Position numbers and translations under genes: made by a program
The notes under the pieces: generated by a model
Seen by the model: only the letters and a program-made list of their open reading frames with translations
Told to the model about the DNA's origin: nothing
The model's database searches: none
Part shown: positions 1 through 64,000 of the stretch, piece after piece
How the letters are laid out: the number at the start of each line of letters is the position of its first letter
Numbering within the stretch: position 1 is the first letter of the stretch
NCBI GenBank assembly: GCA_013349405.1
Contig: DUZS01000003.1
Span: forward strand, 1 to 64,000
Source: Desulfuromonadales bacterium
GTDB lineage: Bacteria; Desulfobacterota; Desulfuromonadia; Geobacterales; Pseudopelobacteraceae
Length of the DNA: 64,000 bases
Reading direction: 5' to 3'

Positions 1-506
1 GGCTCGGCGACAATCAGGAGCACCGTGATGTAGGCAACCAGCCAGCCGACCGAGTACATGAACCCGTCATAGCCATACAACGAAATCATCCCGGAAATAC
101 CGAGGAACGAGGCTGCCGACATATAGTCACCGGCAATAGCCCAGCCGTTCTGGGTTCCGGTGATACCACCACCGGCGGCGTAGAAGTCAGCAGTTGTTTT
201 GGTTTGACGGGCGGCCCAGACAACAACGCCGAGAGTAATGCCGATGATGACGGCAAACATGGAGAGCGTGATGGCCTTATTGGCTTTCAGCTCTCTTTTC
301 TTGGTCAATGGCGGAGCCACAGCGGGTGCTGGAGTAGCAGCGCCGGGTGCGGCGATTGCGGGAGACCCGGGAGCAGCAGGGGCCGTGGCAGTTGCAGCAG
401 GAGTTGCACCACCAGCGGCAGGAGCGTTCTTCGGCTCTTCAGCAAAGGCGGCTGCGGCAACGGTAAGGGTTAAGCAGGCGGCAATAATGATATTCTTTAA
501 TGTCAT
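1..506 (-). CDS. Sodium:solute symporter (acetate permease type), N-terminal part only
   Basis: The gene starts at 506 behind a strong AAGGAGG ribosome site and runs off the left edge, so only about 168 residues are visible. They show a cleavable-looking signal ([20 protein letters not shown]), an Ala/Pro-rich stretch, then the first membrane segments of the SSS family, with the motif [10 protein letters not shown] near residue 100 and [14 protein letters not shown] after it. The leader plus a following DUF485-type neighbour is the arrangement of ActP-type acetate:cation symporters. Acetate is the key electron donor of Geobacter relatives, so acetate uptake is the likely role; substrate is inferred from context. 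It lies 16 bp downstream of the DUF485 gene and is surely co-transcribed with it. Confidence 0.85.
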
Positions 507-522
507 GTCGTATCCTCCTTTT

Positions 523-834
523 CTAAAGATGAAGTTCGGTAATGAGTTCTTTGGTCATGCGGTCAAAGTCTTTGTTGGCCACGTGGGCGTAATACAGCGC
601 CAGCGCCCAGGAGACAAAAAACTGGGAGAGGGCAAAAACGTAGCCGAAGTTGATGACTCCGATCATCTTAACTTTGAACAACCCTGGTGCATATGCCGCT
701 CCGATGGGGAGCAGGAAGTAATACGCGCTGGAAAAAATCCACCAGCCGAAAAGGAACGCCTGTTTCTTGTGGTGCAACTCGATAAACTTCGGGTTCTTGG
801 CTATTGCTGCCCAGTCATACTGTTTTTCTGCCAT
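523..834 (-). CDS. DUF485 small membrane protein (YjcH-like)
   Basis: This 103-residue protein has a short cytoplasmic start, two membrane helices (about residues 27-53 and 59-85) and a charged C-terminus, the standard size and shape of DUF485. In many bacteria DUF485 genes precede acetate-type SSS symporter genes, as here (16-bp gap to the symporter gene). The molecular role is not established; an accessory or stabilising subunit of the permease is the usual inference. The start at 834 follows an AAAGGAGTCA ribosome site. Confidence 0.85.
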
Positions 835-905
835 TAGTGACTCCTTTCATTTTGGTTTAGGTTAACTTCTACTGCCGCTCCTTTCTAAAAGATGTGATGA
901 CTCCA

Positions 906-1682
906 TTATGTAGGTAAATAGCCAAAGCGCTTGGAAGTAAACGCTGCAGCTTCCAATAGGGATGGTATGATTTCATTCTCAATCCGATCACGCACAAGCC
1001 TGAACGACGGGCCATACATAGTGATTGCGCCTATTACGTGGCCTGCATAGTCTCTAACAGCTACTGCAACGCTAATCAGGCCAACGCCGAGGCCATCAGA
1101 CTCAACGGCCACTCCACCGTTTGATCTGATTTCCAGGAGTTCAGATACGAGTGCCTCAGGGTTAGAACTGTGCTTTGTTTTATTTTTTCTGCTGCTCTTG
1201 AGCCATTCGGTTATTTCGGCAGACTCCAATGCTTTCATCAATTTACCGGCTGCATTGGTAAAACAGGGAAATGTTTTGCCAATTAATGGCATGGCTTTTA
1301 TCTGTTGATGGCAATCAGCCATATCCAGAAACAATACATCGTCGCCCTTAATGACTGCCATATAGACGGCCTCGTCATGTTTATTGGCAAGTTCTTCAAT
1401 AATCGGGTGAATAATATTGATAATACTCGAATTTCCGGTAAGTTTTTGCGCCAATGAAAACGATGCCATACCGAGACGGTATGTCCCGGACGGCTTGTCC
1501 TGCTCTACAAATCCGCTGTCACATAACGTGGCAAGAAGCCTGAATGTTTTATTCTGCGTTATATCAAATCGTGTAGCAAGTGCCTGAAGTGTGCTTTCTG
1601 TGTGGTCTCCAGACAGATACTCTAAAATTTCAAAAGCGTTATGAACGGTCTGAACGGTGTAAACCCCTTTTTTTTGCGCCAT
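906..1682 (-). CDS. IclR-family transcriptional regulator
   Basis: The 258-residue protein has an N-terminal winged helix-turn-helix (about residues 8-70, including the recognition-helix region TQNKTFRLLATLCDSGFVEQ) and a C-terminal IclR effector-binding domain (about 85-255). The start at 1682 is preferred to a longer in-frame reading (1796) because it gives the family length and has an AGGGG ribosome site; the extension would be encoded by AT-rich regulatory DNA. It lies upstream of and in line with the DUF485/symporter pair, about 70 bp away, so it may be co-transcribed with them or control them. IclR proteins often regulate acetate or aromatic-acid metabolism; the effector here is unknown. 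Confidence 0.85.
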   Translation of the reverse strand: MAQKKGVYTVQTVHNAFEILEYLSGDHTESTLQALATRFDITQNKTFRLLATLCDSGFVEQDKPSGTYRLGMASFSLAQKLTGNSSIINIIHPIIEELANKHDEAVYMAVIKGDDVLFLDMADCHQQIKAMPLIGKTFPCFTNAAGKLMKALESAEITEWLKSSRKNKTKHSSNPEALVSELLEIRSNGGVAVESDGLGVGLISVAVAVRDYAGHVIGAITMYGPSFRLVRDRIENEIIPSLLEAAAFTSKRFGYLPT

Positions 1683-1736
1683 CAGGTACCCCTGTGTAAT
1701 GAAATAAAATGATAATAATTTGCATATATTTAGCAT

Positions 1737-1827
1737 TACAAATAATTTGTACATGCAAACTATTTGTATGGTATAACAGGTTTTTATTATTATCACAACA
1801 AATATTTATAGACAGTGATATATTTGT
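1737..1827. promoter_or_regulatory. Clustered ATTTGT/ACAAAT half-sites in the iclR-marR divergent region
   Basis: The AT-rich 248-bp space between the divergent regulators holds five copies of ATTTGT or its complement. At 1737-1751 two form a perfect dyad (TACAAAT-A-ATTTGTA). A single copy lies at 1762-1767. A second dyad has 8-bp arms, ACAAATAT at 1798-1805 and ATATTTGT at 1820-1827, separated by 14 bp. Such a cluster between regulator genes is a good candidate operator for one or both proteins. Which protein binds is not known. Confidence 0.5.
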
Positions 1828-1930
1828 GTCCTAAAATAACTTGCCCAACAGATTAGGCAGGTTATGATGATAGTAATCATCCTTTTAGAAAACATATTCC
1901 TTTTATAAAATTATAAAGCGGGAGTTCTGA

Positions 1931-2449
1931 ATGAAGTCGAAGTCGGTTTTGGTTGCGGAAATTATCGATGATATACGGCGCATTTTTCAGGTTTTGACTG
2001 AACAGTCAAAGAGGGCGGAAAATGAAACCGGCCTCACCAGTTCACAATTATGGGTGGTTAAAATACTCAAAATAACATCTCCGATGAAAGTATCCGATTT
2101 AGCGCATCACATGTATCTCCACCCGGCTACAATGGTTGGTTTATTAGACAGACTTGAAGCAAAGGGTCTGGTGAAGCGGGCCCGATCTGAACAGGATCGG
2201 CGGGTCGTTCACATTGATCTTACCGATCAGGGGCGTGACCTGGAAATCAACTCACCTGAAGTTGTACAGAGTCTGTTGGTAAAAGGGCTTGAGACGCTTA
2301 TTGGGCGGAAATTGGCAACAATTTCTGAAGGATTAGCTGAGGTTGTGGCTATTTTAGGGGTAAAAGATGTGCCACCACATCTTATCTTGTCATCAGAAAC
2401 AAACTCTCCGAAAAGGAGGAAGAGGGTTGTTAATACATCCCGGCCCTAA
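1931..2449 (+). CDS. MarR-family transcriptional regulator
   Basis: The 172-residue protein carries the MarR winged-helix core: DNA-reading helices around residues 45-80 (LTSSQLWVVKIL, then VSDLAHHMYLHPATMVGLLD) and the wing with the family motif DRRVVHIDLTDQGRDL (about 97-112). The C-terminus, after about residue 155, is a short basic tail (SPKRRKRVV). A GGGAG ribosome site precedes the start. The gene is divergent from the IclR gene and shares its control region. MarR proteins usually repress a neighbouring operon and their own gene; the ligand cannot be read from sequence. Confidence 0.85.
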   Translation: MKSKSVLVAEIIDDIRRIFQVLTEQSKRAENETGLTSSQLWVVKILKITSPMKVSDLAHHMYLHPATMVGLLDRLEAKGLVKRARSEQDRRVVHIDLTDQGRDLEINSPEVVQSLLVKGLETLIGRKLATISEGLAEVVAILGVKDVPPHLILSSETNSPKRRKRVVNTSRP

Positions 2450-2487
2450 TCACCTGTTATCAAAAGTTTCTCTCTTTCGTCAGAAAC

Positions 2488-2982
2488 TTACGATTTTTCT
2501 TGGTCGTTTATCGCAACACGCTTTTTGCAGGCGAAGTTGAAACACTGAAAGTACATCAGGCAGGTCAGCAGAAATGAGAAAATCGTGGCAGCAAGAACCA
2601 GTCTGGCGCCAGGCGCTTTTTTTACATCCGGCACCATAACAGCAAAGACCAGAAAAAAAGCAATGCCGCTCACCTTCCACATTTCACCCAGCAACCTCTT
2701 TTTACGCAGAGCGGCGGTTTGTTCAGGCGTAATGCCAACCACACTACTATCTACTTCAATGCCGACATCGCGCCAGGCAAGCTTATAGATCGGATAAATC
2801 AGCAGAAGCTGTACTACTACCGCAATTACAATACTGCTGAAGAACTGTTCCGGCTTCCCCTGCTGGGCAAAAAGTGCCTGGAAATTGATTGCTAAATAAA
2901 AAAGCAGGGCCAGCAGCACGGTTTGAACGATCCGGTTCACCATCATTGTCCGTTGAAGCTTTTTACCATTTAAATCTGACAT
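2488..2982 (-). CDS. Hypothetical four-helix membrane protein, last gene of the engB-mqnB operon
   Basis: I do not recognise this 164-residue protein. It shows four hydrophobic helices (about residues 16-38, 46-65, 105-123 and 131-150) with a charged loop between the second and third. An ATG at 2997 is also in frame, but the ATG at 2982 has a GGAGAG site 7 bp ahead and does not overlap the upstream gene, so it is preferred. It begins 4 bp after the stop of the futalosine hydrolase gene, so it is co-transcribed. A link to quinone metabolism is possible from position only. Confidence 0.6.
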   Translation of the reverse strand: MSDLNGKKLQRTMMVNRIVQTVLLALLFYLAINFQALFAQQGKPEQFFSSIVIAVVVQLLLIYPIYKLAWRDVGIEVDSSVVGITPEQTAALRKKRLLGEMWKVSGIAFFLVFAVMVPDVKKAPGARLVLAATIFSFLLTCLMYFQCFNFACKKRVAINDQEKS

Positions 2983-2986
2983 TTCG

Positions 2987-3712
2987 TTACTCTCCATAAG
3001 CTAAAATATACTGCAAAACAAAGCGTTGGGCAGCTTCAACGGCCCCTGGTATGTCCCATGCTCTCATATCCCGCTCTTCCACCAGATTACTGATTCCACG
3101 GATTTCAAGACACTCAATACCGGAGCGGAGGCAGACCTGTACAACTGCCGCCCCCTCCATGTTTTCAATAAGTGCATTCCAGCGCAGTGAAAGTTCGGCA
3201 GCAGAGTCGCGGGTGCCGCTGCAGGTCGAAACTGTTGCCGAACGGCCACGCATAAGTGAAACACCGCAAGAGTCTGCCAGTTGGAGAGCTTTTTCAGATG
3301 CAAGTCGGGAAAGGGGCAGAACGTTATAACAGTTCTGCCCATTTTGATCAATAGAAGGGAGATCCATGTATCGTAAATCCTTCCAGCCATCCTCCACGAC
3401 AACGCCCTCGTCGGCGAGCACTTCTTCGTCCGCAACGACGAGGTTTCCGATAGCGAGCCCGCTACCGGGGTACGCTCCGGCGCAACCGGTGTTGATAACA
3501 AGACGTGGCTGGAAGCGCTCAATCATGACGGAGGTGGCGGCTGCGGCATTGATCTTGCCGATACCGCCGGCGCAGACGATAACCCGCACATCACCAATAG
3601 TACCTTCCGCGTATCCGTAACCGGCGACTGTGACTCTCGCGGAGGATGCAAGCGCCTTCTCCAGCAGTTCGATTTCCAGTGGCACAGCCGCAATGATAAC
3701 AATTGGTTTCAT
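2987..3712 (-). CDS. mqnB: Futalosine hydrolase MqnB (menaquinone synthesis)
   Basis: MqnB splits futalosine into dehypoxanthine futalosine and hypoxanthine in the alternative (futalosine) menaquinone pathway. The 241-residue protein is a nucleoside-phosphorylase fold: beta strand start PIVIIAAVPLEIELLEKAL, glycine-rich loop VCAGGIGKINAAAA (about 50-63), and the purine-site motif NMEGAAVV (about 182-189) followed by EIRGISNLVEERD. The last motif is typical of MqnB as opposed to MTA/SAH nucleosidase. Its ATG overlaps the stop of the upstream gene by 4 bp. Geobacter relatives use menaquinone as respiratory quinone, which fits. Confidence 0.87.
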   Translation of the reverse strand: MKPIVIIAAVPLEIELLEKALASSARVTVAGYGYAEGTIGDVRVIVCAGGIGKINAAAATSVMIERFQPRLVINTGCAGAYPGSGLAIGNLVVADEEVLADEGVVVEDGWKDLRYMDLPSIDQNGQNCYNVLPLSRLASEKALQLADSCGVSLMRGRSATVSTCSGTRDSAAELSLRWNALIENMEGAAVVQVCLRSGIECLEIRGISNLVEERDMRAWDIPGAVEAAQRFVLQYILAYGE

Positions 3713-4326
3713 CGCTTTCCTCTGTTTCTCTCCTGAAAATCGTGCAGATCTTCAACTGTGTCGATGTCCTGCCACTCGGGAAGCAGAGCCGGTGACAACC
3801 CCGAAGCGCGTGCAGCGACCAGGCTCTGCGCAAGCACTTCAGGGCTGCTCCAGGAAATATTCGTAAACAGCTTCGACCAGACCCGACGCAGACCGAGGAG
3901 ATAATAACCGCCGTCCCGGCTCGGGCCAAAAACGATGCCACGATGCAGCGTTTCCAGCAATCGATATGCCTCAAAAATGTACGCTATCGGCACGTCAGGG
4001 GCATCACTGCCGATAATGCAGCAGGCATCGCATCCGTCTGCAAACATCAGTTCAAATGCCGCCTGCATACGCTCCCCAAGATCGCCCTGACTCTGGAGGC
4101 GTGAGGTACATCGGTACCGGTCGGCAAGTATCGGCAACGATTCTTCCCGGCAAGCCCAGAAAACAAAAGTCTCAATATCACGCAACTGCCGGGTCGTTTT
4201 CAGAACCTCCCGCAACATATTCTCATATATATCGGTGGCGAGCTGATCGCCGAGAGATGCGGCAAGCCTTGTTTTCACCTGTCCGGGGAGCGGTTCCCGG
4301 GCAAAGACAATCAGCCCCTTCTTCAT
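3709..4326 (-). CDS. TIGR04282-family (DUF2064) nucleotide-sugar-like transferase
   Basis: The 205-residue protein starts with GLIVFAREPLPGQVKTRLA, the hallmark of the DUF2064 or 'rSAM/selenodomain-associated transferase 1' family. It also has the conserved IIGSDAPDVP (about 105-114) and FGPSRDGGYYLLGL (about 136-149) motifs. The fold is that of nucleotidyl- or glycosyl-transferases (GT-A), with the SDAPD segment likely binding metal and nucleotide. The real substrate of the family is not settled. It overlaps folE2 and mqnB by 4 bp at each end, so all are translated as one tightly coupled message. Confidence 0.8.
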   Translation of the reverse strand: MKKGLIVFAREPLPGQVKTRLAASLGDQLATDIYENMLREVLKTTRQLRDIETFVFWACREESLPILADRYRCTSRLQSQGDLGERMQAAFELMFADGCDACCIIGSDAPDVPIAYIFEAYRLLETLHRGIVFGPSRDGGYYLLGLRRVWSKLFTNISWSSPEVLAQSLVAARASGLSPALLPEWQDIDTVEDLHDFQERNRGKR

Positions 4327-5129
4327 CGACGATCCAGTTCCACTGCAGCATAGGCGGAATGATTATGAATCGATTCGAAATTTTCTGTTTCAACCGAAAA
4401 CCAGGTAATGTTATCAAGAGCTGCCAGTCGGCAGTGCGCCTCACGGACCATATCCTCAACAAAACGGGGATTTTCATACGCCTGTTCAGTGACAAACTTT
4501 TCGTCAGCGCGCTTAAGCAGCGAATAGAGTGGGCTGGAGCCGCACTGCTCTATCAGTTCTACCAGATCTTCAATCCAGACAAAGTCGCGATAACGAATCC
4601 GCACGGTCATAATGCTCCGCTGGTTATGAGCCCCGAAACGCGACAGTTCACGGCTGCAGGGGCAGAGCGAGGTAAGCGGCACCTTGATGCCAAGCACAAA
4701 ATCGAGACTTTCGGTCATTGAAGCGCTGAATTCGCAGGTGTATTCCATCAGGCTCTTGGCGCCAGAGACCGGCGCGGCCTTATCGATGAAATAGGGAAAC
4801 TGGATCTCAAGGTGGGCGCTTTCCGAGCCGAGTTTTGACTTCATCTCTTCAAGAATCGTCTCAAGCTTGTCGAGTGCTATCTGCTCGCGGTACTTGTTGA
4901 GAATTTCCACAAAACGGCTCATATGGGTACCCTTGAACTGATGCGGCAGATCAACGTACATATTGATCCTGGCAACGGTATGCTGCAGGGTACGGTTCTT
5001 GTCCATCACCACAATCGGATAGGTGATATCCTTTACTCCAACCTTGGCTATCGGGATGCGGCGGGTGTCGAGGCGCTTTTGCATGTCCGGCATCGGAGCG
5101 GCACAGAGAGGCGATGATTTCTTTTTCAT
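4323..5129 (-). CDS. folE2: GTP cyclohydrolase FolE2 (type IB)
   Basis: FolE2 turns GTP into 7,8-dihydroneopterin triphosphate, the first step of folate and of queuosine-type deazapurine synthesis. It replaces the classical FolE in many bacteria. The 268-residue protein has the family signature [19 protein letters not shown] (about 155-173), with the metal-binding Cys, and a conserved [12 protein letters not shown] helix near the C-terminus. The length is normal. The ATG at 5129 overlaps the engB stop (ATGA) and has GTGGAG upstream. Confidence 0.9.
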
Positions 5130-5734
5130 ATGTGCTGCTCCACTGTGGAGTTAATTTCGAGAACGCGGAGTATTTCGTCCCAGATGCCATCTCGTCCCTC
5201 TTTTGACAGAGCAGAAAACGGGAGCATCATTCCTTTGTCACGCTTAATCGCAGCGGCGATAATCCCCTTCTGTTTGGCCTGCTCGTTTTTCGAGAGCTTG
5301 TCGCACTTGGTCACAACCAGAATAGGCGGGATATTATACATTTCCAACCAGCGCAGCATCTGCAGATCGCCATCGGACGGTATCCGCCTGACGTCGAGGA
5401 TCAGCACCACCGCTTTAAGCGATTCACGAATTGACAGATACGATTCAATCATCGGCCCCCACTGCTTGCGGAGCGCCGGAGGAGCTTTCGCGTAACCATA
5501 GCCGGGAAGATCGACCAAGGTAAGAACGCCGTTAATGTCAAAAAAATTAATCAACTGAGTCCGCCCGGGTGTTGAACTGGTCCTCACCAACGCTTTCCGT
5601 CCGGACAGCACGTTGATCAGCGATGACTTCCCGACATTCGAGCGCCCGACAAAGGCGACCTCGGGCAATCCCGGAGGCGGATAGTCCTTTGGTTTAGCGG
5701 CACTTTTCATAAATTCAGCCTGAATCACATTCAT
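5126..5734 (-). CDS. engB: Ribosome-biogenesis GTPase EngB/YsxC
   Basis: EngB is a small essential GTPase that helps assemble the 50S ribosomal subunit. The G motifs are all present: G1 [11 protein letters not shown]2 [13 protein letters not shown]3 DLPGYG, G4 TKCDK and a G5-like PFSAL. The start at 5734 gives 202 residues, the family length, and has AAGGAG 9 bp ahead; an upstream in-frame start (5794) lacks support. It is the first gene of a minus-strand operon that continues into folE2, with a 4-bp overlap. Confidence 0.92.
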
Positions 5735-5951
5735 TGAAGCGTTCTCCTTGGGGGAGGCATTATAGTGCTCCGGGCCGTACAGGTTCAAGCGCATAATTTT
5801 TATCGGCCATTTTTGTTTTTTTGCAAATAGTCCGTGGTTTTCATTGTAAATTTATGGTATAGGGGAAACATGGTTTTTTCTTGTGGTTTTTTGTTGCGGT
5901 AACGAGTTACGGGCACGACTGCCCGACCATAAACTATGGGAGGAGTCACAC

Positions 5952-6374
5952 ATGGAAAGCGTAAACGCAAAAGATCGTCATGGCCACACCCCACTGATCA
6001 GTGCTTCCAAGGAGGGGCTCAAGGACTTTGTCAAGGATCTGCTACACCGTGGCGCCGATATTACAACAAGCAGCGATAAGGGGAAAACTGCACTTCATTA
6101 TGCAGCGGCCAACGGGCACACCGACATTGTTAAAATGCTGCTTGAAAAGGGGGCTGACGCCGATGCCCGTGACCGCGAAGGGCATACACCGCTGATGATG
6201 GCGGCAATTTACGGCTGCAACCAGACTGTGCAGGCACTGCTTGATGGCGGAGCGAATCCGACGATAAAAACTCCTGCCGGCAATACCGCCAACCGGTACG
6301 CTGAAAACAACAGCCATCCACTCGCTTCAGCGTTGCTGAAGAAAGCCGAACGGTCCAAATCGGGTAATGCCTGA
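5952..6374 (+). CDS. Ankyrin-repeat protein
   Basis: A 140-residue protein built almost only of ankyrin repeats. The units begin at about residues 6, 39, 72 and 105 with the pattern DRHGHTPLISASKEG, DKGKTALHYAAANGH, DREGHTPLMMAAIYG and PAGNTANRYAENNSH, each about 33 residues. The last is degenerate and acts as a cap. There is no signal peptide or catalytic domain, so it is probably a cytoplasmic binding protein of unknown partner. The start at 5952 follows GGGAGGAGT; a longer in-frame start at 5883 lacks a ribosome site. It stands alone on the plus strand between minus-strand operons. Confidence 0.75.
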   Translation: MESVNAKDRHGHTPLISASKEGLKDFVKDLLHRGADITTSSDKGKTALHYAAANGHTDIVKMLLEKGADADARDREGHTPLMMAAIYGCNQTVQALLDGGANPTIKTPAGNTANRYAENNSHPLASALLKKAERSKSGNA

Positions 6375-6414
6375 AATCAAGGGGAGTGCACCATCGATTC
6401 AGTGGGACAGAATG

Positions 6415-6459
6415 ACAGACAAGCCGGCGAGAAACCATGTTTCTCGCCGGCTTGTCTGT
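6415..6459. terminator. Perfect 21-bp hairpin between the ankyrin gene and panC
   Basis: The arms 6415-6435 and 6439-6459 are exact reverse complements around a 3-nt loop (CAT). It lies between two convergent genes, 41 bp after the ankyrin stop and 12 bp after the panC stop. It most likely ends transcription from both sides, although T-runs are short (TT on the plus side). Confidence 0.65.
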
Positions 6460-6470
6460 TTCGTTATTCG

Positions 6471-7322
6471 TTATGCCAACTCGCCAAGAACGGAATTATC
6501 GATCAGCCTTGTCTGCCCTATTTTTATCGCCAGCGCCAAGAGGGTGCTGTCGTCAGCAACTTCCCGCTCCTGCAATGTTACGCAATCACGAAACTCGATG
6601 TAATCAATGATGGCGGCGGCTTCCAGCTCAATCACCGCCCGCGTTGCCTTCAACAGGACGGCAACCGAGCGTTCTCCGGCAGCAAACAGTTCACGGGCAC
6701 GCCTGATAGCGCGGATCAGACAGGAGGCGCTCTGCCGCTCGGACGGCGTCAGATAGGCATTTCGAGAACTCATCGCCACTCCATCCGCTTCACGCACAAT
6801 TGGCATGCCGATAATTTCAAGCGGCATGTTCAAATCTTCGGTCATGCGACGGATTACAGCCAACTGCTGGTAATCCTTGGCACCAAAGAGTGCTACGTCA
6901 GGACGGACAATATTGAATAGTTTGGTCACAACCGTCGCCACGCCGTCAAAATGTCCTGCCCGACTTGCACCGCAGAGCGGCAGAGAGAGCTCCTGAACAG
7001 TGACTCCGGTTTGAAATCCGGACGGATACATCTCTGCAGCCGTTGGCATAAAGACGATGTCAACCCCGCACGACTCGGCGATGTGACAATCACGCTCCAT
7101 GTCTCTGGGATAGCGGTCCAGATCTTCATTCTGTCCGAACTGGATCGGGTTGACAAAAATCGAAAGGACCAGGACATCTCCCCGTGTACGCCCTTCCCGG
7201 AGCAGCGAGGCATGCCCCTCATGGAGGAATCCCATTGTCGGGACAAAGGCTATCCTTCTCCCTTCCCGTTCAGGTGCGATGGCAAGTGCCTGCATATGGA
7301 CAATGCTGGTGATGATTTTCAT
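6471..7322 (-). CDS. panC: Pantothenate synthetase PanC
   Basis: PanC joins pantoate and beta-alanine using ATP, the last step of pantothenate (vitamin B5) synthesis. The 283-residue protein shows the nucleotidyl-transferase signature [18 protein letters not shown] (about 27-44; the HxGH loop binds ATP), [19 protein letters not shown] and [15 protein letters not shown], and the second ATP-site motif MSSRNAYL (about 187-194). A GAGGAACGGC ribosome site precedes the ATG. It follows panB with an 8-bp gap. Confidence 0.94.
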
Positions 7323-7330
7323 GCCGTTCC

Positions 7331-8131
7331 TCAGGAAAATGAATGTTCTTCTGTTGGAAATTCACCGTTTCTGACTTCAGCAACATACTGCGTGACGGCA
7401 GCGGAGATGATCGGCCCCAGGTCGGCATAACGTTTGACGAACTTGGGTGAATATTTTTCACAGAGGCCGAGAATGTCGTGGATGACCAGAACCTGACCAT
7501 CACACGAGGGACCGGCTCCGATACCGATAGTAGGGATGGTCAATCCGGCGCTGATTTCTGCCGCCAGCGCCGCCGGTATTCCTTCCAGTACCACGGCAAA
7601 AGCGCCGGCGTGCTGCACGGCATAGGCATCATCCATGATCCGTTCGGCCTGATCATTTCTCCCCTGTACTTTGTAACCACCCATGCGGTGAACCGACTGC
7701 GGCGTCAGGCCGATATGAGCCATAACCGGGATGTCAATAGATGAAACTGCCCGGATAACGTGGGCCATACTGCTCCCCCCCTCGACTTTGACCGCCTCGG
7801 CGCCACCCTCCTTGATCATGCGTCCGCAATTACGGCAGGCATCTTCAATGCCGGTCTGATACGACATGAACGGCATATCCGCAACGACGAGAGCCTTAGG
7901 ATCCGCTCGCTTGACCGCCCGCACATGATAGAGCATTTCATCCATGGTGATCGGCAGCGTCGTGTCATGACCGGCGAAAACAACAGCAGCGGAATCGCCT
8001 ACCAGAATAATGTCCACTCCACCGCCATCAACAAGTCGCGCAAACGGAAAATCATACGCCGTCAATACGGTAATGCACTGGCGGCTCTGTTTCATCTTCA
8101 GGATATCCGGGATTGTCGTTTTCTTTCTCAT
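7331..8131 (-). CDS. panB: 3-methyl-2-oxobutanoate hydroxymethyltransferase PanB
   Basis: PanB adds a hydroxymethyl group from methylene-tetrahydrofolate to ketoisovalerate, giving ketopantoate for pantothenate. The 266-residue barrel protein shows [26 protein letters not shown] in its first third, where the Asp residues bind the metal. It also has [21 protein letters not shown] and [18 protein letters not shown] near the C-terminal third. Length and motifs are normal. It is the second of two pan genes and starts 27 bp after a methyl-accepting protein gene. Confidence 0.94.
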
Positions 8132-8158
8132 GGTATCAGTTGCCTCCGGAAAAACTCA

Positions 8159-10135
8159 TCATATCGAACAGGTCAGACTTTTCATCTGTTCAAGCTCTTT
8201 AACTACGTCCGCACTCTGCGCTCTGCGCATCTCCATGTTATCAAACAACTCCGTAACCATCACGCTGACTGATTCGACATTGCGACGAATCAGTTTGCCA
8301 TCATCAACCTGACGCGATGTGGAATCGACCATTTCATGTGTCATATCCTTGATAGTTTCAATTGACCGGGCTATACTTTTTGTTGCCTTGGATTGATCGG
8401 TTGACGCAATGAATATTTGAGAGGTCATTGAGCTGACCTCCTCCATGGAGTGAGCTACCAATTGCACACCGATCACCTGCTCTTGAGTTGCCTGCTTGAT
8501 CTGCATGGTCATTTCGAGGGAACAATTTGAGCTTTCGAAGATTGCTTTCAGCGACTCGCCAGTGGTTTTCCCCAATTCAACGCCGCGTTGCACCAGGTCC
8601 TTGGTTGTCCTGATATTGTTGGCCGCTGTTTTCGACTCACTCATGATTCTTTCAATGATGGAGGTTATTTCGCCGGTGGAGTGGCCGGTTTGCAGCGACA
8701 GGTTGCGGATTTCATCGGCTACAACCCCGAAACTCTTGCCATATTCACCCGCCTGAGCAGCAATTATGGCAGCGTTCAGCGCCAGAAGATTGGTACGTTT
8801 GGTGATATCATTAATTACGCTGACAATATTTTCGATACGGGTACTGTTCTCAGCCAGTCGCTGAATGGCATCAAATGAGAGGCCAACCGATATTTTAATT
8901 TCGTCAAGGGCATGTATCGTCTCCGAGACAACGGCCCGCCCTTCTTCGGCCCGCTCTTTTACCTGAAGTGAAACGTTATGTGAAAGAGCAGCACTCTGTT
9001 CCACGTTGCCGATAGTGCTGTGGATCTGATCCATAGCTGATGCGGCCTGGCGGACGACCCCGGCCAGATGGTCGAGGTTTCTGGTAACCTCTTCAATGGC
9101 TACTGAAATCTCGGTGACTGCCGAGCTGGTCTCTTCAACCGATGCCATCACACCTTCAGAAGCAGAAGCAATTATCGATGTCCCGTCAGCGACCGAATCA
9201 ACACCATCACGCAGATTGCCGACATTTCTGGAATACTGATCACGGCTTGCCAGTAGAAATTTGAATGAGCTCTCCATCTCGGATGTCAAGGTGTCAATTG
9301 ATGTTAACAGGCTGATACGGGTTATGGCGGATGATACCTGATCGGCAAAGAGCATAATGGTATCGACATCGGAATCATTAAGGGCTCGATGGCTGTTCTT
9401 GTTGTCGATACCAAAAATTCCAACCGTATCGTTCTTTACGACAATCGGGCATAAGATAAAACTTTTTGAACGGAGCGGCGACAGGCTGTTGTGAGGAGGC
9501 TTCAAATGGTAATCGTCATGATAACGAGAGATGTCATCGATCAGAAACACTTTGCGTTCATGAAAACACTTGGCGATGACACCGATACTCGAATCGATCG
9601 GCATCGCTATACCGGCCGGATTAAACCCTTCCGTGCCGATAGCGGCAAAGAAACGCAGGCACAGGTTATCTTCCGCCAACAGAATATTAACCCGTTCATA
9701 GCCCAGAACATCATGCAGGCCCTCCGCACAAAGAAGCAGGACTTCATCAAGGTTGAGCGACTTTTGAATTTTACTGCTGATCTGGTGGAAGTTTTTGATG
9801 TTCCTGTCCAGAACTTTATAGCGATTTTCGAAAATTTCCTTCTGTTCGTTTACCTCCTGATGGAGAACACCGAGTTCCACCGCCCGCTCGCGCAGCTCGT
9901 CATCGTACTTTCCGATCAAATAGCCGAGAACGCCAATGACAATGGCCGTGCCACCCCCCATATAAACGTAGAGGGCAGCATGTTCACTATCTTTGAGCAT
10001 GTCGTAAACTAACTGCTCCGCAAAGCCACGCTTTGAATCAAAATAAAAGAGTGCTCTGAACAGTGCCCAACCGACAGGAGCAAGAACGCCAAGAAGAAAT
10101 CCACCGGCAGAAAACAGAATTGAATGGCTTTTCAT
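8159..10135 (-). CDS. GAF-domain methyl-accepting chemotaxis-type protein
   Basis: A 658-residue signalling protein. Two membrane helices lie near the N-terminus (about 7-30 and 54-74), with only a short loop outside. A coiled coil follows (about 80-125), then a GAF sensor domain (about 126-290) and a long methyl-accepting helical bundle (about 300-655). The hairpin tip reads NLLALNAAIIAAQAGEYGKS, where classical receptors have IEAARAGE; an Ile and a Gln replace the Glu and Arg used in receptor trimer contacts. It has no C-terminal CheR-docking pentapeptide. The lack of a real periplasmic domain suggests it senses an intracellular signal through GAF. It lies between fba and panB with gaps of only 24 and 27 bp. 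Confidence 0.88.
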   Translation of the reverse strand: MKSHSILFSAGGFLLGVLAPVGWALFRALFYFDSKRGFAEQLVYDMLKDSEHAALYVYMGGGTAIVIGVLGYLIGKYDDELRERAVELGVLHQEVNEQKEIFENRYKVLDRNIKNFHQISSKIQKSLNLDEVLLLCAEGLHDVLGYERVNILLAEDNLCLRFFAAIGTEGFNPAGIAMPIDSSIGVIAKCFHERKVFLIDDISRYHDDYHLKPPHNSLSPLRSKSFILCPIVVKNDTVGIFGIDNKNSHRALNDSDVDTIMLFADQVSSAITRISLLTSIDTLTSEMESSFKFLLASRDQYSRNVGNLRDGVDSVADGTSIIASASEGVMASVEETSSAVTEISVAIEEVTRNLDHLAGVVRQAASAMDQIHSTIGNVEQSAALSHNVSLQVKERAEEGRAVVSETIHALDEIKISVGLSFDAIQRLAENSTRIENIVSVINDITKRTNLLALNAAIIAAQAGEYGKSFGVVADEIRNLSLQTGHSTGEITSIIERIMSESKTAANNIRTTKDLVQRGVELGKTTGESLKAIFESSNCSLEMTMQIKQATQEQVIGVQLVAHSMEEVSSMTSQIFIASTDQSKATKSIARSIETIKDMTHEMVDSTSRQVDDGKLIRRNVESVSVMVTELFDNMEMRRAQSADVVKELEQMKSLTCSI

Positions 10136-10159
10136 AGTGCCTTCCTCAAGCGAACAAAA

Positions 10160-11137
10160 TCAGGCTTTTCCTGCCGAACCAAGAACGGCTTCGTTTTTGT
10201 GCTTTACCAGCTTTACCAGTTCTTTACGTGCTTCGCCGAGGTATTTGCGCGGGTCGAATTCTTTCGGATCCTTGGCAAAATATTCGCGAATTCTTGCAGT
10301 TACCGCCAATCTGCCATCGGAATCGATATTAATCTTACAGACAGCACTTGCTGCCGCCCGACGCAACTGATCTTCAGATATACCGACCGCTCCTGCCAGG
10401 TTACCACCATATGTGTTGATTAACTCGACATACTCCTGAACCACTGAGGAGGCTCCATGAAGTACAATCGGAAAACCGGGAATGCGCTTTTCACACTCTT
10501 CAAGAATGTCGAAACGGAGCGGTGGAACCGGCTGACCGGCCTTAAATTTAAATGCCCCGTGACTGGTTCCGATTGAGATAGCCAGAGAATCAACGCCGGT
10601 CTTTTTGACAAAATCTTCAACCTCTTCCGGCTTGGTATAGGTAGAATGTTCTGCAGAAATTTCATCCTCTATACCAGCCAAAACCCCTAATTCGGCTTCT
10701 ACTGAAACATCAAACTGATGGGCATATTCGACCACTTTTTTTGCCAGCGCTACGTTTTCTTCAAAGGGCAGATGTGAGCCATCAATCATGACAGATGAAA
10801 AACCACTATCGACGCACGATTTGCACAGCTCAAAGGTGTCGCCATGATCAAGGTGAAGACAGATCGGAATATTGGAGCCTGCTTCACGCGCCATCTGGAC
10901 CGCACCCATTGCCATGAAGCGGAGCATCGTTTCGTTTGCATAACTGCGCGCCCCCTTGGATACCTGAATAATAACCGGGGAGTTGGTTTCAATACAGGCG
11001 GTCACAATAGCCTGAAGCTGCTCAAGGTTATTGAAATTGTAGGCGGGAACAGCATATTTGCCGGCCATCGCCTTACTGAACATCTCTTTCGTGTTGGACA
11101 AACCCAATTCGCTGTAATGAACTTTCTGCTTTTCCAT
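10160..11137 (-). CDS. fba: Class II fructose-bisphosphate aldolase
   Basis: This enzyme interconverts fructose 1,6-bisphosphate with glyceraldehyde 3-phosphate and DHAP; in an acetate-using organism it mainly runs toward hexose synthesis. The 325-residue TIM-barrel protein has the zinc-site motif CLHLDHGDTFELC (about 93-105), the loop MIDGSHLPFEENV, the catalytic-region EAELGVLAGIEDE and the phosphate-binding LHGASS. Together these mark the class II type. It precedes the methyl-accepting protein by 24 bp. Confidence 0.93.
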   Translation of the reverse strand: MEKQKVHYSELGLSNTKEMFSKAMAGKYAVPAYNFNNLEQLQAIVTACIETNSPVIIQVSKGARSYANETMLRFMAMGAVQMAREAGSNIPICLHLDHGDTFELCKSCVDSGFSSVMIDGSHLPFEENVALAKKVVEYAHQFDVSVEAELGVLAGIEDEISAEHSTYTKPEEVEDFVKKTGVDSLAISIGTSHGAFKFKAGQPVPPLRFDILEECEKRIPGFPIVLHGASSVVQEYVELINTYGGNLAGAVGISEDQLRRAAASAVCKINIDSDGRLAVTARIREYFAKDPKEFDPRKYLGEARKELVKLVKHKNEAVLGSAGKA

Positions 11138-11265
11138 TTCGTCCCCCCTGGCTGTTTATTTATTGCGGAAGCTGTATAGAGTTCCGCATGTCTGATTGCT
11201 ACAAATACCATGCGAATCTCGTATAATCAAGGTTTTGTGGAATTACTTTGATTTTGAATTGGAAT

Positions 11266-12192
11266 TCAAATTGGTATCGGACCACCTTCAGCAGGCAGCA
11301 GGAGAGTTGTGAAGTGAGCAGTTCCCCACTCCAGAATAGCATGGCAGGGGTATCCGGAAAGTTCCCGTGGGGGATTGAGGCCGAGAAACCGCAATACATC
11401 GAGAAGCACAGGTCGCTCTCTCCCAGTGGCAGTGCCCAACTGAAGCGAAAGGAGATGGTCCCGTTTACTCAGTTTTGCCCCGTCAGGCCCGATAACCAGG
11501 GGCAGGTGGCAATAATCCGGAAGGGCAAAGCCAAGCAGGCGCTGCAGATATATCTGGCGTGGAGTCGAAGAGAGCAGATCTTCACCGCGTACCACCTGGT
11601 TTACCCCGGCCAGATAATCATCCACTACTACCGCCAGTTGATAGGCAAATTGACTGTCACCGCGCCTCAGAATAAAATCACCGCAAGATGTAGACAGTTT
11701 CTGACTATAAAAACCACTGCGCAGGTCGGAAAAGGAGATTTCCTCGTCCGCCACCCTGACCCTCCAGGAACGCACGACCGCAGAGTTATTTCCTCCCCGG
11801 CAGGTGCCGGGATAAGGAATAACATCATCTTCAAGGTGTGGAGCCGAGGCGCTTTGGGCGATTTCCTTGCGTGAACAGCCGCAGGGATACACAATTCCTG
11901 ACTGTTGCAGCAATGCAAAGAAATGCTGATATTCTTCCAGATGCCTGCTCTGATATGCGACTTTGCCATCCCATTGCAAACCAAACAATTCCAGCGTGCG
12001 CATGATATCGTCTGCCATTCCCGGGACCTGGCGGTGAATGTCCAGATCGTCAAGGCGCAGCAGCCAGCGCCCGCCACAATGTTTTGCCATCAGATAACTG
12101 CCCGTTGCCGCAACCAGAGAGCCGCTATGCAGTGCTCCGGTCGGAGAAGGTGCAAAACGGCCGATAACGGTGCTGTCCCGGTCTCTCTCCAC
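11266..12192 (-). CDS. gluQ: Glutamyl-Q tRNA(Asp) synthetase
   Basis: GluQ-RS is a shortened glutamyl-tRNA synthetase that puts glutamate on the queuosine base of tRNA(Asp) rather than on a tRNA 3' end. The 308-residue protein has the HIGH-type motif FAPSPTGALHSGSL near residue 13, a zinc-binding-type CGCSRKE plus later Cys (about 103 to 124), and the KMSKS-type KLSKRDHLLSL near residue 240. It lacks the C-terminal anticodon-binding domain, as expected. The start is GTG, 12 bp after the ppnP stop, with no strong ribosome site, so translational coupling is likely. Confidence 0.88.
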   Translation of the reverse strand: MERDRDSTVIGRFAPSPTGALHSGSLVAATGSYLMAKHCGGRWLLRLDDLDIHRQVPGMADDIMRTLELFGLQWDGKVAYQSRHLEEYQHFFALLQQSGIVYPCGCSRKEIAQSASAPHLEDDVIPYPGTCRGGNNSAVVRSWRVRVADEEISFSDLRSGFYSQKLSTSCGDFILRRGDSQFAYQLAVVVDDYLAGVNQVVRGEDLLSSTPRQIYLQRLLGFALPDYCHLPLVIGPDGAKLSKRDHLLSLQLGTATGRERPVLLDVLRFLGLNPPRELSGYPCHAILEWGTAHFTTLLLPAEGGPIPI

Positions 12193-12204
12193 GGGAAAGT
12201 GCCG

Positions 12205-12516
12205 TCAGCTGAAAGTGCAGCAATATTCGGTTACAAACGCGACCCTCATGATAAAGGTGGTATGTGCCGGCACATTAAATGATTCACCGGCAACCACTTT
12301 TTTCCACTCCAGCTCGCCTTTGAACTGCCATTGCAACTCTCCTGAGAGAATTTCCATATTTTCAAAGCAATCTGTTGAAAATTCAAACTCTCCCGGCAGC
12401 ATGACACCAAGCGTTTTTTTACTGCCATCGGCAAAAAACACCGAACGGCTGCTTACCAGGCCGTTAAAAAAGATATTGGCCTTCTTGATAACGGTGACAT
12501 TTTTAAACTCTGGCAT
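12205..12516 (-). CDS. ppnP: Pyrimidine/purine nucleoside phosphorylase PpnP (DUF1255)
   Basis: PpnP is a small cupin-fold enzyme that splits various nucleosides with phosphate. The 103-residue protein fits the family: ANIFFNGLVSSRSVFFADGS at the start, KTLGVMLPGEFEF in the middle, and SFNVPAHTTFIMRV at the end. The start at 12516 follows GAGGAGATTGCC and gives family length; a longer in-frame start at 12579 is not supported. Confidence 0.88.
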   Translation of the reverse strand: MPEFKNVTVIKKANIFFNGLVSSRSVFFADGSKKTLGVMLPGEFEFSTDCFENMEILSGELQWQFKGELEWKKVVAGESFNVPAHTTFIMRVAFVTEYCCTFS

Positions 12517-12582
12517 GGCAATCTCCTCACAGGTTAATAGTTTGCACGACGTTATAGTCAATTTCAGGTGTGTGGGCAAATT

Positions 12583-12609
12583 AAAAACCCGCAGGATTTC
12601 TCCGGCGGG
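12583..12609 (-). terminator. Rho-independent terminator after the small exported protein gene
   Basis: Reading on the minus strand, a 9-bp stem with one mismatch (arms 12601-12609 and 12588-12596, 4-nt loop) is followed by TTTTT (12587-12583). It lies 31 bp after the stop of the 12640-13035 gene and separates it from ppnP. Confidence 0.75.
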
Positions 12610-12639
12610 CTAAAATTACTGCTGCTGTTCAGTGTGGAA

Positions 12640-13035
12640 CTAATTGAATGTGCCGCGAAGCAGGTCTGCTTTCCAGGCGACTGCTGACCGCCCTGCTGAA
12701 GGCGAAACAATCAACTCGGGAACGATGGTGGGAAACGCCATCTTGACACGACCATTTTCAACTTCGGCAAAGGCACGGGCTGATTTGGCCAGACCGTATG
12801 CAGTTCCGGCCAGAACTCCTGCTGCTGCTCCATAGACAAGATTATCACTTATATGATCAGACGGGTGTTTTGTAAAAACAGTTAAGGCACCACCAATCAG
12901 CGCGCCAATTCCTGCACCATAAAATGCATCAGTGAAAACCTCCCTGATCGTATCATCAGCAGCAAATGCCGAAGCAGCAGGGGACAACAGCGCAACAAGA
13001 GTTATAACGGCAATCAGTTTATTCAGTTTTTTCAT
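12640..13035 (-). CDS. Hypothetical exported protein with glycine-zipper segment
   Basis: I do not recognise a named family for this 131-residue protein. It has a clear signal peptide (MKKLNKLIAVITLVALLSPA, cleaved near ASAFA). A Gly/Ala-rich pair of segments follows (GAGIGALIGGALTV and AAAGVLAGTAYGLAKSA, about 40-80), typical of glycine-zipper membrane-associated proteins. It is probably periplasmic or outer-membrane associated. The start at 13035 is chosen because GGGAG lies about 10 bp ahead; an in-frame ATG at 13056 would spoil the signal peptide. Confidence 0.65.
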   Translation of the reverse strand: MKKLNKLIAVITLVALLSPAASAFAADDTIREVFTDAFYGAGIGALIGGALTVFTKHPSDHISDNLVYGAAAGVLAGTAYGLAKSARAFAEVENGRVKMAFPTIVPELIVSPSAGRSAVAWKADLLRGTFN

Positions 13036-13174
13036 AGTATGTAAGCTCCCTGTCAAATGAAAACTTGTGTAGCTTTTTTACCACACAACAAAACCTCCCG
13101 TCAAGTTTTTTGACGCGGTTGGAAGCGCTTTGTTATCGTGAATATGGAGATTAGTTGCGTACTCCCGAAAATGG

Positions 13175-14479
13175 TTGACTGTTTTACTTCTTACAGTGTA
13201 TGCCAACACGTATTATCACTTTGAGGAACGTACTCGTTTGCTTACCCAGATCATACATAAAACCCCCACATTTTTGATGCCCGCTGCAATCCTGATTGCA
13301 ACCTGGTTTCTTATTCCCCATATTCCTGGCCTGTCAGCTGAACAGCAGGATCTGGTGATGTTTGCTCCGTATATTGTGTCTGCCATGGGGATCTTTTTGT
13401 CTATTCATTTTCATCGCGGCCGACCCTTCTTGATTCTGCTCATGCTGGTTTGTTTTTATTGGTGTTCCCAAACACTCTTTTTAACCAAACCTTTCGAACC
13501 GGGACTCAGCCAACTGTTTCAGGCTTTTGTTCTGCTTATCCCCATGAATATGGCTCTGTTCACGATCATGCGCGAGCGCGGTGTTTTTTCCACCGCCGGT
13601 CGGATGCGCCTCATTTTTATCGTCATTCAGGCGCTTGCTGTTTTGTGGCTATTCAAACGGCACTTTTCCGAGTTAGTGCCATACATCGCCCAAAGTTATA
13701 TCCAGTGGCCGCTCTTTAACAGCCTGTTTGTCCCACAGCCTGCCCTGATTTCAGGCGCTCTCTGTTTTGTTCTCATTACAGGGCTGGCTCTGCTGCGCCA
13801 GACTCCGATAGACAGTGGCATGCTCGGGTCGCTCACGGCTTTTTTCATGGCCTGCAACTGGATTTCGACCCGTGATATTCTTGTTGCCTACAATAGTGCC
13901 GGGGCTTTGATCCTTACCATGAGTGTGCTGCGTGATTCCTACAACATGGCCTTTCGCGATGATCTGACCGGCATACCGTCCCGACGCGCTTTGAACGAGA
14001 ATCTTCACGGCCTGGGGCGGCACTATACGGTCGCCATGCTCGATGTTGACCACTTCAAGCAGTTCAATGACAACTATGGCCATGACGTAGGGGATCAGGT
14101 GCTGAAGATGGTTGCACAGAAGATGATGAATGTTGGAGGAGGTGGCAAAGCCTACCGTTATGGCGGTGAGGAATTTACTATCATCTTCCCCCGCTGTCGG
14201 ATAGACGATGCCCTGCCGCATCTGGAGGCGTTGCGCGAAACAATTGCTGAATACCGTATGGCCCTGCGGAGTGAAGACCGGCCAAAGAATCAAAAACAGG
14301 GCAAGGGAAGTCGCGGCAGCCGTAGCGGTCGCGGGGATGGTGCCTACGCTTCGGTAACCGTCAGTATTGGCGTGGCGGAAAGCGGGGAAGAACTGAAAAA
14401 TACGGATGAGGTTATGAAGGCGGCTGACAAGGCGCTCTACAAGGCTAAGAACAGGGGGCGCAACCAGACCTGCCGGTAA
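13175..14479 (+). CDS. Membrane diguanylate cyclase (GGDEF)
   Basis: The protein (434 residues from this ATG) has seven or eight hydrophobic segments in its first 250 residues and a C-terminal GGDEF domain (about 262-430) that would make cyclic di-GMP from GTP. The active-site motif RYGGEEF is intact, with DDLTGIPSRRALNE and VAMLDVDHFKQFNDNYGHDVG before it. The inhibitory RxxD site is absent: glycines (VGGGGKAY) fill that position. A low-complexity Lys/Gly/Ser/Arg loop (about 370-390) is inserted before the last strands. The ATG at 13175 has no ribosome site; TTG at 13238 has GAGGAACG about 9 bp ahead and may be the real start. Confidence 0.85.
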   Translation: MTVLLLTVYANTYYHFEERTRLLTQIIHKTPTFLMPAAILIATWFLIPHIPGLSAEQQDLVMFAPYIVSAMGIFLSIHFHRGRPFLILLMLVCFYWCSQTLFLTKPFEPGLSQLFQAFVLLIPMNMALFTIMRERGVFSTAGRMRLIFIVIQALAVLWLFKRHFSELVPYIAQSYIQWPLFNSLFVPQPALISGALCFVLITGLALLRQTPIDSGMLGSLTAFFMACNWISTRDILVAYNSAGALILTMSVLRDSYNMAFRDDLTGIPSRRALNENLHGLGRHYTVAMLDVDHFKQFNDNYGHDVGDQVLKMVAQKMMNVGGGGKAYRYGGEEFTIIFPRCRIDDALPHLEALRETIAEYRMALRSEDRPKNQKQGKGSRGSRSGRGDGAYASVTVSIGVAESGEELKNTDEVMKAADKALYKAKNRGRNQTCR

Positions 14480-14580
14480 CATCGCTGCCGGTTGAATGTA
14501 TTCTCCGGAAAGTAATGACTTCACAGCCAAACAAACGTAAAGCGGCATAAACGACACACCCACCCACATCAAAGGCGAAA

Positions 14581-14619
14581 AAACCAAAACAGGCACTCAC
14601 GAATAAACGTAAGTGCCTG
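14581..14619 (-). terminator. Terminator of the tRNA-Lys gene
   Basis: On the minus strand a 12-bp stem (arms 14608-14619 and 14590-14601, one G-T pair) with a 6-nt loop is followed by TTTTGGTTT. It begins 7 bp after the tRNA 3' end. Confidence 0.8.
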
Positions 14620-14626
14620 GAATGTT

Positions 14627-14702
14627 TGGTGAGCCGCGTTGGGGTCGAACCAACGACCACCTGATTAAAAGTCAGGTGCTCTACCGACTGAGCTAGCGGC
14701 TC
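14627..14702 (-). tRNA. tRNA-Lys(TTT)
   Basis: The 76-nt minus-strand sequence folds as a cloverleaf: acceptor arm GAGCCGC/GCGGCTC, D-loop with AGCTCAGTCGGTAGAGC, and anticodon stem CCTGA/TCAGG around the loop CTTTTAA with anticodon TTT. The T-arm contains GGTTCGACC, the discriminator base is A and the CCA end is encoded. It is a stand-alone gene in the 344-bp space 14480-14823, which otherwise holds only its terminator and AT-rich DNA. Confidence 0.95.
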
Positions 14703-14823
14703 AAAAAGAACAGATTAGATACCTTATTATGTAATTAGTGTCAATGCTTTTTTTATAAATAGGTGCCATTTTTATACCCACAGGCGCATTTGACCGTATT
14801 CAGCTTTTATTTTCGAGGTTTTT

Positions 14824-16005
14824 GTGGAAAAAGTTTCAATTATATATGCTGACACCTATGGTCTTTCACCTCTGCGACGTGCTCTGCTCAGACTTCTTGA
14901 GCCACTCGGCGGCATGTCGGCGTTTATCAACCCTGGTGACCGGGTTTTACTCAAGCCGAACATGCTGTCAGCTAAAGAGCCGGATAAGGCCGTTACCACG
15001 CACCCGGCTATCGTGCAAGTCGTTGCAGAGCTTGTCAGAGAGTCCGGCGGGATCGTACTGATTGGAGACAGCCCCGGTATTGGCAGCTTTTCCCGGGTTG
15101 CGGATAAAAGCGGGATACATTCAGCTGCACGGGAGAGCGGCGCCACTCTGGTTGAATTCAGTGACGCGATAGTTATTAAGGGTAGCGGCACATTTCGCTC
15201 CATAAATATCGCGCGTGCTTATTATGAGGCAGACAAAATTATCAACCTCCCAAAACTGAAAACACACGAAATGATGACAATGACGTGTGCGGTTAAAAAC
15301 CTTTTCGGGGCGGTAATAGGCACAGAAAAAGCCGGTTGGCATCTGAAGGCCGGCCGTTCACGCGAGCTGTTTGCACACCTTTTGCTTGAAATATATCTGC
15401 TTAAGAAGCCAACCCTCAATATTGTTGATGCCGTAATTGCAATGGAGGGGAATGGACCGGGGAGCGGAGACCCGATAAAACGCTGCCTTTTGATTGCCGG
15501 AGTGAACCCGGTGGCGGTCGATGTGATTGCAGGCGAACTCGCCGGAATACCTGCCGACTTGTTGCCGATTGAGCGGGAGGCTGAAAAGATGGGTCTGGCC
15601 GGAGCGTTGAGAAAAGAAATTGAACTCTATGGTACAGCAGTTGAGACCATTCCGGAAATTCGCTTCAAACTGCCATCCGGCCTGGATGTCCAATTCGGTC
15701 TGCCATCTTTTTTGGCAAAGGCACTGAAAAATCAACTTACTGCCTATCCGGAAGCCGATAAGGAAACGTGCGTATTATGCGGTGTCTGCCGTGACGCATG
15801 CCCTCCGGAGGCAATCACCATACAAAACAGCGCGCTGTCCGTCGACAATGCACGCTGTATTCGCTGCTGGTGTTGCCGTGAGCTGTGCCCGCATAATGCG
15901 ATGAGAACCAGGCAGAGTCTATTGCTGAAAGTATTTACCCGGTTGTCTGGTGCAAAAAAAACTCAGGAATCTTCTTCATCAGAACCGAGCGGTATTTCAC
16001 GGTAG
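14824..16005 (+). CDS. DUF362 protein with two [4Fe-4S] clusters
   Basis: The 393-residue protein has an N-terminal DUF362 domain (about 1-300; motifs VLLKPNMLSAKEPDKAVTTH, NLPKLKTHEMMTMTCAVKN and GNGPGSGDPIK). A ferredoxin tail follows with CVLCGVCRDACP and CIRCWCCRELCP (about 318-362), enough for two [4Fe-4S] clusters. The function of the family is unknown; a redox role is inferred. It starts with GTG behind CGAGG. Its last 43 bp overlap the 3' end of the convergent dksA gene. Confidence 0.82.
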   Translation: MEKVSIIYADTYGLSPLRRALLRLLEPLGGMSAFINPGDRVLLKPNMLSAKEPDKAVTTHPAIVQVVAELVRESGGIVLIGDSPGIGSFSRVADKSGIHSAARESGATLVEFSDAIVIKGSGTFRSINIARAYYEADKIINLPKLKTHEMMTMTCAVKNLFGAVIGTEKAGWHLKAGRSRELFAHLLLEIYLLKKPTLNIVDAVIAMEGNGPGSGDPIKRCLLIAGVNPVAVDVIAGELAGIPADLLPIEREAEKMGLAGALRKEIELYGTAVETIPEIRFKLPSGLDVQFGLPSFLAKALKNQLTAYPEADKETCVLCGVCRDACPPEAITIQNSALSVDNARCIRCWCCRELCPHNAMRTRQSLLLKVFTRLSGAKKTQESSSSEPSGISR

Positions 16006-16568
16006 GCACGCTCTTCCTCTACCCGCTTGGTCTGGGCCTGCAGTTTCTCAAGGTCTGACTTGCACTTCACGCAATGGCGGGTAAACGGCATCGCTTTAAG
16101 CCTGCCAAGAGGGATGTCTTCATCACACTCTTCACAGATACCGTAATCACCCTCATTAATACGAAGCAGTGCCTCATCAATGCTGTGGATTTTTTCACGC
16201 TCCCGGTCGCCAAGTAACAGTCCCAGTTCCCGATCACGCTCGGAAGAAGCCTGGTCATAGATGTCTCCTCCTGGCTCAATCGTTGCCACCGCCTCTGTGC
16301 CGTTTTTAACTGATTTCCTGATTTCACGCACAGTATCTTCTTTCAATTTTTCGAGAATCAGACGTATCTCCTGCCATTTAAGATCCTCTCCTACAGAAGG
16401 TGCCGCCAGTGTGGGGGCCTCTATAAAGACCGGAGCAGTCTCGGGTACGATCTCAGGCGGTTCAATTGTTTTCGCCGCCTTGTTCTTCTTCGCTGCTGTG
16501 GGTACAGGTGCTGTGACTTTTGCTGTTTTTGTCTCCGGTTCGCTTGTTACTTTGGTCTTTGTCGCCAT
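15963..16568 (-). CDS. dksA: DksA-type RNA polymerase-binding protein
   Basis: DksA binds the RNA polymerase secondary channel and works with ppGpp in the stringent response. The C-terminal two thirds of this 201-residue protein match. A coiled coil carries the tip motif DIYDQA (DxxDxA, about 102-107). A four-cysteine zinc finger follows (CEEC, then CVKC after 17 residues, about 147-171). An unusual Lys/Ala/Pro/Thr-rich extension of about 60 residues precedes the core, making it longer than the usual 150 residues. It converges on the DUF362 gene with a 43-bp overlap. Confidence 0.85.
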   Translation of the reverse strand: MATKTKVTSEPETKTAKVTAPVPTAAKKNKAAKTIEPPEIVPETAPVFIEAPTLAAPSVGEDLKWQEIRLILEKLKEDTVREIRKSVKNGTEAVATIEPGGDIYDQASSERDRELGLLLGDREREKIHSIDEALLRINEGDYGICEECDEDIPLGRLKAMPFTRHCVKCKSDLEKLQAQTKRVEEERAYREIPLGSDEEDS

Positions 16569-16742
16569 AATAATAGTTCTCCACGTGCTTGATAGAGTAA
16601 GCGCAGCCTTAAAAACGGCGGCAGAATGTCGCAGAAAAGAGCTGATTTGTCAAGCTTTGCGTGAGCATAAGGACGACTTCGGGAGCCTGACATAACTCAT
16701 ATGCACCGTTACCCCACACCATATCTGGCATTCCATGACTGC

Positions 16743-16787
16743 AAAAAAAAACCACACCAGCTGCCTGTGTTGGCACATCCGGTGTGG
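16743..16787 (-). terminator. Terminator of pal
   Basis: On the minus strand, CCACACC (16787-16781) pairs with GGTGTGG (16758-16752), the intervening bases forming a loop, and a run of T (16751-16743) follows. It lies 26 bp after the pal stop. Confidence 0.8.
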
Positions 16788-16812
16788 CTTGATGAAACGG
16801 GTTGAGACTCGA

Positions 16813-17448
16813 CTACTTTACGATAACAAACTCAGCACGTCTGTTTTTTGCCCAGGCAGCTTCATCGCCCCCCTGAACAGCCGGTTTTTCTTTACCATAG
16901 CTGATTATGGAGAGCATATCTGCTTTGACCCCGAGAGTAGTCAAATACTTCAGAACAGACTTGGCACGACTTTCTCCCAGAGCCAGATTGTATTCAGCAG
17001 AGCCACGCTCATCACAGTGGCCTTCGATCTGAACCCTGGTTCCTGCAGCCGATTTCATGATTACATCGGCATTTTTTGACAGAACGTCCCGGGCATCCTG
17101 ACGCAGATCTGACTTGTCATAATCGAAATAAACCGCTTGGAACTTGAGTTCAGCAGCGGCAGGCTTCAACGCAGCCAACCGTGCCTGTTCTGCCAATCGT
17201 GCCTGCTCTGCAAGTCGTGCCTGCTCCGCCAATCGTGCCTGCTCAGCAAGTCGTGCCTGCTCTGCCAGCCGAGCCTGTTCTGCCAGACGATCCTGATCTG
17301 TCGTATCAACCGGTTTAACCGTCTCTGTTATTGGGGCAACCGGAACAACCGGCTCTTCTTTCTTAACAGTCTCCTTGTTAGCACACCCGCTTGCAAGCAA
17401 TGCAACCATACTGATGCCTGCCAATAATGCTACCATAACTTTTTTCAT
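16813..17448 (-). CDS. pal: Peptidoglycan-associated lipoprotein Pal
   Basis: Pal anchors the outer membrane to peptidoglycan and works with Tol proteins in envelope constriction. The 211-residue protein has a lipoprotein signal ending LLASGC (Cys about 22, +2 Ala, outer-membrane sorting). An unusual spacer of six RLAEQA repeats follows (about residues 54-89), then the OmpA-like domain with QIEGHCDERGSAEYNLALGE, whose Asp and Arg bind diaminopimelate. It is the last Tol-Pal gene and also has its own promoter. Confidence 0.92.
   Translation of the reverse strand: MKKVMVALLAGISMVALLASGCANKETVKKEEPVVPVAPITETVKPVDTTDQDRLAEQARLAEQARLAEQARLAEQARLAEQARLAEQARLAALKPAAAELKFQAVYFDYDKSDLRQDARDVLSKNADVIMKSAAGTRVQIEGHCDERGSAEYNLALGESRAKSVLKYLTTLGVKADMLSIISYGKEKPAVQGGDEAAWAKNRRAEFVIVK
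17174..17290 (-). repeat. 18-bp tandem repeat coding for RLAEQA in pal
   Basis: Six consecutive 18-bp units plus a partial one encode RLAEQA. The units are not identical: on the plus strand, middle units alternate between beginnings AATCGT and AGTCGT, suggesting growth by 36-bp duplication. Length change would keep the reading frame. Confidence 0.85.
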
Positions 17449-17507
17449 TTATAGCTCCTGTTTTGCGTAAAATAAGGCTTACTGCCCTGGAAATTTAATC
17501 CTGTGGG

Positions 17508-17535
17508 ATTATACATAACAGCGTTGGCATTGCAA
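17508..17535 (-). promoter_or_regulatory. Sigma-70-type promoter of pal
   Basis: On the minus strand, TTGCAA (17535-17530), a 16-bp spacer and a perfect TATAAT (17513-17508) lie about 60 bp before the pal ATG, in the 140-bp gap after tolB. This gives pal transcription independent of the tolQRAB message. Confidence 0.65.
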
Positions 17536-17588
17536 CCAATTTTACCACTACTTTACGTAACTGCATGCAATTATGGTAATACCAGTAA

Positions 17589-18869
17589 TCAATAGGCTGA
17601 CCAGGCCGGTTGAAAGTAGGTTCCTTTTGCTCGAGACACTTTTATCTGGCCACTACCATCGGCACGCATGACATATATCCCGTTACCACTGCTTCGTACT
17701 GAACTGAAACAGATGAATCGACCATCTGCAGACCAGGCGGGATTTTCGTTACTCCCGTCAGCCGTGAGCTGGCTGTCAGATGAACCGTCTACTGCAATAG
17801 TGAATATATGGAAACTCCCGTTAACCATCCTCGAATAGGCAATTTTGTCCCCTTTTGGAGACCAGCGCGGATTGACATTGTAATTTCCGGCGGTTGTGAG
17901 CCGCCTGGCCTCGCCGCCAGTGGCATTCATAACAAATATCTGCGGTTTTCCCAATCGATCAGAAACAAAAGCGATCTGTTTACCGTCAGGCGACCAGGCA
18001 GGATACAGATCGAGGGCCGGATTACTCGTCAATCGGGTTGGACGGCTGCCATCTTTTTCAATGGTATATATCTCGGCATCGCCATCCTTACTCAGCGCAA
18101 GAGCAATCTTACTGCCGTCCGGTGACCAGTTCCCGGTAATATTAAGCCCTTTGCGATTGGATAGCGGCACCTCTACCGGGCTTGACAGTGCCCGCCGATA
18201 CAGATCCGGATTGCGCCTTTTGTATGAAGTAAAGATAATCTCCCTGCCATCAGGTGAGAAGTCAGGGTTCAGGTTGATAGAGCCGTTTTTTGTTAACGGC
18301 AGAGGATTGTACCCGTCCCAATCCATGATATAGATTTCCTTATTACCTGATTGCGTAGATACGAAAGCTATCCGGGTCGTAAAGACACCTTTTTCACCCG
18401 TAAGTGAACGGAGAATTTCATCGGCAAAGGAGTGGCTGAACCTCCGGAGGTCTTTTGCCGAACCGAGATACCGCTTTGCGGAAATCATTTTCCGATTAAT
18501 AACGTCGAAAAGCCGAAATTCGACCGTCAACCGCTCCCCTTTTACAGTAAGTTCGCTCCTGACCAGCATATCGTAGCCGGCATTCAGCCACGGGGCATAA
18601 TTGACATCTGCCAGCGACTTATTTCCCGCTGGCGGCTGCAGAGCCCGGCTCTCGGCCATAACCACAGCGGACATGTTCATATCAAAGGCAATAACTTCTG
18701 ATGACTGTCGCGCAGACTCTGTAGCCGGTGTACCATCAGGTGAGAGAGCCGGCTCGACAGCCAGCTTCAGCTGACGATTGCCGGGAGCATTTACTTCAAT
18801 GTAATCGGGTTGGGCAGAGAGAACCACCGGCAGGGCAACGAGAAGAATAATGAGTAACCAGGTTTTCAT
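17589..18869 (-). CDS. tolB: Tol-Pal system beta-propeller protein TolB
   Basis: TolB is a periplasmic propeller that binds Pal and TolA. The protein (426 residues) has a signal peptide (MKTWLLIILLVALPVVLSA), an N-terminal mixed domain (about 25-165) and then five propeller repeats with the family core PDFSPDGREIIFTS, NWSPDGSKIALALS, AWSPDGKQIAFVS, RWSPKGDKIAYSR and AWSADGRFICFSS. The start is taken at 18869; an in-frame ATG at 18881 is also possible, right after the tolA stop. A much longer reading from 19025 overlaps tolA and is rejected. Confidence 0.92.
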   Translation of the reverse strand: MKTWLLIILLVALPVVLSAQPDYIEVNAPGNRQLKLAVEPALSPDGTPATESARQSSEVIAFDMNMSAVVMAESRALQPPAGNKSLADVNYAPWLNAGYDMLVRSELTVKGERLTVEFRLFDVINRKMISAKRYLGSAKDLRRFSHSFADEILRSLTGEKGVFTTRIAFVSTQSGNKEIYIMDWDGYNPLPLTKNGSINLNPDFSPDGREIIFTSYKRRNPDLYRRALSSPVEVPLSNRKGLNITGNWSPDGSKIALALSKDGDAEIYTIEKDGSRPTRLTSNPALDLYPAWSPDGKQIAFVSDRLGKPQIFVMNATGGEARRLTTAGNYNVNPRWSPKGDKIAYSRMVNGSFHIFTIAVDGSSDSQLTADGSNENPAWSADGRFICFSSVRSSGNGIYVMRADGSGQIKVSRAKGTYFQPAWSAY

Positions 18870-18882
18870 ACTTTTTCCCATA

Positions 18883-19659
18883 CTATTTTCGTGATGAACC
18901 GCTCGCGATGCCTTTCGGCTTAAAAACAAAGCCGTTTTCAAAAACAGTGCGGTTTGGTGGTGCGACAAATTTTTCACTGGCCAGATCAACAGCCCGCCTG
19001 ACCGCCATCTCGAAGATCGCGTCACCGCTGCTGCGTTCTATTTTCATCCGGGCAAGTTTCCCCTCTGCCGTGATCGTCAGCCGGACGAAGACTTCAGGAC
19101 TTTTGCTGCTGTAACTGCTCGTCACCTTCAAGGCATCTTCCAGTCGTGACTTGATGAAATCGGCATAGCTGCTTCCTGCCGAAACACCACTCGCTCCGGG
19201 CATTCCTGCTTTGGAACTGCTGGCACCCTTCACTTTACCGAGTGATTTTTCAAAATCAGCTTCTTCGCGACGTGCCTCTCTGTTCCGTTTGAGTTTTTCC
19301 ATCCGGTCAGCAAATGCGGACTCAGTCTCAGCAGCTTCTTGAGGGACAGCCGGTTTACTCGGCTTCACGGTAATTTTTGGAGACATTTTCACCGGCACCG
19401 GGAGGGTCATCGCCTGCGGTACCAGAGGAGGGGGTGCGGGATCGCTATTTTCGGTCTTCTGCGCAGGAGTCCCTGCTTGCGGGTCTGCGGTCGGAAGATT
19501 CACGATATCTACGTAATATGTCTCCTGAAATGCAATTTGTGGCGGTAAAAGACGTCCCCACCACACCAGTAATAAAAAAACCGCCAGATGAATGACGGCC
19601 GAAGCGACAAAACAGACACCGGCACCGGTATCAATTCTTGCAGCGGTGGGATGGCTCAT
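18883..19659 (-). CDS. tolA: TolA/TonB-type energy-transducing protein
   Basis: The 258-residue protein has one N-terminal membrane helix (about 16-35), a Pro- and Lys/Glu-rich periplasmic spacer (about 55-135) and a C-terminal TonB-like domain. That domain contains FVRLTITAEGKLARMKIERS (about 193-212) and a closing KFVAPP segment. This is the TolA role: linking the TolQR motor to TolB and Pal. It is shorter than E. coli TolA (421 residues) because the helical spacer is short. Its ATG overlaps the tolR stop by one base. Confidence 0.85.
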   Translation of the reverse strand: MSHPTAARIDTGAGVCFVASAVIHLAVFLLLVWWGRLLPPQIAFQETYYVDIVNLPTADPQAGTPAQKTENSDPAPPPLVPQAMTLPVPVKMSPKITVKPSKPAVPQEAAETESAFADRMEKLKRNREARREEADFEKSLGKVKGASSSKAGMPGASGVSAGSSYADFIKSRLEDALKVTSSYSSKSPEVFVRLTITAEGKLARMKIERSSGDAIFEMAVRRAVDLASEKFVAPPNRTVFENGFVFKPKGIASGSSRK

Positions 19660-20072
19660 TATTTAGGAGCCGGTTCCGTTACCATGCCAAGGCGCTCAAT
19701 GCCAGCCCCCTTGATGTCGGCCATGGTACGAACAACCTCACCGTACGGCACTCCGGCATCGGCATTCAAAAACACCTCTTTTTTCGCCCGGGTGGCAAAC
19801 ATAGCAGAGAGCCGCGTGCGTAGTTGCCCTGCCGGGATTTCTTCTTTATCTATGAATACCTTGCCGGCCTTGTCAACTGAGACCACAACGGAAGCGTCAG
19901 CAGGTGCCATGGCTTTGGTATCCGCTTTCGGGAGATTGACCTGAACCCCCTGCTGCATCATCGGCGCGGTAACCATGAAAATAACCAGCAGCACCAGCAT
20001 GACATCCACCAACGGAGTAACATTGATCTCAGCCATTACGGCACGATTATTATTTTGTCCACCCATTGCCAT
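19659..20072 (-). CDS. tolR: TolR/ExbD biopolymer-transport protein
   Basis: A 137-residue single-span protein of the TolR/ExbD family. NVTPLVDVMLVLLVIFMVTA (about 17-36) forms the membrane helix and contains the conserved Asp needed for proton use. The rest is a periplasmic dimerising domain. It works with TolQ to energise TolA. It sits 3 bp after tolQ and overlaps tolA by one base. Confidence 0.92.
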   Translation of the reverse strand: MAMGGQNNNRAVMAEINVTPLVDVMLVLLVIFMVTAPMMQQGVQVNLPKADTKAMAPADASVVVSVDKAGKVFIDKEEIPAGQLRTRLSAMFATRAKKEVFLNADAGVPYGEVVRTMADIKGAGIERLGMVTEPAPK

Positions 20073-20075
20073 ACT

Positions 20076-20747
20076 CTATTTCCCCGCAATATTACGCTGC
20101 ACTATATTGAGAAATTCAGTGGAAAAGCTGTCCATCTCATTTATCAGCACACGAATTTTATGCTGAAAGTGATTGTACGCCATGACCGCCGGAATGGCGG
20201 CGACAAGTCCGATCGCGGTGGCGATCAGCGCTTCGGCAATTCCGGGGGCAACTACCGCTAATGAAGCAGATCCGGTTTTTCCGATCCCTTCAAAGGCGGT
20301 CATAATACCCCAGACCGTACCGAACAGACCGATAAAGGGCGAAGTCGATCCGGTTGTGGCAAGGAATGTCAGGTATTTTTCCAGCCGGGTTATCTCGGAA
20401 TTAGTGGCTCGGCGCAACGCCCGGGAAACATTCTCAACGCCGCCAAGATCAGTACTGAGAGCACTGCCATCGCTTTTGCTGTCCGGCTCAACAACTTTTT
20501 TCAGCTCGCTGTACCCTTCATTAAACAGGACCGTTAATGGTGAGTTGGCAAACCGGTCAACCTGTGCGGCAATAGCGTCAAAGCGCTTTGATTTCCAGAA
20601 AAAATCCATGAACCGTTCTGATTCGCTATTAGCACGCTGAACCTGGAAAAATTTGAACAGAATAATGGCCCACGAGACCACCGAAAATGACAGCAACAGT
20701 AAGAGAACCAGCTTTACGATAATGCCGGCGCCGAGGATTATGGCCAC
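20076..20747 (-). CDS. tolQ: TolQ/ExbB proton-channel protein
   Basis: The 223-residue protein has three membrane helices (about 5-28, 125-150 and 162-185). It carries the MotA/TolQ/ExbB signature, including LTFLATTGSTSPFIGLFGTV and AEALIATAIGLVAAIPAV, which line the ion path. The start is GTG with GGGAGG about 9 bp ahead. It is the first gene of tolQRAB. Confidence 0.92.
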   Translation of the reverse strand: MAIILGAGIIVKLVLLLLLSFSVVSWAIILFKFFQVQRANSESERFMDFFWKSKRFDAIAAQVDRFANSPLTVLFNEGYSELKKVVEPDSKSDGSALSTDLGGVENVSRALRRATNSEITRLEKYLTFLATTGSTSPFIGLFGTVWGIMTAFEGIGKTGSASLAVVAPGIAEALIATAIGLVAAIPAVMAYNHFQHKIRVLINEMDSFSTEFLNIVQRNIAGK

Positions 20748-20829
20748 GGATGATACCTCCCAGTGGATTAGAAGCGGAAAAAACCTAGAACTTTCGAACG
20801 GTCAAGTCAAGACAAAACAGAAAATACTC

Positions 20830-22026
20830 TCAATGTATCTTCAGCCGGGCGGCAACATGGTCAAGGATTGCTCCGGCCAGTTGCTCCTTCGACATCAGTC
20901 CGCAATCGCTGCTGCTGCCGTCTCTGAAGAGCAGCAGCGCCCGATTCGTGTCAACGTTGAAGCCGGCATCCGCGAGGCTTACATCGTTGGCAACGATCAT
21001 ATCAAGATTTTTCTCTCGCAGTTTCTTCTCTGCGTTTGCAGCCAGAGCATCGGTTTCTGCAGCGAATCCAACCAGAAACGGGCGATGGTGTATTTTGCCC
21101 AGTTCGGCAAGAATATCAGGGTTTTTAGCCAGTTCGATCGTTACAGAGTCAGATTTCTTTTTTATTTTTGTCGCGTTTCGCACCAGGGGGCGGTAGTCTG
21201 CCACTGCGGCCGCCTTGATGATGACATCACATTCACCGACATGCGCCATCACCTCATGGTGCATTTCACTGGCACTGGTCACATTGACAACCCGTACGCC
21301 ATCCGGCTCTGTCAGAGCGGTCGGACCGCTGATTAACAGCACGTTTGCGCCCCGGCGGCACGCGGCACGCGCAAGGGCATAGCCCATCTTGCCGGAAGAA
21401 TGGTTGCTGATATATCTGACCGGATCGATCTCTTCACGGGTCGGCCCGGCGGTTATCAGTATCGTCCGCCCAGGCAGATCTTTTGCTGTCAGAGCGGCAC
21501 AAGCCCCCTCGAAAATTGATTCCGGTGACGCCAGCTTGCCTTCGCCTTGCCATCCGCACGCGAGGCTGCCACGAATCGGATCGACAAAAAGGTACCCCAG
21601 CTGTCTCAGTTTCTGCTCATTTTCCTGATAAATCCGGTTGGTAAACATATTCACGTTCATAGCCGGGGCGAACAGCACCGGAGCTTTGGTCGCCATGACC
21701 GTTGTCGTGAGCATATCATCAGCAATGCCGGCGGCAATTTTACCGATGACATTGGCTGTTGCCGGGACAATCATGAACAGATCTGCCTGATCAGCCAGTG
21801 ATATATGGCCGATTTCCCGTTCTGCAATCAGGTTAAACAGCTCCGTATGGACAGGGTTAGACGAGAGCGTTTGGAATGTCAGTGGCGTGACGAATTCCTG
21901 GGCGGCACGGGTCATAATGACATGAACGTCAGCACCCGCTTTCGTCAAAAGCCGCAACAGCTCAATCGCTTTGTAGGCGGCGATCCCGCCGCAGACGCCC
22001 AGAATTATTTTTTTATTGGTAAGCAT
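20830..22026 (-). CDS. coaBC: Bifunctional CoaBC (4'-phosphopantothenoylcysteine synthetase/decarboxylase)
   Basis: CoaBC makes 4'-phosphopantetheine from phosphopantothenate and cysteine for coenzyme A. The 398-residue protein has the flavin decarboxylase half first (ILGVCGGIAAYKAIELLR, then PAMNVNMF) and the synthetase half after about residue 185 (TAGPTREEIDPVRYISNHSS, later AAAVADYRP). The start at 22026 fits the family; a longer reading overlaps the upstream hydrolase gene. It pairs functionally with panB and panC elsewhere in the window. Confidence 0.93.
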   Translation of the reverse strand: MLTNKKIILGVCGGIAAYKAIELLRLLTKAGADVHVIMTRAAQEFVTPLTFQTLSSNPVHTELFNLIAEREIGHISLADQADLFMIVPATANVIGKIAAGIADDMLTTTVMATKAPVLFAPAMNVNMFTNRIYQENEQKLRQLGYLFVDPIRGSLACGWQGEGKLASPESIFEGACAALTAKDLPGRTILITAGPTREEIDPVRYISNHSSGKMGYALARAACRRGANVLLISGPTALTEPDGVRVVNVTSASEMHHEVMAHVGECDVIIKAAAVADYRPLVRNATKIKKKSDSVTIELAKNPDILAELGKIHHRPFLVGFAAETDALAANAEKKLREKNLDMIVANDVSLADAGFNVDTNRALLLFRDGSSSDCGLMSKEQLAGAILDHVAARLKIH

Positions 22027-22039
22027 AGAAAGGAGCGCC

Positions 22040-22663
22040 TTAAAAATAGGGATTGCACCGTTTTTCATGCCCGATGGTCGTCTCCGGACCATGACCTGGA
22101 TAGGCAATGACGTCGTCCGGCAAAGTAAAAAGCTTGGTGCGGATTGCATTGAGGAGCTGTTCGTGCGACCCGCCCGGCAGGTCGGTGCGCCCTATTGAAT
22201 CAGCAAAGAGGGTGTCCCCGGTGATCACTTTATGCTCGGCTTCAAAATAAAGGCAGCAGCCTCCCAGGGTGTGCCCCGGCGTATGGAGAACTTTCAGCCG
22301 GCATGTGCCGAATAGCACCTCCATGCCGTCAACCAGATATGCATCTGCCTCCGGCGATTTATCACCCGGCATGCCATACATACGGGCTACCTCGGCTGAT
22401 TTGCTCAACATGGGTGCATCAGCCTGGTGAATCAGCAGTCGAGCGCCGAAGTCTGACAGTGCCTGCCGGTTTCCCCCGAGGTGGTCAAAATGCCCATGCG
22501 TATTGATGATCGTATGGATCTTCAGCCCATGTCGCGAAACAATCGCGGCAATCTTCTCCACATTGCCTCCCGGATCGACAACAATCCCTTCGCGGCTCTG
22601 TTCGCAGCCGACAATATAGCAATTAACTTCCAGTGGTCCTACGGCAGTTGATTCAAATATCAT
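22040..22663 (-). CDS. Metallo-beta-lactamase-fold hydrolase (glyoxalase II-like)
   Basis: The 207-residue protein has the zinc ligands of the fold: HGHFDHLGG (about 57-65), HTPGHTLGG (about 128-136), the bridging Asp in GDTLFADSIGR and a late His in YPGHGPETTIGHEK. It is the short form related to glyoxalase II and thiolesterases, without the substrate-binding C-terminal domain, so the substrate is uncertain. It ends 13 bp before coaBC. Confidence 0.82.
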   Translation of the reverse strand: MIFESTAVGPLEVNCYIVGCEQSREGIVVDPGGNVEKIAAIVSRHGLKIHTIINTHGHFDHLGGNRQALSDFGARLLIHQADAPMLSKSAEVARMYGMPGDKSPEADAYLVDGMEVLFGTCRLKVLHTPGHTLGGCCLYFEAEHKVITGDTLFADSIGRTDLPGGSHEQLLNAIRTKLFTLPDDVIAYPGHGPETTIGHEKRCNPYF

Positions 22664-22729
22664 GGTTCCCTCTCGTTCATGCAGTGACAAAATTAGTTGC
22701 CGGACAAAATGTAAAATATTTACTCTGTA

Positions 22730-22758
22730 TTGACATCCTCATGGGAGATGCGTAAAGT
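22730..22758 (+). promoter_or_regulatory. Sigma-70-type promoter of the rubredoxin gene
   Basis: A perfect TTGACA (22730-22735), a 17-bp spacer and TAAAGT (22753-22758, 4 of 6 bases) stand about 80 bp ahead of the rubredoxin ATG. Confidence 0.65.
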
Positions 22759-22837
22759 AATTCTCGCTTACCATTTGCGGTTATACCGTCCAGTGAATGT
22801 GCTGGACATACTACGAAAAAACAAGGAGCGAAACATT

Positions 22838-22996
22838 ATGGAACGTTGGATCTGTACTATCTGTCAGTATGTGTATGACCCTGCAGTTGGCGACCCGGAT
22901 CGCGGTATTGAACCGGGCACATCTTTTGAGTCACTGCCTGACGATTGGGCCTGCCCACTCTGCGGTGCCGGCAAGGATGTCTTCGAAAAAGAGTAA
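22838..22996 (+). CDS. Rubredoxin
   Basis: A 52-residue iron protein with the two knuckles of rubredoxin, [10 protein letters not shown] (Cys 6 and 9) and CPLCGAGKD (Cys 39 and 42), which bind one iron in a Cys4 site. It carries single electrons, often to oxygen- or superoxide-detoxifying enzymes. The ATG at 22838 follows AAGGAGCG; a longer in-frame reading from 22730 would start inside the promoter. It is a monocistronic gene. Confidence 0.95.
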
Positions 22997-23003
22997 ATGA
23001 AGC

Positions 23004-23027
23004 GGGGCGGGCTCTCATGTCCGCCCC
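23004..23027. terminator. GC-rich hairpin after the rubredoxin gene
   Basis: GGGGCGG (23004-23010) pairs with CCGCCCC (23021-23027). There is no T-run on either strand, so it is only a possible terminator for the two convergent genes. Confidence 0.4.
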
Positions 23028-23061
23028 CTCCCTATCCCCCGATTAATTTCCCCCCTATCTG

Positions 23062-24135
23062 CTATGCCAGCTCCGGCATAATCTTTACGATCGCGCTGAA
23101 CAGTTCGTCCATGTCAGTCCGCGACATGTCACCCATATGAGCAATACGGAAGGTTTCCCCTTTTATCTTGCCATAGCCGTCGTCAAACGCAAAACCGGCA
23201 TCACCAAGACTCTTTTTGAGAGAAGCCAGATCAATCCCGCGGCTGTTTCTACTGCAGGTCAATGTCTGTGAGCGATATGCAGCCGCAGGAAATGATGCAA
23301 AGCCTCGCTCAGTCAGCCAGCCGCGAACATAACCGGCAAGATCGTCGTGACGCGCCCACCGGTTCTCCAACCCTTCAGCAAACATACGCTGCAATTGGCA
23401 ATCAAGTGCATAGATCAAGGAGATACAAGGAGTTGAGGGGGTGTTATTCTTGGCATCATTGGCCGCAAACTCGATAAAATCGAAATAATAGCCGCGACCT
23501 GCCATGCCGGCTGCCCGCTGCAAAGATTTTTCACTGGCCGTAAAGACCGCCAGACCGGGTGGCAGGGCAAAAGCCTTCTGCACGCCGAAAATACAGCTGT
23601 CGATACCAAGCTCATCAACCGGGATTTTGAGGGCACTCATTGAAGAGACAGTATCGACAATAAACATGACTTCCGGGAATGTGCGCATGACTGCAGCGAT
23701 CTCCGGCAGGGGCGACATGACTCCGGTGGATGTTTCGTTGTGAATCATCGTCATGCTATCGTACTTTCCCGTCGCAAGAGTTTTTTCTACCGCTTCCGGC
23801 GTAACCGGAGCGCCCCAGTCAAAACGGATGGCGTCTGCCTCTTTGCCGCAGCGGATGGTGACATCGTGCCACTTGTCAGAGAATGCGCCGTTACAGAAAT
23901 TGGCGCAGCGCGTGCCGACAAGATTGCGCACTGCTCCTTCCATGACACCAAATGCACTTGATGTTGCCAGAAAAACCTTATCATTCGTGAACAAAAGTTT
24001 TTTTAAACCTGATGTAACCCGACCATGCAGTTCCGCGTACTCTTTCATGCGGTGGCCGATCATAGGAGAAGCCATGGCTTTCAACACATCCGGATGGACT
24101 TCAACCGGCCCGGGAATAAACAATTTTTTGTGCAT
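23062..24135 (-). CDS. Class V aminotransferase (alanine-glyoxylate/serine-pyruvate type)
   Basis: A PLP enzyme of 357 residues. It begins with the family motif KLFIPGPVEVHPDVL, has HNETSTGV (about 133-140) and VDTVSSMSALKI (about 159-170), and the Schiff-base lysine in GVQKAFALPPG (Lys about 189). These mark the alanine-glyoxylate/serine-pyruvate group; the exact substrate pair is not decidable here. The ATG at 24135 is preferred to an upstream in-frame TTG at 24144. It is a single gene. Confidence 0.83.
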   Translation of the reverse strand: MHKKLFIPGPVEVHPDVLKAMASPMIGHRMKEYAELHGRVTSGLKKLLFTNDKVFLATSSAFGVMEGAVRNLVGTRCANFCNGAFSDKWHDVTIRCGKEADAIRFDWGAPVTPEAVEKTLATGKYDSMTMIHNETSTGVMSPLPEIAAVMRTFPEVMFIVDTVSSMSALKIPVDELGIDSCIFGVQKAFALPPGLAVFTASEKSLQRAAGMAGRGYYFDFIEFAANDAKNNTPSTPCISLIYALDCQLQRMFAEGLENRWARHDDLAGYVRGWLTERGFASFPAAAYRSQTLTCSRNSRGIDLASLKKSLGDAGFAFDDGYGKIKGETFRIAHMGDMSRTDMDELFSAIVKIMPELA

Positions 24136-24230
24136 GGCAGGCAACTCCGCTTTTTAGTGGACACAATTTCTCATGTGAAAGGCGACAGGCTATCAAATGA
24201 AATAGACAAAGTCAATACGGGTAAAAAAGC

Positions 24231-24265
24231 AAAAAAACAGGGCGACAGAGATGACTGTCGCCCTG
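24231..24265 (-). terminator. Terminator of the six-gene respiratory operon
   Basis: On the minus strand an 11-bp perfect stem (arms 24255-24265 and 24238-24248, 6-nt loop) is followed by seven T (24237-24231). It begins 25 bp after the last NrfD gene. Confidence 0.85.
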
Positions 24266-24289
24266 GCGGTCAATAAAAGGGAAATGCGG

Positions 24290-25591
24290 TCAGTGGGTCG
24301 ATTCTTCCTCTTTCAGGAAGGCAGGCATTACCTTGTTTATGAAGAAAAAGAGCACAAACGGGGTTGCCGCAACAGTCATTGCACCGAACAGCCCCTCCTT
24401 GAATGTTTCAAGGTCGTGCGGAATGATCGGCAGTGTGTAATCCATGAAACCGGAAAAGCTGAGCGAAAACGCCTGGCCGCCTATGACGACGTTATAACGC
24501 ATCATGAATACGCCGAACAGTACCAGTACTGTCGCGATGGTTGTCCGTCGCACCGTACGGCCGGGCAGCACCATGATCAGGAACGGCAGTATATTGCCAA
24601 GTCCGTACTGCATGATGAAAATTTTGGTGAAGTCGCGCTCCATAATGACTTCACGCAGGATGTCCCAGGATTTGACCTGAGTGTAGCCGCGAAAGATCAG
24701 GTCCAGAATTTCCAGGGTCAAGGCGGCAATCATGAAGTACATCAGATAATTTGATGAAATCATAACCTCTTCATGCTTGGCCCCTTCGAGCTCTTCGATA
24801 GTCGGTGCGGTAGGATCGTTGGCCCAGCGGGCTATCTTCCGTTTAGCCATAAACTTCCGTATTTCCTGAACGATTACATAGCAGAGAATACACAAGGCAA
24901 CTCCGGAAACGACAGCCGAACAGATGAATATAACCGGCATCAGTGGAGTCATCCAGAGAGCGTTGGCCTTGACCGAACCAAAGATGAAACCGGCGTAACC
25001 GTGCAGAAAACAGGCAACCGGGATACCGATGCCGGCCATAGTCTTGCAGGCCTTGTGGTCTTTTTTTACCGCTTCGTCGCTGATATCCCAGGCACCAAGG
25101 GTCAGCGCCGTAAACATCAGCATGCGGAAACTATCGATGGCGCTACGGTTGTTCTGAGCCTTCAACGCCACTGCCGTCTGCACAAAATATTTACGGTATA
25201 CCAGCCATAATTCAGTCGCGACTATACACGCGTAGGTACTGAATACGAAGCCGAAAGCGGCAATTGCAGAGGTGAAATGCGGCGTCATCATGACGTGTAT
25301 ACCACGAAACGGCTGCTGCAGATGCAGCATCAACGGCATCATGGCCACCGGTAGCAGGGCGAACGAAAATACCAGAGAAAACCGGGCAATCTCTTTCAGT
25401 TTTTCAATGCCAAAAACATGGTAGAGCGAGGAGAGTACGAACGCCCCGGCGACAAGCCCGGTCATGTATGGGTACATGACTATCTGGATTGACCAGTAAA
25501 TGTACTCATTCGGTAGGGTAAACAGTTCCTTGACCGTCCATGCTTCTCCGTGAACGATCATAGCTGCATGCTGTGCTATTTCTCCGACCAT
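24290..25591 (-). CDS. NrfD/PsrC-type quinone-binding membrane subunit, module 2
   Basis: The 433-residue protein is a polytopic membrane subunit with about nine or ten helices, of the NrfD/PsrC family that exchanges electrons with menaquinone. No haem or cluster ligands are seen. It closes the second cytochrome-FeS-NrfD triplet and lies 2 bp after the FeS gene, with AGGAGG ahead of its ATG. The six-gene order resembles the Geobacter menaquinol oxidoreductase cluster that I recall as cbcMNOPQR; that name is from memory, not checked. Confidence 0.83.
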   Translation of the reverse strand: MVGEIAQHAAMIVHGEAWTVKELFTLPNEYIYWSIQIVMYPYMTGLVAGAFVLSSLYHVFGIEKLKEIARFSLVFSFALLPVAMMPLMLHLQQPFRGIHVMMTPHFTSAIAAFGFVFSTYACIVATELWLVYRKYFVQTAVALKAQNNRSAIDSFRMLMFTALTLGAWDISDEAVKKDHKACKTMAGIGIPVACFLHGYAGFIFGSVKANALWMTPLMPVIFICSAVVSGVALCILCYVIVQEIRKFMAKRKIARWANDPTAPTIEELEGAKHEEVMISSNYLMYFMIAALTLEILDLIFRGYTQVKSWDILREVIMERDFTKIFIMQYGLGNILPFLIMVLPGRTVRRTTIATVLVLFGVFMMRYNVVIGGQAFSLSFSGFMDYTLPIIPHDLETFKEGLFGAMTVAATPFVLFFFINKVMPAFLKEEESTH

Positions 25592-25593
25592 GA

Positions 25594-26367
25594 CTAGCGC
25601 ACCTCCTGGGCAAGCCCGATGTAAAAGGCCTGTGGCTTTGTTCCAAACTCATCTTTAAGTACTCCGACACGTTCATTCATGATGAGTTGGGTGATCGGAT
25701 CGTTTTTATCGTGAATATTACCCATCCTGCGGGCTTTGAAGGGGCAGGCGTTGACACAGGCGGAATCAAGGCCCTTGCTGAGGCGGTGATAGCAGAAGGT
25801 GCACTTGTCGGCGACTTTGGCTATGGGGTGGAAAAAACGGGCTCCGTACGGACAGGCCATGATGCAGTAACCGCAGCCGATGCACCAGGTACGATCGACC
25901 AGAACAACACCATCATCCGTTTTATAGGTGGCGCCGACAGGACAGACCTGCGTACAGGCAGGTGATGAACAGTGATTGCACAGCTTGGGGACAAAGAACG
26001 CTTTACCGACATTCGCCTTGTCGATCTCCTGATATTCTCCCCGGCCAAGATCTATGCGGGATTCGGTGAAACCGTCCTGCGCGGCTTTGGGGCTGTCGAC
26101 ATAGCGTTTGTCATCTTTCGTATACACATACCGTTCAACCCAGGTCCGCGACACGTTTGCCTCAAAGGGGACATCATTCTCGGTCTTGCACGCCTTTACG
26201 CAAAAACCGCAGCCAACACACTTGTTGGTGTCAACCAGAAACGCCCATTGAATATCAGGATTCTCTGCGAATACTTTTTTCGGGTCGATCATCGTCAGGG
26301 CCGAAAGCGGCACAGAAGCACCGACAATTACCAGAATAGATTTTTGTAGAAATTCTCGCCTCTCCAT
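25594..26367 (-). CDS. Four-cluster ferredoxin-type electron-transfer subunit, module 2
   Basis: The 257-residue protein starts with a Tat-like signal (MERREFLQKSILVIVGAS). It has four [4Fe-4S] binding groups of the NrfC/DmsB kind: CVGCGFCVKAC (about 50-60), CNHCSSPACTQVC, CIGCGYCIMAC, and CTFC with a later CVNAC. It would pass electrons between the NrfD quinone subunit and the cytochrome, on the outer face of the inner membrane. Its ATG overlaps the stop of the cytochrome gene. Confidence 0.88.
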   Translation of the reverse strand: MERREFLQKSILVIVGASVPLSALTMIDPKKVFAENPDIQWAFLVDTNKCVGCGFCVKACKTENDVPFEANVSRTWVERYVYTKDDKRYVDSPKAAQDGFTESRIDLGRGEYQEIDKANVGKAFFVPKLCNHCSSPACTQVCPVGATYKTDDGVVLVDRTWCIGCGYCIMACPYGARFFHPIAKVADKCTFCYHRLSKGLDSACVNACPFKARRMGNIHDKNDPITQLIMNERVGVLKDEFGTKPQAFYIGLAQEVR

Positions 26368-26930
26368 TATTTCATTCCCTCCAGACTGGGATTATGCGGA
26401 TTGTGGCATTTTACGCACTCAATACCGGTGTTATGAGTTTTTGGGTCGATGCCGGGAATACGATGCCGCTCACTGGTTGCATACGGGAGATTGGTGTGGC
26501 AACGGAGGCAAAGACCACGGCTGCGGTCGATGGTCAGCTTCTCCGGATTGTCAGGATGCTGCATCGCCGGCCCGTGACAATCTTCACAGGGGATTATGCC
26601 GTGCAACTTCTCCGTGCGCACTTTAACAATCTCTCCATGGCATTCGCTGCAGTATTCATGCATCCTCTCACGGCCGGAAACAGAATATTTAGCCGGTTGA
26701 TTTTTCCATTCCGCTTCATTCGAAAAGCGGTGGTAGGAGTACATGAAGCCCCTTTTACCCGAACCAAAATCGTTCGGAACATAGAAGAAGCGAAATACAA
26801 CGATCGCTACGACGAATGCAATGACCACATACAGTGGTCGCCAGACATGACTTTTCACTCTCTCTCCCTCTTGCCACAGTAAAATGGCGGCTGAAATTAC
26901 GTTTATCAGGTCACTGAAAAAACCCGACAT
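26367..26930 (-). CDS. Membrane-anchored tetrahaem c-type cytochrome, module 2
   Basis: The 187-residue protein has an N-terminal membrane anchor (about 32-50) and four CXXCH haem sites: CSECH, CEDCH, CLRCH and CVKCH. The surrounding pattern (SERHRIPGI, HNPHNPSL) resembles the cytochrome of module 1. It probably receives electrons from the FeS subunit and passes them to periplasmic cytochromes. It lies 33 bp after the first NrfD gene. Confidence 0.88.
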   Translation of the reverse strand: MSGFFSDLINVISAAILLWQEGERVKSHVWRPLYVVIAFVVAIVVFRFFYVPNDFGSGKRGFMYSYHRFSNEAEWKNQPAKYSVSGRERMHEYCSECHGEIVKVRTEKLHGIIPCEDCHGPAMQHPDNPEKLTIDRSRGLCLRCHTNLPYATSERHRIPGIDPKTHNTGIECVKCHNPHNPSLEGMK

Positions 26931-26963
26931 GAGATAGAACAGGTTTTACCTTTTTGTCAACAA

Positions 26964-28262
26964 CTAATTTTGAATAACTGCCTCGGGTTGCGATTTGATC
27001 GTGTCCGGCTGCTGGACCAGAAACAGCTGGTCGCCAATGTAAGAACCGACGCCATCATCGGCGACATGGAAATCACCGTTCATGATCGGAATGGCAACCC
27101 GCAGCAGCATGGTGAATACGAGCAGTCCGGTTGCCCAGATGCCCATAGAGAGAAGCAGTTCGATGCCTGTCGGGGCGTATTCGTAAATCTCGTGCAGGAC
27201 ATCAGGGATGAAGCCGGGAATTACCAGTCCCATCCCCTTTTCAATATACACGCCGATGAACACAAGAATGCATCCCATTACCAGGGTCACATTATTTCTG
27301 CGTGTTGCAGGATTGAGGAAGAGGACAAAAGCGGTAATGTTAAAGATCATTGCCGTCCAGATCCAGGGGACCAGTGCTGAATGGCCATGAAGACCCTGAA
27401 AAAGATACTGTACGGGAGCCAGGTGAACCGACCCGGTATAATATTCCTTGAACAGCTCCGCACCAAGCAGGAGCAGGTTGATGAATATGGCATAGGCGAT
27501 TATTTCGGCAACCTTCTGAATCGCCTCGTCCTCAATTTTGAATTTTGTGTATTTGCGCACCAGAAAAAAGATGAGAATCATAAAGGCCGGTCCGGAACAG
27601 AATGCCGAGGCAAGAAAGCGCGGCACAAGTATTGAGGAGTTCCAGAAAGGTCTGGCACCAAGACCGTTGTAAAGAAACGCCGTCACGGTGTGAATCGATA
27701 TTGCTGAAGGAATTGAAAGCAACAGCAGGGGAGTAGTTATATTTTTGTTAGGCTCGCGCTTGTAGTATTTGTTGTAAAGAATAAACACCGCAACCGTGAG
27801 GTTTATCATCAGGTAGGTGTTAAGCACGACGACGTCCCATGCCAGGAGCGACTGGGGAAAATTGAGCAGACCGATTTTGGGAATCAGGTGCCAGAAGCGC
27901 TCGGGGTGACCGATATCCACCGTAACAAACATCAGGCACATGACAATAGCCGACACTGCCAGCAACTCTCCGAGGACCGCGATCTCCTTGATCGGTTTCC
28001 AGTGGTAGACATAGGCAGGAATCACCAGCAGGACTGCCGCAGCCGCAACTCCGACCAGAAACGTGAAGTTGGAGATGTAAAATCCCCATGAGACCTGATC
28101 TCTCATATTGGTGACAATAAGACCTTCACTCAGCTGTTGAGCGTATGCAAAAGCACCGATGGTTATCAAACTGAGCAGGAAAAGAACCCAGCAGTAGTAG
28201 GCCTTGCTCCCCTTGGAAATCAGAACCAGTGTCCCCATATAAAAATGCCAGATGTTTTTCAT
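26964..28262 (-). CDS. NrfD/PsrC-type quinone-binding membrane subunit, module 1
   Basis: A 432-residue polytopic protein with about ten helices, same family as the subunit at 24290. Notable segments are WGFYISNFTFLVGVAAAAVL (about 59-78) and DIGHPERFWHLIPKIGLLNF (about 116-135), which resembles the quinone-site region of NrfD/ActC proteins. It differs clearly from the other copy, so the duplication, if it is one, is old. It lies 19 bp after the FeS gene of its module. Confidence 0.85.
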   Translation of the reverse strand: MKNIWHFYMGTLVLISKGSKAYYCWVLFLLSLITIGAFAYAQQLSEGLIVTNMRDQVSWGFYISNFTFLVGVAAAAVLLVIPAYVYHWKPIKEIAVLGELLAVSAIVMCLMFVTVDIGHPERFWHLIPKIGLLNFPQSLLAWDVVVLNTYLMINLTVAVFILYNKYYKREPNKNITTPLLLLSIPSAISIHTVTAFLYNGLGARPFWNSSILVPRFLASAFCSGPAFMILIFFLVRKYTKFKIEDEAIQKVAEIIAYAIFINLLLLGAELFKEYYTGSVHLAPVQYLFQGLHGHSALVPWIWTAMIFNITAFVLFLNPATRRNNVTLVMGCILVFIGVYIEKGMGLVIPGFIPDVLHEIYEYAPTGIELLLSMGIWATGLLVFTMLLRVAIPIMNGDFHVADDGVGSYIGDQLFLVQQPDTIKSQPEAVIQN

Positions 28263-28281
28263 GGATGCTCCCTGACGCGAA

Positions 28282-29208
28282 TTAGGTTGCGTAAAAGTAG
28301 TAAAACTTGGGTTGCGTGTTCAGGTCTTCCTTGAAGATGAATACTCGTTTATTTTCGATCAGGTAGCGCATTTCACTTTCGGGATCAAGCAGATTACCGA
28401 ATTTGCGGGCTCCGACAGGGCAGATTTCTGCGCACGCAGGATAACGGCCCGGTTGTTCGCGGGTTCGCTGAATACAGAAGGTACATTTCTCCACAACCCC
28501 TTTCGGGCGGGGACGATTGCCGAGATAATGCGTATTGGGATTAATTTCATTGGCGGGGACCGACGGTTTGGCCCAGTTGAAGTGCCGGGCACCATACGGG
28601 CAGGCTGCCATGCAGTAACGGCAGCCGATACACCAGTTATAATCGACAACGACAATCCCGTCATTTTCCTTCCAGGTGGCCTGCACCGGACAGACCTTGG
28701 TGCAGGGAGGCTTCTCGCACTGCTGGCACTGAACAGGCATGTAGAAATGCCCCTTTTCCGGAACCTTTTCAGGGTTGTAATAGTGCTCGGCATGTGACAG
28801 GTCAATGCCCTTTTCCTTGTCCAATTGCATAACCCGGATCCAGTGGATTTGCGGAGTGCGTGACTGGTTATTCTCCTTAACGCAGGCGTACACACAGCGA
28901 CGACAGCCGATGCAGCGTGACAGGTCAAGGCCGTACCCATAGCGGACCCCTTCAATCGGCGGGGTCGTCTTGACGGTGACCTGCTTGGCGTACTGTTTAC
29001 TGTAATCCTTTTCCAGGCGGGCTATAACCCCTTTAAGCTCCTCTTTCGAGAGTTCACGAAAATGCTTCTGAAAAAATTCCTCCCAGACGGACGCCGATGC
29101 CTCTCTGCCAGGCATGGCGATAAGACCGATCCCGGCAGCCAGACCTTTCAACATTTTGCGGCGGGACTTATGCAGGACGTGACTATCACATTTTTTAATG
29201 TCTGACAT
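28282..29208 (-). CDS. Four-cluster ferredoxin-type electron-transfer subunit, module 1
   Basis: The 308-residue protein has a twin-arginine signal (SRRKMLKGLAAGIGLIAMPG) and four [4Fe-4S] groups: CIGCRRCVYAC (about 99-109), CQQCEKPPCTKVC, CIGCRYCMAAC, and CTFC with CAEIC. A spacer of about 50 residues, rich in charged residues, lies between the signal and the first cluster and is missing in module 2. It should sit on the periplasmic side and connect the NrfD subunit to the cytochrome. Confidence 0.88.
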   Translation of the reverse strand: MSDIKKCDSHVLHKSRRKMLKGLAAGIGLIAMPGREASASVWEEFFQKHFRELSKEELKGVIARLEKDYSKQYAKQVTVKTTPPIEGVRYGYGLDLSRCIGCRRCVYACVKENNQSRTPQIHWIRVMQLDKEKGIDLSHAEHYYNPEKVPEKGHFYMPVQCQQCEKPPCTKVCPVQATWKENDGIVVVDYNWCIGCRYCMAACPYGARHFNWAKPSVPANEINPNTHYLGNRPRPKGVVEKCTFCIQRTREQPGRYPACAEICPVGARKFGNLLDPESEMRYLIENKRVFIFKEDLNTQPKFYYFYAT

Positions 29209-29245
29209 GAATCGTGCTCCCTGAGGTAATAAAATTTTTTCTGAT

Positions 29246-29863
29246 TCAGTGACCGGTTTTTCCCGGCCTGTCCGGTGGCGGAAGAGGTTTCAGCGCCTTA
29301 AACTTCGGATCGTGCGGGTTGTGGCAGTGAACACAGAGCAGATACTGTTTGTCGCCATTCCAGTCGCCGGTTCGCCTGCCGTGAACACCCACTTTCCAGT
29401 CGCGGAATTTATCGCCATGACATTGGCCGCACAGCCTGAACGACTCGGTAAAATCAACCAGTTCGCCTGAGACCAGCCGTAATTTGTCCCGATTGACCAG
29501 GTTGTGGCAGTCCGTACACCAGCGTTGGCTTTCAGCATGATGAAGCACTATTTCGGTATGATATTCGGTAAGGGCCCGGGGCTGCGGATTAGGCTTCATA
29601 AACTTGTGGCACTGACTGCAGGGGAAAGCCCCCTCAGTAAAAGGGGGGCGAGGCACGGCAAAGATTTTTTCCTTCGGCCGGTTCTTTATATCGTAAACAG
29701 GCTGCACCTGCTGTTCGGCAGCAGATTTATCTGTGACAATCAATTGCCCGGAGCGGTCGAATTCTTTTACCTTGGCGGCAGACACGAGTCCCGCCGACAG
29801 AAACAAAACTGACAACATGCCGAGTAAAACAAACGTGGGACGAGCAATACACAAAATTTTCAT
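29246..29863 (-). CDS. Periplasmic tetrahaem c-type cytochrome, first gene of the operon
   Basis: The 205-residue protein has a signal peptide (about 1-29) and four CXXCH haem sites: CSQCH, CTDCH, CGQCH and CVHCH. Extra histidines (EYHTEIVLHHAE, VGVHGRR) can act as distal ligands. The closing CHNPHDPKF pattern matches the CHNPHNPSL of module 2. It leads the six-gene operon, about 95 bp downstream of a good promoter. Confidence 0.88.
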   Translation of the reverse strand: MKILCIARPTFVLLGMLSVLFLSAGLVSAAKVKEFDRSGQLIVTDKSAAEQQVQPVYDIKNRPKEKIFAVPRPPFTEGAFPCSQCHKFMKPNPQPRALTEYHTEIVLHHAESQRWCTDCHNLVNRDKLRLVSGELVDFTESFRLCGQCHGDKFRDWKVGVHGRRTGDWNGDKQYLLCVHCHNPHDPKFKALKPLPPPDRPGKTGH

Positions 29864-29957
29864 CTCAACCTCAATGTCGTTTTAGTATGTTGGAAGCTAC
29901 CCTGTGTAACAAGGCCAGAGTTTGAATTATTCCGATTAAACTTTCTTTTGCAGTGTA

Positions 29958-29986
29958 GTGATATGAAAGTCCAGGGAATTTGTCAA
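29958..29986 (-). promoter_or_regulatory. Sigma-70-type promoter of the respiratory operon
   Basis: On the minus strand, perfect TTGACA (29986-29981), a 17-bp spacer and TATCAC (29963-29958, 4 of 6 bases) stand about 95 bp before the first cytochrome ATG. The leader is about 90 nt. I see no c-di-GMP riboswitch in it. Confidence 0.6.
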
Positions 29987-30134
29987 CACAAAAACGGTTT
30001 TACAATACGTGGTTTTGTCAGTTGGTTTATGTATATGGATCGATTGTTTACTATTGCAAACAACCTTGCTTACAGTGTATGAATAGCAGCACTGTGAACT
30101 ATCAATGTATTCAGGTATTAACGGAGGCTTTTGT

Positions 30135-30455
30135 ATGAACCGATTTACGGCGGGTATGGTAGCGGTAATCACTGTTTTGGGTGTGAATTCTGTTCAGGCG
30201 ATCCAGCCGGGAAAAACGGTCACGTGGGACACACCCATGGGCAAAGTTACCTTCGACGGCAAAAACCATGCTGACGCAAAGGTTGGGTGCCTTGATTGTC
30301 ATTCTAAAATCTTTAAAATGAAGAAAGGTTCTAACACGTTTACAATGGCCGATATAAATGCGGGCAAATTCTGCGGTAAATGCCACAACGGCAAGCGGGC
30401 ATTTGCGTCAAATGATCCGGACAATTGTGCAATATGTCACAGCAAGAAGAAGTAA
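30135..30455 (+). CDS. Trihaem c7-type cytochrome
   Basis: A small periplasmic cytochrome (106 residues) with a signal peptide (MNRFTAGMVAVITVLGVNSV) and three haem sites: CLDCH, CGKCH and CAICH. The KVTFDGKNHADAKVG segment before the first site is typical of the short trihaem c7 family common in Geobacter. Such proteins shuttle electrons across the periplasm. The ATG at 30135 follows GGAGG. It is divergent from the respiratory operon, a likely partner. Confidence 0.85.
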   Translation: MNRFTAGMVAVITVLGVNSVQAIQPGKTVTWDTPMGKVTFDGKNHADAKVGCLDCHSKIFKMKKGSNTFTMADINAGKFCGKCHNGKRAFASNDPDNCAICHSKKK

Positions 30456-30519
30456 TGACTATCCGTTCCACTTAGGTTTAGTACCCTCCGGGTCATCAAA
30501 TAAAAAAGGAGTAAAATAC

Positions 30520-30996
30520 ATGCGAATACTTGCCATTCTGTTGGGAACACTGTTTTTGGGGGTACTGTTGTCAGATGTTGTTATCGCTGAGGAAAGAGCA
30601 ACAAAAGAGGAATGCATCGCCATGACCAAAGCCGCTTCAAAGATGCTTGAAGCTGACAAAGCGGCAGGCATTAAGGAAATCAACAACCCGAAAGGAAAAT
30701 TTGTCTGGAAAGACTCATACGTCTTTCTTATGGACAAAAGCGGCAAGATGCTGGCTCACCCATTCATTCCCGAGCTAATGAAAAAAGATACCCTGCTTAA
30801 CGAGGCCGATAAAAATCAAGTGAAACCTAAAAAAATATTCGCGGAGTTTGTTGATGTGGCATTTAATAACGGCGAAGGGTGGGTTGATTACAAATGGCCG
30901 AAGCCGAATAAGAAGGTACCGTCAGATAAATTCACCTTCATACATCGGGTCGGCTGGACGGATATGCTCGTAGGTGCTGGTACGTACTCCAAATAG
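30520..30996 (+). CDS. Exported single-Cache-domain protein
   Basis: The 158-residue protein has a signal peptide (MRILAILLGTLFLGVLLSDV) and a compact ligand-binding domain with YVFLMDKSGKMLAHPF (about 69-84), a classic Cache/PAS-like extracellular sensor strand. A C-terminal WVDYKWPKPNKK segment and FTFIHRVGWTDMLVGAGTY follow. There is no signalling output domain, so it is a free periplasmic binding protein. The start at 30520 follows AAAAGGAG. It is 64 bp after the trihaem cytochrome gene. Confidence 0.75.
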   Translation: MRILAILLGTLFLGVLLSDVVIAEERATKEECIAMTKAASKMLEADKAAGIKEINNPKGKFVWKDSYVFLMDKSGKMLAHPFIPELMKKDTLLNEADKNQVKPKKIFAEFVDVAFNNGEGWVDYKWPKPNKKVPSDKFTFIHRVGWTDMLVGAGTYSK

Positions 30997-31015
30997 ATTT
31001 ATCTGCATTTCCTGC

Positions 31016-31053
31016 TTGACAAGTTTTGAAATAGTATTAAGATAAATCTTATC
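31016..31053 (+). promoter_or_regulatory. Promoter with overlapping dyad, ahead of the 20-codon gene
   Basis: Perfect TTGACA (31016-31021), 16-bp spacer, TAAGAT (31038-31043, 4 of 6 bases). The -10 is the left arm of a perfect dyad, TAAGAT-AA-ATCTTA (31038-31051), which continues to GATAAATCTTATC (31041-31053). The 19 bp ending at 31053 match the E. coli Fur consensus at about 13 positions, so an iron or other repressor site is possible but unproven. Confidence 0.55.
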
Positions 31054-31093
31054 CTGTTAGGAATTAAATATTTCGTGAAAGGAGACCCTGCCA

Positions 31094-31156
31094 ATGTGGA
31101 CTGCAAGATTTAAGATTCGCCCGGTTTCTCACTGCAAAGAGGGTTGCCCTAGTTAG
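31094..31156 (+). CDS. 20-residue Cys-containing peptide gene
   Basis: A 21-codon reading frame starts at an ATG with a strong AAAGGAG site 9 bp ahead. It codes for a basic, aromatic N-terminus (MWTARFKIRP) and a C-terminus with HCKEGCPS, that is one His and two Cys in an HCx3C pattern. It has its own promoter (31016) and terminator (31187-31227), so it is a separate transcript of about 175 nt. I do not recognise it. Options are a metal-binding microprotein, a precursor of a modified peptide, a leader peptide, or chance coding within a small RNA. Confidence 0.5.
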   Translation: MWTARFKIRPVSHCKEGCPS

Positions 31157-31179
31157 CCCGCCACCGGACGGTTGCGGGC
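31156..31179 (+). other. Hairpin at the peptide stop codon
   Basis: GCCCGC (31156-31161) pairs with GCGGGC (31174-31179); the inner ACCG/CGGT extends the stem. It begins on the last base of the TAG stop, 8 bp before the terminator hairpin, so the transcript ends in two stacked stem-loops. Confidence 0.55.
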
Positions 31180-31186
31180 GTTCAGC

Positions 31187-31227
31187 AAAAAGGTCCCGCT
31201 GTCATCAGACAGGGGGACCTTTTTTTA
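31187..31227. terminator. Strong bidirectional terminator
   Basis: AAAAAGGTCCC plus CTGTC pair with GACAG plus GGGACCTTTTTTT around an ATCA loop. T-runs follow the stem on both strands. It separates the peptide gene from the export operon at 31303. Confidence 0.85.
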
Positions 31228-31302
31228 TGTGCGTCGGCGTTTATCTGTTATGATGCCGGTCGCATATAATTCACCGTTACGACGTTACCGAAAGAGAGCC
31301 GC

Positions 31303-32565
31303 ATGAAAAAATACCTCATTATTCTGGCCATTGTCCTTGCCATTAGCAGCATGCTCGGTTTTTTATACTACACTAAAAAGCCTGAAATCAGCTACAAGAC
31401 TGCAAAAATAGAGCGCGGCACGATTATCTCGAATGTCGCCGCCACCGGCAATCTTTCGGCGGTTACGACTGTCCAGGTCGGTACCCAGGTGTCAGGCACG
31501 ATTCAGAAACTCTCCGTTGATTTCAACTCACGGGTCAAAAAAGGGCAGGCGATCGCCGAGATCGACCCGTCGCTGTTCAATGCTTCTGTGCAACAGTCGC
31601 AGGGAAATTATTTCAGCGCCGAAGCCAATCTTCAGAAAGCAAAAATAGCTCTGATCGATGCGGAGCGGACCTTCAAGCGGAACAAACAGATGCTCGCAGA
31701 CGGTATAATTTCGCAGGGAGATTATGACGCCGCAGAGACCACGCTGAACTCCTCTAAAGCATCAGTTACGGGTGCAGAAGGGGCCCTTGCCCAGGCGCGC
31801 GGTTCCCTTATGCAGGCGCAAACCAACCTCCGTTATTCTGTCATCCGTTCACCGGTGGACGGCGTGGTCATATCGCGCGCTGTTGACGTCGGCCAGACTG
31901 TTGCCGCTTCATTTTCGACACCAACGCTGTTCACCATTGCTCAGGATCTGACCAAAATGCAGATCGAGGTTAGTGTTGATGAGGCTGACATCAGCCGTAT
32001 TCAGCTCCATCAGAAAGCCAGCTTTACCGTAGATTCCTATCCTGAGCAGACTTTCCGCGGCACTGTCATCCAGATTCGGACGGCTCCGGTCATTACCCAG
32101 AATGTCGTTACTTATGTAGTTGTGGTCAGCGTCGATAACAGCGACATGAAGCTGAAACCGGGCATGACCGCCAACGTATCCGTTGAAGTTGCGAAAAAGG
32201 ATGATGTTCTCAAACTGCCGCCGGCAGCACTGCGCTTCAAGCCGAAAGCAAAGGGTGATGAACCGAAGGAGAAGGTTGGCGGGGAACATGCCGGAGCTTC
32301 CGGCCAGCGCTCAACTGGCGGCATGCCTGGCGGGGGCGGCAAGGGTGGCCCCGGCAAAGCCAGGGAGCGAAGTCTGCAGGTATATCTGCTTACGAATGGT
32401 AAGCCGGCTGCAACGCCGGTAAAAACCGGCTTAGCCAACAACAGCAGTATCGAATTGGTCGAGAGCAGTCTCAAAGAAGGCGATGAGGTTATTGTCGAGC
32501 AGGTCGGCGGAGATGCGAAGAAAAAGGCCGGAGCGGGCGCTTCACCGATGGGGCCGCGTTTCTAG
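31303..32565 (+). CDS. MacA-like periplasmic adaptor (membrane-fusion protein)
   Basis: The 420-residue protein is an inner-membrane-anchored adaptor. It has one N-terminal helix (about 5-24), a biotinyl-lipoyl-like half (TVQVGTQVSGTIQKLSVDFN), an alpha-hairpin of coiled coil (about 95-165), then the second half VIRSPVDGVVISRAVDVGQTV and barrel domains. A Gly/Pro-rich low-complexity stretch (about 325-365) is inserted before the last domain. With the next two genes it forms a MacAB-type export system. The cargo is unknown; no outer-membrane TolC gene is adjacent. Confidence 0.85.
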   Translation: MKKYLIILAIVLAISSMLGFLYYTKKPEISYKTAKIERGTIISNVAATGNLSAVTTVQVGTQVSGTIQKLSVDFNSRVKKGQAIAEIDPSLFNASVQQSQGNYFSAEANLQKAKIALIDAERTFKRNKQMLADGIISQGDYDAAETTLNSSKASVTGAEGALAQARGSLMQAQTNLRYSVIRSPVDGVVISRAVDVGQTVAASFSTPTLFTIAQDLTKMQIEVSVDEADISRIQLHQKASFTVDSYPEQTFRGTVIQIRTAPVITQNVVTYVVVVSVDNSDMKLKPGMTANVSVEVAKKDDVLKLPPAALRFKPKAKGDEPKEKVGGEHAGASGQRSTGGMPGGGGKGGPGKARERSLQVYLLTNGKPAATPVKTGLANNSSIELVESSLKEGDEVIVEQVGGDAKKKAGAGASPMGPRF

Positions 32566-33279
32566 ATGAGCAGCGTCATTTCCTTAACAGATATCCGCCG
32601 GATCTTCATCATGGGTGACCAGCAGTTCGAAGCACTTAAAGGGATTTCCTTCGACATCGCTCCCGGCGAGTTTGTCGCTATCATGGGGGCGTCCGGCAGC
32701 GGTAAATCAACCGGTATGAATATTCTCGGTTGTCTGGATCGTCAGACCTCCGGCCGCTATCTTCTCGATGGCGTTGATGTCGGGGGAATGACAACCGACC
32801 AATTGGCCGATATCCGTAATAAAAAGCTCGGCTTTGTTTTTCAGGGTTTCAACCTGTTGGCCCGCACTCCGGCGATTGAGAATGTCGAACTGCCACTGGT
32901 GTACGCCGGCCTCCACTCGAAAGAGCGCCGGCAGAAGGCACTGATTGCCATGGAGCAGGTCGGGCTTTCCGGCAAGGAGAATAATCACCCGAGCCAGCTA
33001 TCGGGCGGCCAGCAGCAGCGTGTCGCCATCGCCCGTGCCCTGGTTAACAATCCCGCCGTTATTCTGGCCGATGAACCGACCGGCAACCTTGACAGCAGCA
33101 CGACCGAGGAGATTATGGGGCTCTTTACCACCCTCAACCGGCAAGGAATAACCATTATCATGGTTACCCATGAACATGATGTCGCGGCGTACGCCGGGCG
33201 GCAGATAACCTTCAAGGATGGCCGCATTATTTCTGATCTTCAGACCAGTCAGACGAGTCAGACTCGTCTGAAGGCATAA
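32566..33279 (+). CDS. MacB/LolD-type ABC transporter ATPase
   Basis: The 237-residue ATPase shows Walker A GASGSGKST (about 40-48), the Q-loop VFQGFNLL, signature LSGGQQQRVAIARAL (about 144-158), Walker B VILADEPTGNLD and the switch His in MVTHEHD. The residue after Walker A is Gly (KSTGMNIL) where most relatives have Leu. It energises the permease that follows. It starts at the base after the adaptor stop, so translation is coupled. Confidence 0.9.
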   Translation: MSSVISLTDIRRIFIMGDQQFEALKGISFDIAPGEFVAIMGASGSGKSTGMNILGCLDRQTSGRYLLDGVDVGGMTTDQLADIRNKKLGFVFQGFNLLARTPAIENVELPLVYAGLHSKERRQKALIAMEQVGLSGKENNHPSQLSGGQQQRVAIARALVNNPAVILADEPTGNLDSSTTEEIMGLFTTLNRQGITIIMVTHEHDVAAYAGRQITFKDGRIISDLQTSQTSQTRLKA

Positions 33280-33283
33280 CTGC

Positions 33284-34510
33284 ATGGACTTTCTCCAAAC
33301 GCTTAAAATCGCCATCCGGGCACTGCGCACCAACAAGATGCGCTCTTTTTTGACCATGCTCGGCATCATTATCGGCATTGCCGCCGTTATCGCCATGATG
33401 GCGGTCGGCACCGGGGCCAGTTATGTCATCTCCCAGCAGATCGCCAGTATCGGCAGCAATATTATTCTGGTCCTGCCCGGCTCAACAACCAGTGGCGGTT
33501 TGCGTACCGGCAGCGGCGGAGCCCAGACTCTGACAAGTGATGATGCCAGGGCCATCATGGCCGAGTGCCCCTCTGTGGCGTACTCGGCCGGTACCGTGAG
33601 AACATCGGGGCAGATAGTAAGTGGAAACATGAACTGGTCGTCCGTTGTTATGGGGGGGACGCCGGAGCTGTTTGAGATCCGTGAGTGGCCGGTAATCAGC
33701 GGTCGCGCGATCACTCAGGAGGATGAAGCCGGTGCGGTCAAAGTTTGTCTGCTCGGCCAGACTGTTGCTGAAAACCTGTTCGGCTCTGCCGATCCGGTCG
33801 GAAATATCATCAGGATCAAAAAAATACCTTTCACCGTTATCGGCATCCTTGACCGCAAAGGACAATCCCCTCAGGGGCAGGATCAGGATGATGCCGTGTT
33901 TGTGCCGCTGCGCACCGCCCAGCGCAATCTGGTCCGCTCGCAGCGGCCAGAAATTGTTACTTCAATCATCGTCAAAGCAAAGAGTGAGGAATTGATCAAT
34001 ACGGCTGAAAGTGAGATTCAGGCGCTCCTCAACCAGCGTCACCGGATCAGTAACAGCAAGGAGCCTGATTTTTCAACGCGTAACCTCTCTGAGATTCTGG
34101 CAGTCGCGGAAAAATCATCAAAGGCCATGTCGCTGCTGCTCGGAGCGGTCGCGTCAATCTCGCTGATCGTAGGGGGGATCGGTATTATGAATATCATGCT
34201 GGTTTCCGTTACGGAGCGCACTCGCGAAATAGGTATCAGGATGGCAATCGGCGCCAAAAAGAGCGATATCCTCCTGCAGTTCATGACCGAAGCGGTGCTG
34301 CTTACCATGCTGGGGGGCTTGATCGGCATTGCGCTCGGTGCAGGTGGAGCCACCATCGTATCGCGCATGCTCGACTGGCCAACAATGATTTCTTTTCAAT
34401 CCATCGCTATTGCCTTTGTCTTTTCCGGTGCGGTCGGTATCTTTTTCGGTTTTTATCCGGCCAAAAAGGCGGCCGGACTTAATCCGATTGACGCGTTGAG
34501 GTATGAATAA
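33284..34510 (+). CDS. MacB-type ABC transporter permease
   Basis: The 408-residue protein has the four-helix MacB/FtsX layout. Helix 1 lies at about 20-45 (MRSFLTMLGIIIGIAAVIAM), then a periplasmic MacB_PCD domain (about 50-270), then three helices in the last 130 residues with the signature VTERTREIGIRMAIGAKKSD. It is separate from the ATPase, unlike the fused MacB of E. coli. It lies 4 bp after the ATPase gene. Confidence 0.9.
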   Translation: MDFLQTLKIAIRALRTNKMRSFLTMLGIIIGIAAVIAMMAVGTGASYVISQQIASIGSNIILVLPGSTTSGGLRTGSGGAQTLTSDDARAIMAECPSVAYSAGTVRTSGQIVSGNMNWSSVVMGGTPELFEIREWPVISGRAITQEDEAGAVKVCLLGQTVAENLFGSADPVGNIIRIKKIPFTVIGILDRKGQSPQGQDQDDAVFVPLRTAQRNLVRSQRPEIVTSIIVKAKSEELINTAESEIQALLNQRHRISNSKEPDFSTRNLSEILAVAEKSSKAMSLLLGAVASISLIVGGIGIMNIMLVSVTERTREIGIRMAIGAKKSDILLQFMTEAVLLTMLGGLIGIALGAGGATIVSRMLDWPTMISFQSIAIAFVFSGAVGIFFGFYPAKKAAGLNPIDALRYE

Positions 34511-34511
34511 T

Positions 34512-34925
34512 ATGACTGCCTGCCCGATGTGCTCCCGCTGGGAAACGAATTTCGATCTGCAGATCATCGAACTGCAGCACTCCTACGTGACCCTGAACCG
34601 TGACCAGTATTTTCCCGGCTATACGCTGCTGTTTACCAAGGATCATGTCACGGAACTGTTCCATCTTGAGCGCAGCGAGCGCTCATCTCTCATGGAAGAG
34701 GTTTCGATCGTGGCAAAAGCGCTGCACGGCATATACAAACCGTCAAAAATCAACTATGAACTTCTCGGCAACATGGTGCCGCATATCCACTGGCACATCG
34801 TGCCACGCTTTTCATCAGAACCGCTCTGGCCGCGACCGATCTGGGCGGAGCAGCATGAAGAGCGCCTCCTTTTGCCGCACGAACAGCAGCAACACATTGA
34901 AACTATCCGGAGAGCCCTGTCATGA
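34512..34925 (+). CDS. HIT-family hydrolase
   Basis: A 137-residue histidine-triad protein. The active motif is HIHWHIVPR (HxHxHxx, about 92-100), and the start has a CPMC pair that may bind metal. Members hydrolyse or transfer nucleotide groups (Fhit, HinT or Ap4A type); the substrate is open. The ATG at 34512 is preferred since GAGG lies 10 bp ahead; an ATG at 34503 overlaps the permease stop. It overlaps the next gene by 4 bp. Confidence 0.83.
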   Translation: MTACPMCSRWETNFDLQIIELQHSYVTLNRDQYFPGYTLLFTKDHVTELFHLERSERSSLMEEVSIVAKALHGIYKPSKINYELLGNMVPHIHWHIVPRFSSEPLWPRPIWAEQHEERLLLPHEQQQHIETIRRALS

Positions 34926-36241
34926 TCCGTCCCCACCTTGAAACACTGAGCAACGGTCTGCGGGTAGTCTGTGTCGAAATGCCGCATCTGCATTCAGCCG
35001 AACTGGCTATATACCTCAAGGTTGGCGGTCGCAATGATCCGCCCGGTCGGGAAGGTCTTTCGCATTTTCTGGAGCATATCCTGTTTCGCGGCACGGCTCA
35101 ATTCCCGTCGTCACTGGCAATCGAATCGGCCTTTGAAGTTATCGGCGGCGCGCCAAACGCCGCGACAGATGCCGAATCGACCTATTATTATTCACGGGTA
35201 CATCCGGACAGTGTCAAACGCGGTATGGAAATACTCGCGTCAATGCTGATGAAACCGCTGTTGACCGGTATCGATATTGAAAAGCGGATTATCGCCGAGG
35301 AAGCGCGGGAGGATCTTAACGAACAGGGAGAAGAGGTCAATCCTGACACCATCGTCAGTCGCTTGCTCTGGCCCCGGCACCCGCTCGGAATGCCGACCAT
35401 CGGCACACTCGACAGTATCGCTTCAATCGAACGACCTGACCTTGAAAAGCACCTGAAAACGTATTATGTCCCTTCAAATGCGGTTCTGGTTGTTTCCGGC
35501 CCGGTACATTACCATGCGGTTCTTGACTCGGCGCGCGAATTTTTCGGAGAGTGGCCTGACACGCCAGTTGCGCCGGTGCCGCTCGTAACCCTCCGCCAGT
35601 ATTCACCTCAAATTCGTTGTGTGCAGGACTCCGACAGCCAGATGAATCTGCAGCTGGCATTTCTCGGTTTTGCCCGGGATGACCGGCGCTTCATGGCGCT
35701 CCGCTTTTTACGGAGAATTCTTGCCGGTGGGGGCAGTTCACGGCTCCACTTACGCTTGCGAGAGGAGTTGGGTATTATTTATTCCGTGGATGGCGCAATC
35801 GGAGCGTACGATGAAACCGGCTGCCTCGCCTTTGATCTTTCGACGGCTCCGGACACCTTGATTCATGCCGTTGAAGCGACCTTTGAGGAACTGATACGCA
35901 TCACGACAACAGCGGTTCCGGATGACGAACTGGAGCGTATTCGCAATTCCTATATTTTCGATCTTGAATTCAGCCTTGATTCTGCGTACGAAATGGGCGG
36001 GCGCTATGGCTGGGGCGAACTTATGGCTGTTGTAAGAAGTATTGAAGAGGATCAGACTGAAGCGCGCCGGATTACCACTGCCGAACTTCAGGAAACCGCC
36101 CGGATACTTTTCGCCCCGGAAAATCTGCGGTTGGTGGCGGTAGGTCCATGGAAGCGGGGTATGAAGAAAAAATTACGGGAGCTGGTAGCAACGTATCAGC
36201 TGCAATTTGTAAAGGCGGCTGTATCAGTAGTCGGCATCTAA
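34922..36241 (+). CDS. M16-family zinc peptidase
   Basis: The 439-residue protein is a pitrilysin/processing-peptidase relative with the inverted zinc motif HFLEH (residues 48-52) and a downstream Glu in IIAEEAREDLNE (about 121-132) as third ligand. A second, inactive half follows (about 210-420), with the usual SSRLHLRLREELGIIYSV segment. It resembles bacterial PqqL/YmxG types. No signal peptide is seen, so it is probably cytoplasmic. It overlaps the HIT gene by 4 bp and the convergent transglutaminase gene by 18 bp. Confidence 0.88.
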   Translation: MIRPHLETLSNGLRVVCVEMPHLHSAELAIYLKVGGRNDPPGREGLSHFLEHILFRGTAQFPSSLAIESAFEVIGGAPNAATDAESTYYYSRVHPDSVKRGMEILASMLMKPLLTGIDIEKRIIAEEAREDLNEQGEEVNPDTIVSRLLWPRHPLGMPTIGTLDSIASIERPDLEKHLKTYYVPSNAVLVVSGPVHYHAVLDSAREFFGEWPDTPVAPVPLVTLRQYSPQIRCVQDSDSQMNLQLAFLGFARDDRRFMALRFLRRILAGGGSSRLHLRLREELGIIYSVDGAIGAYDETGCLAFDLSTAPDTLIHAVEATFEELIRITTTAVPDDELERIRNSYIFDLEFSLDSAYEMGGRYGWGELMAVVRSIEEDQTEARRITTAELQETARILFAPENLRLVAVGPWKRGMKKKLRELVATYQLQFVKAAVSVVGI

Positions 36242-37669
36242 AAGAGTCATCTTTATGCGGCCGATAATAGCAAGGATTGGCGCCATGTCCTCCGGAAGAT
36301 GCCCCTCCAGAAGCTTGAGGTGTGTGGGGTCCGCCGGGAATTGATTGTAGGTGGGGTCAACCGCAACCCAGCGATCGCCGACAAAACTTTCTGCCCAGCT
36401 GTGATAGAGAAAACCCTTCCCTTCCACATGCACTAATCCGGAAATAAACCGGGTTGCAATACCTGCGGCACGCGCCACTGCCGTGTAGAGCCGGGCATGC
36501 GTCTGGCAGTTACCGTTCCTCGACTTGAAGCTTTCAACAGCACTGCCGCCGTCATCAATGGTGTCATGCAGCCAGGAGGCCGTCCAGGAAGCGAGCGAAG
36601 TGACGAGTTCCTCCGTGTTTTTGACTCCCGCCGACAGCAATGCCGCCTGTGCGCGTATCTCCGGTGCATCTGACTCTATTTTATCCGCCGGCTTTAAATG
36701 TTCAGCTGTCGGTTTATCAGCTTTCAAGGCGGATGTCTTGAGAGCCAATGAACCGGTCTTGAAGATTACCCGTCCCTGACCCGCAATTTCGACCTGTTGT
36801 CCACCACCTTGCAGAACGGACAGAGCTTCATTCCAGCCCGTGATTTCAACCGCCAGGCCGGTTACCTTCTTTGGTTCCTTAATGGGCGGTTGAATGCGTA
36901 CCATGCTGAAGTCATAAATCAAGTCCTTCCTGGCAAGCGCCCTATCGCTGACAACTGAGCCCAGCGTCGCGGGGCGCTCTGCTTTTGTTGTCACCAGTCC
37001 TTCACGAACCGATTCCTCGAGCGTATTGCCCCGACTGTCAACCCAGATATCGTTCGTTACGTACGGATACAGGTTGTTGCGCAGTTTCAGGGCGGGCAGA
37101 CCATCACTCGTCGTATCCTCACCCATTACCGTAATCAGAACTTCCTTGACCCTGAGTTCTTCCGGGTCAAACGCCTGGATGGTATATGACGTTCCTGCTG
37201 AGACCATTCGCATAAGGGGATACAGATTTAGCGCGGGAGGAGGATACACATCGCCTGTTATGGCAAGCACTTTTTCGCTTGTTTTGCCATGAGATTCACT
37301 CTTGAGATGTATGGAGTTACCGCTGACCATGCCGGTAACATGAGTTATGGAGTCATTGACCGTCTGTTCAACTTCAAATGAGCGGAGCGCCAGACTTTTT
37401 GTTACGAGGTAGGTCTCCCGCATGGAGGCCTTTTTGGGAGCATTCATGACGTTGATCTGGACAGTGCCATTCCCCTCAATCCGGTAGCCATCGCCCGCCG
37501 CCTCAATCCGTTGCCGGTAGAACCCGACCCGTTCACTGTTCACAAAAACCCCGAACCAGCGTTCAGAGAGTGGTGGCGCATCAATTTTGGCACATGGAGC
37601 CGCAAGAGCGGCCAGAGTGCTGCAGAGCACGAGAATGCCTGCAACCATACATCGGTAACCTGTCTCCAT
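36224..37669 (-). CDS. Exported transglutaminase-like protein
   Basis: The 481-residue protein has a signal peptide (about 1-25), a long beta-rich N-terminal part of unknown function, and a C-terminal transglutaminase-fold domain (about 350-470). The Cys-His-Asp triad is visible: Cys in GNCQTHARLY, His in YHSWAE and Asp in VAVDPTYNQFP. Bacterial members are often peptidases or amidases rather than cross-linkers. The ATG at 37669 follows AAAGGATAG. Its end overlaps the M16 gene by 18 bp. Confidence 0.82.
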   Translation of the reverse strand: METGYRCMVAGILVLCSTLAALAAPCAKIDAPPLSERWFGVFVNSERVGFYRQRIEAAGDGYRIEGNGTVQINVMNAPKKASMRETYLVTKSLALRSFEVEQTVNDSITHVTGMVSGNSIHLKSESHGKTSEKVLAITGDVYPPPALNLYPLMRMVSAGTSYTIQAFDPEELRVKEVLITVMGEDTTSDGLPALKLRNNLYPYVTNDIWVDSRGNTLEESVREGLVTTKAERPATLGSVVSDRALARKDLIYDFSMVRIQPPIKEPKKVTGLAVEITGWNEALSVLQGGGQQVEIAGQGRVIFKTGSLALKTSALKADKPTAEHLKPADKIESDAPEIRAQAALLSAGVKNTEELVTSLASWTASWLHDTIDDGGSAVESFKSRNGNCQTHARLYTAVARAAGIATRFISGLVHVEGKGFLYHSWAESFVGDRWVAVDPTYNQFPADPTHLKLLEGHLPEDMAPILAIIGRIKMTLLDADY

Positions 37670-37789
37670 CAACTATCCTTTGCGGGGCAACAATCGAGTG
37701 CCACCTGCCTTAAGACTGAGGACGGGTGGCACGGTGGCACAAGAGACGGCATCTTCGATGCCGCAACGATTTTTTCTATGAACCGGGCT

Positions 37790-38734
37790 TCAGAAGTGCA
37801 TATATTTCGGGCCATCAGGGTCAAAAAGCTCGACCCGGTTTCTGCCATTGGCCTTTGCCCGATACAGGGCACTATCGGCCTGTGTGATGAAACCATCAAC
37901 CGTGGCTGACTGTCCCCTGGAAAAACGGGCAACGCCCAAACTTGCGGTAAGACAGAGCGGCGAAAGCGGTCCATCAAACGAAGTATCCTGTACTGCCAGG
38001 CGGATGCGTTCTGCAACTAAAGCAGATTGCTCCAGTGTTGAATCCGGCAGAATGGCAATAAACTCTTCGCCACCGTAACGGGCTGCATAGTCGTAGCTGC
38101 GCAACTCTTTCTTCATTTGCAATGCCACCCGCTGCAGAACGACATCACCCTGAAGATGGCCAAACCTGTCATTAACGTGTTTGAAATGATCGATATCAAG
38201 TATGATGAGCGATAGCTCGCCGCACTTGCGCACGCTCCGCTGTACTTCTTTCTCGAGCGCGTCCATCATATAGCGGCGATTGAAGAGCCCCGTCAGGTAA
38301 TCGGTGTTGGAGAGCTCCAGCAGCAAATCGTTAGAATGCTTCAGATCATCCTGCAGCTTTTTCATTTTGAGATGAATCTTAACCCGGGCAACCAACTCTT
38401 CCTGGTCAAACGGCTTGGTAATATAATCGCTCGCGCCCTGTTCAAGGCACTTGAGCTTGCGCTCCCGGTCGTCCACACTGGTCAGGATGAGAACGGGAAT
38501 ACTGAGAAGTTCCGGCCGTGCTTTAAGCATACACAGGAACTTAAAACCATCAATACACGGCATCTCCAGATCACACAGAATTATATCCACCGGTGAAGAC
38601 AGTAATTTCTTAAATCCTTCAAGCCCGTCTTCTGCTTCGTAATAGAAGGTAAAGAGGTTTAATGGTTCAAGGGTTCGGATGACCTGTTCCCGAATTGTTA
38701 CGGAGTCATCTATGATAAGAATTCGTGCGGACAT
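37790..38734 (-). CDS. Response regulator with GGDEF output (diguanylate cyclase)
   Basis: The 314-residue protein has a receiver domain (about 4-120; IIDDSVTIREQ, phospho-acceptor Asp in IILCDLEMPCIDGF, LTSVDD, Lys in YITKPFDQ), a short coiled coil (about 120-145) and a GGDEF domain (about 146-308). The active site RYGGEEFIAILP is intact. The inhibitory RxxD site is present (RSYD, directly before YAARYGGEEF), so product feedback is expected. The partner kinase is not in view. The start has no clear ribosome site. Confidence 0.9.
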   Translation of the reverse strand: MSARILIIDDSVTIREQVIRTLEPLNLFTFYYEAEDGLEGFKKLLSSPVDIILCDLEMPCIDGFKFLCMLKARPELLSIPVLILTSVDDRERKLKCLEQGASDYITKPFDQEELVARVKIHLKMKKLQDDLKHSNDLLLELSNTDYLTGLFNRRYMMDALEKEVQRSVRKCGELSLIILDIDHFKHVNDRFGHLQGDVVLQRVALQMKKELRSYDYAARYGGEEFIAILPDSTLEQSALVAERIRLAVQDTSFDGPLSPLCLTASLGVARFSRGQSATVDGFITQADSALYRAKANGRNRVELFDPDGPKYMHF

Positions 38735-38809
38735 GATTTGCGATTGTAAACAAACTCAGAGAAAAATTCCATTAATTAAATAGCAACAGCTAATAAAATC
38801 CAAAAAAAA

Positions 38810-39475
38810 TCAGAGTAACGGTTCGTGAGCCAGGCGCTTCATTTCGGCAATTGTCGCCGCATAATCTGTCGCCCCAAAAACAGCGCTCCCAGCGACAAAA
38901 ACATCTGCCCCCGCGTGGGAGATGCGGGCGATATTTGCCGGTTTGACCCCGCCGTCAATTTCAAGCTCTGCTTCAGAGCCGCGTAAATCAAGCATTGCCC
39001 GTAACGAATGAATTTTCGGCAGGCAGGCATCGATGAAGCTCTGCCCTCCAAAGCCTGGATTGACGGTCATCAGCAGCACCAGGTCCAGATCATCGATGAC
39101 GTAATCAAGTACATTCAGTGGCGTCGCAGGGTTAAGTGACACGCCGGCTTTTTTCCCGAAAGATTTGATCAACTGTATGCTGCGGTGCAGATGATGTGTC
39201 GCTTCGGCATGTATGACGATGATATCGGAGCCGGCCGCAGCAAAATCGGGAATGTAGAGGTCAGGATTCTCGATCATCAGGTGAACATCCAGCGTGAGAG
39301 ACGTCACCCTGCGGGCCGCCTCGACAATCAACGGGCCGATTGTAATGTTGGGCACGAAGTGACCATCCATGACGTCGATATGGACGTAATCGGCTCCGGC
39401 CGCCTCAACGGCACGGATTTCATCGCCAAGGCGGGAAAAGTCGGCGGACAGGATGGATGGCGCAATTTTTTTCAT
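38810..39475 (-). CDS. rpe: Ribulose-phosphate 3-epimerase
   Basis: Rpe interconverts ribulose 5-phosphate and xylulose 5-phosphate in the pentose-phosphate pathway. The 221-residue barrel shows [14 protein letters not shown] at the start, [18 protein letters not shown] (catalytic Asp and metal-binding His), [21 protein letters not shown] and the second catalytic Asp in LEIDGGV. The ATG at 39475 follows TTGGAG. It is 26 bp after rsmB. Confidence 0.94.
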
Positions 39476-39501
39476 AGTAAGCTCCAAATTTTTTGTAGAT
39501 T

Positions 39502-40872
39502 TTAGACTCTTTTTATTCGTGCCGCGAAGAAACCGTCCATACCGTGACGGTGCGGCCAGGCCCTGAACATGCCGTAAAACGCAATCAGGTCACGCCACCC
39601 GGGGAAAAGGTCGTTGAGGTTTTCTAGCACAAACCCGGGATGGTGCAAAAGAAAATCCTCCACCACAAGTTCATTTTCAGCTTCCGAGGTCGAACAGGTT
39701 GAATAGAGCAGCGTCCCCCCCGGCTTCAATCTGGTGGCAGCATTCTTTAAAAGGGTTTTCTGGACGGCGGCCAGACGGGTAATGTCACCGGAAAAGAGCC
39801 GCCACTTGGCCTCCGGATTACGGCGTATGACGCCAAGTCCCGAGCATGGCGCATCGAGCAGGATGCGGTCAAAATCACCGTCCGGAAAGGTATCCGGCTG
39901 ATGCAGGTCTGCAACAGCCGTTGCAACGCTGTTCATGCCGAGCCGACGGAGATTGTCCTGAACCGTTGTCAATTTCGACCGGGATATATCGGTTGCAATC
40001 AGTTCACCACGGTCATCCATCAGTTCGGCAATGTGACAGGTCTTGCCGCCCGGGGCGCAGCAGGCATCCCAGACCCGTTCTCCCGGTCCGGCCCCCAGCA
40101 GCAGCCCGGCCAGTTGCGACGCCTCATCCTGTACGGCGAACAGACCTGCTGTAAAGCCGGGGAGCGTATTGATAATATGGCGCCCGGCAAGAGTTATGCC
40201 CTCAGGTGAATAGCGACAGGGTGTCGCATCAATACCCTGCACGGTAAGCTCCCGCAGCACTTCGTCCCGGCTGGAGCGGAGCGTGTTGACGCGCAGAGTC
40301 AGCGGCGGCGGCTGAGAAGAAGCCGCTGCCAGTTGTTCGGCTTCGGCAACACCAAGCTGGTCAAGCCATTGCTCAACCAGCCATTCCGGCTGGGAATGCC
40401 GGGCTGCTATCGCAGCCGCCGGATGGCAACTCATATCAGGAAAAATGATTGCATCACAGCGGCGCAGATAGTTTCTCAGCACGGCATTGATAAGCCCGCT
40501 CGTGCCTGGCGTTATCAGCTTTGCCAGATTGACCGATTCGTTCACGGCGGCCGATTCAGGAATGCGGTCAAGGCAGGTCAGCTGATACAGCCCGATGCGC
40601 AGGATGACGAGCGCCCGCGGGTCGAGCTCAATCATCGGTTTTTCAAGCAGCTGCTGCAGGATATGATCGAGTGTTCCCTGGCGCCGCAGCACGCCAAACA
40701 CCAGTTCGGCGTACAGTCCCCGATCCGGTCCCGTTAATACGCCGCTGGAGAGTTCACTGTCGATCAGGCGGTCGGCAAAGCCACCTTCTTTCCTGATGCG
40801 TACAAGAGTTTCACAGGCAGCCTGCCGCGGATTTGCAGAGCTTGTGGCCGTTGCTGCTCGTTTGATAATCAT
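39502..40872 (-). CDS. rsmB: 16S rRNA m5C967 methyltransferase RsmB
   Basis: The protein (456 residues from this ATG; another in-frame ATG at 40881) has an N-terminal NusB-like RNA-binding domain (about 15-150) and a SAM-dependent methyltransferase domain. Landmarks are [20 protein letters not shown] (SAM site), [20 protein letters not shown] with the release Cys, and [14 protein letters not shown] with the catalytic Cys. It methylates cytosine 967 of 16S rRNA. It is co-transcribed with rpe. Confidence 0.92.
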
Positions 40873-41098
40873 ATCGGGCATCCCGTTTTACATGAATTCA
40901 TGCAGACTTCACATATTTTTTGATGGAATTGTCAAAACTGTCTGCGGGCATACTATGCGCCCAAGTGGAAAAGTGCAAGCGCAGTCGCTTCTTTCCCGCT
41001 ATTTCAGTGGGAAATACGGCTATTTATCTTGCATCCCGCTGGTTGATTTGCTATATTTCCAGACCTTCTCTATCTCGCATAAGAACTGAATTTTATTA

Positions 41099-43570
41099 AT
41101 GAATCTTCTCGCAGTTGAAAAGCCTGCCCGCTATATGGGCGGCGAAATGGGCTCCATCCGCAAGGGTAATGCCGATGTACGCTTTGCCCTTGCGTTTCCC
41201 GATGTCTATGAAGTTGGAATGAGCCATCTCGGCCTGCGGATTCTCTATCACATCCTGAACAAAACTGATGGGATTGCCGCAGAGCGCGTTTTTGCTCCCT
41301 GGCCGGATATGGAAGCAGTGTTGCTTGCTGCGAAAAGTCCTCTGGCAACGTTGGAAACGGGCACTCCCCTGGCTGCCTGTGACATTATAGGCGTTACCCT
41401 GCAGTACGAACTTTCTTACACGAATATTCTCTCCATGCTCCGTTTGAGCGGTATTCCGCTCCTTGCCAGCGATCGTAAGGATCCGTTTCCGCTGATCATT
41501 GCCGGCGGTCCGTGCGCCTATAATCCGGAACCGCTGGCACCTTTCTTTGACGCGGTACTGCTGGGTGATGGTGAAGAGGCTACTCTGGAAATAGCTCTTG
41601 CCGCACGGGAGTCAAAAAAAACCGGCGAGAGCAAGGCCCGCCTGCTGGAGCGGCTCTCTGCGATCGAAGGTGTCTATATTCCTTCGTTCTTTGAACCGAA
41701 GTATAATTCCGACGGAACCCTTGCAGAAATCACCCCGCTCAAGCCTGGCTACACCTCTGTCCGCCGCCGTTTTCTCGCCGATCTCAACTCGGCCCCGTAC
41801 CCGGATTCTCCGGTGGTGCCGTTCATGAAGACGATTCATGATCGGGTCGCGGTGGAAATCGCACGAGGCTGCACCCGTGGCTGCCGTTTCTGCCAGGCCG
41901 GTTATGTCTACCGCCCACTGCGCGAACGCTCTCCGGAAACAATTCTGAATGTCATAGAAAAATCGCTCAAAGACACCGGCTATGATGAAATATCGCTGTT
42001 GTCGCTTTCCACCGGCGATTACTCCTGTGTTACCCCGCTGGTAACCGAACTGATGGCGCGCTATGCCGAAGATCGGGTGGCGGTATCGCTCCCCTCCTTG
42101 CGTGTCGGCAGTCTGTCGGACGAGCTGATCGACGCAATAAAAAAAGTACGTAAGACCGGCTTCACCCTGGCACCCGAGGCTGGCAGCGACCGGATGCGGC
42201 GGGTTATCAATAAAGGCATCAGCGAGGCTGATCTTATCTCCGGTGCTGCGGCGATCTACAACGCCGGATGGCGTCTGATCAAGCTCTATTTCATGATCGG
42301 ATTACCGGGCGAAACGGCTGACGACGTAGCCCAGATTGCCACCCTGGCCCGACAGGTTAAAGATCAGGCGAAAAAGAGCGGCGGTTCCGGAGACGTGAAT
42401 GTTGCTGTCAGCACCTTTGTACCGAAAGCTCATACACCGTTCCAGTGGGAAGCGCAGATTTCCTCGCAGGAAACGACTGATCTCCAGTATCAACTGCACT
42501 GCGATCTCAAGAAGCGCAAGCTGAAGTTCAAATGGCAGGATGCGCCGCTTTCGTTCATGGAAGGAGTTTTTGCCCGTGGCGACCGCCGCCTCGCACCGGT
42601 GCTGATCCGTGCCGTTGAGCTTGGCTGTCGCTTTGATGGCTGGCGTGAACATTTCTCCCTGCAACGGTGGCAGCAGGCGTTTGTTGATTGCGGCGTCGAA
42701 CCGGAATGGTATCTCCGCCGTCGTGAACAGGATGAAATTCTGCCGTGGGATCATCTCGACTGCGGAGTAACGAAACAGTTTCTACTGGATGAACGTAAGA
42801 AAGCTCTTGCGGAAGCGGCCACGAAAGATTGTCGTGACGGCAGTTGCAGCGCCTGCGGAGTCTGCGATTTCACCGTCGTGACAAACCGGATCTCCCCGCC
42901 GGCTGATCTTCCGCAGCGCCCCGACAGCACGGCTGGTGAACCGACCGCGGCCCGGATGCGCCTCCGGTTTTCTAAAACCGGCGCCATGAGCTATTTGAGT
43001 CATCTTGAGCTGATAACCGTTTTCACCCGCGCAGTCAGCAGAGGTGACGTACCAATCCTCTTTTCGCTTGGCTTTCATCCGCACCCGCGCTTCTCGTTTG
43101 GCACGGCGACCTCCGTCGGGGTCGAATCACAGGCGGAGTACATGGATATGATGGTTGCTGCCGGTATCGCGCCACGGGAAGTGCAGGAGCGTCTCAATGC
43201 CGTGCTGCCGGAAGGGTTGCGGATTCTCGAAGCAGCAGAGGTTGACGCAAAATCACCATCGCTCTCGACCCTGATTGATGCCACCCGCTATCGGATAACT
43301 ATTGCCGGTGCCGATCAGGGCGAGTTGCTGAAACAATGTGAGCAGTTTTTGGCACATGATGCCTTTGTCATTCAGCGGACAAAAAAGGGCCAGACGCAAA
43401 CTGTTGACCTGAGAGGCGAAACGGTGTCACTCCGTGCTGCTCTGCTGACACTCGAGCTCGTAGCCCGGCGCGGCAAGCCGGTTGAGTTCGCCCGTGCCAT
43501 TACCGGGAACGCTGCGCTTCAGGGTGACGACATCCAGGTCGAGAAGCTGGAAGTTGTCTTTACTCAATAA
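41099..43570 (+). CDS. Radical SAM protein (TIGR03960) fused to a DUF2344 domain
   Basis: An 823-residue two-part protein. The N-terminal part (about 1-600) belongs to the TIGR03960 radical SAM group: a B12-binding-like segment (about 30-170), then the cluster motif CTRGCRFCQAG (about 258-268) and PEAGSDRMRRVINKGI. A Cys group, CRDGSCSACGVC, follows near 580-591. The C-terminal part (about 620-820) is DUF2344 (MRLRFSKTGAMSYLSHLE, then GFHPHPRFSFG). Its substrate is unknown; the gene is often found next to RNase G, as here, which hints at RNA or ribosome modification. The ATG has no clear ribosome site. Confidence 0.85.
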   Translation: MNLLAVEKPARYMGGEMGSIRKGNADVRFALAFPDVYEVGMSHLGLRILYHILNKTDGIAAERVFAPWPDMEAVLLAAKSPLATLETGTPLAACDIIGVTLQYELSYTNILSMLRLSGIPLLASDRKDPFPLIIAGGPCAYNPEPLAPFFDAVLLGDGEEATLEIALAARESKKTGESKARLLERLSAIEGVYIPSFFEPKYNSDGTLAEITPLKPGYTSVRRRFLADLNSAPYPDSPVVPFMKTIHDRVAVEIARGCTRGCRFCQAGYVYRPLRERSPETILNVIEKSLKDTGYDEISLLSLSTGDYSCVTPLVTELMARYAEDRVAVSLPSLRVGSLSDELIDAIKKVRKTGFTLAPEAGSDRMRRVINKGISEADLISGAAAIYNAGWRLIKLYFMIGLPGETADDVAQIATLARQVKDQAKKSGGSGDVNVAVSTFVPKAHTPFQWEAQISSQETTDLQYQLHCDLKKRKLKFKWQDAPLSFMEGVFARGDRRLAPVLIRAVELGCRFDGWREHFSLQRWQQAFVDCGVEPEWYLRRREQDEILPWDHLDCGVTKQFLLDERKKALAEAATKDCRDGSCSACGVCDFTVVTNRISPPADLPQRPDSTAGEPTAARMRLRFSKTGAMSYLSHLELITVFTRAVSRGDVPILFSLGFHPHPRFSFGTATSVGVESQAEYMDMMVAAGIAPREVQERLNAVLPEGLRILEAAEVDAKSPSLSTLIDATRYRITIAGADQGELLKQCEQFLAHDAFVIQRTKKGQTQTVDLRGETVSLRAALLTLELVARRGKPVEFARAITGNAALQGDDIQVEKLEVVFTQ

Positions 43571-43621
43571 TTACGCACATTTTTATAGTTCATATATTTC
43601 ACATAAACGGAGAAAACCACC

Positions 43622-45148
43622 ATGGGAGCTGAGTTAGTTATTAATGCCGCTTCCCACGAAACCCGCATTGCACTCATTGAGAACGGCACTATTGCTGAAC
43701 TGTACATTGAGCGCAGTCGCGAAAAGGGAATTGTGGGGAATATTTACAAAGGGCGCGTTGTCCGCGTATTGCCGGGGATGCAGGCTGCCTTTGTTGATAT
43801 AGGCCTCGAAAAGGCCGCTTTTCTCTATGTGGCTGACGTGTTCGATGCCATTGAAGAGTATGAGTCACTTCTGTATGCCGGAAGTAAAAAGGACGATGAA
43901 CCGACCGAAGAGCAGGAGGGCAACGAACGGCCCGAATTCCGGCCGCTCCATCCTATCGAGGATCTCTTGCAGGAGGGGCAGGAGTTGCTGGTGCAGATAT
44001 CCAAGGAACCGCTCGGCACCAAGGGAGCGCGGATAACCTCTCATATTTCCCTGCCTGGCCGTCATCTTGTCTATATGCCGACGGTCGATCATATCGGCAT
44101 TTCACGACGGATAGAGGATGAGGAAGAGCGCGAACGACTGCGGGAAATTGTTGAACGCCTTAAAAAACCTGGCTCCGGATACATTGTCAGAACCGTTTCG
44201 GAAGGAAAGAGCGAAGAAGACCTGATTGCCGATATGCTCTACCTGACGACCGTGTGGGAAGATATCTCCAGGAGGCAAACAAAGGGTGCGGTGCCGTCAT
44301 TACTGCATTCGGACCTGGATGTCGTGCAGAAAGTGGTGCGGGATATAGTAACGGAGCAGGTCGATAAAATTATTGTCGATTCTCAGGTGGATTACGACCG
44401 GATTGTTCATTTTATCTCAACCTTTGCATCAAAAATGAAATACTCGATTGAGCTCTATGATGAAGACGAGCCGATTTTTGATCATTACGGGCTGGAAGTC
44501 GAAATAAGCCGTGCGTTGGGGAGAAAGGTCTGGCTGAAGTCCGGCGGCTACATTATTATCGAGCAGACTGAAGCGTTGAGTGCCGTCGATGTGAATACCG
44601 GACGGTATGTCGGCAAACATAATCTGGAAGACACCATCTTGAAAACGAATCTGGAGGCGGTAAAAGAGATCGCCTATCAGCTTCGTTTACGCAATATTGG
44701 CGGCATCATCATTATTGACTTTATCGATATGGAAAAAGAGGTCAATCGGGAAAAAGTCTATGGTGCTCTCGAAGAAGCCCTGAGGGTGGACAAGTCAAAA
44801 ACCAATATTCTGAAAATTTCCGAACTGGGTCTCGTGGAGATGACCAGAAAACGCGTTCGTGAGAATATCAGCCGGATGATGTGTGAACCGTGCAGTTACT
44901 GTGAAGGACGGGGTTACATTAAATCAAAAACAACCGTCTGCCATGAAATATTCCGCGAATTACGACGGGAAATGCTTGATATTCGTGGCACCAAAGCGAC
45001 GGTAATCGTACATCCACACGTTGCTGACCTTCTCTATGATGAGGAGCGCCGGGGACTTGAGGAACTGGAAAAGAAATTCAAAAAAAGAATTACCGTGAGG
45101 GCAAAGCCTGGTTTCCATCAGGAACAGTTTGAAATTACGATAAACTGA
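43622..45148 (+). CDS. rng: Ribonuclease G
   Basis: RNase G cuts single-stranded RNA, maturing 16S rRNA 5' ends and starting mRNA decay. The 508-residue protein has the S1 domain (about 35-140, with an acidic insert near 85-100) and a DNase I-like catalytic core with Asp residues in SAVDVNTGRYVGKHN and IIIIDFIDME. The zinc-link pair is in CEPCSYCEGRGYI (about 421-433). It lacks the long RNase E degradosome tail. CGGAG precedes its ATG; it lies 51 bp after the radical SAM gene. Confidence 0.93.
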   Translation: MGAELVINAASHETRIALIENGTIAELYIERSREKGIVGNIYKGRVVRVLPGMQAAFVDIGLEKAAFLYVADVFDAIEEYESLLYAGSKKDDEPTEEQEGNERPEFRPLHPIEDLLQEGQELLVQISKEPLGTKGARITSHISLPGRHLVYMPTVDHIGISRRIEDEEERERLREIVERLKKPGSGYIVRTVSEGKSEEDLIADMLYLTTVWEDISRRQTKGAVPSLLHSDLDVVQKVVRDIVTEQVDKIIVDSQVDYDRIVHFISTFASKMKYSIELYDEDEPIFDHYGLEVEISRALGRKVWLKSGGYIIIEQTEALSAVDVNTGRYVGKHNLEDTILKTNLEAVKEIAYQLRLRNIGGIIIIDFIDMEKEVNREKVYGALEEALRVDKSKTNILKISELGLVEMTRKRVRENISRMMCEPCSYCEGRGYIKSKTTVCHEIFRELRREMLDIRGTKATVIVHPHVADLLYDEERRGLEELEKKFKKRITVRAKPGFHQEQFEITIN

Positions 45149-45249
45149 AACTTCCAGAATCCCCCCTTCCGCCCCCCCCTTATCAGGGGGAAGTGGCTTG
45201 CCCCTCCCCTTGTAAGGGAAGGCCGGGAGGGCTTTGGTTGCTCTCAGAC
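45149..45249. repeat. GC-skewed intergenic repeat-like segment
   Basis: This 101-bp gap between the convergent rng and RHH genes has C-runs and G-runs that form overlapping dyads (for example CCCCCTTATCAGGGGG). It is similar in style to the gap at 53991-54127, so both are candidate members of a dispersed intergenic repeat; they may also end transcription. Confidence 0.45.
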
Positions 45250-45435
45250 TTACGCGGCTTTACTGTTCAGCCCTTCCTGCTCATAGTGAGCAGAAAAATA
45301 TTCCATCGCTTCACGCATGATATCCGAGATACTCTTGTGAGTTGTTTTCATCAGCGTGTCAAGGTGGTCGCGCTCTTCATCACTCACCCTCATTGAAATG
45401 ACATTGTACCGTGGATTTTCTCTCATCCTTCCCAT
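45250..45435 (-). CDS. Small ribbon-helix-helix (CopG-type) regulator
   Basis: A 61-residue DNA-binding protein: strand NVISMRVSDEERDHLDTL (about 11-28) followed by two helices (SISDIMREAMEYFSAHYEQ), the Arc/MetJ/CopG fold. The start at 45435 follows GAGAGGAG; an ATG 9 bp later is the alternative. There is no toxin gene beside it, so it is not an obvious antitoxin. A near-consensus sigma-54 promoter lies 71 bp ahead of the ATG, an unusual way to drive such a regulator. Confidence 0.72.
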   Translation of the reverse strand: MGRMRENPRYNVISMRVSDEERDHLDTLMKTTHKSISDIMREAMEYFSAHYEQEGLNSKAA

Positions 45436-45505
45436 TGCTCGTGCTCCTCTCTGCATGTATATGACATGTTCCGATTTTGTTTGAACAGTTCTTTTCAAGA
45501 AAATA

Positions 45506-45521
45506 AGCTAATATCGTGCCA
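45506..45521 (-). promoter_or_regulatory. Sigma-54 (-24/-12) promoter of the RHH gene
   Basis: On the minus strand the 16 bases TGGCACGATATTAGCT match the consensus TGGCACGRNNNTTGCW at all but one defined position (A for the second T of TTGC), with the needed GG-N10-GC spacing. The start site would be near 45495, giving a leader of about 60 nt. Confidence 0.75.
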
Positions 45522-45605
45522 AATCATAAAAAATACTTTAAGGGTCATTATTTCAGTATGTTATAAAAAGGTCTGTTTTATTTTTAAACGCTTATTCTCA
45601 AAAAC

Positions 45606-45623
45606 TGTGTCAAATATGACGCA
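45606..45623. promoter_or_regulatory. 18-bp dyad, possible upstream activator site
   Basis: TGTGTCA-AATA-TGACGCA is a dyad with one mismatch, 111-128 bp upstream of the predicted sigma-54 start site, where enhancer-binding proteins usually bind. A related 18-bp site lies at 48025-48042. Confidence 0.5.
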
Positions 45624-45697
45624 TAATGGCCAAAAGTATACGCCATTTTGAAACAGGTGACAGGGGAAATAAAGTCACATCGGGGAGAATTTACACA

Positions 45698-47977
45698 TCA
45701 TCGGGGTATGGCTTTTGGACGTCGCACAACTATTATGTCATGCTTTTCGAGAAGGCGATAAAACGTACGTCGCGGCACATTAGCCAAACGGGCCGCCTTC
45801 GCCACGTTGCCGCCGCTCTCGTCAAGATAGCGGGCAATAATATTTTTCTCGGTCCGCACAACCTGCAGCTCCCGCTCTGCCTTAAAAGATACGCGCCGCC
45901 GTTTGGTGTCGAATTCCTGACAGGAATCAAAGGTAGTGGTAAAAACTGTGGGGAGATTTTCCAGGCGGATTACGCCATCTTTTGCCAGAACAGCACACCG
46001 CTCGATGACGTTTTGCATCTCGCGGATATTTCCCGGCCATGCATAGAGCTGCATGGCTTTTACTGCTCGCTCTTCTATGCCGATGATCGTTTTGTTGAGC
46101 TTTTTTCTGGCTTTATCAAGAAAATGCTGCGCCAGTTCAGGCACCGATTCTGCACGTTTTCGCAACGGCGGCAGCTCGATACTGAAAACATTAAGTCGAT
46201 AATAGAGGTCTTCCCGAAACCACCCTTCCCGCACCCCCGTTTCCAGGTCTTTGTTGGTGGCCGCTATCAAGCGGACATCGACCTTGGTCACGGTGACGCC
46301 GCCTACCGGGCGAACCTCACCGAGATCCAGTACCCGCAGAAGTTCCGCCTGAAGCTTTGGCGTAATATCGCCAATTTCATCGAGAAAAATAGTCCCGCCG
46401 TTGGCCGCCTCAAACAGCCCTTTATTATCGGCAACAGCTCCGGTAAACGAACCTTTCTTGTGACCGAATAATTCACTTTCCAGGAGCGAGTCGGTCAAGG
46501 TCGTACAGTTCACCGTCATGAGCGGTTTGTCATTGCGTTGACCCTGACGATGCAGGGCACGGGCGGTCAGCTCTTTCCCGGTGCCGGTCTCACCCCTGAT
46601 CAGTACAGTTGTGGGAGTCGGAGCTACCTGACGAATCAACTCCATTACTTCCCGTATTCCGGGGTCACTGCCGACAATTGCATCATCGCCGGCCTGTCGC
46701 TCCAGCTCCCGCTGCACCAATTCATAGCGCTGCTTCAGATGCCCGCGCTCCTCATCGATCAGCTGCATATTGCGCGGCAGGCACATTTCAATATCTGCAA
46801 GCCCTTGAAATACGGCGACTGCATGCTCCCTGCAGCTGTTGTATCCGCAGGCGCGACAGTTGAGCTCGTCTCCTTGCGTAAATTTATTCGTTGAGTGGAG
46901 GATGCGCTTGATATCATCTTTGCCGGGTGCCGCTAATTTTCTCGATTTATCTGAATATGTTCGTTCAAAGCCTGGCATATGTGCGGAGGAACGATAGTGA
47001 GCTGCGGTGTCATACGCAGGTGTAGTGCTGTTGTGGCATACGATAAGTTTGCGTTTGTAAAAATGATTGAGCTTTTTATCGCGACTCGGACCATCAACAC
47101 AGCCGCCGTCACAGAAACGAAGATCAACAAATGCCGGCGAAATCCGACCGTCCGCCAGGTCGCGAACAATGCCGATAATGTGGGCTTCGCCTTCAGCACT
47201 GATGGTTTCATTGTCCTGAAAGTCAGTCGGAATATCAAAAACCTTCAGAGGGCCACCAGTAAGGGAAAACAGCCGGCCAGAGCCCGGATCAACCCCGTCG
47301 AACGGCATTTCAACCAGAGTGACTGGAGAGACCCCCCTGTTTTTGAGAAGTTTATCGATTTCCTGATAGGTGAGCACCACATCGATTGCTCCGGCAACCT
47401 CTCCCTGAATTTCGAATTTAGCTGCAATGCAGGTACTCACATAAACGACACGGGTATCGTCGCCTCGGATGCTTTTGATGAAGCGCCCCATGGCAATCAT
47501 CGGCGACACGACCGGCATGAGATTCGGAACCAGCGTTGGATAATGGCGTTCAACAAGATCAACAACCGCAGGACAGTGGGTTGAAATCAGCGGTTGTGTG
47601 GAGGAGTTGAGCGTGCCACGGTAGCTCTCAGCAATCATGTGGGCACCGTATGCCCCCTCGTGGACTTCACTGAAGCCGAGGCTTTTCAAGGCAGCGACAA
47701 GCTGTCCGGGGCGCAGTGCATGAAAATAAGCCGGAAATGAACAGCCAAGAACCGCCACGACCGGCGCCCCCGAAGTCAACATCTCCTGGGTTTTGACCAT
47801 TCGATCTACAACTACTTTGGCGTTTTGCGGGCAGCTCAGGCAATTACCGCAGCCGATGCAGCGGTCGTACATGATCTGCGCAAAACCGCCATCTACCTTG
47901 ATGGCCTTGACCGGACAGCTCCGCACGCAGGAATAGCAACGACGGCAGCGCTCTTTATAGGTAATAATTGGTTCCAT
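45698..47977 (-). CDS. Sigma-54 activator with ferredoxin and [FeFe]-hydrogenase-like sensor domains
   Basis: The 759-residue protein begins with two [4Fe-4S] groups: CRRCYSCVRSCP (about 11-22) and CIGCGNCLSCP (about 40-50; last spacing one residue short). A [FeFe]-hydrogenase large-subunit-like domain follows (about 70-350). Its H-cluster motifs are altered but the four cubane ligands seem kept: STHCP, VSTCIAAKFE and RFCDGGCVDG. His replaces the proton-transfer Cys of TSCCP. A further cluster motif, CRACGYNSCREH with a later Cys, lies near 395-425. The rest is an AAA+ sigma-54 domain (about 455-690; GETGTGKE, GSFTGA instead of GAFTGA, FLDEIGD) and a Fis-type HTH (NVAKAARLANVPRRTFYRLL). The start at 47977 follows CGGAGAG. 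Confidence 0.85.
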   Translation of the reverse strand: MEPIITYKERCRRCYSCVRSCPVKAIKVDGGFAQIMYDRCIGCGNCLSCPQNAKVVVDRMVKTQEMLTSGAPVVAVLGCSFPAYFHALRPGQLVAALKSLGFSEVHEGAYGAHMIAESYRGTLNSSTQPLISTHCPAVVDLVERHYPTLVPNLMPVVSPMIAMGRFIKSIRGDDTRVVYVSTCIAAKFEIQGEVAGAIDVVLTYQEIDKLLKNRGVSPVTLVEMPFDGVDPGSGRLFSLTGGPLKVFDIPTDFQDNETISAEGEAHIIGIVRDLADGRISPAFVDLRFCDGGCVDGPSRDKKLNHFYKRKLIVCHNSTTPAYDTAAHYRSSAHMPGFERTYSDKSRKLAAPGKDDIKRILHSTNKFTQGDELNCRACGYNSCREHAVAVFQGLADIEMCLPRNMQLIDEERGHLKQRYELVQRELERQAGDDAIVGSDPGIREVMELIRQVAPTPTTVLIRGETGTGKELTARALHRQGQRNDKPLMTVNCTTLTDSLLESELFGHKKGSFTGAVADNKGLFEAANGGTIFLDEIGDITPKLQAELLRVLDLGEVRPVGGVTVTKVDVRLIAATNKDLETGVREGWFREDLYYRLNVFSIELPPLRKRAESVPELAQHFLDKARKKLNKTIIGIEERAVKAMQLYAWPGNIREMQNVIERCAVLAKDGVIRLENLPTVFTTTFDSCQEFDTKRRRVSFKAERELQVVRTEKNIIARYLDESGGNVAKAARLANVPRRTFYRLLEKHDIIVVRRPKAIPR

Positions 47978-48024
47978 GGCTCTCCGAGGGGAAAATATAG
48001 TATTCATACGCTGATTTCACAATA

Positions 48025-48042
48025 TGTGCAACAAGTGACACA
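48025..48042. promoter_or_regulatory. Second 18-bp site, ahead of the activator gene
   Basis: On the minus strand TGTGTCA-CTTG-TTGCACA: the first half is identical to the dyad at 45606-45623, the spacer is also 4 bp, and the second half agrees at 4 of 7 positions. It lies about 50 bp upstream of the activator ATG and could serve autoregulation. The rest of the 259-bp divergent region is AT-rich, with no further element I can support. Confidence 0.4.
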
Positions 48043-48236
48043 CTATTTATAAGCGGCAATCTTGTTTCAGTGCAGTTGTAAAGTTTGAAATAACGTCTTG
48101 TCATCGGCATCGTTATGTGGTTATTAGCTGTTTTAAGCGTGCCAACCAGCAATAGCGTGAGCGGACTTCAATGGATGGCATACATAGGAGCAAATATTCC
48201 TGTTTGTTATATATTAGAACATTAGGTAGGTAATTC

Positions 48237-48920
48237 ATGTATTTGCTGATTATTGAAGATGAGGAGAAAGCCACTGAACAACTGAAAAAAGGGCTCGCTG
48301 AAGCCAATGTTTTTACTGATGTGGCTAATAACGGACTTCAGGGGCTCATTCTGGCTCAAAAGAAGGAGTATGACCTGATTCTTCTCGACGTCATGTTACC
48401 CGGAGCAAGCGGATGGGAGGTGCTAAAAAAGCTCCGGGCTGGCGGTAGTTCGACCCCGGTTATCATGCTCACGGCGCTTGACTCCGTGAGTGATCGGGTC
48501 ATGGGCTTGCAGCTTGGTGCGGATGATTACCTGATCAAGCCTTTCGCATTTTCTGAGTTGTTGGCCCGCATTCAGTCAGTATTGCGCCGGGGAATTGAGA
48601 GAAAGCCAGATCTTCTCCGGGTTGCAGATCTGGAAGTGGATTTTTTTTCCCACAGCGCAACCCGAGGCGGCAAACGGCTTGACTTGACCAAGAAGGAATT
48701 TGCGCTCCTCTCCCTCCTGATACACCGAACCGGAGAAGCCCTTTCCCGGGACAGGATAGCGGAGCGGATCTGGAATCTTGGCTTCGACAGTAATCTGAAA
48801 ATTGTCGACGTAAAAATTGGTAATCTCCGGGTAAAAGTTGATGATCCTTTCGAAAAGAAGTTGATTCATACTGTTCGTGGCTTTGGGTATGTTCTTGAAG
48901 ACAGGGATGAGGGCATATGA
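48237..48920 (+). CDS. OmpR-family response regulator
   Basis: The 227-residue protein has a receiver domain (about 1-118; IIEDEE, phospho-acceptor Asp in LILLDVMLPGASGW, Lys in YLIKPFAF) and a C-terminal winged helix (about 128-222; LDLTKKEFALLSLLIHRTGE and VDVKIGNLRVKVD). It is closest in style to metal-responsive CusR-type regulators. The sensor kinase gene follows on the same strand after a 164-bp gap. The target is not known. Confidence 0.9.
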   Translation: MYLLIIEDEEKATEQLKKGLAEANVFTDVANNGLQGLILAQKKEYDLILLDVMLPGASGWEVLKKLRAGGSSTPVIMLTALDSVSDRVMGLQLGADDYLIKPFAFSELLARIQSVLRRGIERKPDLLRVADLEVDFFSHSATRGGKRLDLTKKEFALLSLLIHRTGEALSRDRIAERIWNLGFDSNLKIVDVKIGNLRVKVDDPFEKKLIHTVRGFGYVLEDRDEGI

Positions 48921-49084
48921 CCCAATGCGACTTCCCTCTCTCATCAACAGTGTATCTTGCTGAGGCATACATGAATCTGATCAAAAGAGAAAGGGTATAG
49001 TGCTATCGTATCTGACGGAGACGGCAATTCCCGCAAGATCTTTTGCAAAGAAGATTTCAGCATGGCCAGGAATGAGGTTTAGCA

Positions 49085-50524
49085 ATGTTCTATAAGTTCA
49101 CGACCTTTGGCATGCCAGCCATGCTGTCACGGAGAGGGGGGGAATACCGCTCAATTGCCAATAAAATTGCCATCCTGCACACGCTCGCAGTCTTCTTCTC
49201 GGTCTCCTTCGCTTCGGTGCTCCTCTACAAAAATCTGCTTGATCATCTGAACCAGGCTAATTCGAAGCAAATCCGGGAAGAAATCGCCTCCGTCAAAACC
49301 ATGCTTATGTCACCAACCGGTTCGGAACGCCTCGGTTTTGAGATCGCAGCAGAGTCGCGCGAGTCGGAGGCGCACAAGGTTTTTATCAGGGTGATAGACC
49401 CGAACGGCAAGACTGTCAGGGAAAGTTTCGGACTACATGCAATAATTCCCGCACATCTTTTCCACCGCTCAGATGCCGGTCCGGGCGCCCAAAAATTTCG
49501 AACCCCTTCCGGGAATTTGTTCCTTCTGGAGAGCTGCCTCCTTACTGAAAATAGCAGCATCGGCATTGGGCAGATTCAAATAGCAATGGACATTAGTGAT
49601 GACGAGATTTTTGCCAGGAAAGTCATGGTCGCTCTCGTGGTGTTTTCCCTTTTTGGGCTTTTATTCGCTGTGTTCAGTGCTTTTTACATAATTCGCATGT
49701 GTTTAATGCCACTCAATGAAATATCCGATAAAATCAAAGATATTACGGAAACGAACCTTGATATGCGCCTCGATGTGTCGCTTTTACCTGAGGAGATGAA
49801 ATCTCTCGGTGAGTCTTTCAACATAATGCTTAGTCGCATGGAAAACTCATTTAAAAAACTGACCCAATATTCTGAAAATCTTGCCCATGAATTGCGGACA
49901 CCACTCAATAATCTCATACTGGAAGCAGGTATTGCCCTTTCCCGTCAACGTACTGCGGAGGAGTACCAAAAAGTTATCAACTCCTCCATGGAAGAATATG
50001 ATCGCCTTTCACTGCTCATTGACCGGCTCCTTTTTCTCGTACGGGCCGACAACAACCAGCACAGGCTTGAAATGAAAAAGATCAATGTCCTTGAAGTATT
50101 AGAGAATATTGTCGAATTTTACTCAGAAGCGGTGTCTGATAAGGCCATTACTGTCACTATTGTCGGAACGGCGTCACTCATGGCCGATCTGGTACTGTTC
50201 AACAGGGCAGTCAGCAATCTTTTTTTCAATGCCCTCAAATATACGGAACAGGGTGGCTCTATTGTTCTTGTCATAGAGCAAAACAACAACAGTATCGAAA
50301 TTTCAGTGCAGGATACCGGATGCGGTATTGATCCTCTGCTGCTGCCGAAAATATTTGACCGCTATTTCTGGGTAGAGTCCACCAGGCAGAAAGATCACAA
50401 AGGTACCGGACTCGGACTTGATATTGTAAAAGCCATCATGAAGCTTCATGGCGGGAATGTAGAAATCCAGAGCGAACTGGGCAGAGGGACAACGGTGAAG
50501 TTGCAGTTTCCCCTGGTTGCCTGA
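49085..50524 (+). CDS. Membrane sensor histidine kinase (CusS-like)
   Basis: The 479-residue kinase has membrane helices at about 28-50 and 178-202 around a periplasmic domain of about 125 residues. A HAMP domain follows (about 203-255), then the phospho-acceptor helix LAHELRTPLNNL (His about 268) and an ATP domain with NLFFNALKYT, DTGCGI and KGTGLGLDIV. The order regulator then kinase is typical of the heavy-metal sensor group; the ligand is not readable from the sequence. Confidence 0.88.
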   Translation: MFYKFTTFGMPAMLSRRGGEYRSIANKIAILHTLAVFFSVSFASVLLYKNLLDHLNQANSKQIREEIASVKTMLMSPTGSERLGFEIAAESRESEAHKVFIRVIDPNGKTVRESFGLHAIIPAHLFHRSDAGPGAQKFRTPSGNLFLLESCLLTENSSIGIGQIQIAMDISDDEIFARKVMVALVVFSLFGLLFAVFSAFYIIRMCLMPLNEISDKIKDITETNLDMRLDVSLLPEEMKSLGESFNIMLSRMENSFKKLTQYSENLAHELRTPLNNLILEAGIALSRQRTAEEYQKVINSSMEEYDRLSLLIDRLLFLVRADNNQHRLEMKKINVLEVLENIVEFYSEAVSDKAITVTIVGTASLMADLVLFNRAVSNLFFNALKYTEQGGSIVLVIEQNNNSIEISVQDTGCGIDPLLLPKIFDRYFWVESTRQKDHKGTGLGLDIVKAIMKLHGGNVEIQSELGRGTTVKLQFPLVA

Positions 50525-50596
50525 TTGTGCCCACGCATTCTTGTTGCTGTGAATAGAATCATTTCCTTGTCAATTAATGGTGTGGTTTGTTTTTCG

Positions 50597-51736
50597 TCAC
50601 AGGAGCATCGAACCGGCAGAAATAATTACCTGCTCGCTGCCATCTGCCATAATTGCCGTCAGGGTCGGTTGATAGAAGACGTAGTCCTCATGGAACGGCG
50701 CACTGACCGCGCCTCCGAAACCGCTGTTGTCGCCAAGGGCGATGTGGATCGTACCGAGAATCTTCTCAGCTTCCAGAACATTGTCCGGGCGGCTCGCCTT
50801 ATCATTGGTGCCGATGCCGAGCTCTGCAATGTTGCGGCAGTTGGCATTTTCTGAAAATTTAGCTTCGAGCCGGGCGCGATGCGGATCGTTGCCGTCTATC
50901 TGTACAACAACACCGTTCTCGACCTTCAGGACGACCGCTTCGTCCAGCTTGCGGGTCGGCCCCCACTCTATCACCATGGTACCGTAACTCTTCCCCTCCA
51001 GCGGCGCAAAATAGGCTTCGCCCGCCGGGAGATTGCCGAAGCTTCCCGGTGCTGTCAGCAAGCCATCATCGCCGCCGGCGTGTCGTCCCTGTTTACAGAT
51101 GTTCATATCGGTGCCGTTTGGCGTGGTAACCCGGATCCATTCTGCCCCGTTGACCGCTTCTACGAGGCGGGCGGTACGTGCTGCCAGAGCGTTCCAATCA
51201 ACAGTCATAGAGGTGTAAAACATCTCCGGATCGAAATGCGGCAGACTGGCAAAGCGGCACCCGGCAGCGCAGGCCAATGCGCGGTAGCGGGTGTGACTGG
51301 TGGAGTTATTGGATAACGCAATAATAATGCTGGCTACGTCATCCCGCCGCTCCAGGACAATTTCTCTGGCCCGGTCGATCTCTTCCGGTGCTGCCGCCTT
51401 GGCAAGAAGTTTTGCCAGCAACCCGCCTGACTGCAGCGCCGCGATGATTGCCCTGCCAAAGGTTGCAGCCCATAATTCCTCAGGCGGTTCGGCCCCCGAG
51501 GCGGGGGTGGCAGGGAATTCCACAAAATCCGCATCGCCGTATGTCCGTCCGGCGAATTCTGCGACATCATGCGCGGCGGCATTGAGGCGGATACGCCTGT
51601 CAAGGTCTGATGCCGAAGGAGTTTCGTCCAGCCGGATAGTATCGCTGAACACCAGCACCCGTTCCCCCGGCATAATCCCCATATTGGTTTCAAAAAGCCG
51701 TCGATAGGCAACTTCACTGGTCTGATGATCTGGCAT
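50597..51736 (-). CDS. M29-family metal aminopeptidase
   Basis: The 379-residue protein matches the M29 (aminopeptidase T/AmpS) family. Metal ligands are in the C-terminal half: Glu in IAELGIGTND, Glu and His in EAEKILGTIHIALGDNSGFGG, and HEDYVFYQP with His and Asp. The Tyr-type residues nearby fit the catalytic site. It removes N-terminal residues from peptides in the cytoplasm. It stands alone and is divergent from sfrB. Confidence 0.88.
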   Translation of the reverse strand: MPDHQTSEVAYRRLFETNMGIMPGERVLVFSDTIRLDETPSASDLDRRIRLNAAAHDVAEFAGRTYGDADFVEFPATPASGAEPPEELWAATFGRAIIAALQSGGLLAKLLAKAAAPEEIDRAREIVLERRDDVASIIIALSNNSTSHTRYRALACAAGCRFASLPHFDPEMFYTSMTVDWNALAARTARLVEAVNGAEWIRVTTPNGTDMNICKQGRHAGGDDGLLTAPGSFGNLPAGEAYFAPLEGKSYGTMVIEWGPTRKLDEAVVLKVENGVVVQIDGNDPHRARLEAKFSENANCRNIAELGIGTNDKASRPDNVLEAEKILGTIHIALGDNSGFGGAVSAPFHEDYVFYQPTLTAIMADGSEQVIISAGSMLL

Positions 51737-51971
51737 AAAATGTATTTCTCCTGATAAATGGGGATCGGAACAGCATGTTTATGCGTATAGCACAAATACA
51801 ATAAAGGTAAAACGGATAGCGTGCAGAGAGAGCTATCTGTCTGTTTTTTCCTTGATTTATCAGACGTTATTATGATAGACATGCGTACTGTATACAATTC
51901 CGAAAAATTATTTTATTCAATAATTGCAAGTACTTAACCTCGTTTTTGCGGGTTAGCTGGTGGAGGTTTTC

Positions 51972-53990
51972 GTGGCACAAGTCGTTTTTTCCACATGGGG
52001 CGGAAATACCGTCGATAACAGGAATCTGTCTGGCGAAGCACACGCGGTTTCGTTCAAGCTCCCGGTGGCCTTTGATGGTGAACGTCCGCTCCGTGCGTTT
52101 ATGGGATGGGACGGCATTATCCTGTTTGACAAGGACGTTGATGTTCCGGCAATGACCGCCGAGTATATGAAACGGGTGCAGACCCTTTACTGCTGCGGTC
52201 GCTGCACGCCGGGCAAGAAGGGTACCAAGGTGCTGATGGACCTTTTCGGCAATGTACTGAACGGCACTGCTGCCGAAAAGGATCTTGATACGGTTGGTGA
52301 TCTGGCCGAACTGCTCAAAAACTGTAAGTGCACTCTCTGCCAAAGTGCCACAGTGCCGGTTTTCGATGCGGTTACGCATTACCGTGACGAGTTTCTTGCG
52401 TATATCAATGGCGGCAAACCAGCAAAACCTGCCACCTATATCCACAAAATTACGGCTCCCTGCATGGACAAATGCCCCTCTCACATTGACATTCCCAAGT
52501 ACATTGAAGAAATAAAAAATTACCAGTATGGCGAAGCGCTGGCAACCATTCGCGAGAATATGCCGATGCCCGCCGTGTGCGGCCGTGTCTGCCCGCACCC
52601 GTGCGAAACAGCCTGCCGACGTAAAAACGTCGATGATGCCATCAATATCATGGTGCTGAAACGTACCGCTTCCGACTACGAGTGGCAGCATAATATTACT
52701 CCCCCCATGACCCCCAAACCGGCTAAAGATAAGAAGGTCGCCATTGTCGGTGCCGGACCGGCCGGACTGGCCTGCGCCTACTACCTGGGGCTGGAGGGGT
52801 ACAGATCAACAATTTTTGAGGCGCTGCCCGAAGGGTATGGCGGCGGCATGATTGCGGTCGGCATACCGGCGTACCGTATGCCGCGTACCGTCCTGCAGCG
52901 TGATGTTGATATCATCGAGTCGGTCGGTTCAGAGATCAAATACAACATGCGCGTCGGTAAAGACATTTCTCTCCCTGAGCTGAAACAGCAGTACGATGCC
53001 GTATTTCTGGCACCCGGTGCCCACCGCTCCAAGCCGATGGGGGTTGAGGGTGAGGACAAGGGCTACAAGGGTTTCCTCTCCGGCGGTATCGATTTTCTCC
53101 GCGAGGCCTATCTGGGGCGGCCAACCGGCATGGGTAAAAAAGTATGCGTAGTCGGGGGCGGTAACACCGCAATTGACTGTGTCCGGGTCGCCCTCCGTGA
53201 AGGCGCCGAAGAATCCATACTGCTCTATCGCCGCTCCCGCAAAGAGATGCCGGCTGATGTGTGGGAGGTTGACGGCGCTGATGAAGAAGGTGTCCGTTTC
53301 GAATTTCAGGTACTCCCGACGAGGGTTGTCGTTGATGCCGATGAGCAGGTGACCGGTGTCGAATGCGTCCGTATGGCTATGGGTGAGCCCGATGCCTCCG
53401 GACGTCGTCGTCCCGAACCGGTCCCGGGGAGTGAATTTATCGTCGAGTGTGATACGGTCATTCCGGCCATCGGTCAGGATCCTGATCTCGGCTTCATACC
53501 GCCGGATATGGGCATTGACATCACCAAGTGGAACACGGTTGTTACCAAACACCTCCCCCTGAAAGATGCTGCCGGAAAAGATCTGAAAGACAGTATGGGT
53601 AACATGCTGTCCCGTTCGCTCATTACCGACTGTGACGGTGTCTTTGCCGGCGGTGATGCCGAAATCGGGCCGCTGACAGTCGTCGCCTGCATCGGCAATG
53701 CCCACCGCGCCGCACTGGTTATCCAGCGCTGGCTCGAAGAGGGAATGGCTTATCTGTCCGAGCAGGATATTTTTGATGACCTGCTCACCTATCTGGGGGT
53801 CTACGACAAGGGGGAGGCGGTCCCCTGGCTCGCTTCTTCCGACCGCGCCAACCAGAAAGAGGTGCATGGCCGGGAGCGTGCCGCCAAGGGGAATTACCGC
53901 GAAGTCGAACTCGGCTTCAGTGACAGCACCGCGCAGATCGAGGCTGACCGCTGCCTGAGATGCTATAGAATGGCGATGGTGGCACTGTAA
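51972..53990 (+). CDS. sfrB: SfrB-like NADPH oxidoreductase beta subunit
   Basis: The 672-residue protein has an N-terminal NuoF-like cluster region (YCCGRC about 75-80, later CKCTLC) and a GltD-like half with cluster-type cysteines (CMDKCPSHIDIPKYI, CGRVCPHPCETACRR). FAD and NAD(P)H Rossmann sites follow (AIVGAGPAGLACAYYLGLEG, later VVGGGNTAIDCVRVAL). The closing CLRCYRM is also seen. The domain order and the partner gene fit SfrB of the soluble Fe(III) reductase of Geobacter, which probably serves NADPH balance in vivo. The GTG at 51972 follows GGAGG and is preferred to the GTG at 51960. Confidence 0.85.
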   Translation: MAQVVFSTWGGNTVDNRNLSGEAHAVSFKLPVAFDGERPLRAFMGWDGIILFDKDVDVPAMTAEYMKRVQTLYCCGRCTPGKKGTKVLMDLFGNVLNGTAAEKDLDTVGDLAELLKNCKCTLCQSATVPVFDAVTHYRDEFLAYINGGKPAKPATYIHKITAPCMDKCPSHIDIPKYIEEIKNYQYGEALATIRENMPMPAVCGRVCPHPCETACRRKNVDDAINIMVLKRTASDYEWQHNITPPMTPKPAKDKKVAIVGAGPAGLACAYYLGLEGYRSTIFEALPEGYGGGMIAVGIPAYRMPRTVLQRDVDIIESVGSEIKYNMRVGKDISLPELKQQYDAVFLAPGAHRSKPMGVEGEDKGYKGFLSGGIDFLREAYLGRPTGMGKKVCVVGGGNTAIDCVRVALREGAEESILLYRRSRKEMPADVWEVDGADEEGVRFEFQVLPTRVVVDADEQVTGVECVRMAMGEPDASGRRRPEPVPGSEFIVECDTVIPAIGQDPDLGFIPPDMGIDITKWNTVVTKHLPLKDAAGKDLKDSMGNMLSRSLITDCDGVFAGGDAEIGPLTVVACIGNAHRAALVIQRWLEEGMAYLSEQDIFDDLLTYLGVYDKGEAVPWLASSDRANQKEVHGRERAAKGNYREVELGFSDSTAQIEADRCLRCYRMAMVAL

Positions 53991-54127
53991 ATTTTACTTC
54001 CCCTCCCTTGACGGGAGGGGATTGAGGGGTGGGTGAAGCTGCAAGCGGAGTCGCAAATGCCGGACTCCCCCCGCCCCCTGACCCCCTCCCGCAAGGGGTG
54101 GGGGGATCAAAAGGAGAAATAGGTAAG
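53991..54127. repeat. Palindrome-rich intergenic repeat between sfrB and sfrA
   Basis: This 137-bp gap is made of C- and G-runs in inverted order (CCCCTCCCTTGACGGGAGGGG, abbreviated; and CCCCTCCCGCAAGGGGTGGGG). It resembles 45149-45249. A possible upstream start for sfrA at 54029 would translate this repeat and is rejected. It may form an mRNA hairpin that sets the ratio of the two subunits. Confidence 0.5.
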
Positions 54128-56731
54128 ATGGCACATACTGAGCCCAGCGACAAAAATTCGACCGCAACCGTTATCATCGACGGCACCGAGGTAACGGTGC
54201 CTGCCGGTGCCACCATCCTGGAAGCGGCTGCGCAGATCGGCATTAAAATTCCGACCCTCTGCTGGCTAAAGAAGATCTCCACCACCGGTGCCTGCCGGAT
54301 ATGCGTCGTAAAAGTCGAAGGTGTCGAACGCTTCATGACCGCCTGTAACACCCCGGTGAAGGATGGCATTACGGTCACGACGACGTCACCTGAACTTGAA
54401 ATTGCACGAAAAAAGACTCTGGAATTGATGTTGGTCAACCATCCTCTGGACTGTCCTATCTGCGACGCAGCCGGCGAGTGTGATCTGCAGGACACCTGCT
54501 ATTCACTTAAAGTAGATAAAAACAGCTACGGTGCCGGACTGGAGCGCCTGCCGATCCGCTACGACTGGAAGCTGCTGGAGAGCGATCCGAACCGCTGCAT
54601 TCTCTGCGAAAAATGTGTCAAAGTCTGCCGTGAAATTGTCGGACGGGAGGCAATCGAAGTTGTTGATCGCGGCGACAACACCATCATTGATACGATTACC
54701 GGAGCACCGCTCGACTGCGACTTCTGTGGCAACTGTATCGGAGCCTGCCCGACCGGCACCTTGATCAGCAAGCCGTTTAAATTCCGTGGTCGCCCCTGGA
54801 CATTTGAGGTAACGAAGAGCGTCTGCGCCTTCTGTTCATCCGGCTGTGAAATTGAGTATCATGTCGGCAACGGTCGTGTGGAGCGGGTCACCAGTGACGA
54901 TAACGGCTATAACAAGGGCAATCTCTGCATCAACGGCCGCTTCGGCTACGCTGCGTTCAATGCGCCGGACCGTCTGAAGTCGCCACTGATCAAGGACGCG
55001 TCCGGCACCCGGAGGAAAGCGACATGGGACCAGGCATTCGGGGCTGCCACCGGAAAGCTGCAGCAGATCATTGCCTCCGCCGGTTCGGATGCCGTTGCCG
55101 GTATCGGTTCGCCACGGGTGACCAATGAGGAAAGTTATCTGTTCCAGAAATTCATGCGCGGCGCAGTCGGTACCAATAACATCGACTCTGAAGCGCAACT
55201 CGGCTTCCTCCCCTCCCAGATTCTTCAGTACGAGATGCTTGGCTACAGTGGCGGTACCTTCGGTATGGAAGCGATCGAAAAAGCAACTGCTGTCGTAGTC
55301 ATCGGAGCAGATCTTAAAGCGGAATCTGCCGGATTTGCCTATCGTGTGATTCAGGCTGCCACGAAAAACGATGCGAAACTGGTGCTTGCCGGAAGTCGCG
55401 CCAGCTCAATGACCAAGTATGCCAATGCGTCCCTGCAGTGCCGCCCCGGCAGCGAAGCATGGCTTGTTGCTGGTCTTAACAAGGCGATACTGGCTGAGGG
55501 GTTGGCTTCTGCCGGCACAGTCGCCAATCTGCAAGAGTTGCAGTCATCTCTTGAGGCGCTTTCCTTTGCGCGCATCGCCGAAATTACCGGCATCTCTGAA
55601 GACCGGTTCCGGTCTGCTGCCGCCTTCATCTGTTGCGGAGGGCGTACTGCGGTGTTGTATGGTGCTGATGTCATTCGTTCGGCCGACAGCAGAAACGCCG
55701 TTGCCGGAACGGTTAACCTCTCGCTGCTGACCGGAGCCGTCGTTACCGGGACGGGCGCCGGAATTTATCCGCTCGACGAGAAAAATAATACGCAGGGAAT
55801 GCTCGATATGGGCGTCTGCCCCGAATATCTGCCCGGCTATCGTACCTATGAACATGCCGCTGCCACGTTCGGCTCTGCCTGGGGCGCCACTGTTCCTGCC
55901 CTTCCCGGTAAAAATCTGTTTCAGATAATCGATGCGATTGAAGCCGGTGAGATAAAAGCTCTGTATGTCATGGGGAGCGACCCGCTCCATTTCATGCCGA
56001 ACCGTTCCCGTATCGAAAAAGCGCTGCAGAAACTTGATCTGCTTATTGTTCAGGATCTTTTCCTGACCGATACCGCCCGGTTGGCACACGTCGTACTCCC
56101 GGCGGCAACCGGTGCCGAGAAGGCCGGCTCATTTACCTCTGTAGACAATCGGGTACACTGCTTCTCCGCCGCCGCCAAACCGGCCGGCGATGCCCGCACT
56201 GATGCCGCCATCCTGACAGCTCTGCACCGCCTGATATCACCGAAAGCACCTGATGCACCGCAGACTCTTGATGCCCTGCATCATGAGATTACAACCTTGA
56301 CCGGTCTCTACAGCGACGTCTGCGATCACGACGGTTGCGGGATGGGGCGCGTAAAAAACCGCACGGCATCATTTACCTGCTTACCGCTTGTGCCGCTTGC
56401 TCCAGCGGCCGGAGCACGCCCGTTTGCCCTGACAATCGGACCGGTACTGCACCATAACGGCTCCATGACGACCATGTCGGAAAACAATCTGCTGGCAGCG
56501 GATGAAGCCTATGTTGCACTTTCCAGCAAAGATGCTGCATCTCTGGGAGTTGCCGCCGGAGAGGTTCTGACGATCACGACGGATACCGGAGCTGTTTCGT
56601 TAAAAGCACGACCGACGGATCAACTCCAACAGGGCTCCCTGTTTGTTCCGGCTCACTTCAGGGCTGCGGCGGTCAACAGTCTCAGCAGCGCAGCATCGTT
56701 CCCGCAGTATGTATCGCTTGCAAAAGCCTGA
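54128..56731 (+). CDS. sfrA: SfrA-like NADPH oxidoreductase alpha subunit
   Basis: The 867-residue protein is NuoG/formate-dehydrogenase-like. It has an N-terminal [2Fe-2S] domain (PTLCWLKKISTTGACRICVV and a later Cys), a His-Cys cluster motif (HPLDCPICDAAGECDLQD, about 107-124), two [4Fe-4S] groups (CILCEKCVKVC and CDFCGNCIGAC), and then a molybdopterin oxidoreductase-type region starting with CAFCSSGCE (about 223-231). It pairs with sfrB upstream as the soluble Fe(III)/NADPH oxidoreductase of Geobacter. Whether it binds molybdenum is not clear from sequence. The ATG follows AAGGAGAAATAGGTAAG. Confidence 0.85.
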   Translation: MAHTEPSDKNSTATVIIDGTEVTVPAGATILEAAAQIGIKIPTLCWLKKISTTGACRICVVKVEGVERFMTACNTPVKDGITVTTTSPELEIARKKTLELMLVNHPLDCPICDAAGECDLQDTCYSLKVDKNSYGAGLERLPIRYDWKLLESDPNRCILCEKCVKVCREIVGREAIEVVDRGDNTIIDTITGAPLDCDFCGNCIGACPTGTLISKPFKFRGRPWTFEVTKSVCAFCSSGCEIEYHVGNGRVERVTSDDNGYNKGNLCINGRFGYAAFNAPDRLKSPLIKDASGTRRKATWDQAFGAATGKLQQIIASAGSDAVAGIGSPRVTNEESYLFQKFMRGAVGTNNIDSEAQLGFLPSQILQYEMLGYSGGTFGMEAIEKATAVVVIGADLKAESAGFAYRVIQAATKNDAKLVLAGSRASSMTKYANASLQCRPGSEAWLVAGLNKAILAEGLASAGTVANLQELQSSLEALSFARIAEITGISEDRFRSAAAFICCGGRTAVLYGADVIRSADSRNAVAGTVNLSLLTGAVVTGTGAGIYPLDEKNNTQGMLDMGVCPEYLPGYRTYEHAAATFGSAWGATVPALPGKNLFQIIDAIEAGEIKALYVMGSDPLHFMPNRSRIEKALQKLDLLIVQDLFLTDTARLAHVVLPAATGAEKAGSFTSVDNRVHCFSAAAKPAGDARTDAAILTALHRLISPKAPDAPQTLDALHHEITTLTGLYSDVCDHDGCGMGRVKNRTASFTCLPLVPLAPAAGARPFALTIGPVLHHNGSMTTMSENNLLAADEAYVALSSKDAASLGVAAGEVLTITTDTGAVSLKARPTDQLQQGSLFVPAHFRAAAVNSLSSAASFPQYVSLAKA

Positions 56732-56762
56732 AATCATGGCACCCATCCGTTATACGTTCAAC

Positions 56763-56786
56763 CAAACGCCGCTCTTGCGGCGTTTG
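56763..56786 (+). terminator. Hairpin after sfrA
   Basis: A perfect 10-bp stem (arms 56763-56772 and 56777-56786) with a TCTT loop, 31 bp after the sfrA stop; the T-run is broken (TTTGTCATTT). It may reduce read-through into the next gene. Confidence 0.6.
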
Positions 56787-56824
56787 TCATTTCGGCTCCC
56801 GGCATCATTTCCGGTTGGCCGCAG

Positions 56825-58504
56825 ATGAGCCGGGAGATCCGGCAACGCCACAGGGACCTGCTCAAGGCGGAGACGCATCTCCATAGGCACGGTCGGGTAG
56901 GAGACCTTTCGATCTGCCTCGTCTCCCCGAGTCGCTACCAGACCGGAATGAGCAGCCTTGGTTTTCAGACGGTATATCGGCTGCTGGCCGGCTCAACCGA
57001 TATTCGCTGCGAGCGCGCCTTTCTCCCTGATCGGGATGAACTGGCAGAGTATCGCCGCAGTGGTACACCTCTGCTGTCACTGGAAACCTCGACTCCTCTC
57101 GCCGCTTTTGATGTCATCGCTTTTTCCACCTCGTTTGAACCGGATTACCTGAATATCCCCGTCATTCTCACTCTGTCGCGCATTCCCCTCTATGCAAAAG
57201 AGCGCAGCAATTCTCATCCGTTAATCATCGCCGGCGGTGCCGCCTTCTTTATCAATCCGGAGCCGGTCGCCGATTTCTTTGATGCCATCTGCATCGGTGA
57301 AGGCGAGGATGTCGTGCCATCTCTGGTTGCGACGCTGCTCTCCCCGATTGACAACGGCAGGCGCGGACTGCTGCAGGCGTTTACAATGATCCCAGGAATG
57401 TATGTCCCCTCATTTTATCACCCTCGCTATCACAATGGCGTGCTGACCGGTTATGATGCCGAAGCTGGCGCACCGCTGCCGGTCACGCGTATACCGGTCT
57501 GCCTCGAACAGCACGAACCGTCCGCTTCACAAATTCTGACCGAACATACCGAGTTCGGCGATATGTTCCTCGTGGAAGTCAGCCGTGGCTGTCCACGCGG
57601 CTGCCGCTTCTGTAGTTCCGGTTTCATTTACGGCGCGTTTCGTCAACAACCCTTCGATAACATTGTTGCCCTGATCGACAGGGGACTTACCCATCGCAGC
57701 AAAGTGGGTCTGGTCGGTGCCGCGGTTTCGGATTATGCCGGCATTGGCCGACTCTGCCGTTATATTGTCGCAAAGGGAGCCAAAGTGTCCGTCTCGTCGC
57801 TGCGCATTGATCGCATCGACTCTGACATGCTGGATGCGTTGATTGCCAGCGGCCATAAAACGATCTCTCTCGCTCCCGAAGGTGGTTCTCAGAGGATGCG
57901 CGACGTTATCCGCAAAAATCTGACCGAGGCACAGATACTTGCCGCCTGCGCGATGCTGATCGACCACGACATCCTCAACCTGAAGCTCTATTTTATCATC
58001 GGGCTGCCGGGTGAAACGGATGGCGACCTCGATGAGATGATCAGCCTGATCGAAACCATCCGCGCGCAGGTCATCGAGCGGAGTCGGGCCAACAAACGGC
58101 TCGGTGAGATCACCGTGTCTGTCAACCCCTTCATTCCGAAACCGTTCACCCCGTTCCAGTGGTGCGGCATGGAACCGCTCCCCTCGCTGGAGCACAAAGT
58201 CAAGCTGCTGGAGAGCCGCCTGAAGCGACTGTCCAATGTCAAGTTGAAGGTCGAAAGCCTGCGTGAATCATATCTGCAGGCGCTCCTGTCGCGAGGAGAC
58301 CGGCGCTTGTCACCGCTGCTGGTTGAGATGGCCGAAGGAGCCACCCTCAAAAAAGCGGCAAAAGCGTGCGGAATCAATACGGAGTCTTATGTACAGCGAA
58401 CAATTGCGGCAGATGAATTATTGCCCTGGAGCATTATCGGCACTGCGGATCAGAATATGCTGCGGTGCGAGTATGAGCGGGCACTCGTGGGCGTTGAGCA
58501 TTGA
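56825..58504 (+). CDS. Radical SAM protein, paralogue of the TIGR03960 type
   Basis: The 559-residue protein has a B12-binding-like N-terminal segment (VSPSRYQTGMSSLGFQTVYR, then LIIAGGAAFFINPEP about 135-149). The radical SAM cluster motif is CPRGCRFCSSG (about 256-266), followed by APEGGSQRMRDVIRKNL and a TIM-barrel remainder. It shares its layout with the N-terminal part of the protein at 41099 but has no DUF2344 tail. The substrate is unknown. It is followed with overlap by a small CxxC protein gene, a possible partner. The start has a weak ribosome site. Confidence 0.83.
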   Translation: MSREIRQRHRDLLKAETHLHRHGRVGDLSICLVSPSRYQTGMSSLGFQTVYRLLAGSTDIRCERAFLPDRDELAEYRRSGTPLLSLETSTPLAAFDVIAFSTSFEPDYLNIPVILTLSRIPLYAKERSNSHPLIIAGGAAFFINPEPVADFFDAICIGEGEDVVPSLVATLLSPIDNGRRGLLQAFTMIPGMYVPSFYHPRYHNGVLTGYDAEAGAPLPVTRIPVCLEQHEPSASQILTEHTEFGDMFLVEVSRGCPRGCRFCSSGFIYGAFRQQPFDNIVALIDRGLTHRSKVGLVGAAVSDYAGIGRLCRYIVAKGAKVSVSSLRIDRIDSDMLDALIASGHKTISLAPEGGSQRMRDVIRKNLTEAQILAACAMLIDHDILNLKLYFIIGLPGETDGDLDEMISLIETIRAQVIERSRANKRLGEITVSVNPFIPKPFTPFQWCGMEPLPSLEHKVKLLESRLKRLSNVKLKVESLRESYLQALLSRGDRRLSPLLVEMAEGATLKKAAKACGINTESYVQRTIAADELLPWSIIGTADQNMLRCEYERALVGVEH

Positions 58505-58680
58505 AAACCTGTACCATGTGCAAGAAAGAATATGATGAGCAGGCGCCACGGTCCGAATATGCCGAGGCTGGTGAATGGCTCGCTGGCGAGGTGTGGCAGG
58601 ATGCGGGGGAGTTGTGCAATCTGTGCCTTGAGAACCGGGCCCGTCTGGTGATGATGTATGGTCATGAGTTTAATAGTTAG
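58501..58680 (+). CDS. Small protein with two CxxC motifs (zinc-ribbon-like)
   Basis: A 59-residue acidic protein starts at a TTG that overlaps the TGA of the radical SAM gene (TTGA). Its reading frame has CTMC at residues 4-7 and CNLC at about 39-42, spaced as a Cys4 metal site, with WLAGEVWQDAGEL between and a C-terminal RLVMMYGHEFNS. An in-frame stop just upstream leaves TTG as the only start that keeps the first Cys; an ATG at 58516 would lose it. I do not recognise a named family. Overlap with the stop codon suggests coupled translation. Confidence 0.6.
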   Translation: MKTCTMCKKEYDEQAPRSEYAEAGEWLAGEVWQDAGELCNLCLENRARLVMMYGHEFNS

Positions 58681-58706
58681 TAAACCACTGTAATTATATT
58701 CTGCGT

Positions 58707-58755
58707 AAAAACGCTGTCAAAGCCCGGTAAAAACGGGTCTTTGACAGCGTTTTTT
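58707..58755. terminator. Strong bidirectional terminator
   Basis: AAAACGCTGTCAAAG plus CCCG pairs with CGGG plus CTTTGACAGCGTTTT around a GTAAAAA loop, with A- and T-runs at the outer ends. It serves the small CxxC gene (plus) and ssb (minus). Confidence 0.88.
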
Positions 58756-58788
58756 GAATTTATTCTATATAGAAATAAAGGTGGTTGA

Positions 58789-59220
58789 CTAAAAAGGTAT
58801 ATCATCATCTTGAAATGGTGGTTCTTCTTTGAACGAAGAACCTGTCGGTTCGAATGAGGCCTCTCCACCACTGCGTGTCCCTTCACCTTTGGAGGACAAA
58901 AACTCGAGAGCATTGCCGACTATCTCAGTCGTATAGCGGTCATTCCCGTTTTTATCCTGCCACTTGCGGGTTTGCAGCCTCCCCTCTATGTACACCGTGC
59001 TTCCCTTGGTCAAATATTGACCGGCAAGGGTTGCCTGTTTATCCCACAGAACAACATTATGCCATTCGGTCTTTTTTTCCCATTCGTTGGTCTGTTTGTT
59101 CTTGAAACGTTCGCTGGTCGCGATCGAGAATGTCGCAACCGCCGTACCTGATGCGGTGTGACGCAGTTCAGGGTCTTTACCCAGATTTCCGATCAGCATT
59201 ACTTTGTTGAGGCTGGCCAT
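58789..59220 (-). CDS. ssb: Single-stranded DNA-binding protein
   Basis: SSB coats single-stranded DNA in replication, recombination and repair. The 143-residue protein has the OB-fold ([20 protein letters not shown], then [21 protein letters not shown] and [15 protein letters not shown]), a short Gly/Ser/Glu linker and the conserved acidic tip DDDIPF that binds partner proteins. The length is at the short end of the family. It is monocistronic. Confidence 0.95.
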
Positions 59221-59547
59221 GATGTGACTCCTTTATGATGTATAATATAAGGCTCTGTTTCCAAAACCACTCTGATAGTTATCGGAGGGAGAACAATACC
59301 TCAGAAAGTACGCTTTCTCAACAGCAAAAAACAACATGTAAAAAATGGATTCCGCAGATTCGTAAACCTGACATAGGTGGCCGCCTGTTGTGATTTGCAA
59401 AACAATCGAGTCAATAAAATGGCACGTTCAACAATTTGACACACATGAAGGCCATGTTTTTGCCGGTGCATGGAACGTGATGCCGATATGGAGTCGAAAT
59501 GAGGGGTTTGTTGCGTTTGTAGTTGAATTCACCCTCCACGTGCATTA
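59221..59547. other. Divergent ssb-flhA intergenic region
   Basis: The 395-bp gap 59221-59615 has no convincing gene. It holds a small dyad (AGAAAG-TACG-CTTTCT near 59306), a TGACACA heptamer at 59437-59443 identical to half of the site at 48025-48042, and the flhA sigma-54 promoter at its right end. A TGGCACG at 59420 lacks the -12 GC and is not called a promoter. Confidence 0.4.
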
Positions 59548-59563
59548 TGGCATGGAAAATGCA
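59548..59563 (+). promoter_or_regulatory. Sigma-54 promoter of flhA
   Basis: TGGCATGGAAAATGCA has the GG-N10-GC spacing and matches the sigma-54 consensus at all but two defined positions. The predicted start is near 59574, 42 bp before the flhA ATG. Sigma-54 control of flagellar export genes is common in this group. Confidence 0.65.
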
Positions 59564-59615
59564 AAAAAGGGTGCTTTATACTACGCGCAATAAGGCGGCG
59601 GGCAGGTACCTCTCC

Positions 59616-61700
59616 ATGGCAAATGGCTCAGTAGACGCAATAGAGTTACAGGGACTCCGTAAAAACTCAGACATCTATGTCGCTCTGGGACTTATCGGGA
59701 TACTTGCCCTGATGATTATCCCTTTGCCGGCGTTTGTTCTCGATCTCTTCCTGGCGGCCAATATCACGATCTCCCTTTCAATTCTGCTGATTTGCCTCTA
59801 CACGACACAGCCGCTTGATTTTTCAGTTTTCCCCTCCGTACTGCTGGTTACGACACTGTTCCGACTGGCCCTGAATATTGCCTCAACCCGCCTTATACTG
59901 TTACATGGCAGTGAAGGCGTCGACTCCGCGGGCGCCGTTATCAAGGCCTTCGGACAGTTTGTCGTCGGTGGAAATTACGTCGTCGGTGCGGTATTGTTCC
60001 TGATTCTGGTGGTCATAAACTTTGTCGTAATTACGAAAGGCGCCGGCAGGGTCGCCGAAGTAGCGGCGCGCTTTACTCTGGATGCAATGCCGGGAAAGCA
60101 GATGGCCATCGATGCCGACCTTTCTGCCGGTCTGCTCACGGACAAGGAAGCAAAAATCCGCCGCCTGAAAATATCCCGTGAAGCCGATTTCTACGGGTCA
60201 ATGGACGGTGCCAGTAAATTTGTGCGCGGTGACGCCGTCGCTGGAATCATGATTGTCATGATAAATATCTTCGGTGGTTTGATTATCGGAGTCTGGCAGC
60301 AGGGTATGCCCTTCATGACCGCTCTTTCCAACTATACGCTGCTGACAATAGGGGATGGACTCGTCGCACAGATTCCTGCGCTGGTTATTTCAACTGCTGC
60401 AGGTATCCTGGTCACCCGCTCTGCAGATGAAAACAGTTTTGGCCAGGAACTCACCGGTCAGTTTTTGAATTATCCGAAAGCCTTTTTTGTTTCTTCCGGT
60501 GTCATGTTTTTGTTTGCCCTCATTCCGGGACTGCCGCATTTCGCGTTTATATTCCTGGCGGGTGTTACCTTCCTGGTTGGAAAAATGGCTCGTGAGAAGG
60601 CAGAAGTTGTAGAAGAAACGGCCCTTGCTGAATTAACCGCCGGCGAGGAATCAATAGATCAGGCGTCAAATATCCGACCTCTGGATGTACTGGAGCTGGA
60701 GGTAGGGTACGGCCTGGTACCGATGGTTGACGCTGCTCAAAGTGGAGAATTACTGGAGCGAATCCGCTCTATTCGCCGTCAGACTGCCCAGAAAATGGGT
60801 TTTGTCGTGCCGCCGATTCATATCCATGACAATCTGCAGTTGAAGCCGTATGAATATAACCTGTTGGTTCGCGGTGCGCGAGTCGGTGGGAGCGAGCTGA
60901 TCGGTCAATTTCTCGCCATGGATTCCGGTGCCGTTACGAGTAAATTTGAGGGCAATATCACGAGAGAGCCGGTATTCGGCCTGCCGGCCATCTGGATTCG
61001 GAGCGAAGATCGCGATCAGGCTCAGGTCTGCGGATACACTGTTGTTGACAGCACGACGGTTGTTGCCACCCATGTCAGTGAAATTGTCAAACGCTACTCA
61101 CATGAACTGATCGGACGTCAGGAGCTGCAACAGCTGCTTGACAATGTTGCCGCGACTGCTCCCAAAGTGGTGGATGAACTCATACCGAATCTACTCAGCC
61201 TCGGCACCGTACTGAGAGTGGTCAAAAGTCTGCTGAAAGAGGGTGTGTCAATACGCGATATGCGGACCATTCTTGAGAGCCTTGCAGACTACGCTTCCCT
61301 TACCAAAGACCCTGATGTGCTGACTGAATTTGTCCGGCAAAGCTTGGGCAGATTCATTGTTGATCAGTACAAGATTGAAGATGAAACTCTGTTACTGGCA
61401 ACAATTGACCGGGAAGTTGAAGATATGATTGCCGAAGCGATCCAGCCGTCTGATCAGGGGAATTTTCTGGCGCTTGAGCCTGCAGTTGCCCAGCAGATAA
61501 TATCGTCTGTTCGTAGTATGTCGGAACGATTCAGCTCCAGTGGGGCTCAGCCGGTATTATTGGCCTCTCCGTCGATTCGACGGCATGTCAGAAAATTGAT
61601 AGAGCGCTTTGTGCCGCACATGGCGGTGCTGTCACATAATGAAATACCTCAGAATGTTAAAATCCAGTCTCTCGGGGTGGTAAGTTTAAATGTTGGTTAA
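59616..61700 (+). CDS. flhA: Flagellar export-gate protein FlhA
   Basis: FlhA is the main gate of the flagellar type III export apparatus. The 694-residue protein has eight membrane helices in its first 320 residues, including the signature RLALNIASTRLILLHG (about 84-99) and the FHIPEP loop region (GAGRVAEVAARFTLDAMPGK). A long cytoplasmic ring domain follows (about 340-694). The ATG at 59616 gives family length; a longer reading from 59523 would run through the promoter. flhF begins inside its last codons. Confidence 0.95.
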   Translation: MANGSVDAIELQGLRKNSDIYVALGLIGILALMIIPLPAFVLDLFLAANITISLSILLICLYTTQPLDFSVFPSVLLVTTLFRLALNIASTRLILLHGSEGVDSAGAVIKAFGQFVVGGNYVVGAVLFLILVVINFVVITKGAGRVAEVAARFTLDAMPGKQMAIDADLSAGLLTDKEAKIRRLKISREADFYGSMDGASKFVRGDAVAGIMIVMINIFGGLIIGVWQQGMPFMTALSNYTLLTIGDGLVAQIPALVISTAAGILVTRSADENSFGQELTGQFLNYPKAFFVSSGVMFLFALIPGLPHFAFIFLAGVTFLVGKMAREKAEVVEETALAELTAGEESIDQASNIRPLDVLELEVGYGLVPMVDAAQSGELLERIRSIRRQTAQKMGFVVPPIHIHDNLQLKPYEYNLLVRGARVGGSELIGQFLAMDSGAVTSKFEGNITREPVFGLPAIWIRSEDRDQAQVCGYTVVDSTTVVATHVSEIVKRYSHELIGRQELQQLLDNVAATAPKVVDELIPNLLSLGTVLRVVKSLLKEGVSIRDMRTILESLADYASLTKDPDVLTEFVRQSLGRFIVDQYKIEDETLLLATIDREVEDMIAEAIQPSDQGNFLALEPAVAQQIISSVRSMSERFSSSGAQPVLLASPSIRRHVRKLIERFVPHMAVLSHNEIPQNVKIQSLGVVSLNVG

Positions 61701-63030
61701 AACATTTCAAGCGGCAAGTATGCCTGAAGCACTGCGCATGGTAAAAGCTGAACTCGGGCCGGATGCTATGATCCTTTCGACAAAAAAAGAGCGGACTGGC
61801 GGAGTTTTCGGGTTTTTCAGCAAGCAGGTTTACCGGGTGACAGCAGCGATTGATCCGGTTCGCAAGCCGGTTCCGGCTGCGGCTCCTGCAACACCGATTG
61901 TGCGTGAAGCACCGCCGCGAGAGAGGACTGCACGGGAGGAGATGGAGAGCTCAATGCTTGCACCCCTGGCAAGAGAGCTGAAAGATCTGCGCGAAAAGGT
62001 TGAATCGCTTACCCGCCGTGAAGAGGAAGCACGTGTGGTGACTAAAACTGTTGATGGAGCGGAAACGGCCGAACCGCAGGATGGAGGTATAAACCTTAAA
62101 AACATTCCCCGCGCCGATCTAGAGGACATCAAGAAGCTGCTCCTTGCGACACTGGCTAAAAGTCAGGAGGGTGGCACCAAGAGTGTTCAATGGCCAACGA
62201 TAACTGCTGAGAAGAGCGCACTGGACGGACAGTCCGGGGCAGATCTTCTGCCTGATGACTCTCCTCTGGCACGGGAGCTGGTATACAGTGGCATCTCTCC
62301 CGAACTGATCAGAAAGATAATTGATACACTCAACACTCTGCCGTTACAAAGTGGCGACCAGACTGTCAAGGGGCGTCTTGTCGAAGCACTGGGGCGCCTC
62401 ATTAAATTTGCCGGTACGCTCAAGTTGAAAAAAAATTCTCCCCGGATTATCGCACTGGTCGGGCCGACCGGAGTTGGCAAAACCACGACAACAGCGAAGC
62501 TGGCAGCTATGTATGCCCTCAATCGCGGTAACAAAGTGGCCCTTATTACCATGGATATTTTCAGGGTAGGAGCGGTCGAACAGCTTAAAACCTACTCCCG
62601 CATTATGGGTATCCCGCTTGAGGTCGCTTCTACTCCCAAAGAGCTCGAAAAAGCTGTTGAGAAACACTCTGCCTGTGATCTGATTCTTATCGATACCGCC
62701 GGTCGCAGTCACAAAGATAAGGAAAAGCTCGATGAAATGAAGAACTTCCTTGAGGACAAAATTCCGGTGGAGGTTTATCTCTGCCTTTCAGCCACCACTA
62801 AAGATCGTGAACTGGAGGAGATTTTATCCCGCTTCAGAATTTTTCAGGTAAGCAAAGTAGTGTTCACCAAAATTGATGAATGTGAAAGTTTTGGCAACAT
62901 GGTGAACCTTTTAATGAAAGATAATTTGCAGATAGCTTATTTTACTACCGGCCAGCGTGTCCCTGAAGATATTGAAATAGCGACACCGGCGAAACTGGCA
63001 GATATGATTTTTTGTGAGGGGGCAGAATGA
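61690..63030 (+). CDS. flhF: Flagellar SRP-like GTPase FlhF
   Basis: FlhF places polar flagella and controls their number. The 446-residue protein has the N-terminal B domain (MLVKTFQAASMPEALRMVKA), a Glu/Arg-rich linker (about 75-140) and the SRP-type NG domain (about 190-446), with P-loop GPTGVGKTTTTAKLA, DTAGRSHKD and TKIDE. It overlaps the flhA end by 11 bp and the next gene by 4 bp. Confidence 0.94.
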   Translation: MLVKTFQAASMPEALRMVKAELGPDAMILSTKKERTGGVFGFFSKQVYRVTAAIDPVRKPVPAAAPATPIVREAPPRERTAREEMESSMLAPLARELKDLREKVESLTRREEEARVVTKTVDGAETAEPQDGGINLKNIPRADLEDIKKLLLATLAKSQEGGTKSVQWPTITAEKSALDGQSGADLLPDDSPLARELVYSGISPELIRKIIDTLNTLPLQSGDQTVKGRLVEALGRLIKFAGTLKLKKNSPRIIALVGPTGVGKTTTTAKLAAMYALNRGNKVALITMDIFRVGAVEQLKTYSRIMGIPLEVASTPKELEKAVEKHSACDLILIDTAGRSHKDKEKLDEMKNFLEDKIPVEVYLCLSATTKDRELEEILSRFRIFQVSKVVFTKIDECESFGNMVNLLMKDNLQIAYFTTGQRVPEDIEIATPAKLADMIFCEGAE

Positions 63031-63950
63031 GCAGCGTACCGGGAACAGGCGATCAGGCAGATACTCTTCGCCAGATGGCTCGCACGGCAAAAAACAACCA
63101 AAAGGCTGATTCAGCGGCGCCCGGCGTTCTGGCTGATCAACAGGGCATCCGGGTTATTTCCGTCACCAGTGGCAAAGGGGGGGTCGGCAAGAGTAATGTC
63201 GTTTCAAATCTTGCCATAGCCCTTTCAGCCCAGGGAAAAAAGGTGTTGCTGATTGATGCCGACCTGGGACTGGGGAATCTTGATGTTCTGTTAGGACTCT
63301 CGCCCGTTTACAACCTCAATCATGTTTTGAATGGCGATAAAAGTATTATTGACATTCTGATTGACGGCCCCGCCGGCATCAAAATCATCCCGGCAGGCAC
63401 CGGCGTTCAGGAGTTGACCAGCCTGGGACAGCATGAGAAGCTGAAGTTGCTCGATGAACTGGACATGCTTGAAGAACAGTTCGACATCCTGATAGTCGAT
63501 ACAGAAGCGGGCATTTCGGAAAATGTTACCTATTTTACCGTTGCCGCGCAGGAAATTTTTGTCGTGGTAACGCCCGAGCCGACCTCAATCACCGATGCCT
63601 ATGCGTTAATCAAGCTTCTGGCAACACGCTACTCGGAACATCATTTCAAGGTACTGGTCAATATGGCCAAGGACAGCGAGGATGCGCTGGAGGTTTTCCG
63701 GAAACTGGCTAATGTTGCCGGTCGTTTTCTTGACATCTCGCTTGATTATCTGGGCTGCGTGGTCAAGGACGAAAAAGTGGTTGAAGCGGTTAAGCGTCAA
63801 AAAGCCGTCACGGAACTTTTCCCTGATTCAGAAGCGGCCCAATGCTTTAACACAATTGCCAAAAGGGTTATTGAAAACAAACGTCAGACCAGGATTAAGG
63901 GGAACATTCAGTTCTTTTTCCGCCGAATGCTTGATGCGGGGGGCAGCTAA
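63027..63950 (+). CDS. flhG: MinD-like ATPase FlhG (FleN)
   Basis: FlhG limits flagellar number and works against FlhF. The 307-residue protein has the deviant Walker A loop TSGKGGVGKSNVVSNLAIAL (about 48-67), a switch region LLIDADLGLGNLDVLLGLSP, IVDTEAGIS (Walker B type) and a C-terminal amphipathic helix for membrane binding (FFFRRML). An N-terminal segment with DTLRQMAR fits the DQA-like motif of FlhG. It overlaps flhF by 4 bp. Confidence 0.93.
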   Translation: MSSVPGTGDQADTLRQMARTAKNNQKADSAAPGVLADQQGIRVISVTSGKGGVGKSNVVSNLAIALSAQGKKVLLIDADLGLGNLDVLLGLSPVYNLNHVLNGDKSIIDILIDGPAGIKIIPAGTGVQELTSLGQHEKLKLLDELDMLEEQFDILIVDTEAGISENVTYFTVAAQEIFVVVTPEPTSITDAYALIKLLATRYSEHHFKVLVNMAKDSEDALEVFRKLANVAGRFLDISLDYLGCVVKDEKVVEAVKRQKAVTELFPDSEAAQCFNTIAKRVIENKRQTRIKGNIQFFFRRMLDAGGS

Positions 63951-63954
63951 AGGG

Positions 63955-64000
63955 ATGACCGGCGGGTGCGACATCGATTCAGGGGTAAGCCAGGCTTCCG
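63955..64000 (+). CDS. Start of a further flagellar-operon gene (partial)
   Basis: An ATG 5 bp after the flhG stop, with AGGG ahead, opens a frame that runs off the right edge; only 15 codons are visible (MTGGCDIDSGVSQAS). In many bacteria the sigma-28 gene fliA follows flhG, so that is the best guess, but the visible residues do not prove it. Confidence 0.35.
   Translation, partial: MTGGCDIDSGVSQAS

Follow-up and report, generated by a model that had tools for sequence, protein, structure and literature searches.

A sigma-54 activator with an apparently emptied hydrogenase fold and its probable adjacent target in Desulfuromonadia

Within a 64,000-nucleotide stretch of a Desulfuromonadales genome (the window), a gene on the minus strand encodes a regulator that joins a hydrogenase-like half to a sigma-54 activator. 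We consider it fairly probable that this protein is a one-component sigma-54 activator of the FeS redox or oxygen type, which uses an emptied hydrogenase fold and directly activates a single adjacent second-tier regulator. The gene switched on here would be that of a 61-residue ribbon-helix-helix (RHH)-like protein. In outer lineages of the family, enhancer and promoter would instead drive a small-RNA candidate of about 100 nt, and the RHH-like protein or the small RNA may then act as the second tier of control.

The regulator gene (45698..47977, minus strand) encodes 759 residues when read from Met11, and its open reading frame extends to an ATG at 48007, yielding 769 residues. Because the invariant columns of an alignment of 12 family members begin at M11, the start at 47977 is probably right. 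Pfam profiles delineate, in this order, Fer4, Fe_hyd_lg_C, PF04060 FeS, Sigma54_activat, AAA lid and HTH_8 domains, all features being encoded on the minus strand. The ferredoxin-like domain (residues 18-68, 47804..47956; Fer4_10 at residues 18-58) carries eight cysteines (C21, C24, C27, C31 and C50, C53, C56, C59) and precedes the [FeFe]-hydrogenase-like domain PF02906 (residues 83-307, 47087..47761, E 1.1e-43). The PF04060 FeS motif (residues 382-411, 46775..46864) has the spacing C384-x2-C387-x4-C392-x16-C409, or Cx2Cx4Cx16C, and is followed by the Sigma54_activat AAA+ domain with its GSFTGA loop (residues 444-611, 46175..46678, E 3.5e-67) and a Fis-type HTH (HTH_8, residues 719-755, 45743..45853). 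A PAS domain was not matched by Pfam at E 0.001. This profile search bears out the central claim of a preliminary description made from the sequence, namely that a hydrogenase-fold, FeS-rich sensor half is fused directly to a sigma-54 activator, and a structure prediction, proposed there as a check, yielded a model that agrees with solved [FeFe]-hydrogenases in a fold comparison. Among the best 25 of 83 NCBIfam matches, sigma-54 activators ranked best for the C-terminal half, under their cut-offs, and a monomeric (B1) [FeFe] hydrogenase model covered residues 26-309, likewise under cut-off. All motifs picked out earlier (STHCP, STCIAAK, CDGGC, CxxCxxCxxCP and GSFTGA) are found in the regulator. 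The short ferredoxin spacing CxxCxxCxxCP, already described as atypical, results from the loss of one residue and is shared by 11 of the 36 sigma-54-type rows aligned; the usual CxxCxxCxxxC spacing is found in the remaining 25 and in each of the 22 rows with another architecture. Of the genus loci fetched, 31 in number, 30 have the GSFTGA loop and L038 has GAFTGA; both variants are common elsewhere in the regulator family.

The residues of the hydrogenase-like domain and the distribution of maturases bear on the nature of the sensor. An alignment including solved hydrogenases identified C145, C193, C299 and C303 of the regulator as the cubane cysteines, and placed H144 at C299, S191 at M353 and A196 at K358 of CpI. 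The 16 cluster cysteines are all invariant columns in a 58-row alignment. Since the four cubane cysteines are conserved in 58/58 rows, orthologues do not exhibit the random loss that would speak against cluster sensing. The two substitutions reported in the preliminary description proved to be family traits: 35 of the 36 sigma-54 rows, window included, have His at the position of the proton-transfer cysteine (CpI C299) and one has Gln, and the S191 position, corresponding to CpI M353, is Ser in all 36. CpI K358 has a role near the 2Fe cyanide. At this position the 36 sigma-54 rows contain Ala (17), Gly (17), Cys (1) and Ser (1), never Lys; Lys is found in 17 of the 22 rows of other architectures, and the remaining five, belonging to one family (L054, L057, L063-L065), have His or Gln.

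The own genome of the regulator (96.06% complete) contains a single Fe_hyd_lg_C match, the regulator itself. A check for maturases in the same genome, also suggested earlier, came out negative for HydG, with no match at E 0.001, and for HydF, whose partial matches stayed at or below 76 bits (cut-off 325.55). Judged by one profile and partly on draft genomes, HydG over cut-off was absent from all 39 genus genomes (one sub-cut-off match in G035, 196 bits) and from all 12 sigma-54-type genomes of a 395-genome phylum sample (G239 scoring 208 bits, under cut-off). These 12 were recognised by the GxFTGx loop in fetched loci and, for L049 and L051, by Pfam. In the phylum sample as a whole, HydG exceeded the cut-off in 80 genomes; among 67 genomes with other matches (E 1e-10), of which 18 loci were fetched (L052-L069; GxFTGx loop in 0/18), it did so in 38 and did not in 29. 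According to PMC6212873, the 2Fe subcluster depends on HydE, HydF and HydG, and the cubane is made by ordinary FeS machinery. Given this maturase requirement and the absence of HydG, FeS clusters are likely and a complete H-cluster is unlikely, such that the sensor looks like an emptied hydrogenase fold with ordinary FeS clusters. The loss is not peculiar to the sigma-54 family, as 29 of the 67 genomes lack HydG over cut-off and five rows lack the K358 lysine. Three of these five rows (L054, L057, L063-L065) come from genomes without HydG over cut-off, and they are perhaps a second H-cluster-less sensor family.

The preliminary description had proposed a slow or non-catalytic H-cluster that senses redox state, H2 or CO. 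We dropped H-cluster sensing as the main reading on account of the absent HydG and the lost K358 lysine, HydF pointing the same way; redox sensing stays plausible, with FeS clusters only. A genuine but slow H-cluster that responds to H2 or CO and activates transcription, the role put forward for group C/D HydS, would nonetheless accord with several features. Based on published descriptions and not on direct sequence comparison, the HydS proteins TmHydS and TamHydS share with the regulator N-terminal ferredoxin clusters, a hydrogenase domain, the C-terminal Cx2Cx4Cx16C motif and the loss of the CpI C299 cysteine, with Ser at M353 common to TamHydS and the regulator (PMC8163306, PMC11803613). 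The same layout and motif (PMC8163306), the retained cubane cysteines and this Ser thus favour a HydS-like cluster. The regulator differs from HydS, however, in its output, a sigma-54 AAA+ domain and Fis HTH as opposed to PAS or none in the HydS described, in that HydG did not exceed the cut-off in any sampled genome (0/39 and 0/12), and in its lack of the K358 lysine (non-Lys in 36/36), and its own genome offers no HydF over cut-off. We therefore regard an H-cluster sensor as very improbable.

A further explanation, which we rate as unlikely but as a better candidate than the H-cluster, is that the clusters are mainly structural and that the real signal is a small ligand or another type of cluster bound in the emptied cavity, which His144 and Ser191 line. 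Both residues are strongly conserved (H144 in 35/36 and S191 in 36/36 sigma-54 rows), and a [2Fe-2S] cluster proposed for yeast Nar1 provides a precedent (PMC12621388); the 16 invariant cysteines, however, suit a redox chain equally well. From the same description, NARF/Nar1 resembles the proposed sensor in being hydrogenase-like, lacking the 2Fe cofactor and keeping its [4Fe-4S] sites (PMC12621388), but it is a eukaryotic FeS-assembly protein with no transcription output. In the FeS redox or oxygen sensor that we favour, four [4Fe-4S] clusters would be present: a pair in the ferredoxin part and single ones in the former cubane site and at Cx2Cx4Cx16C, with no organometallic 2Fe centre. The signal would be the redox state, occupancy or oxygen damage of the clusters, possibly relayed to the AAA+ domain via the C-terminal FeS motif and the helix that follows. 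The C-terminal cluster of TamHydS was reported to be unresponsive to H2 (PMC13104023), which calls for caution with relay models.

Other sensors and activators place the regulator between known types. Its C-terminal half matches NifA and NorR profiles (E 1.2e-106 and E 1.2e-98, both under curated cut-offs), and with these activators it has in common an enhancer plus -24/-12 layout, differing in its hydrogenase-like FeS sensor. The histidine kinases L054, L056 and L069, from other families of the same phylum, are 30-38% identical to it in the N-terminal half but have a HisKA/HATPase output (Pfam). The K358 lysine is kept in L056 and L069, not in L054, and HydG exceeds the cut-off in the L054 and L056 genomes, not in that of L069. 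The group C/D literature consulted reports PAS domains, or kinase and regulator genes as neighbours, and direct physiological evidence for the role of sensory [FeFe]-hydrogenases is scant (PMC8924675). In the part of the literature searched, which was open-access with most subscription journals outside it, we found no description of a sigma-54 activator with a hydrogenase domain; in genome annotations, such proteins may well appear under the label of sigma-54 regulators.

We then asked how widely the regulator is distributed. It is encoded in 38 of 39 genus genomes, own included (G028 being without it), and is thus not a chance occurrence; the 37 other copies are 74-90% identical to the window protein over the N-terminal half. 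A second copy of this half, 51-53% identical over nearly the whole query, occurs in five genus genomes (G002, G005, G025, G035, G036), and a sixth has a fragment of it. In a scan of named genomes, a sigma-54 domain lay downstream in 69 (L100-L168) of the best 80 of 327 relatives; the 11 relatives from other phyla among these 80 (L169-L179) had no sigma-54 match. The titles of the 69 records read Geobacteraceae, Geobacter, Geomonas, Oryzomonas, Pelotalea, Desulfuromonas, Malonomonas, Desulfuromonadales and similar, and include unclassified Deltaproteobacteria as well as one MAG titled Chloroflexi. The class name Desulfuromonadia is our reading of these titles, and since only the best 80 of 327 relatives were taken in, a spread beyond this class is possible. 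In a tree of 58 chosen rows, the 36 sigma-54 rows formed one clade (support 100/100). A strong regulator match was present in 198 of 277 sampled class genomes by hand count, with the sigma-54 half not confirmed in each.

Beyond the first reading of the gene, our analysis uncovered conserved regulatory DNA adjacent to it. Past the stop of the regulator follow, in order, a dyad, a -24/-12 element and the RHH-like gene. The dyad (enhancer, or UAS; TGCGTCATATTTGACACA, 45606..45623, minus strand) deviates by one mismatch from the family pattern, and its start is 102 bp from that of the -24/-12 promoter element TGGCACGATATTAGCT (45506..45521, minus strand), the sole site in the window within one mismatch of TGGCACGNNNNTTGCW. 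With two mismatches, TGGCACGNNNNTTGCW had 9 sites in the window compared with 13 expected by shuffling, so that the weight of the promoter rests on its conservation. The TGTGNCA-N4-TKNCACA dyad, located some 102 bp upstream of the promoter, would be the binding site for active oligomers of the regulator. A second dyad, TGTGTCACTTGTTGCACA (48025..48042, minus strand), lies upstream of the regulator's own start and probably confers autoregulation. Across 41 loci, two of which have less than 100 nt downstream, a dyad (up to two mismatches) precedes the regulator start in 36, and a downstream dyad (up to two mismatches) plus a -24/-12 element (up to one) occurs in 32. Searching the own genome for the dyad with one mismatch gave 33 strand matches at 20 places, and a control pattern 11 strand matches; in the 18 places fetched, an exact -24/-12 element at promoter-like distance was found only at 45606. 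At L073, an exact -24/-12 element overlaps the dyad, and a one-mismatch site lies 225 bp off.

The 61-residue RHH-like gene (45250..45435, minus strand), the product of which ends in KAA, is the probable target. Its protein scored below the Pfam cut-offs for both RHH_1 (19.3 bits, cut-off 20.5) and DUF6290 (22.5, cut-off 27). A single-chain model showed two helices with no strand assigned (pLDDT 80.8), and its fold matches were weak, with the ParD antitoxin on top (E 4.1). From the window protein and 42 distinct locus sequences, 31 rows were selected for an alignment, which has 20 invariant columns; after a variable stretch the C-terminus is AA in 30 rows and AV in one, an ending that resembles a ClpXP-type degron. 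RHH matches at E <= 2e-17 occurred in 9 of 395 genomes, all of which have the regulator with the match beside it. A strong match was missing in three of the 12 sigma-54-type genomes of the phylum sample (G262, G362, G380), and five of the 395 genomes have weaker RHH matches alone, two of these three included. A toxin-antitoxin reading of the gene was rejected, there being no ORF of at least 100 aa between the RHH and RNase G genes. TGTATAC, a candidate RHH operator, appears in only 11 promoters and 9 upstream regions, out of 44 each. Combined with the promoter (up to three mismatches), it gave 20 matches against 10 for a control; the window site was absent from these, and one match, L088, had a single mismatch. 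A palindrome, GTGTATAC, recurs by the dyads and just past the RHH promoter in part of the genus (L013, L019, L024, L031, L032 and others) and is a possible operator of the RHH protein. A term search of a paper on the G. sulfurreducens RpoN regulon came up empty for 'ribbon', 'CopG' and 'Fis family'. Convergent with the RHH gene are a TIGR03960/TIGR03936 radical SAM fusion and then an RNase E/G-family gene (41099-45148, plus strand), and upstream of the regulator lie divergent genes for a heavy-metal-type response regulator and a sensor kinase (48237-50524, plus strand; CopR/CopS-like by NCBIfam).

Comparing loci across the class revealed two kinds of output. We divided them by hand, after the pattern had been seen, into an inner group (L100-L142, L161-L166; n=49, or 48 without L108, at a contig end) and an outer group (L143-L160, L167, L168; n=20, or 19 without L158), a split that the tree backs for the rows it holds. 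Inner loci have an exact -24/-12 element on the coding strand in 44/48 and on the other strand in none (shuffled expectation 0.10), a dyad within one mismatch in 43/48 (expected 0.15), and the RHH gene in 46/48, the exceptions being L106 and L163, the latter with a broken regulator frame; a small-RNA terminator was found in 0/48. Outer loci have an exact -24/-12 element in 13/19, a dyad in 15/19, a small-RNA terminator in 17/19 (absent from L146, a second-copy locus, and L160) and the RHH gene in 0/19. L146 is a second copy of the regulator, from the MAG that also contains L102, with neither RHH gene nor small RNA found downstream. The distance from dyad start to -24 start in inner loci (n=44) was 101-105 bp in 25, 111-117 in 18 and 142 in one; in outer loci the top-scoring dyad mostly lies at a greater distance (maximum 205 bp), but many loci have two, the nearer at about 90-125 bp.

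Past the promoter, outer-lineage loci have a stretch that closes with a terminator hairpin, the CUCUCUCC loop of which is nearly invariant. The candidate small RNA measures 89-114 nt from its assumed start in 16 of 18 loci, L168 (183, dropped) and L160 (none) being the others, and RNAalifold predicts nine pairs, four with double-sided changes. Its loop could pair with a Shine-Dalgarno-like GGAGAG. Candidate loci, downstream of the regulator, are L143-L157 (not L146), L159, L167 and L200-L239, and 14 loci were unmatched by Rfam at gathering scores. A small-RNA model, R1, gave 99 matches at E 0.01 in the 277 class genomes, 86 of them strong (at least 46.9 bits), some of which may be training genomes because R1 was built from outer loci. 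Among outer genomes, a regulator match at E <= 1e-100 is accompanied by the small RNA in 78 of 80, the other two (G464 and G471) showing only weak small-RNA matches. By hand count, the window's order has 118 genomes in which a regulator match reaches E <= 1e-60, and a strong small-RNA match was present in none of them, the sigma-54 half again not being confirmed in each genome; five genomes of this order had matches at E 0.007-0.01. Among the 30 best small-RNA loci, an upstream sigma-54 activator-domain match and a -24/-12 element (up to one mismatch) were present in all 30. A ptsP leader attenuator appears unlikely: the element persists before yebC/ruvC (names we assign from translations) or another gene, and this retention when the next gene differs argues for a free small RNA.

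Could another sigma-54 activator serve the adjacent promoter, leaving the hydrogenase-like regulator to control distant genes? Eight of the 86 genomes with a strong small-RNA match have no regulator match at E <= 1e-100, G548 having a weaker one, and L230-L232 keep the small RNA and -24/-12 promoter with no regulator match within 8.1 kb, such that another activator may serve these loci. As a side observation, the order at L230 and L232 is two ABC-transporter ATPase genes, which we take from translations to be of dpp type, then promoter, small RNA and a ptsP-like gene. We regard this explanation as very improbable, since dyad, promoter and target adjoin the regulator in both lineages, the small RNA accompanies the regulator in 78/80 outer genomes, and the same dyad stands upstream of the regulator gene in 36/41 loci; direct activation of the adjacent gene by the hydrogenase-like regulator remains our preferred reading.

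Taken across the family, a broader scenario seems to us about evenly poised between right and wrong. In a Desulfuromonadia-type ancestor, a hydrogenase site would have lost its 2Fe centre, perhaps gained another cofactor near His144 and become, in fusion with a sigma-54 activator, an FeS sensor of redox state or oxygen; the enhancer-promoter output would have been kept and the effector exchanged, an RHH-like protein in one lineage and a sigma-54-driven small RNA with the CUCUCUCC loop in the other. The family, with Geobacter relatives among its named records, would thus offer a bacterial case of a retained hydrogenase fold that most likely lacks its active metal centre, and of a single switch behind which nature has swapped a protein effector for an RNA effector. 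As the hydrogenase-like sensor appears to be wired straight to a promoter, its signal should be readable with a reporter.
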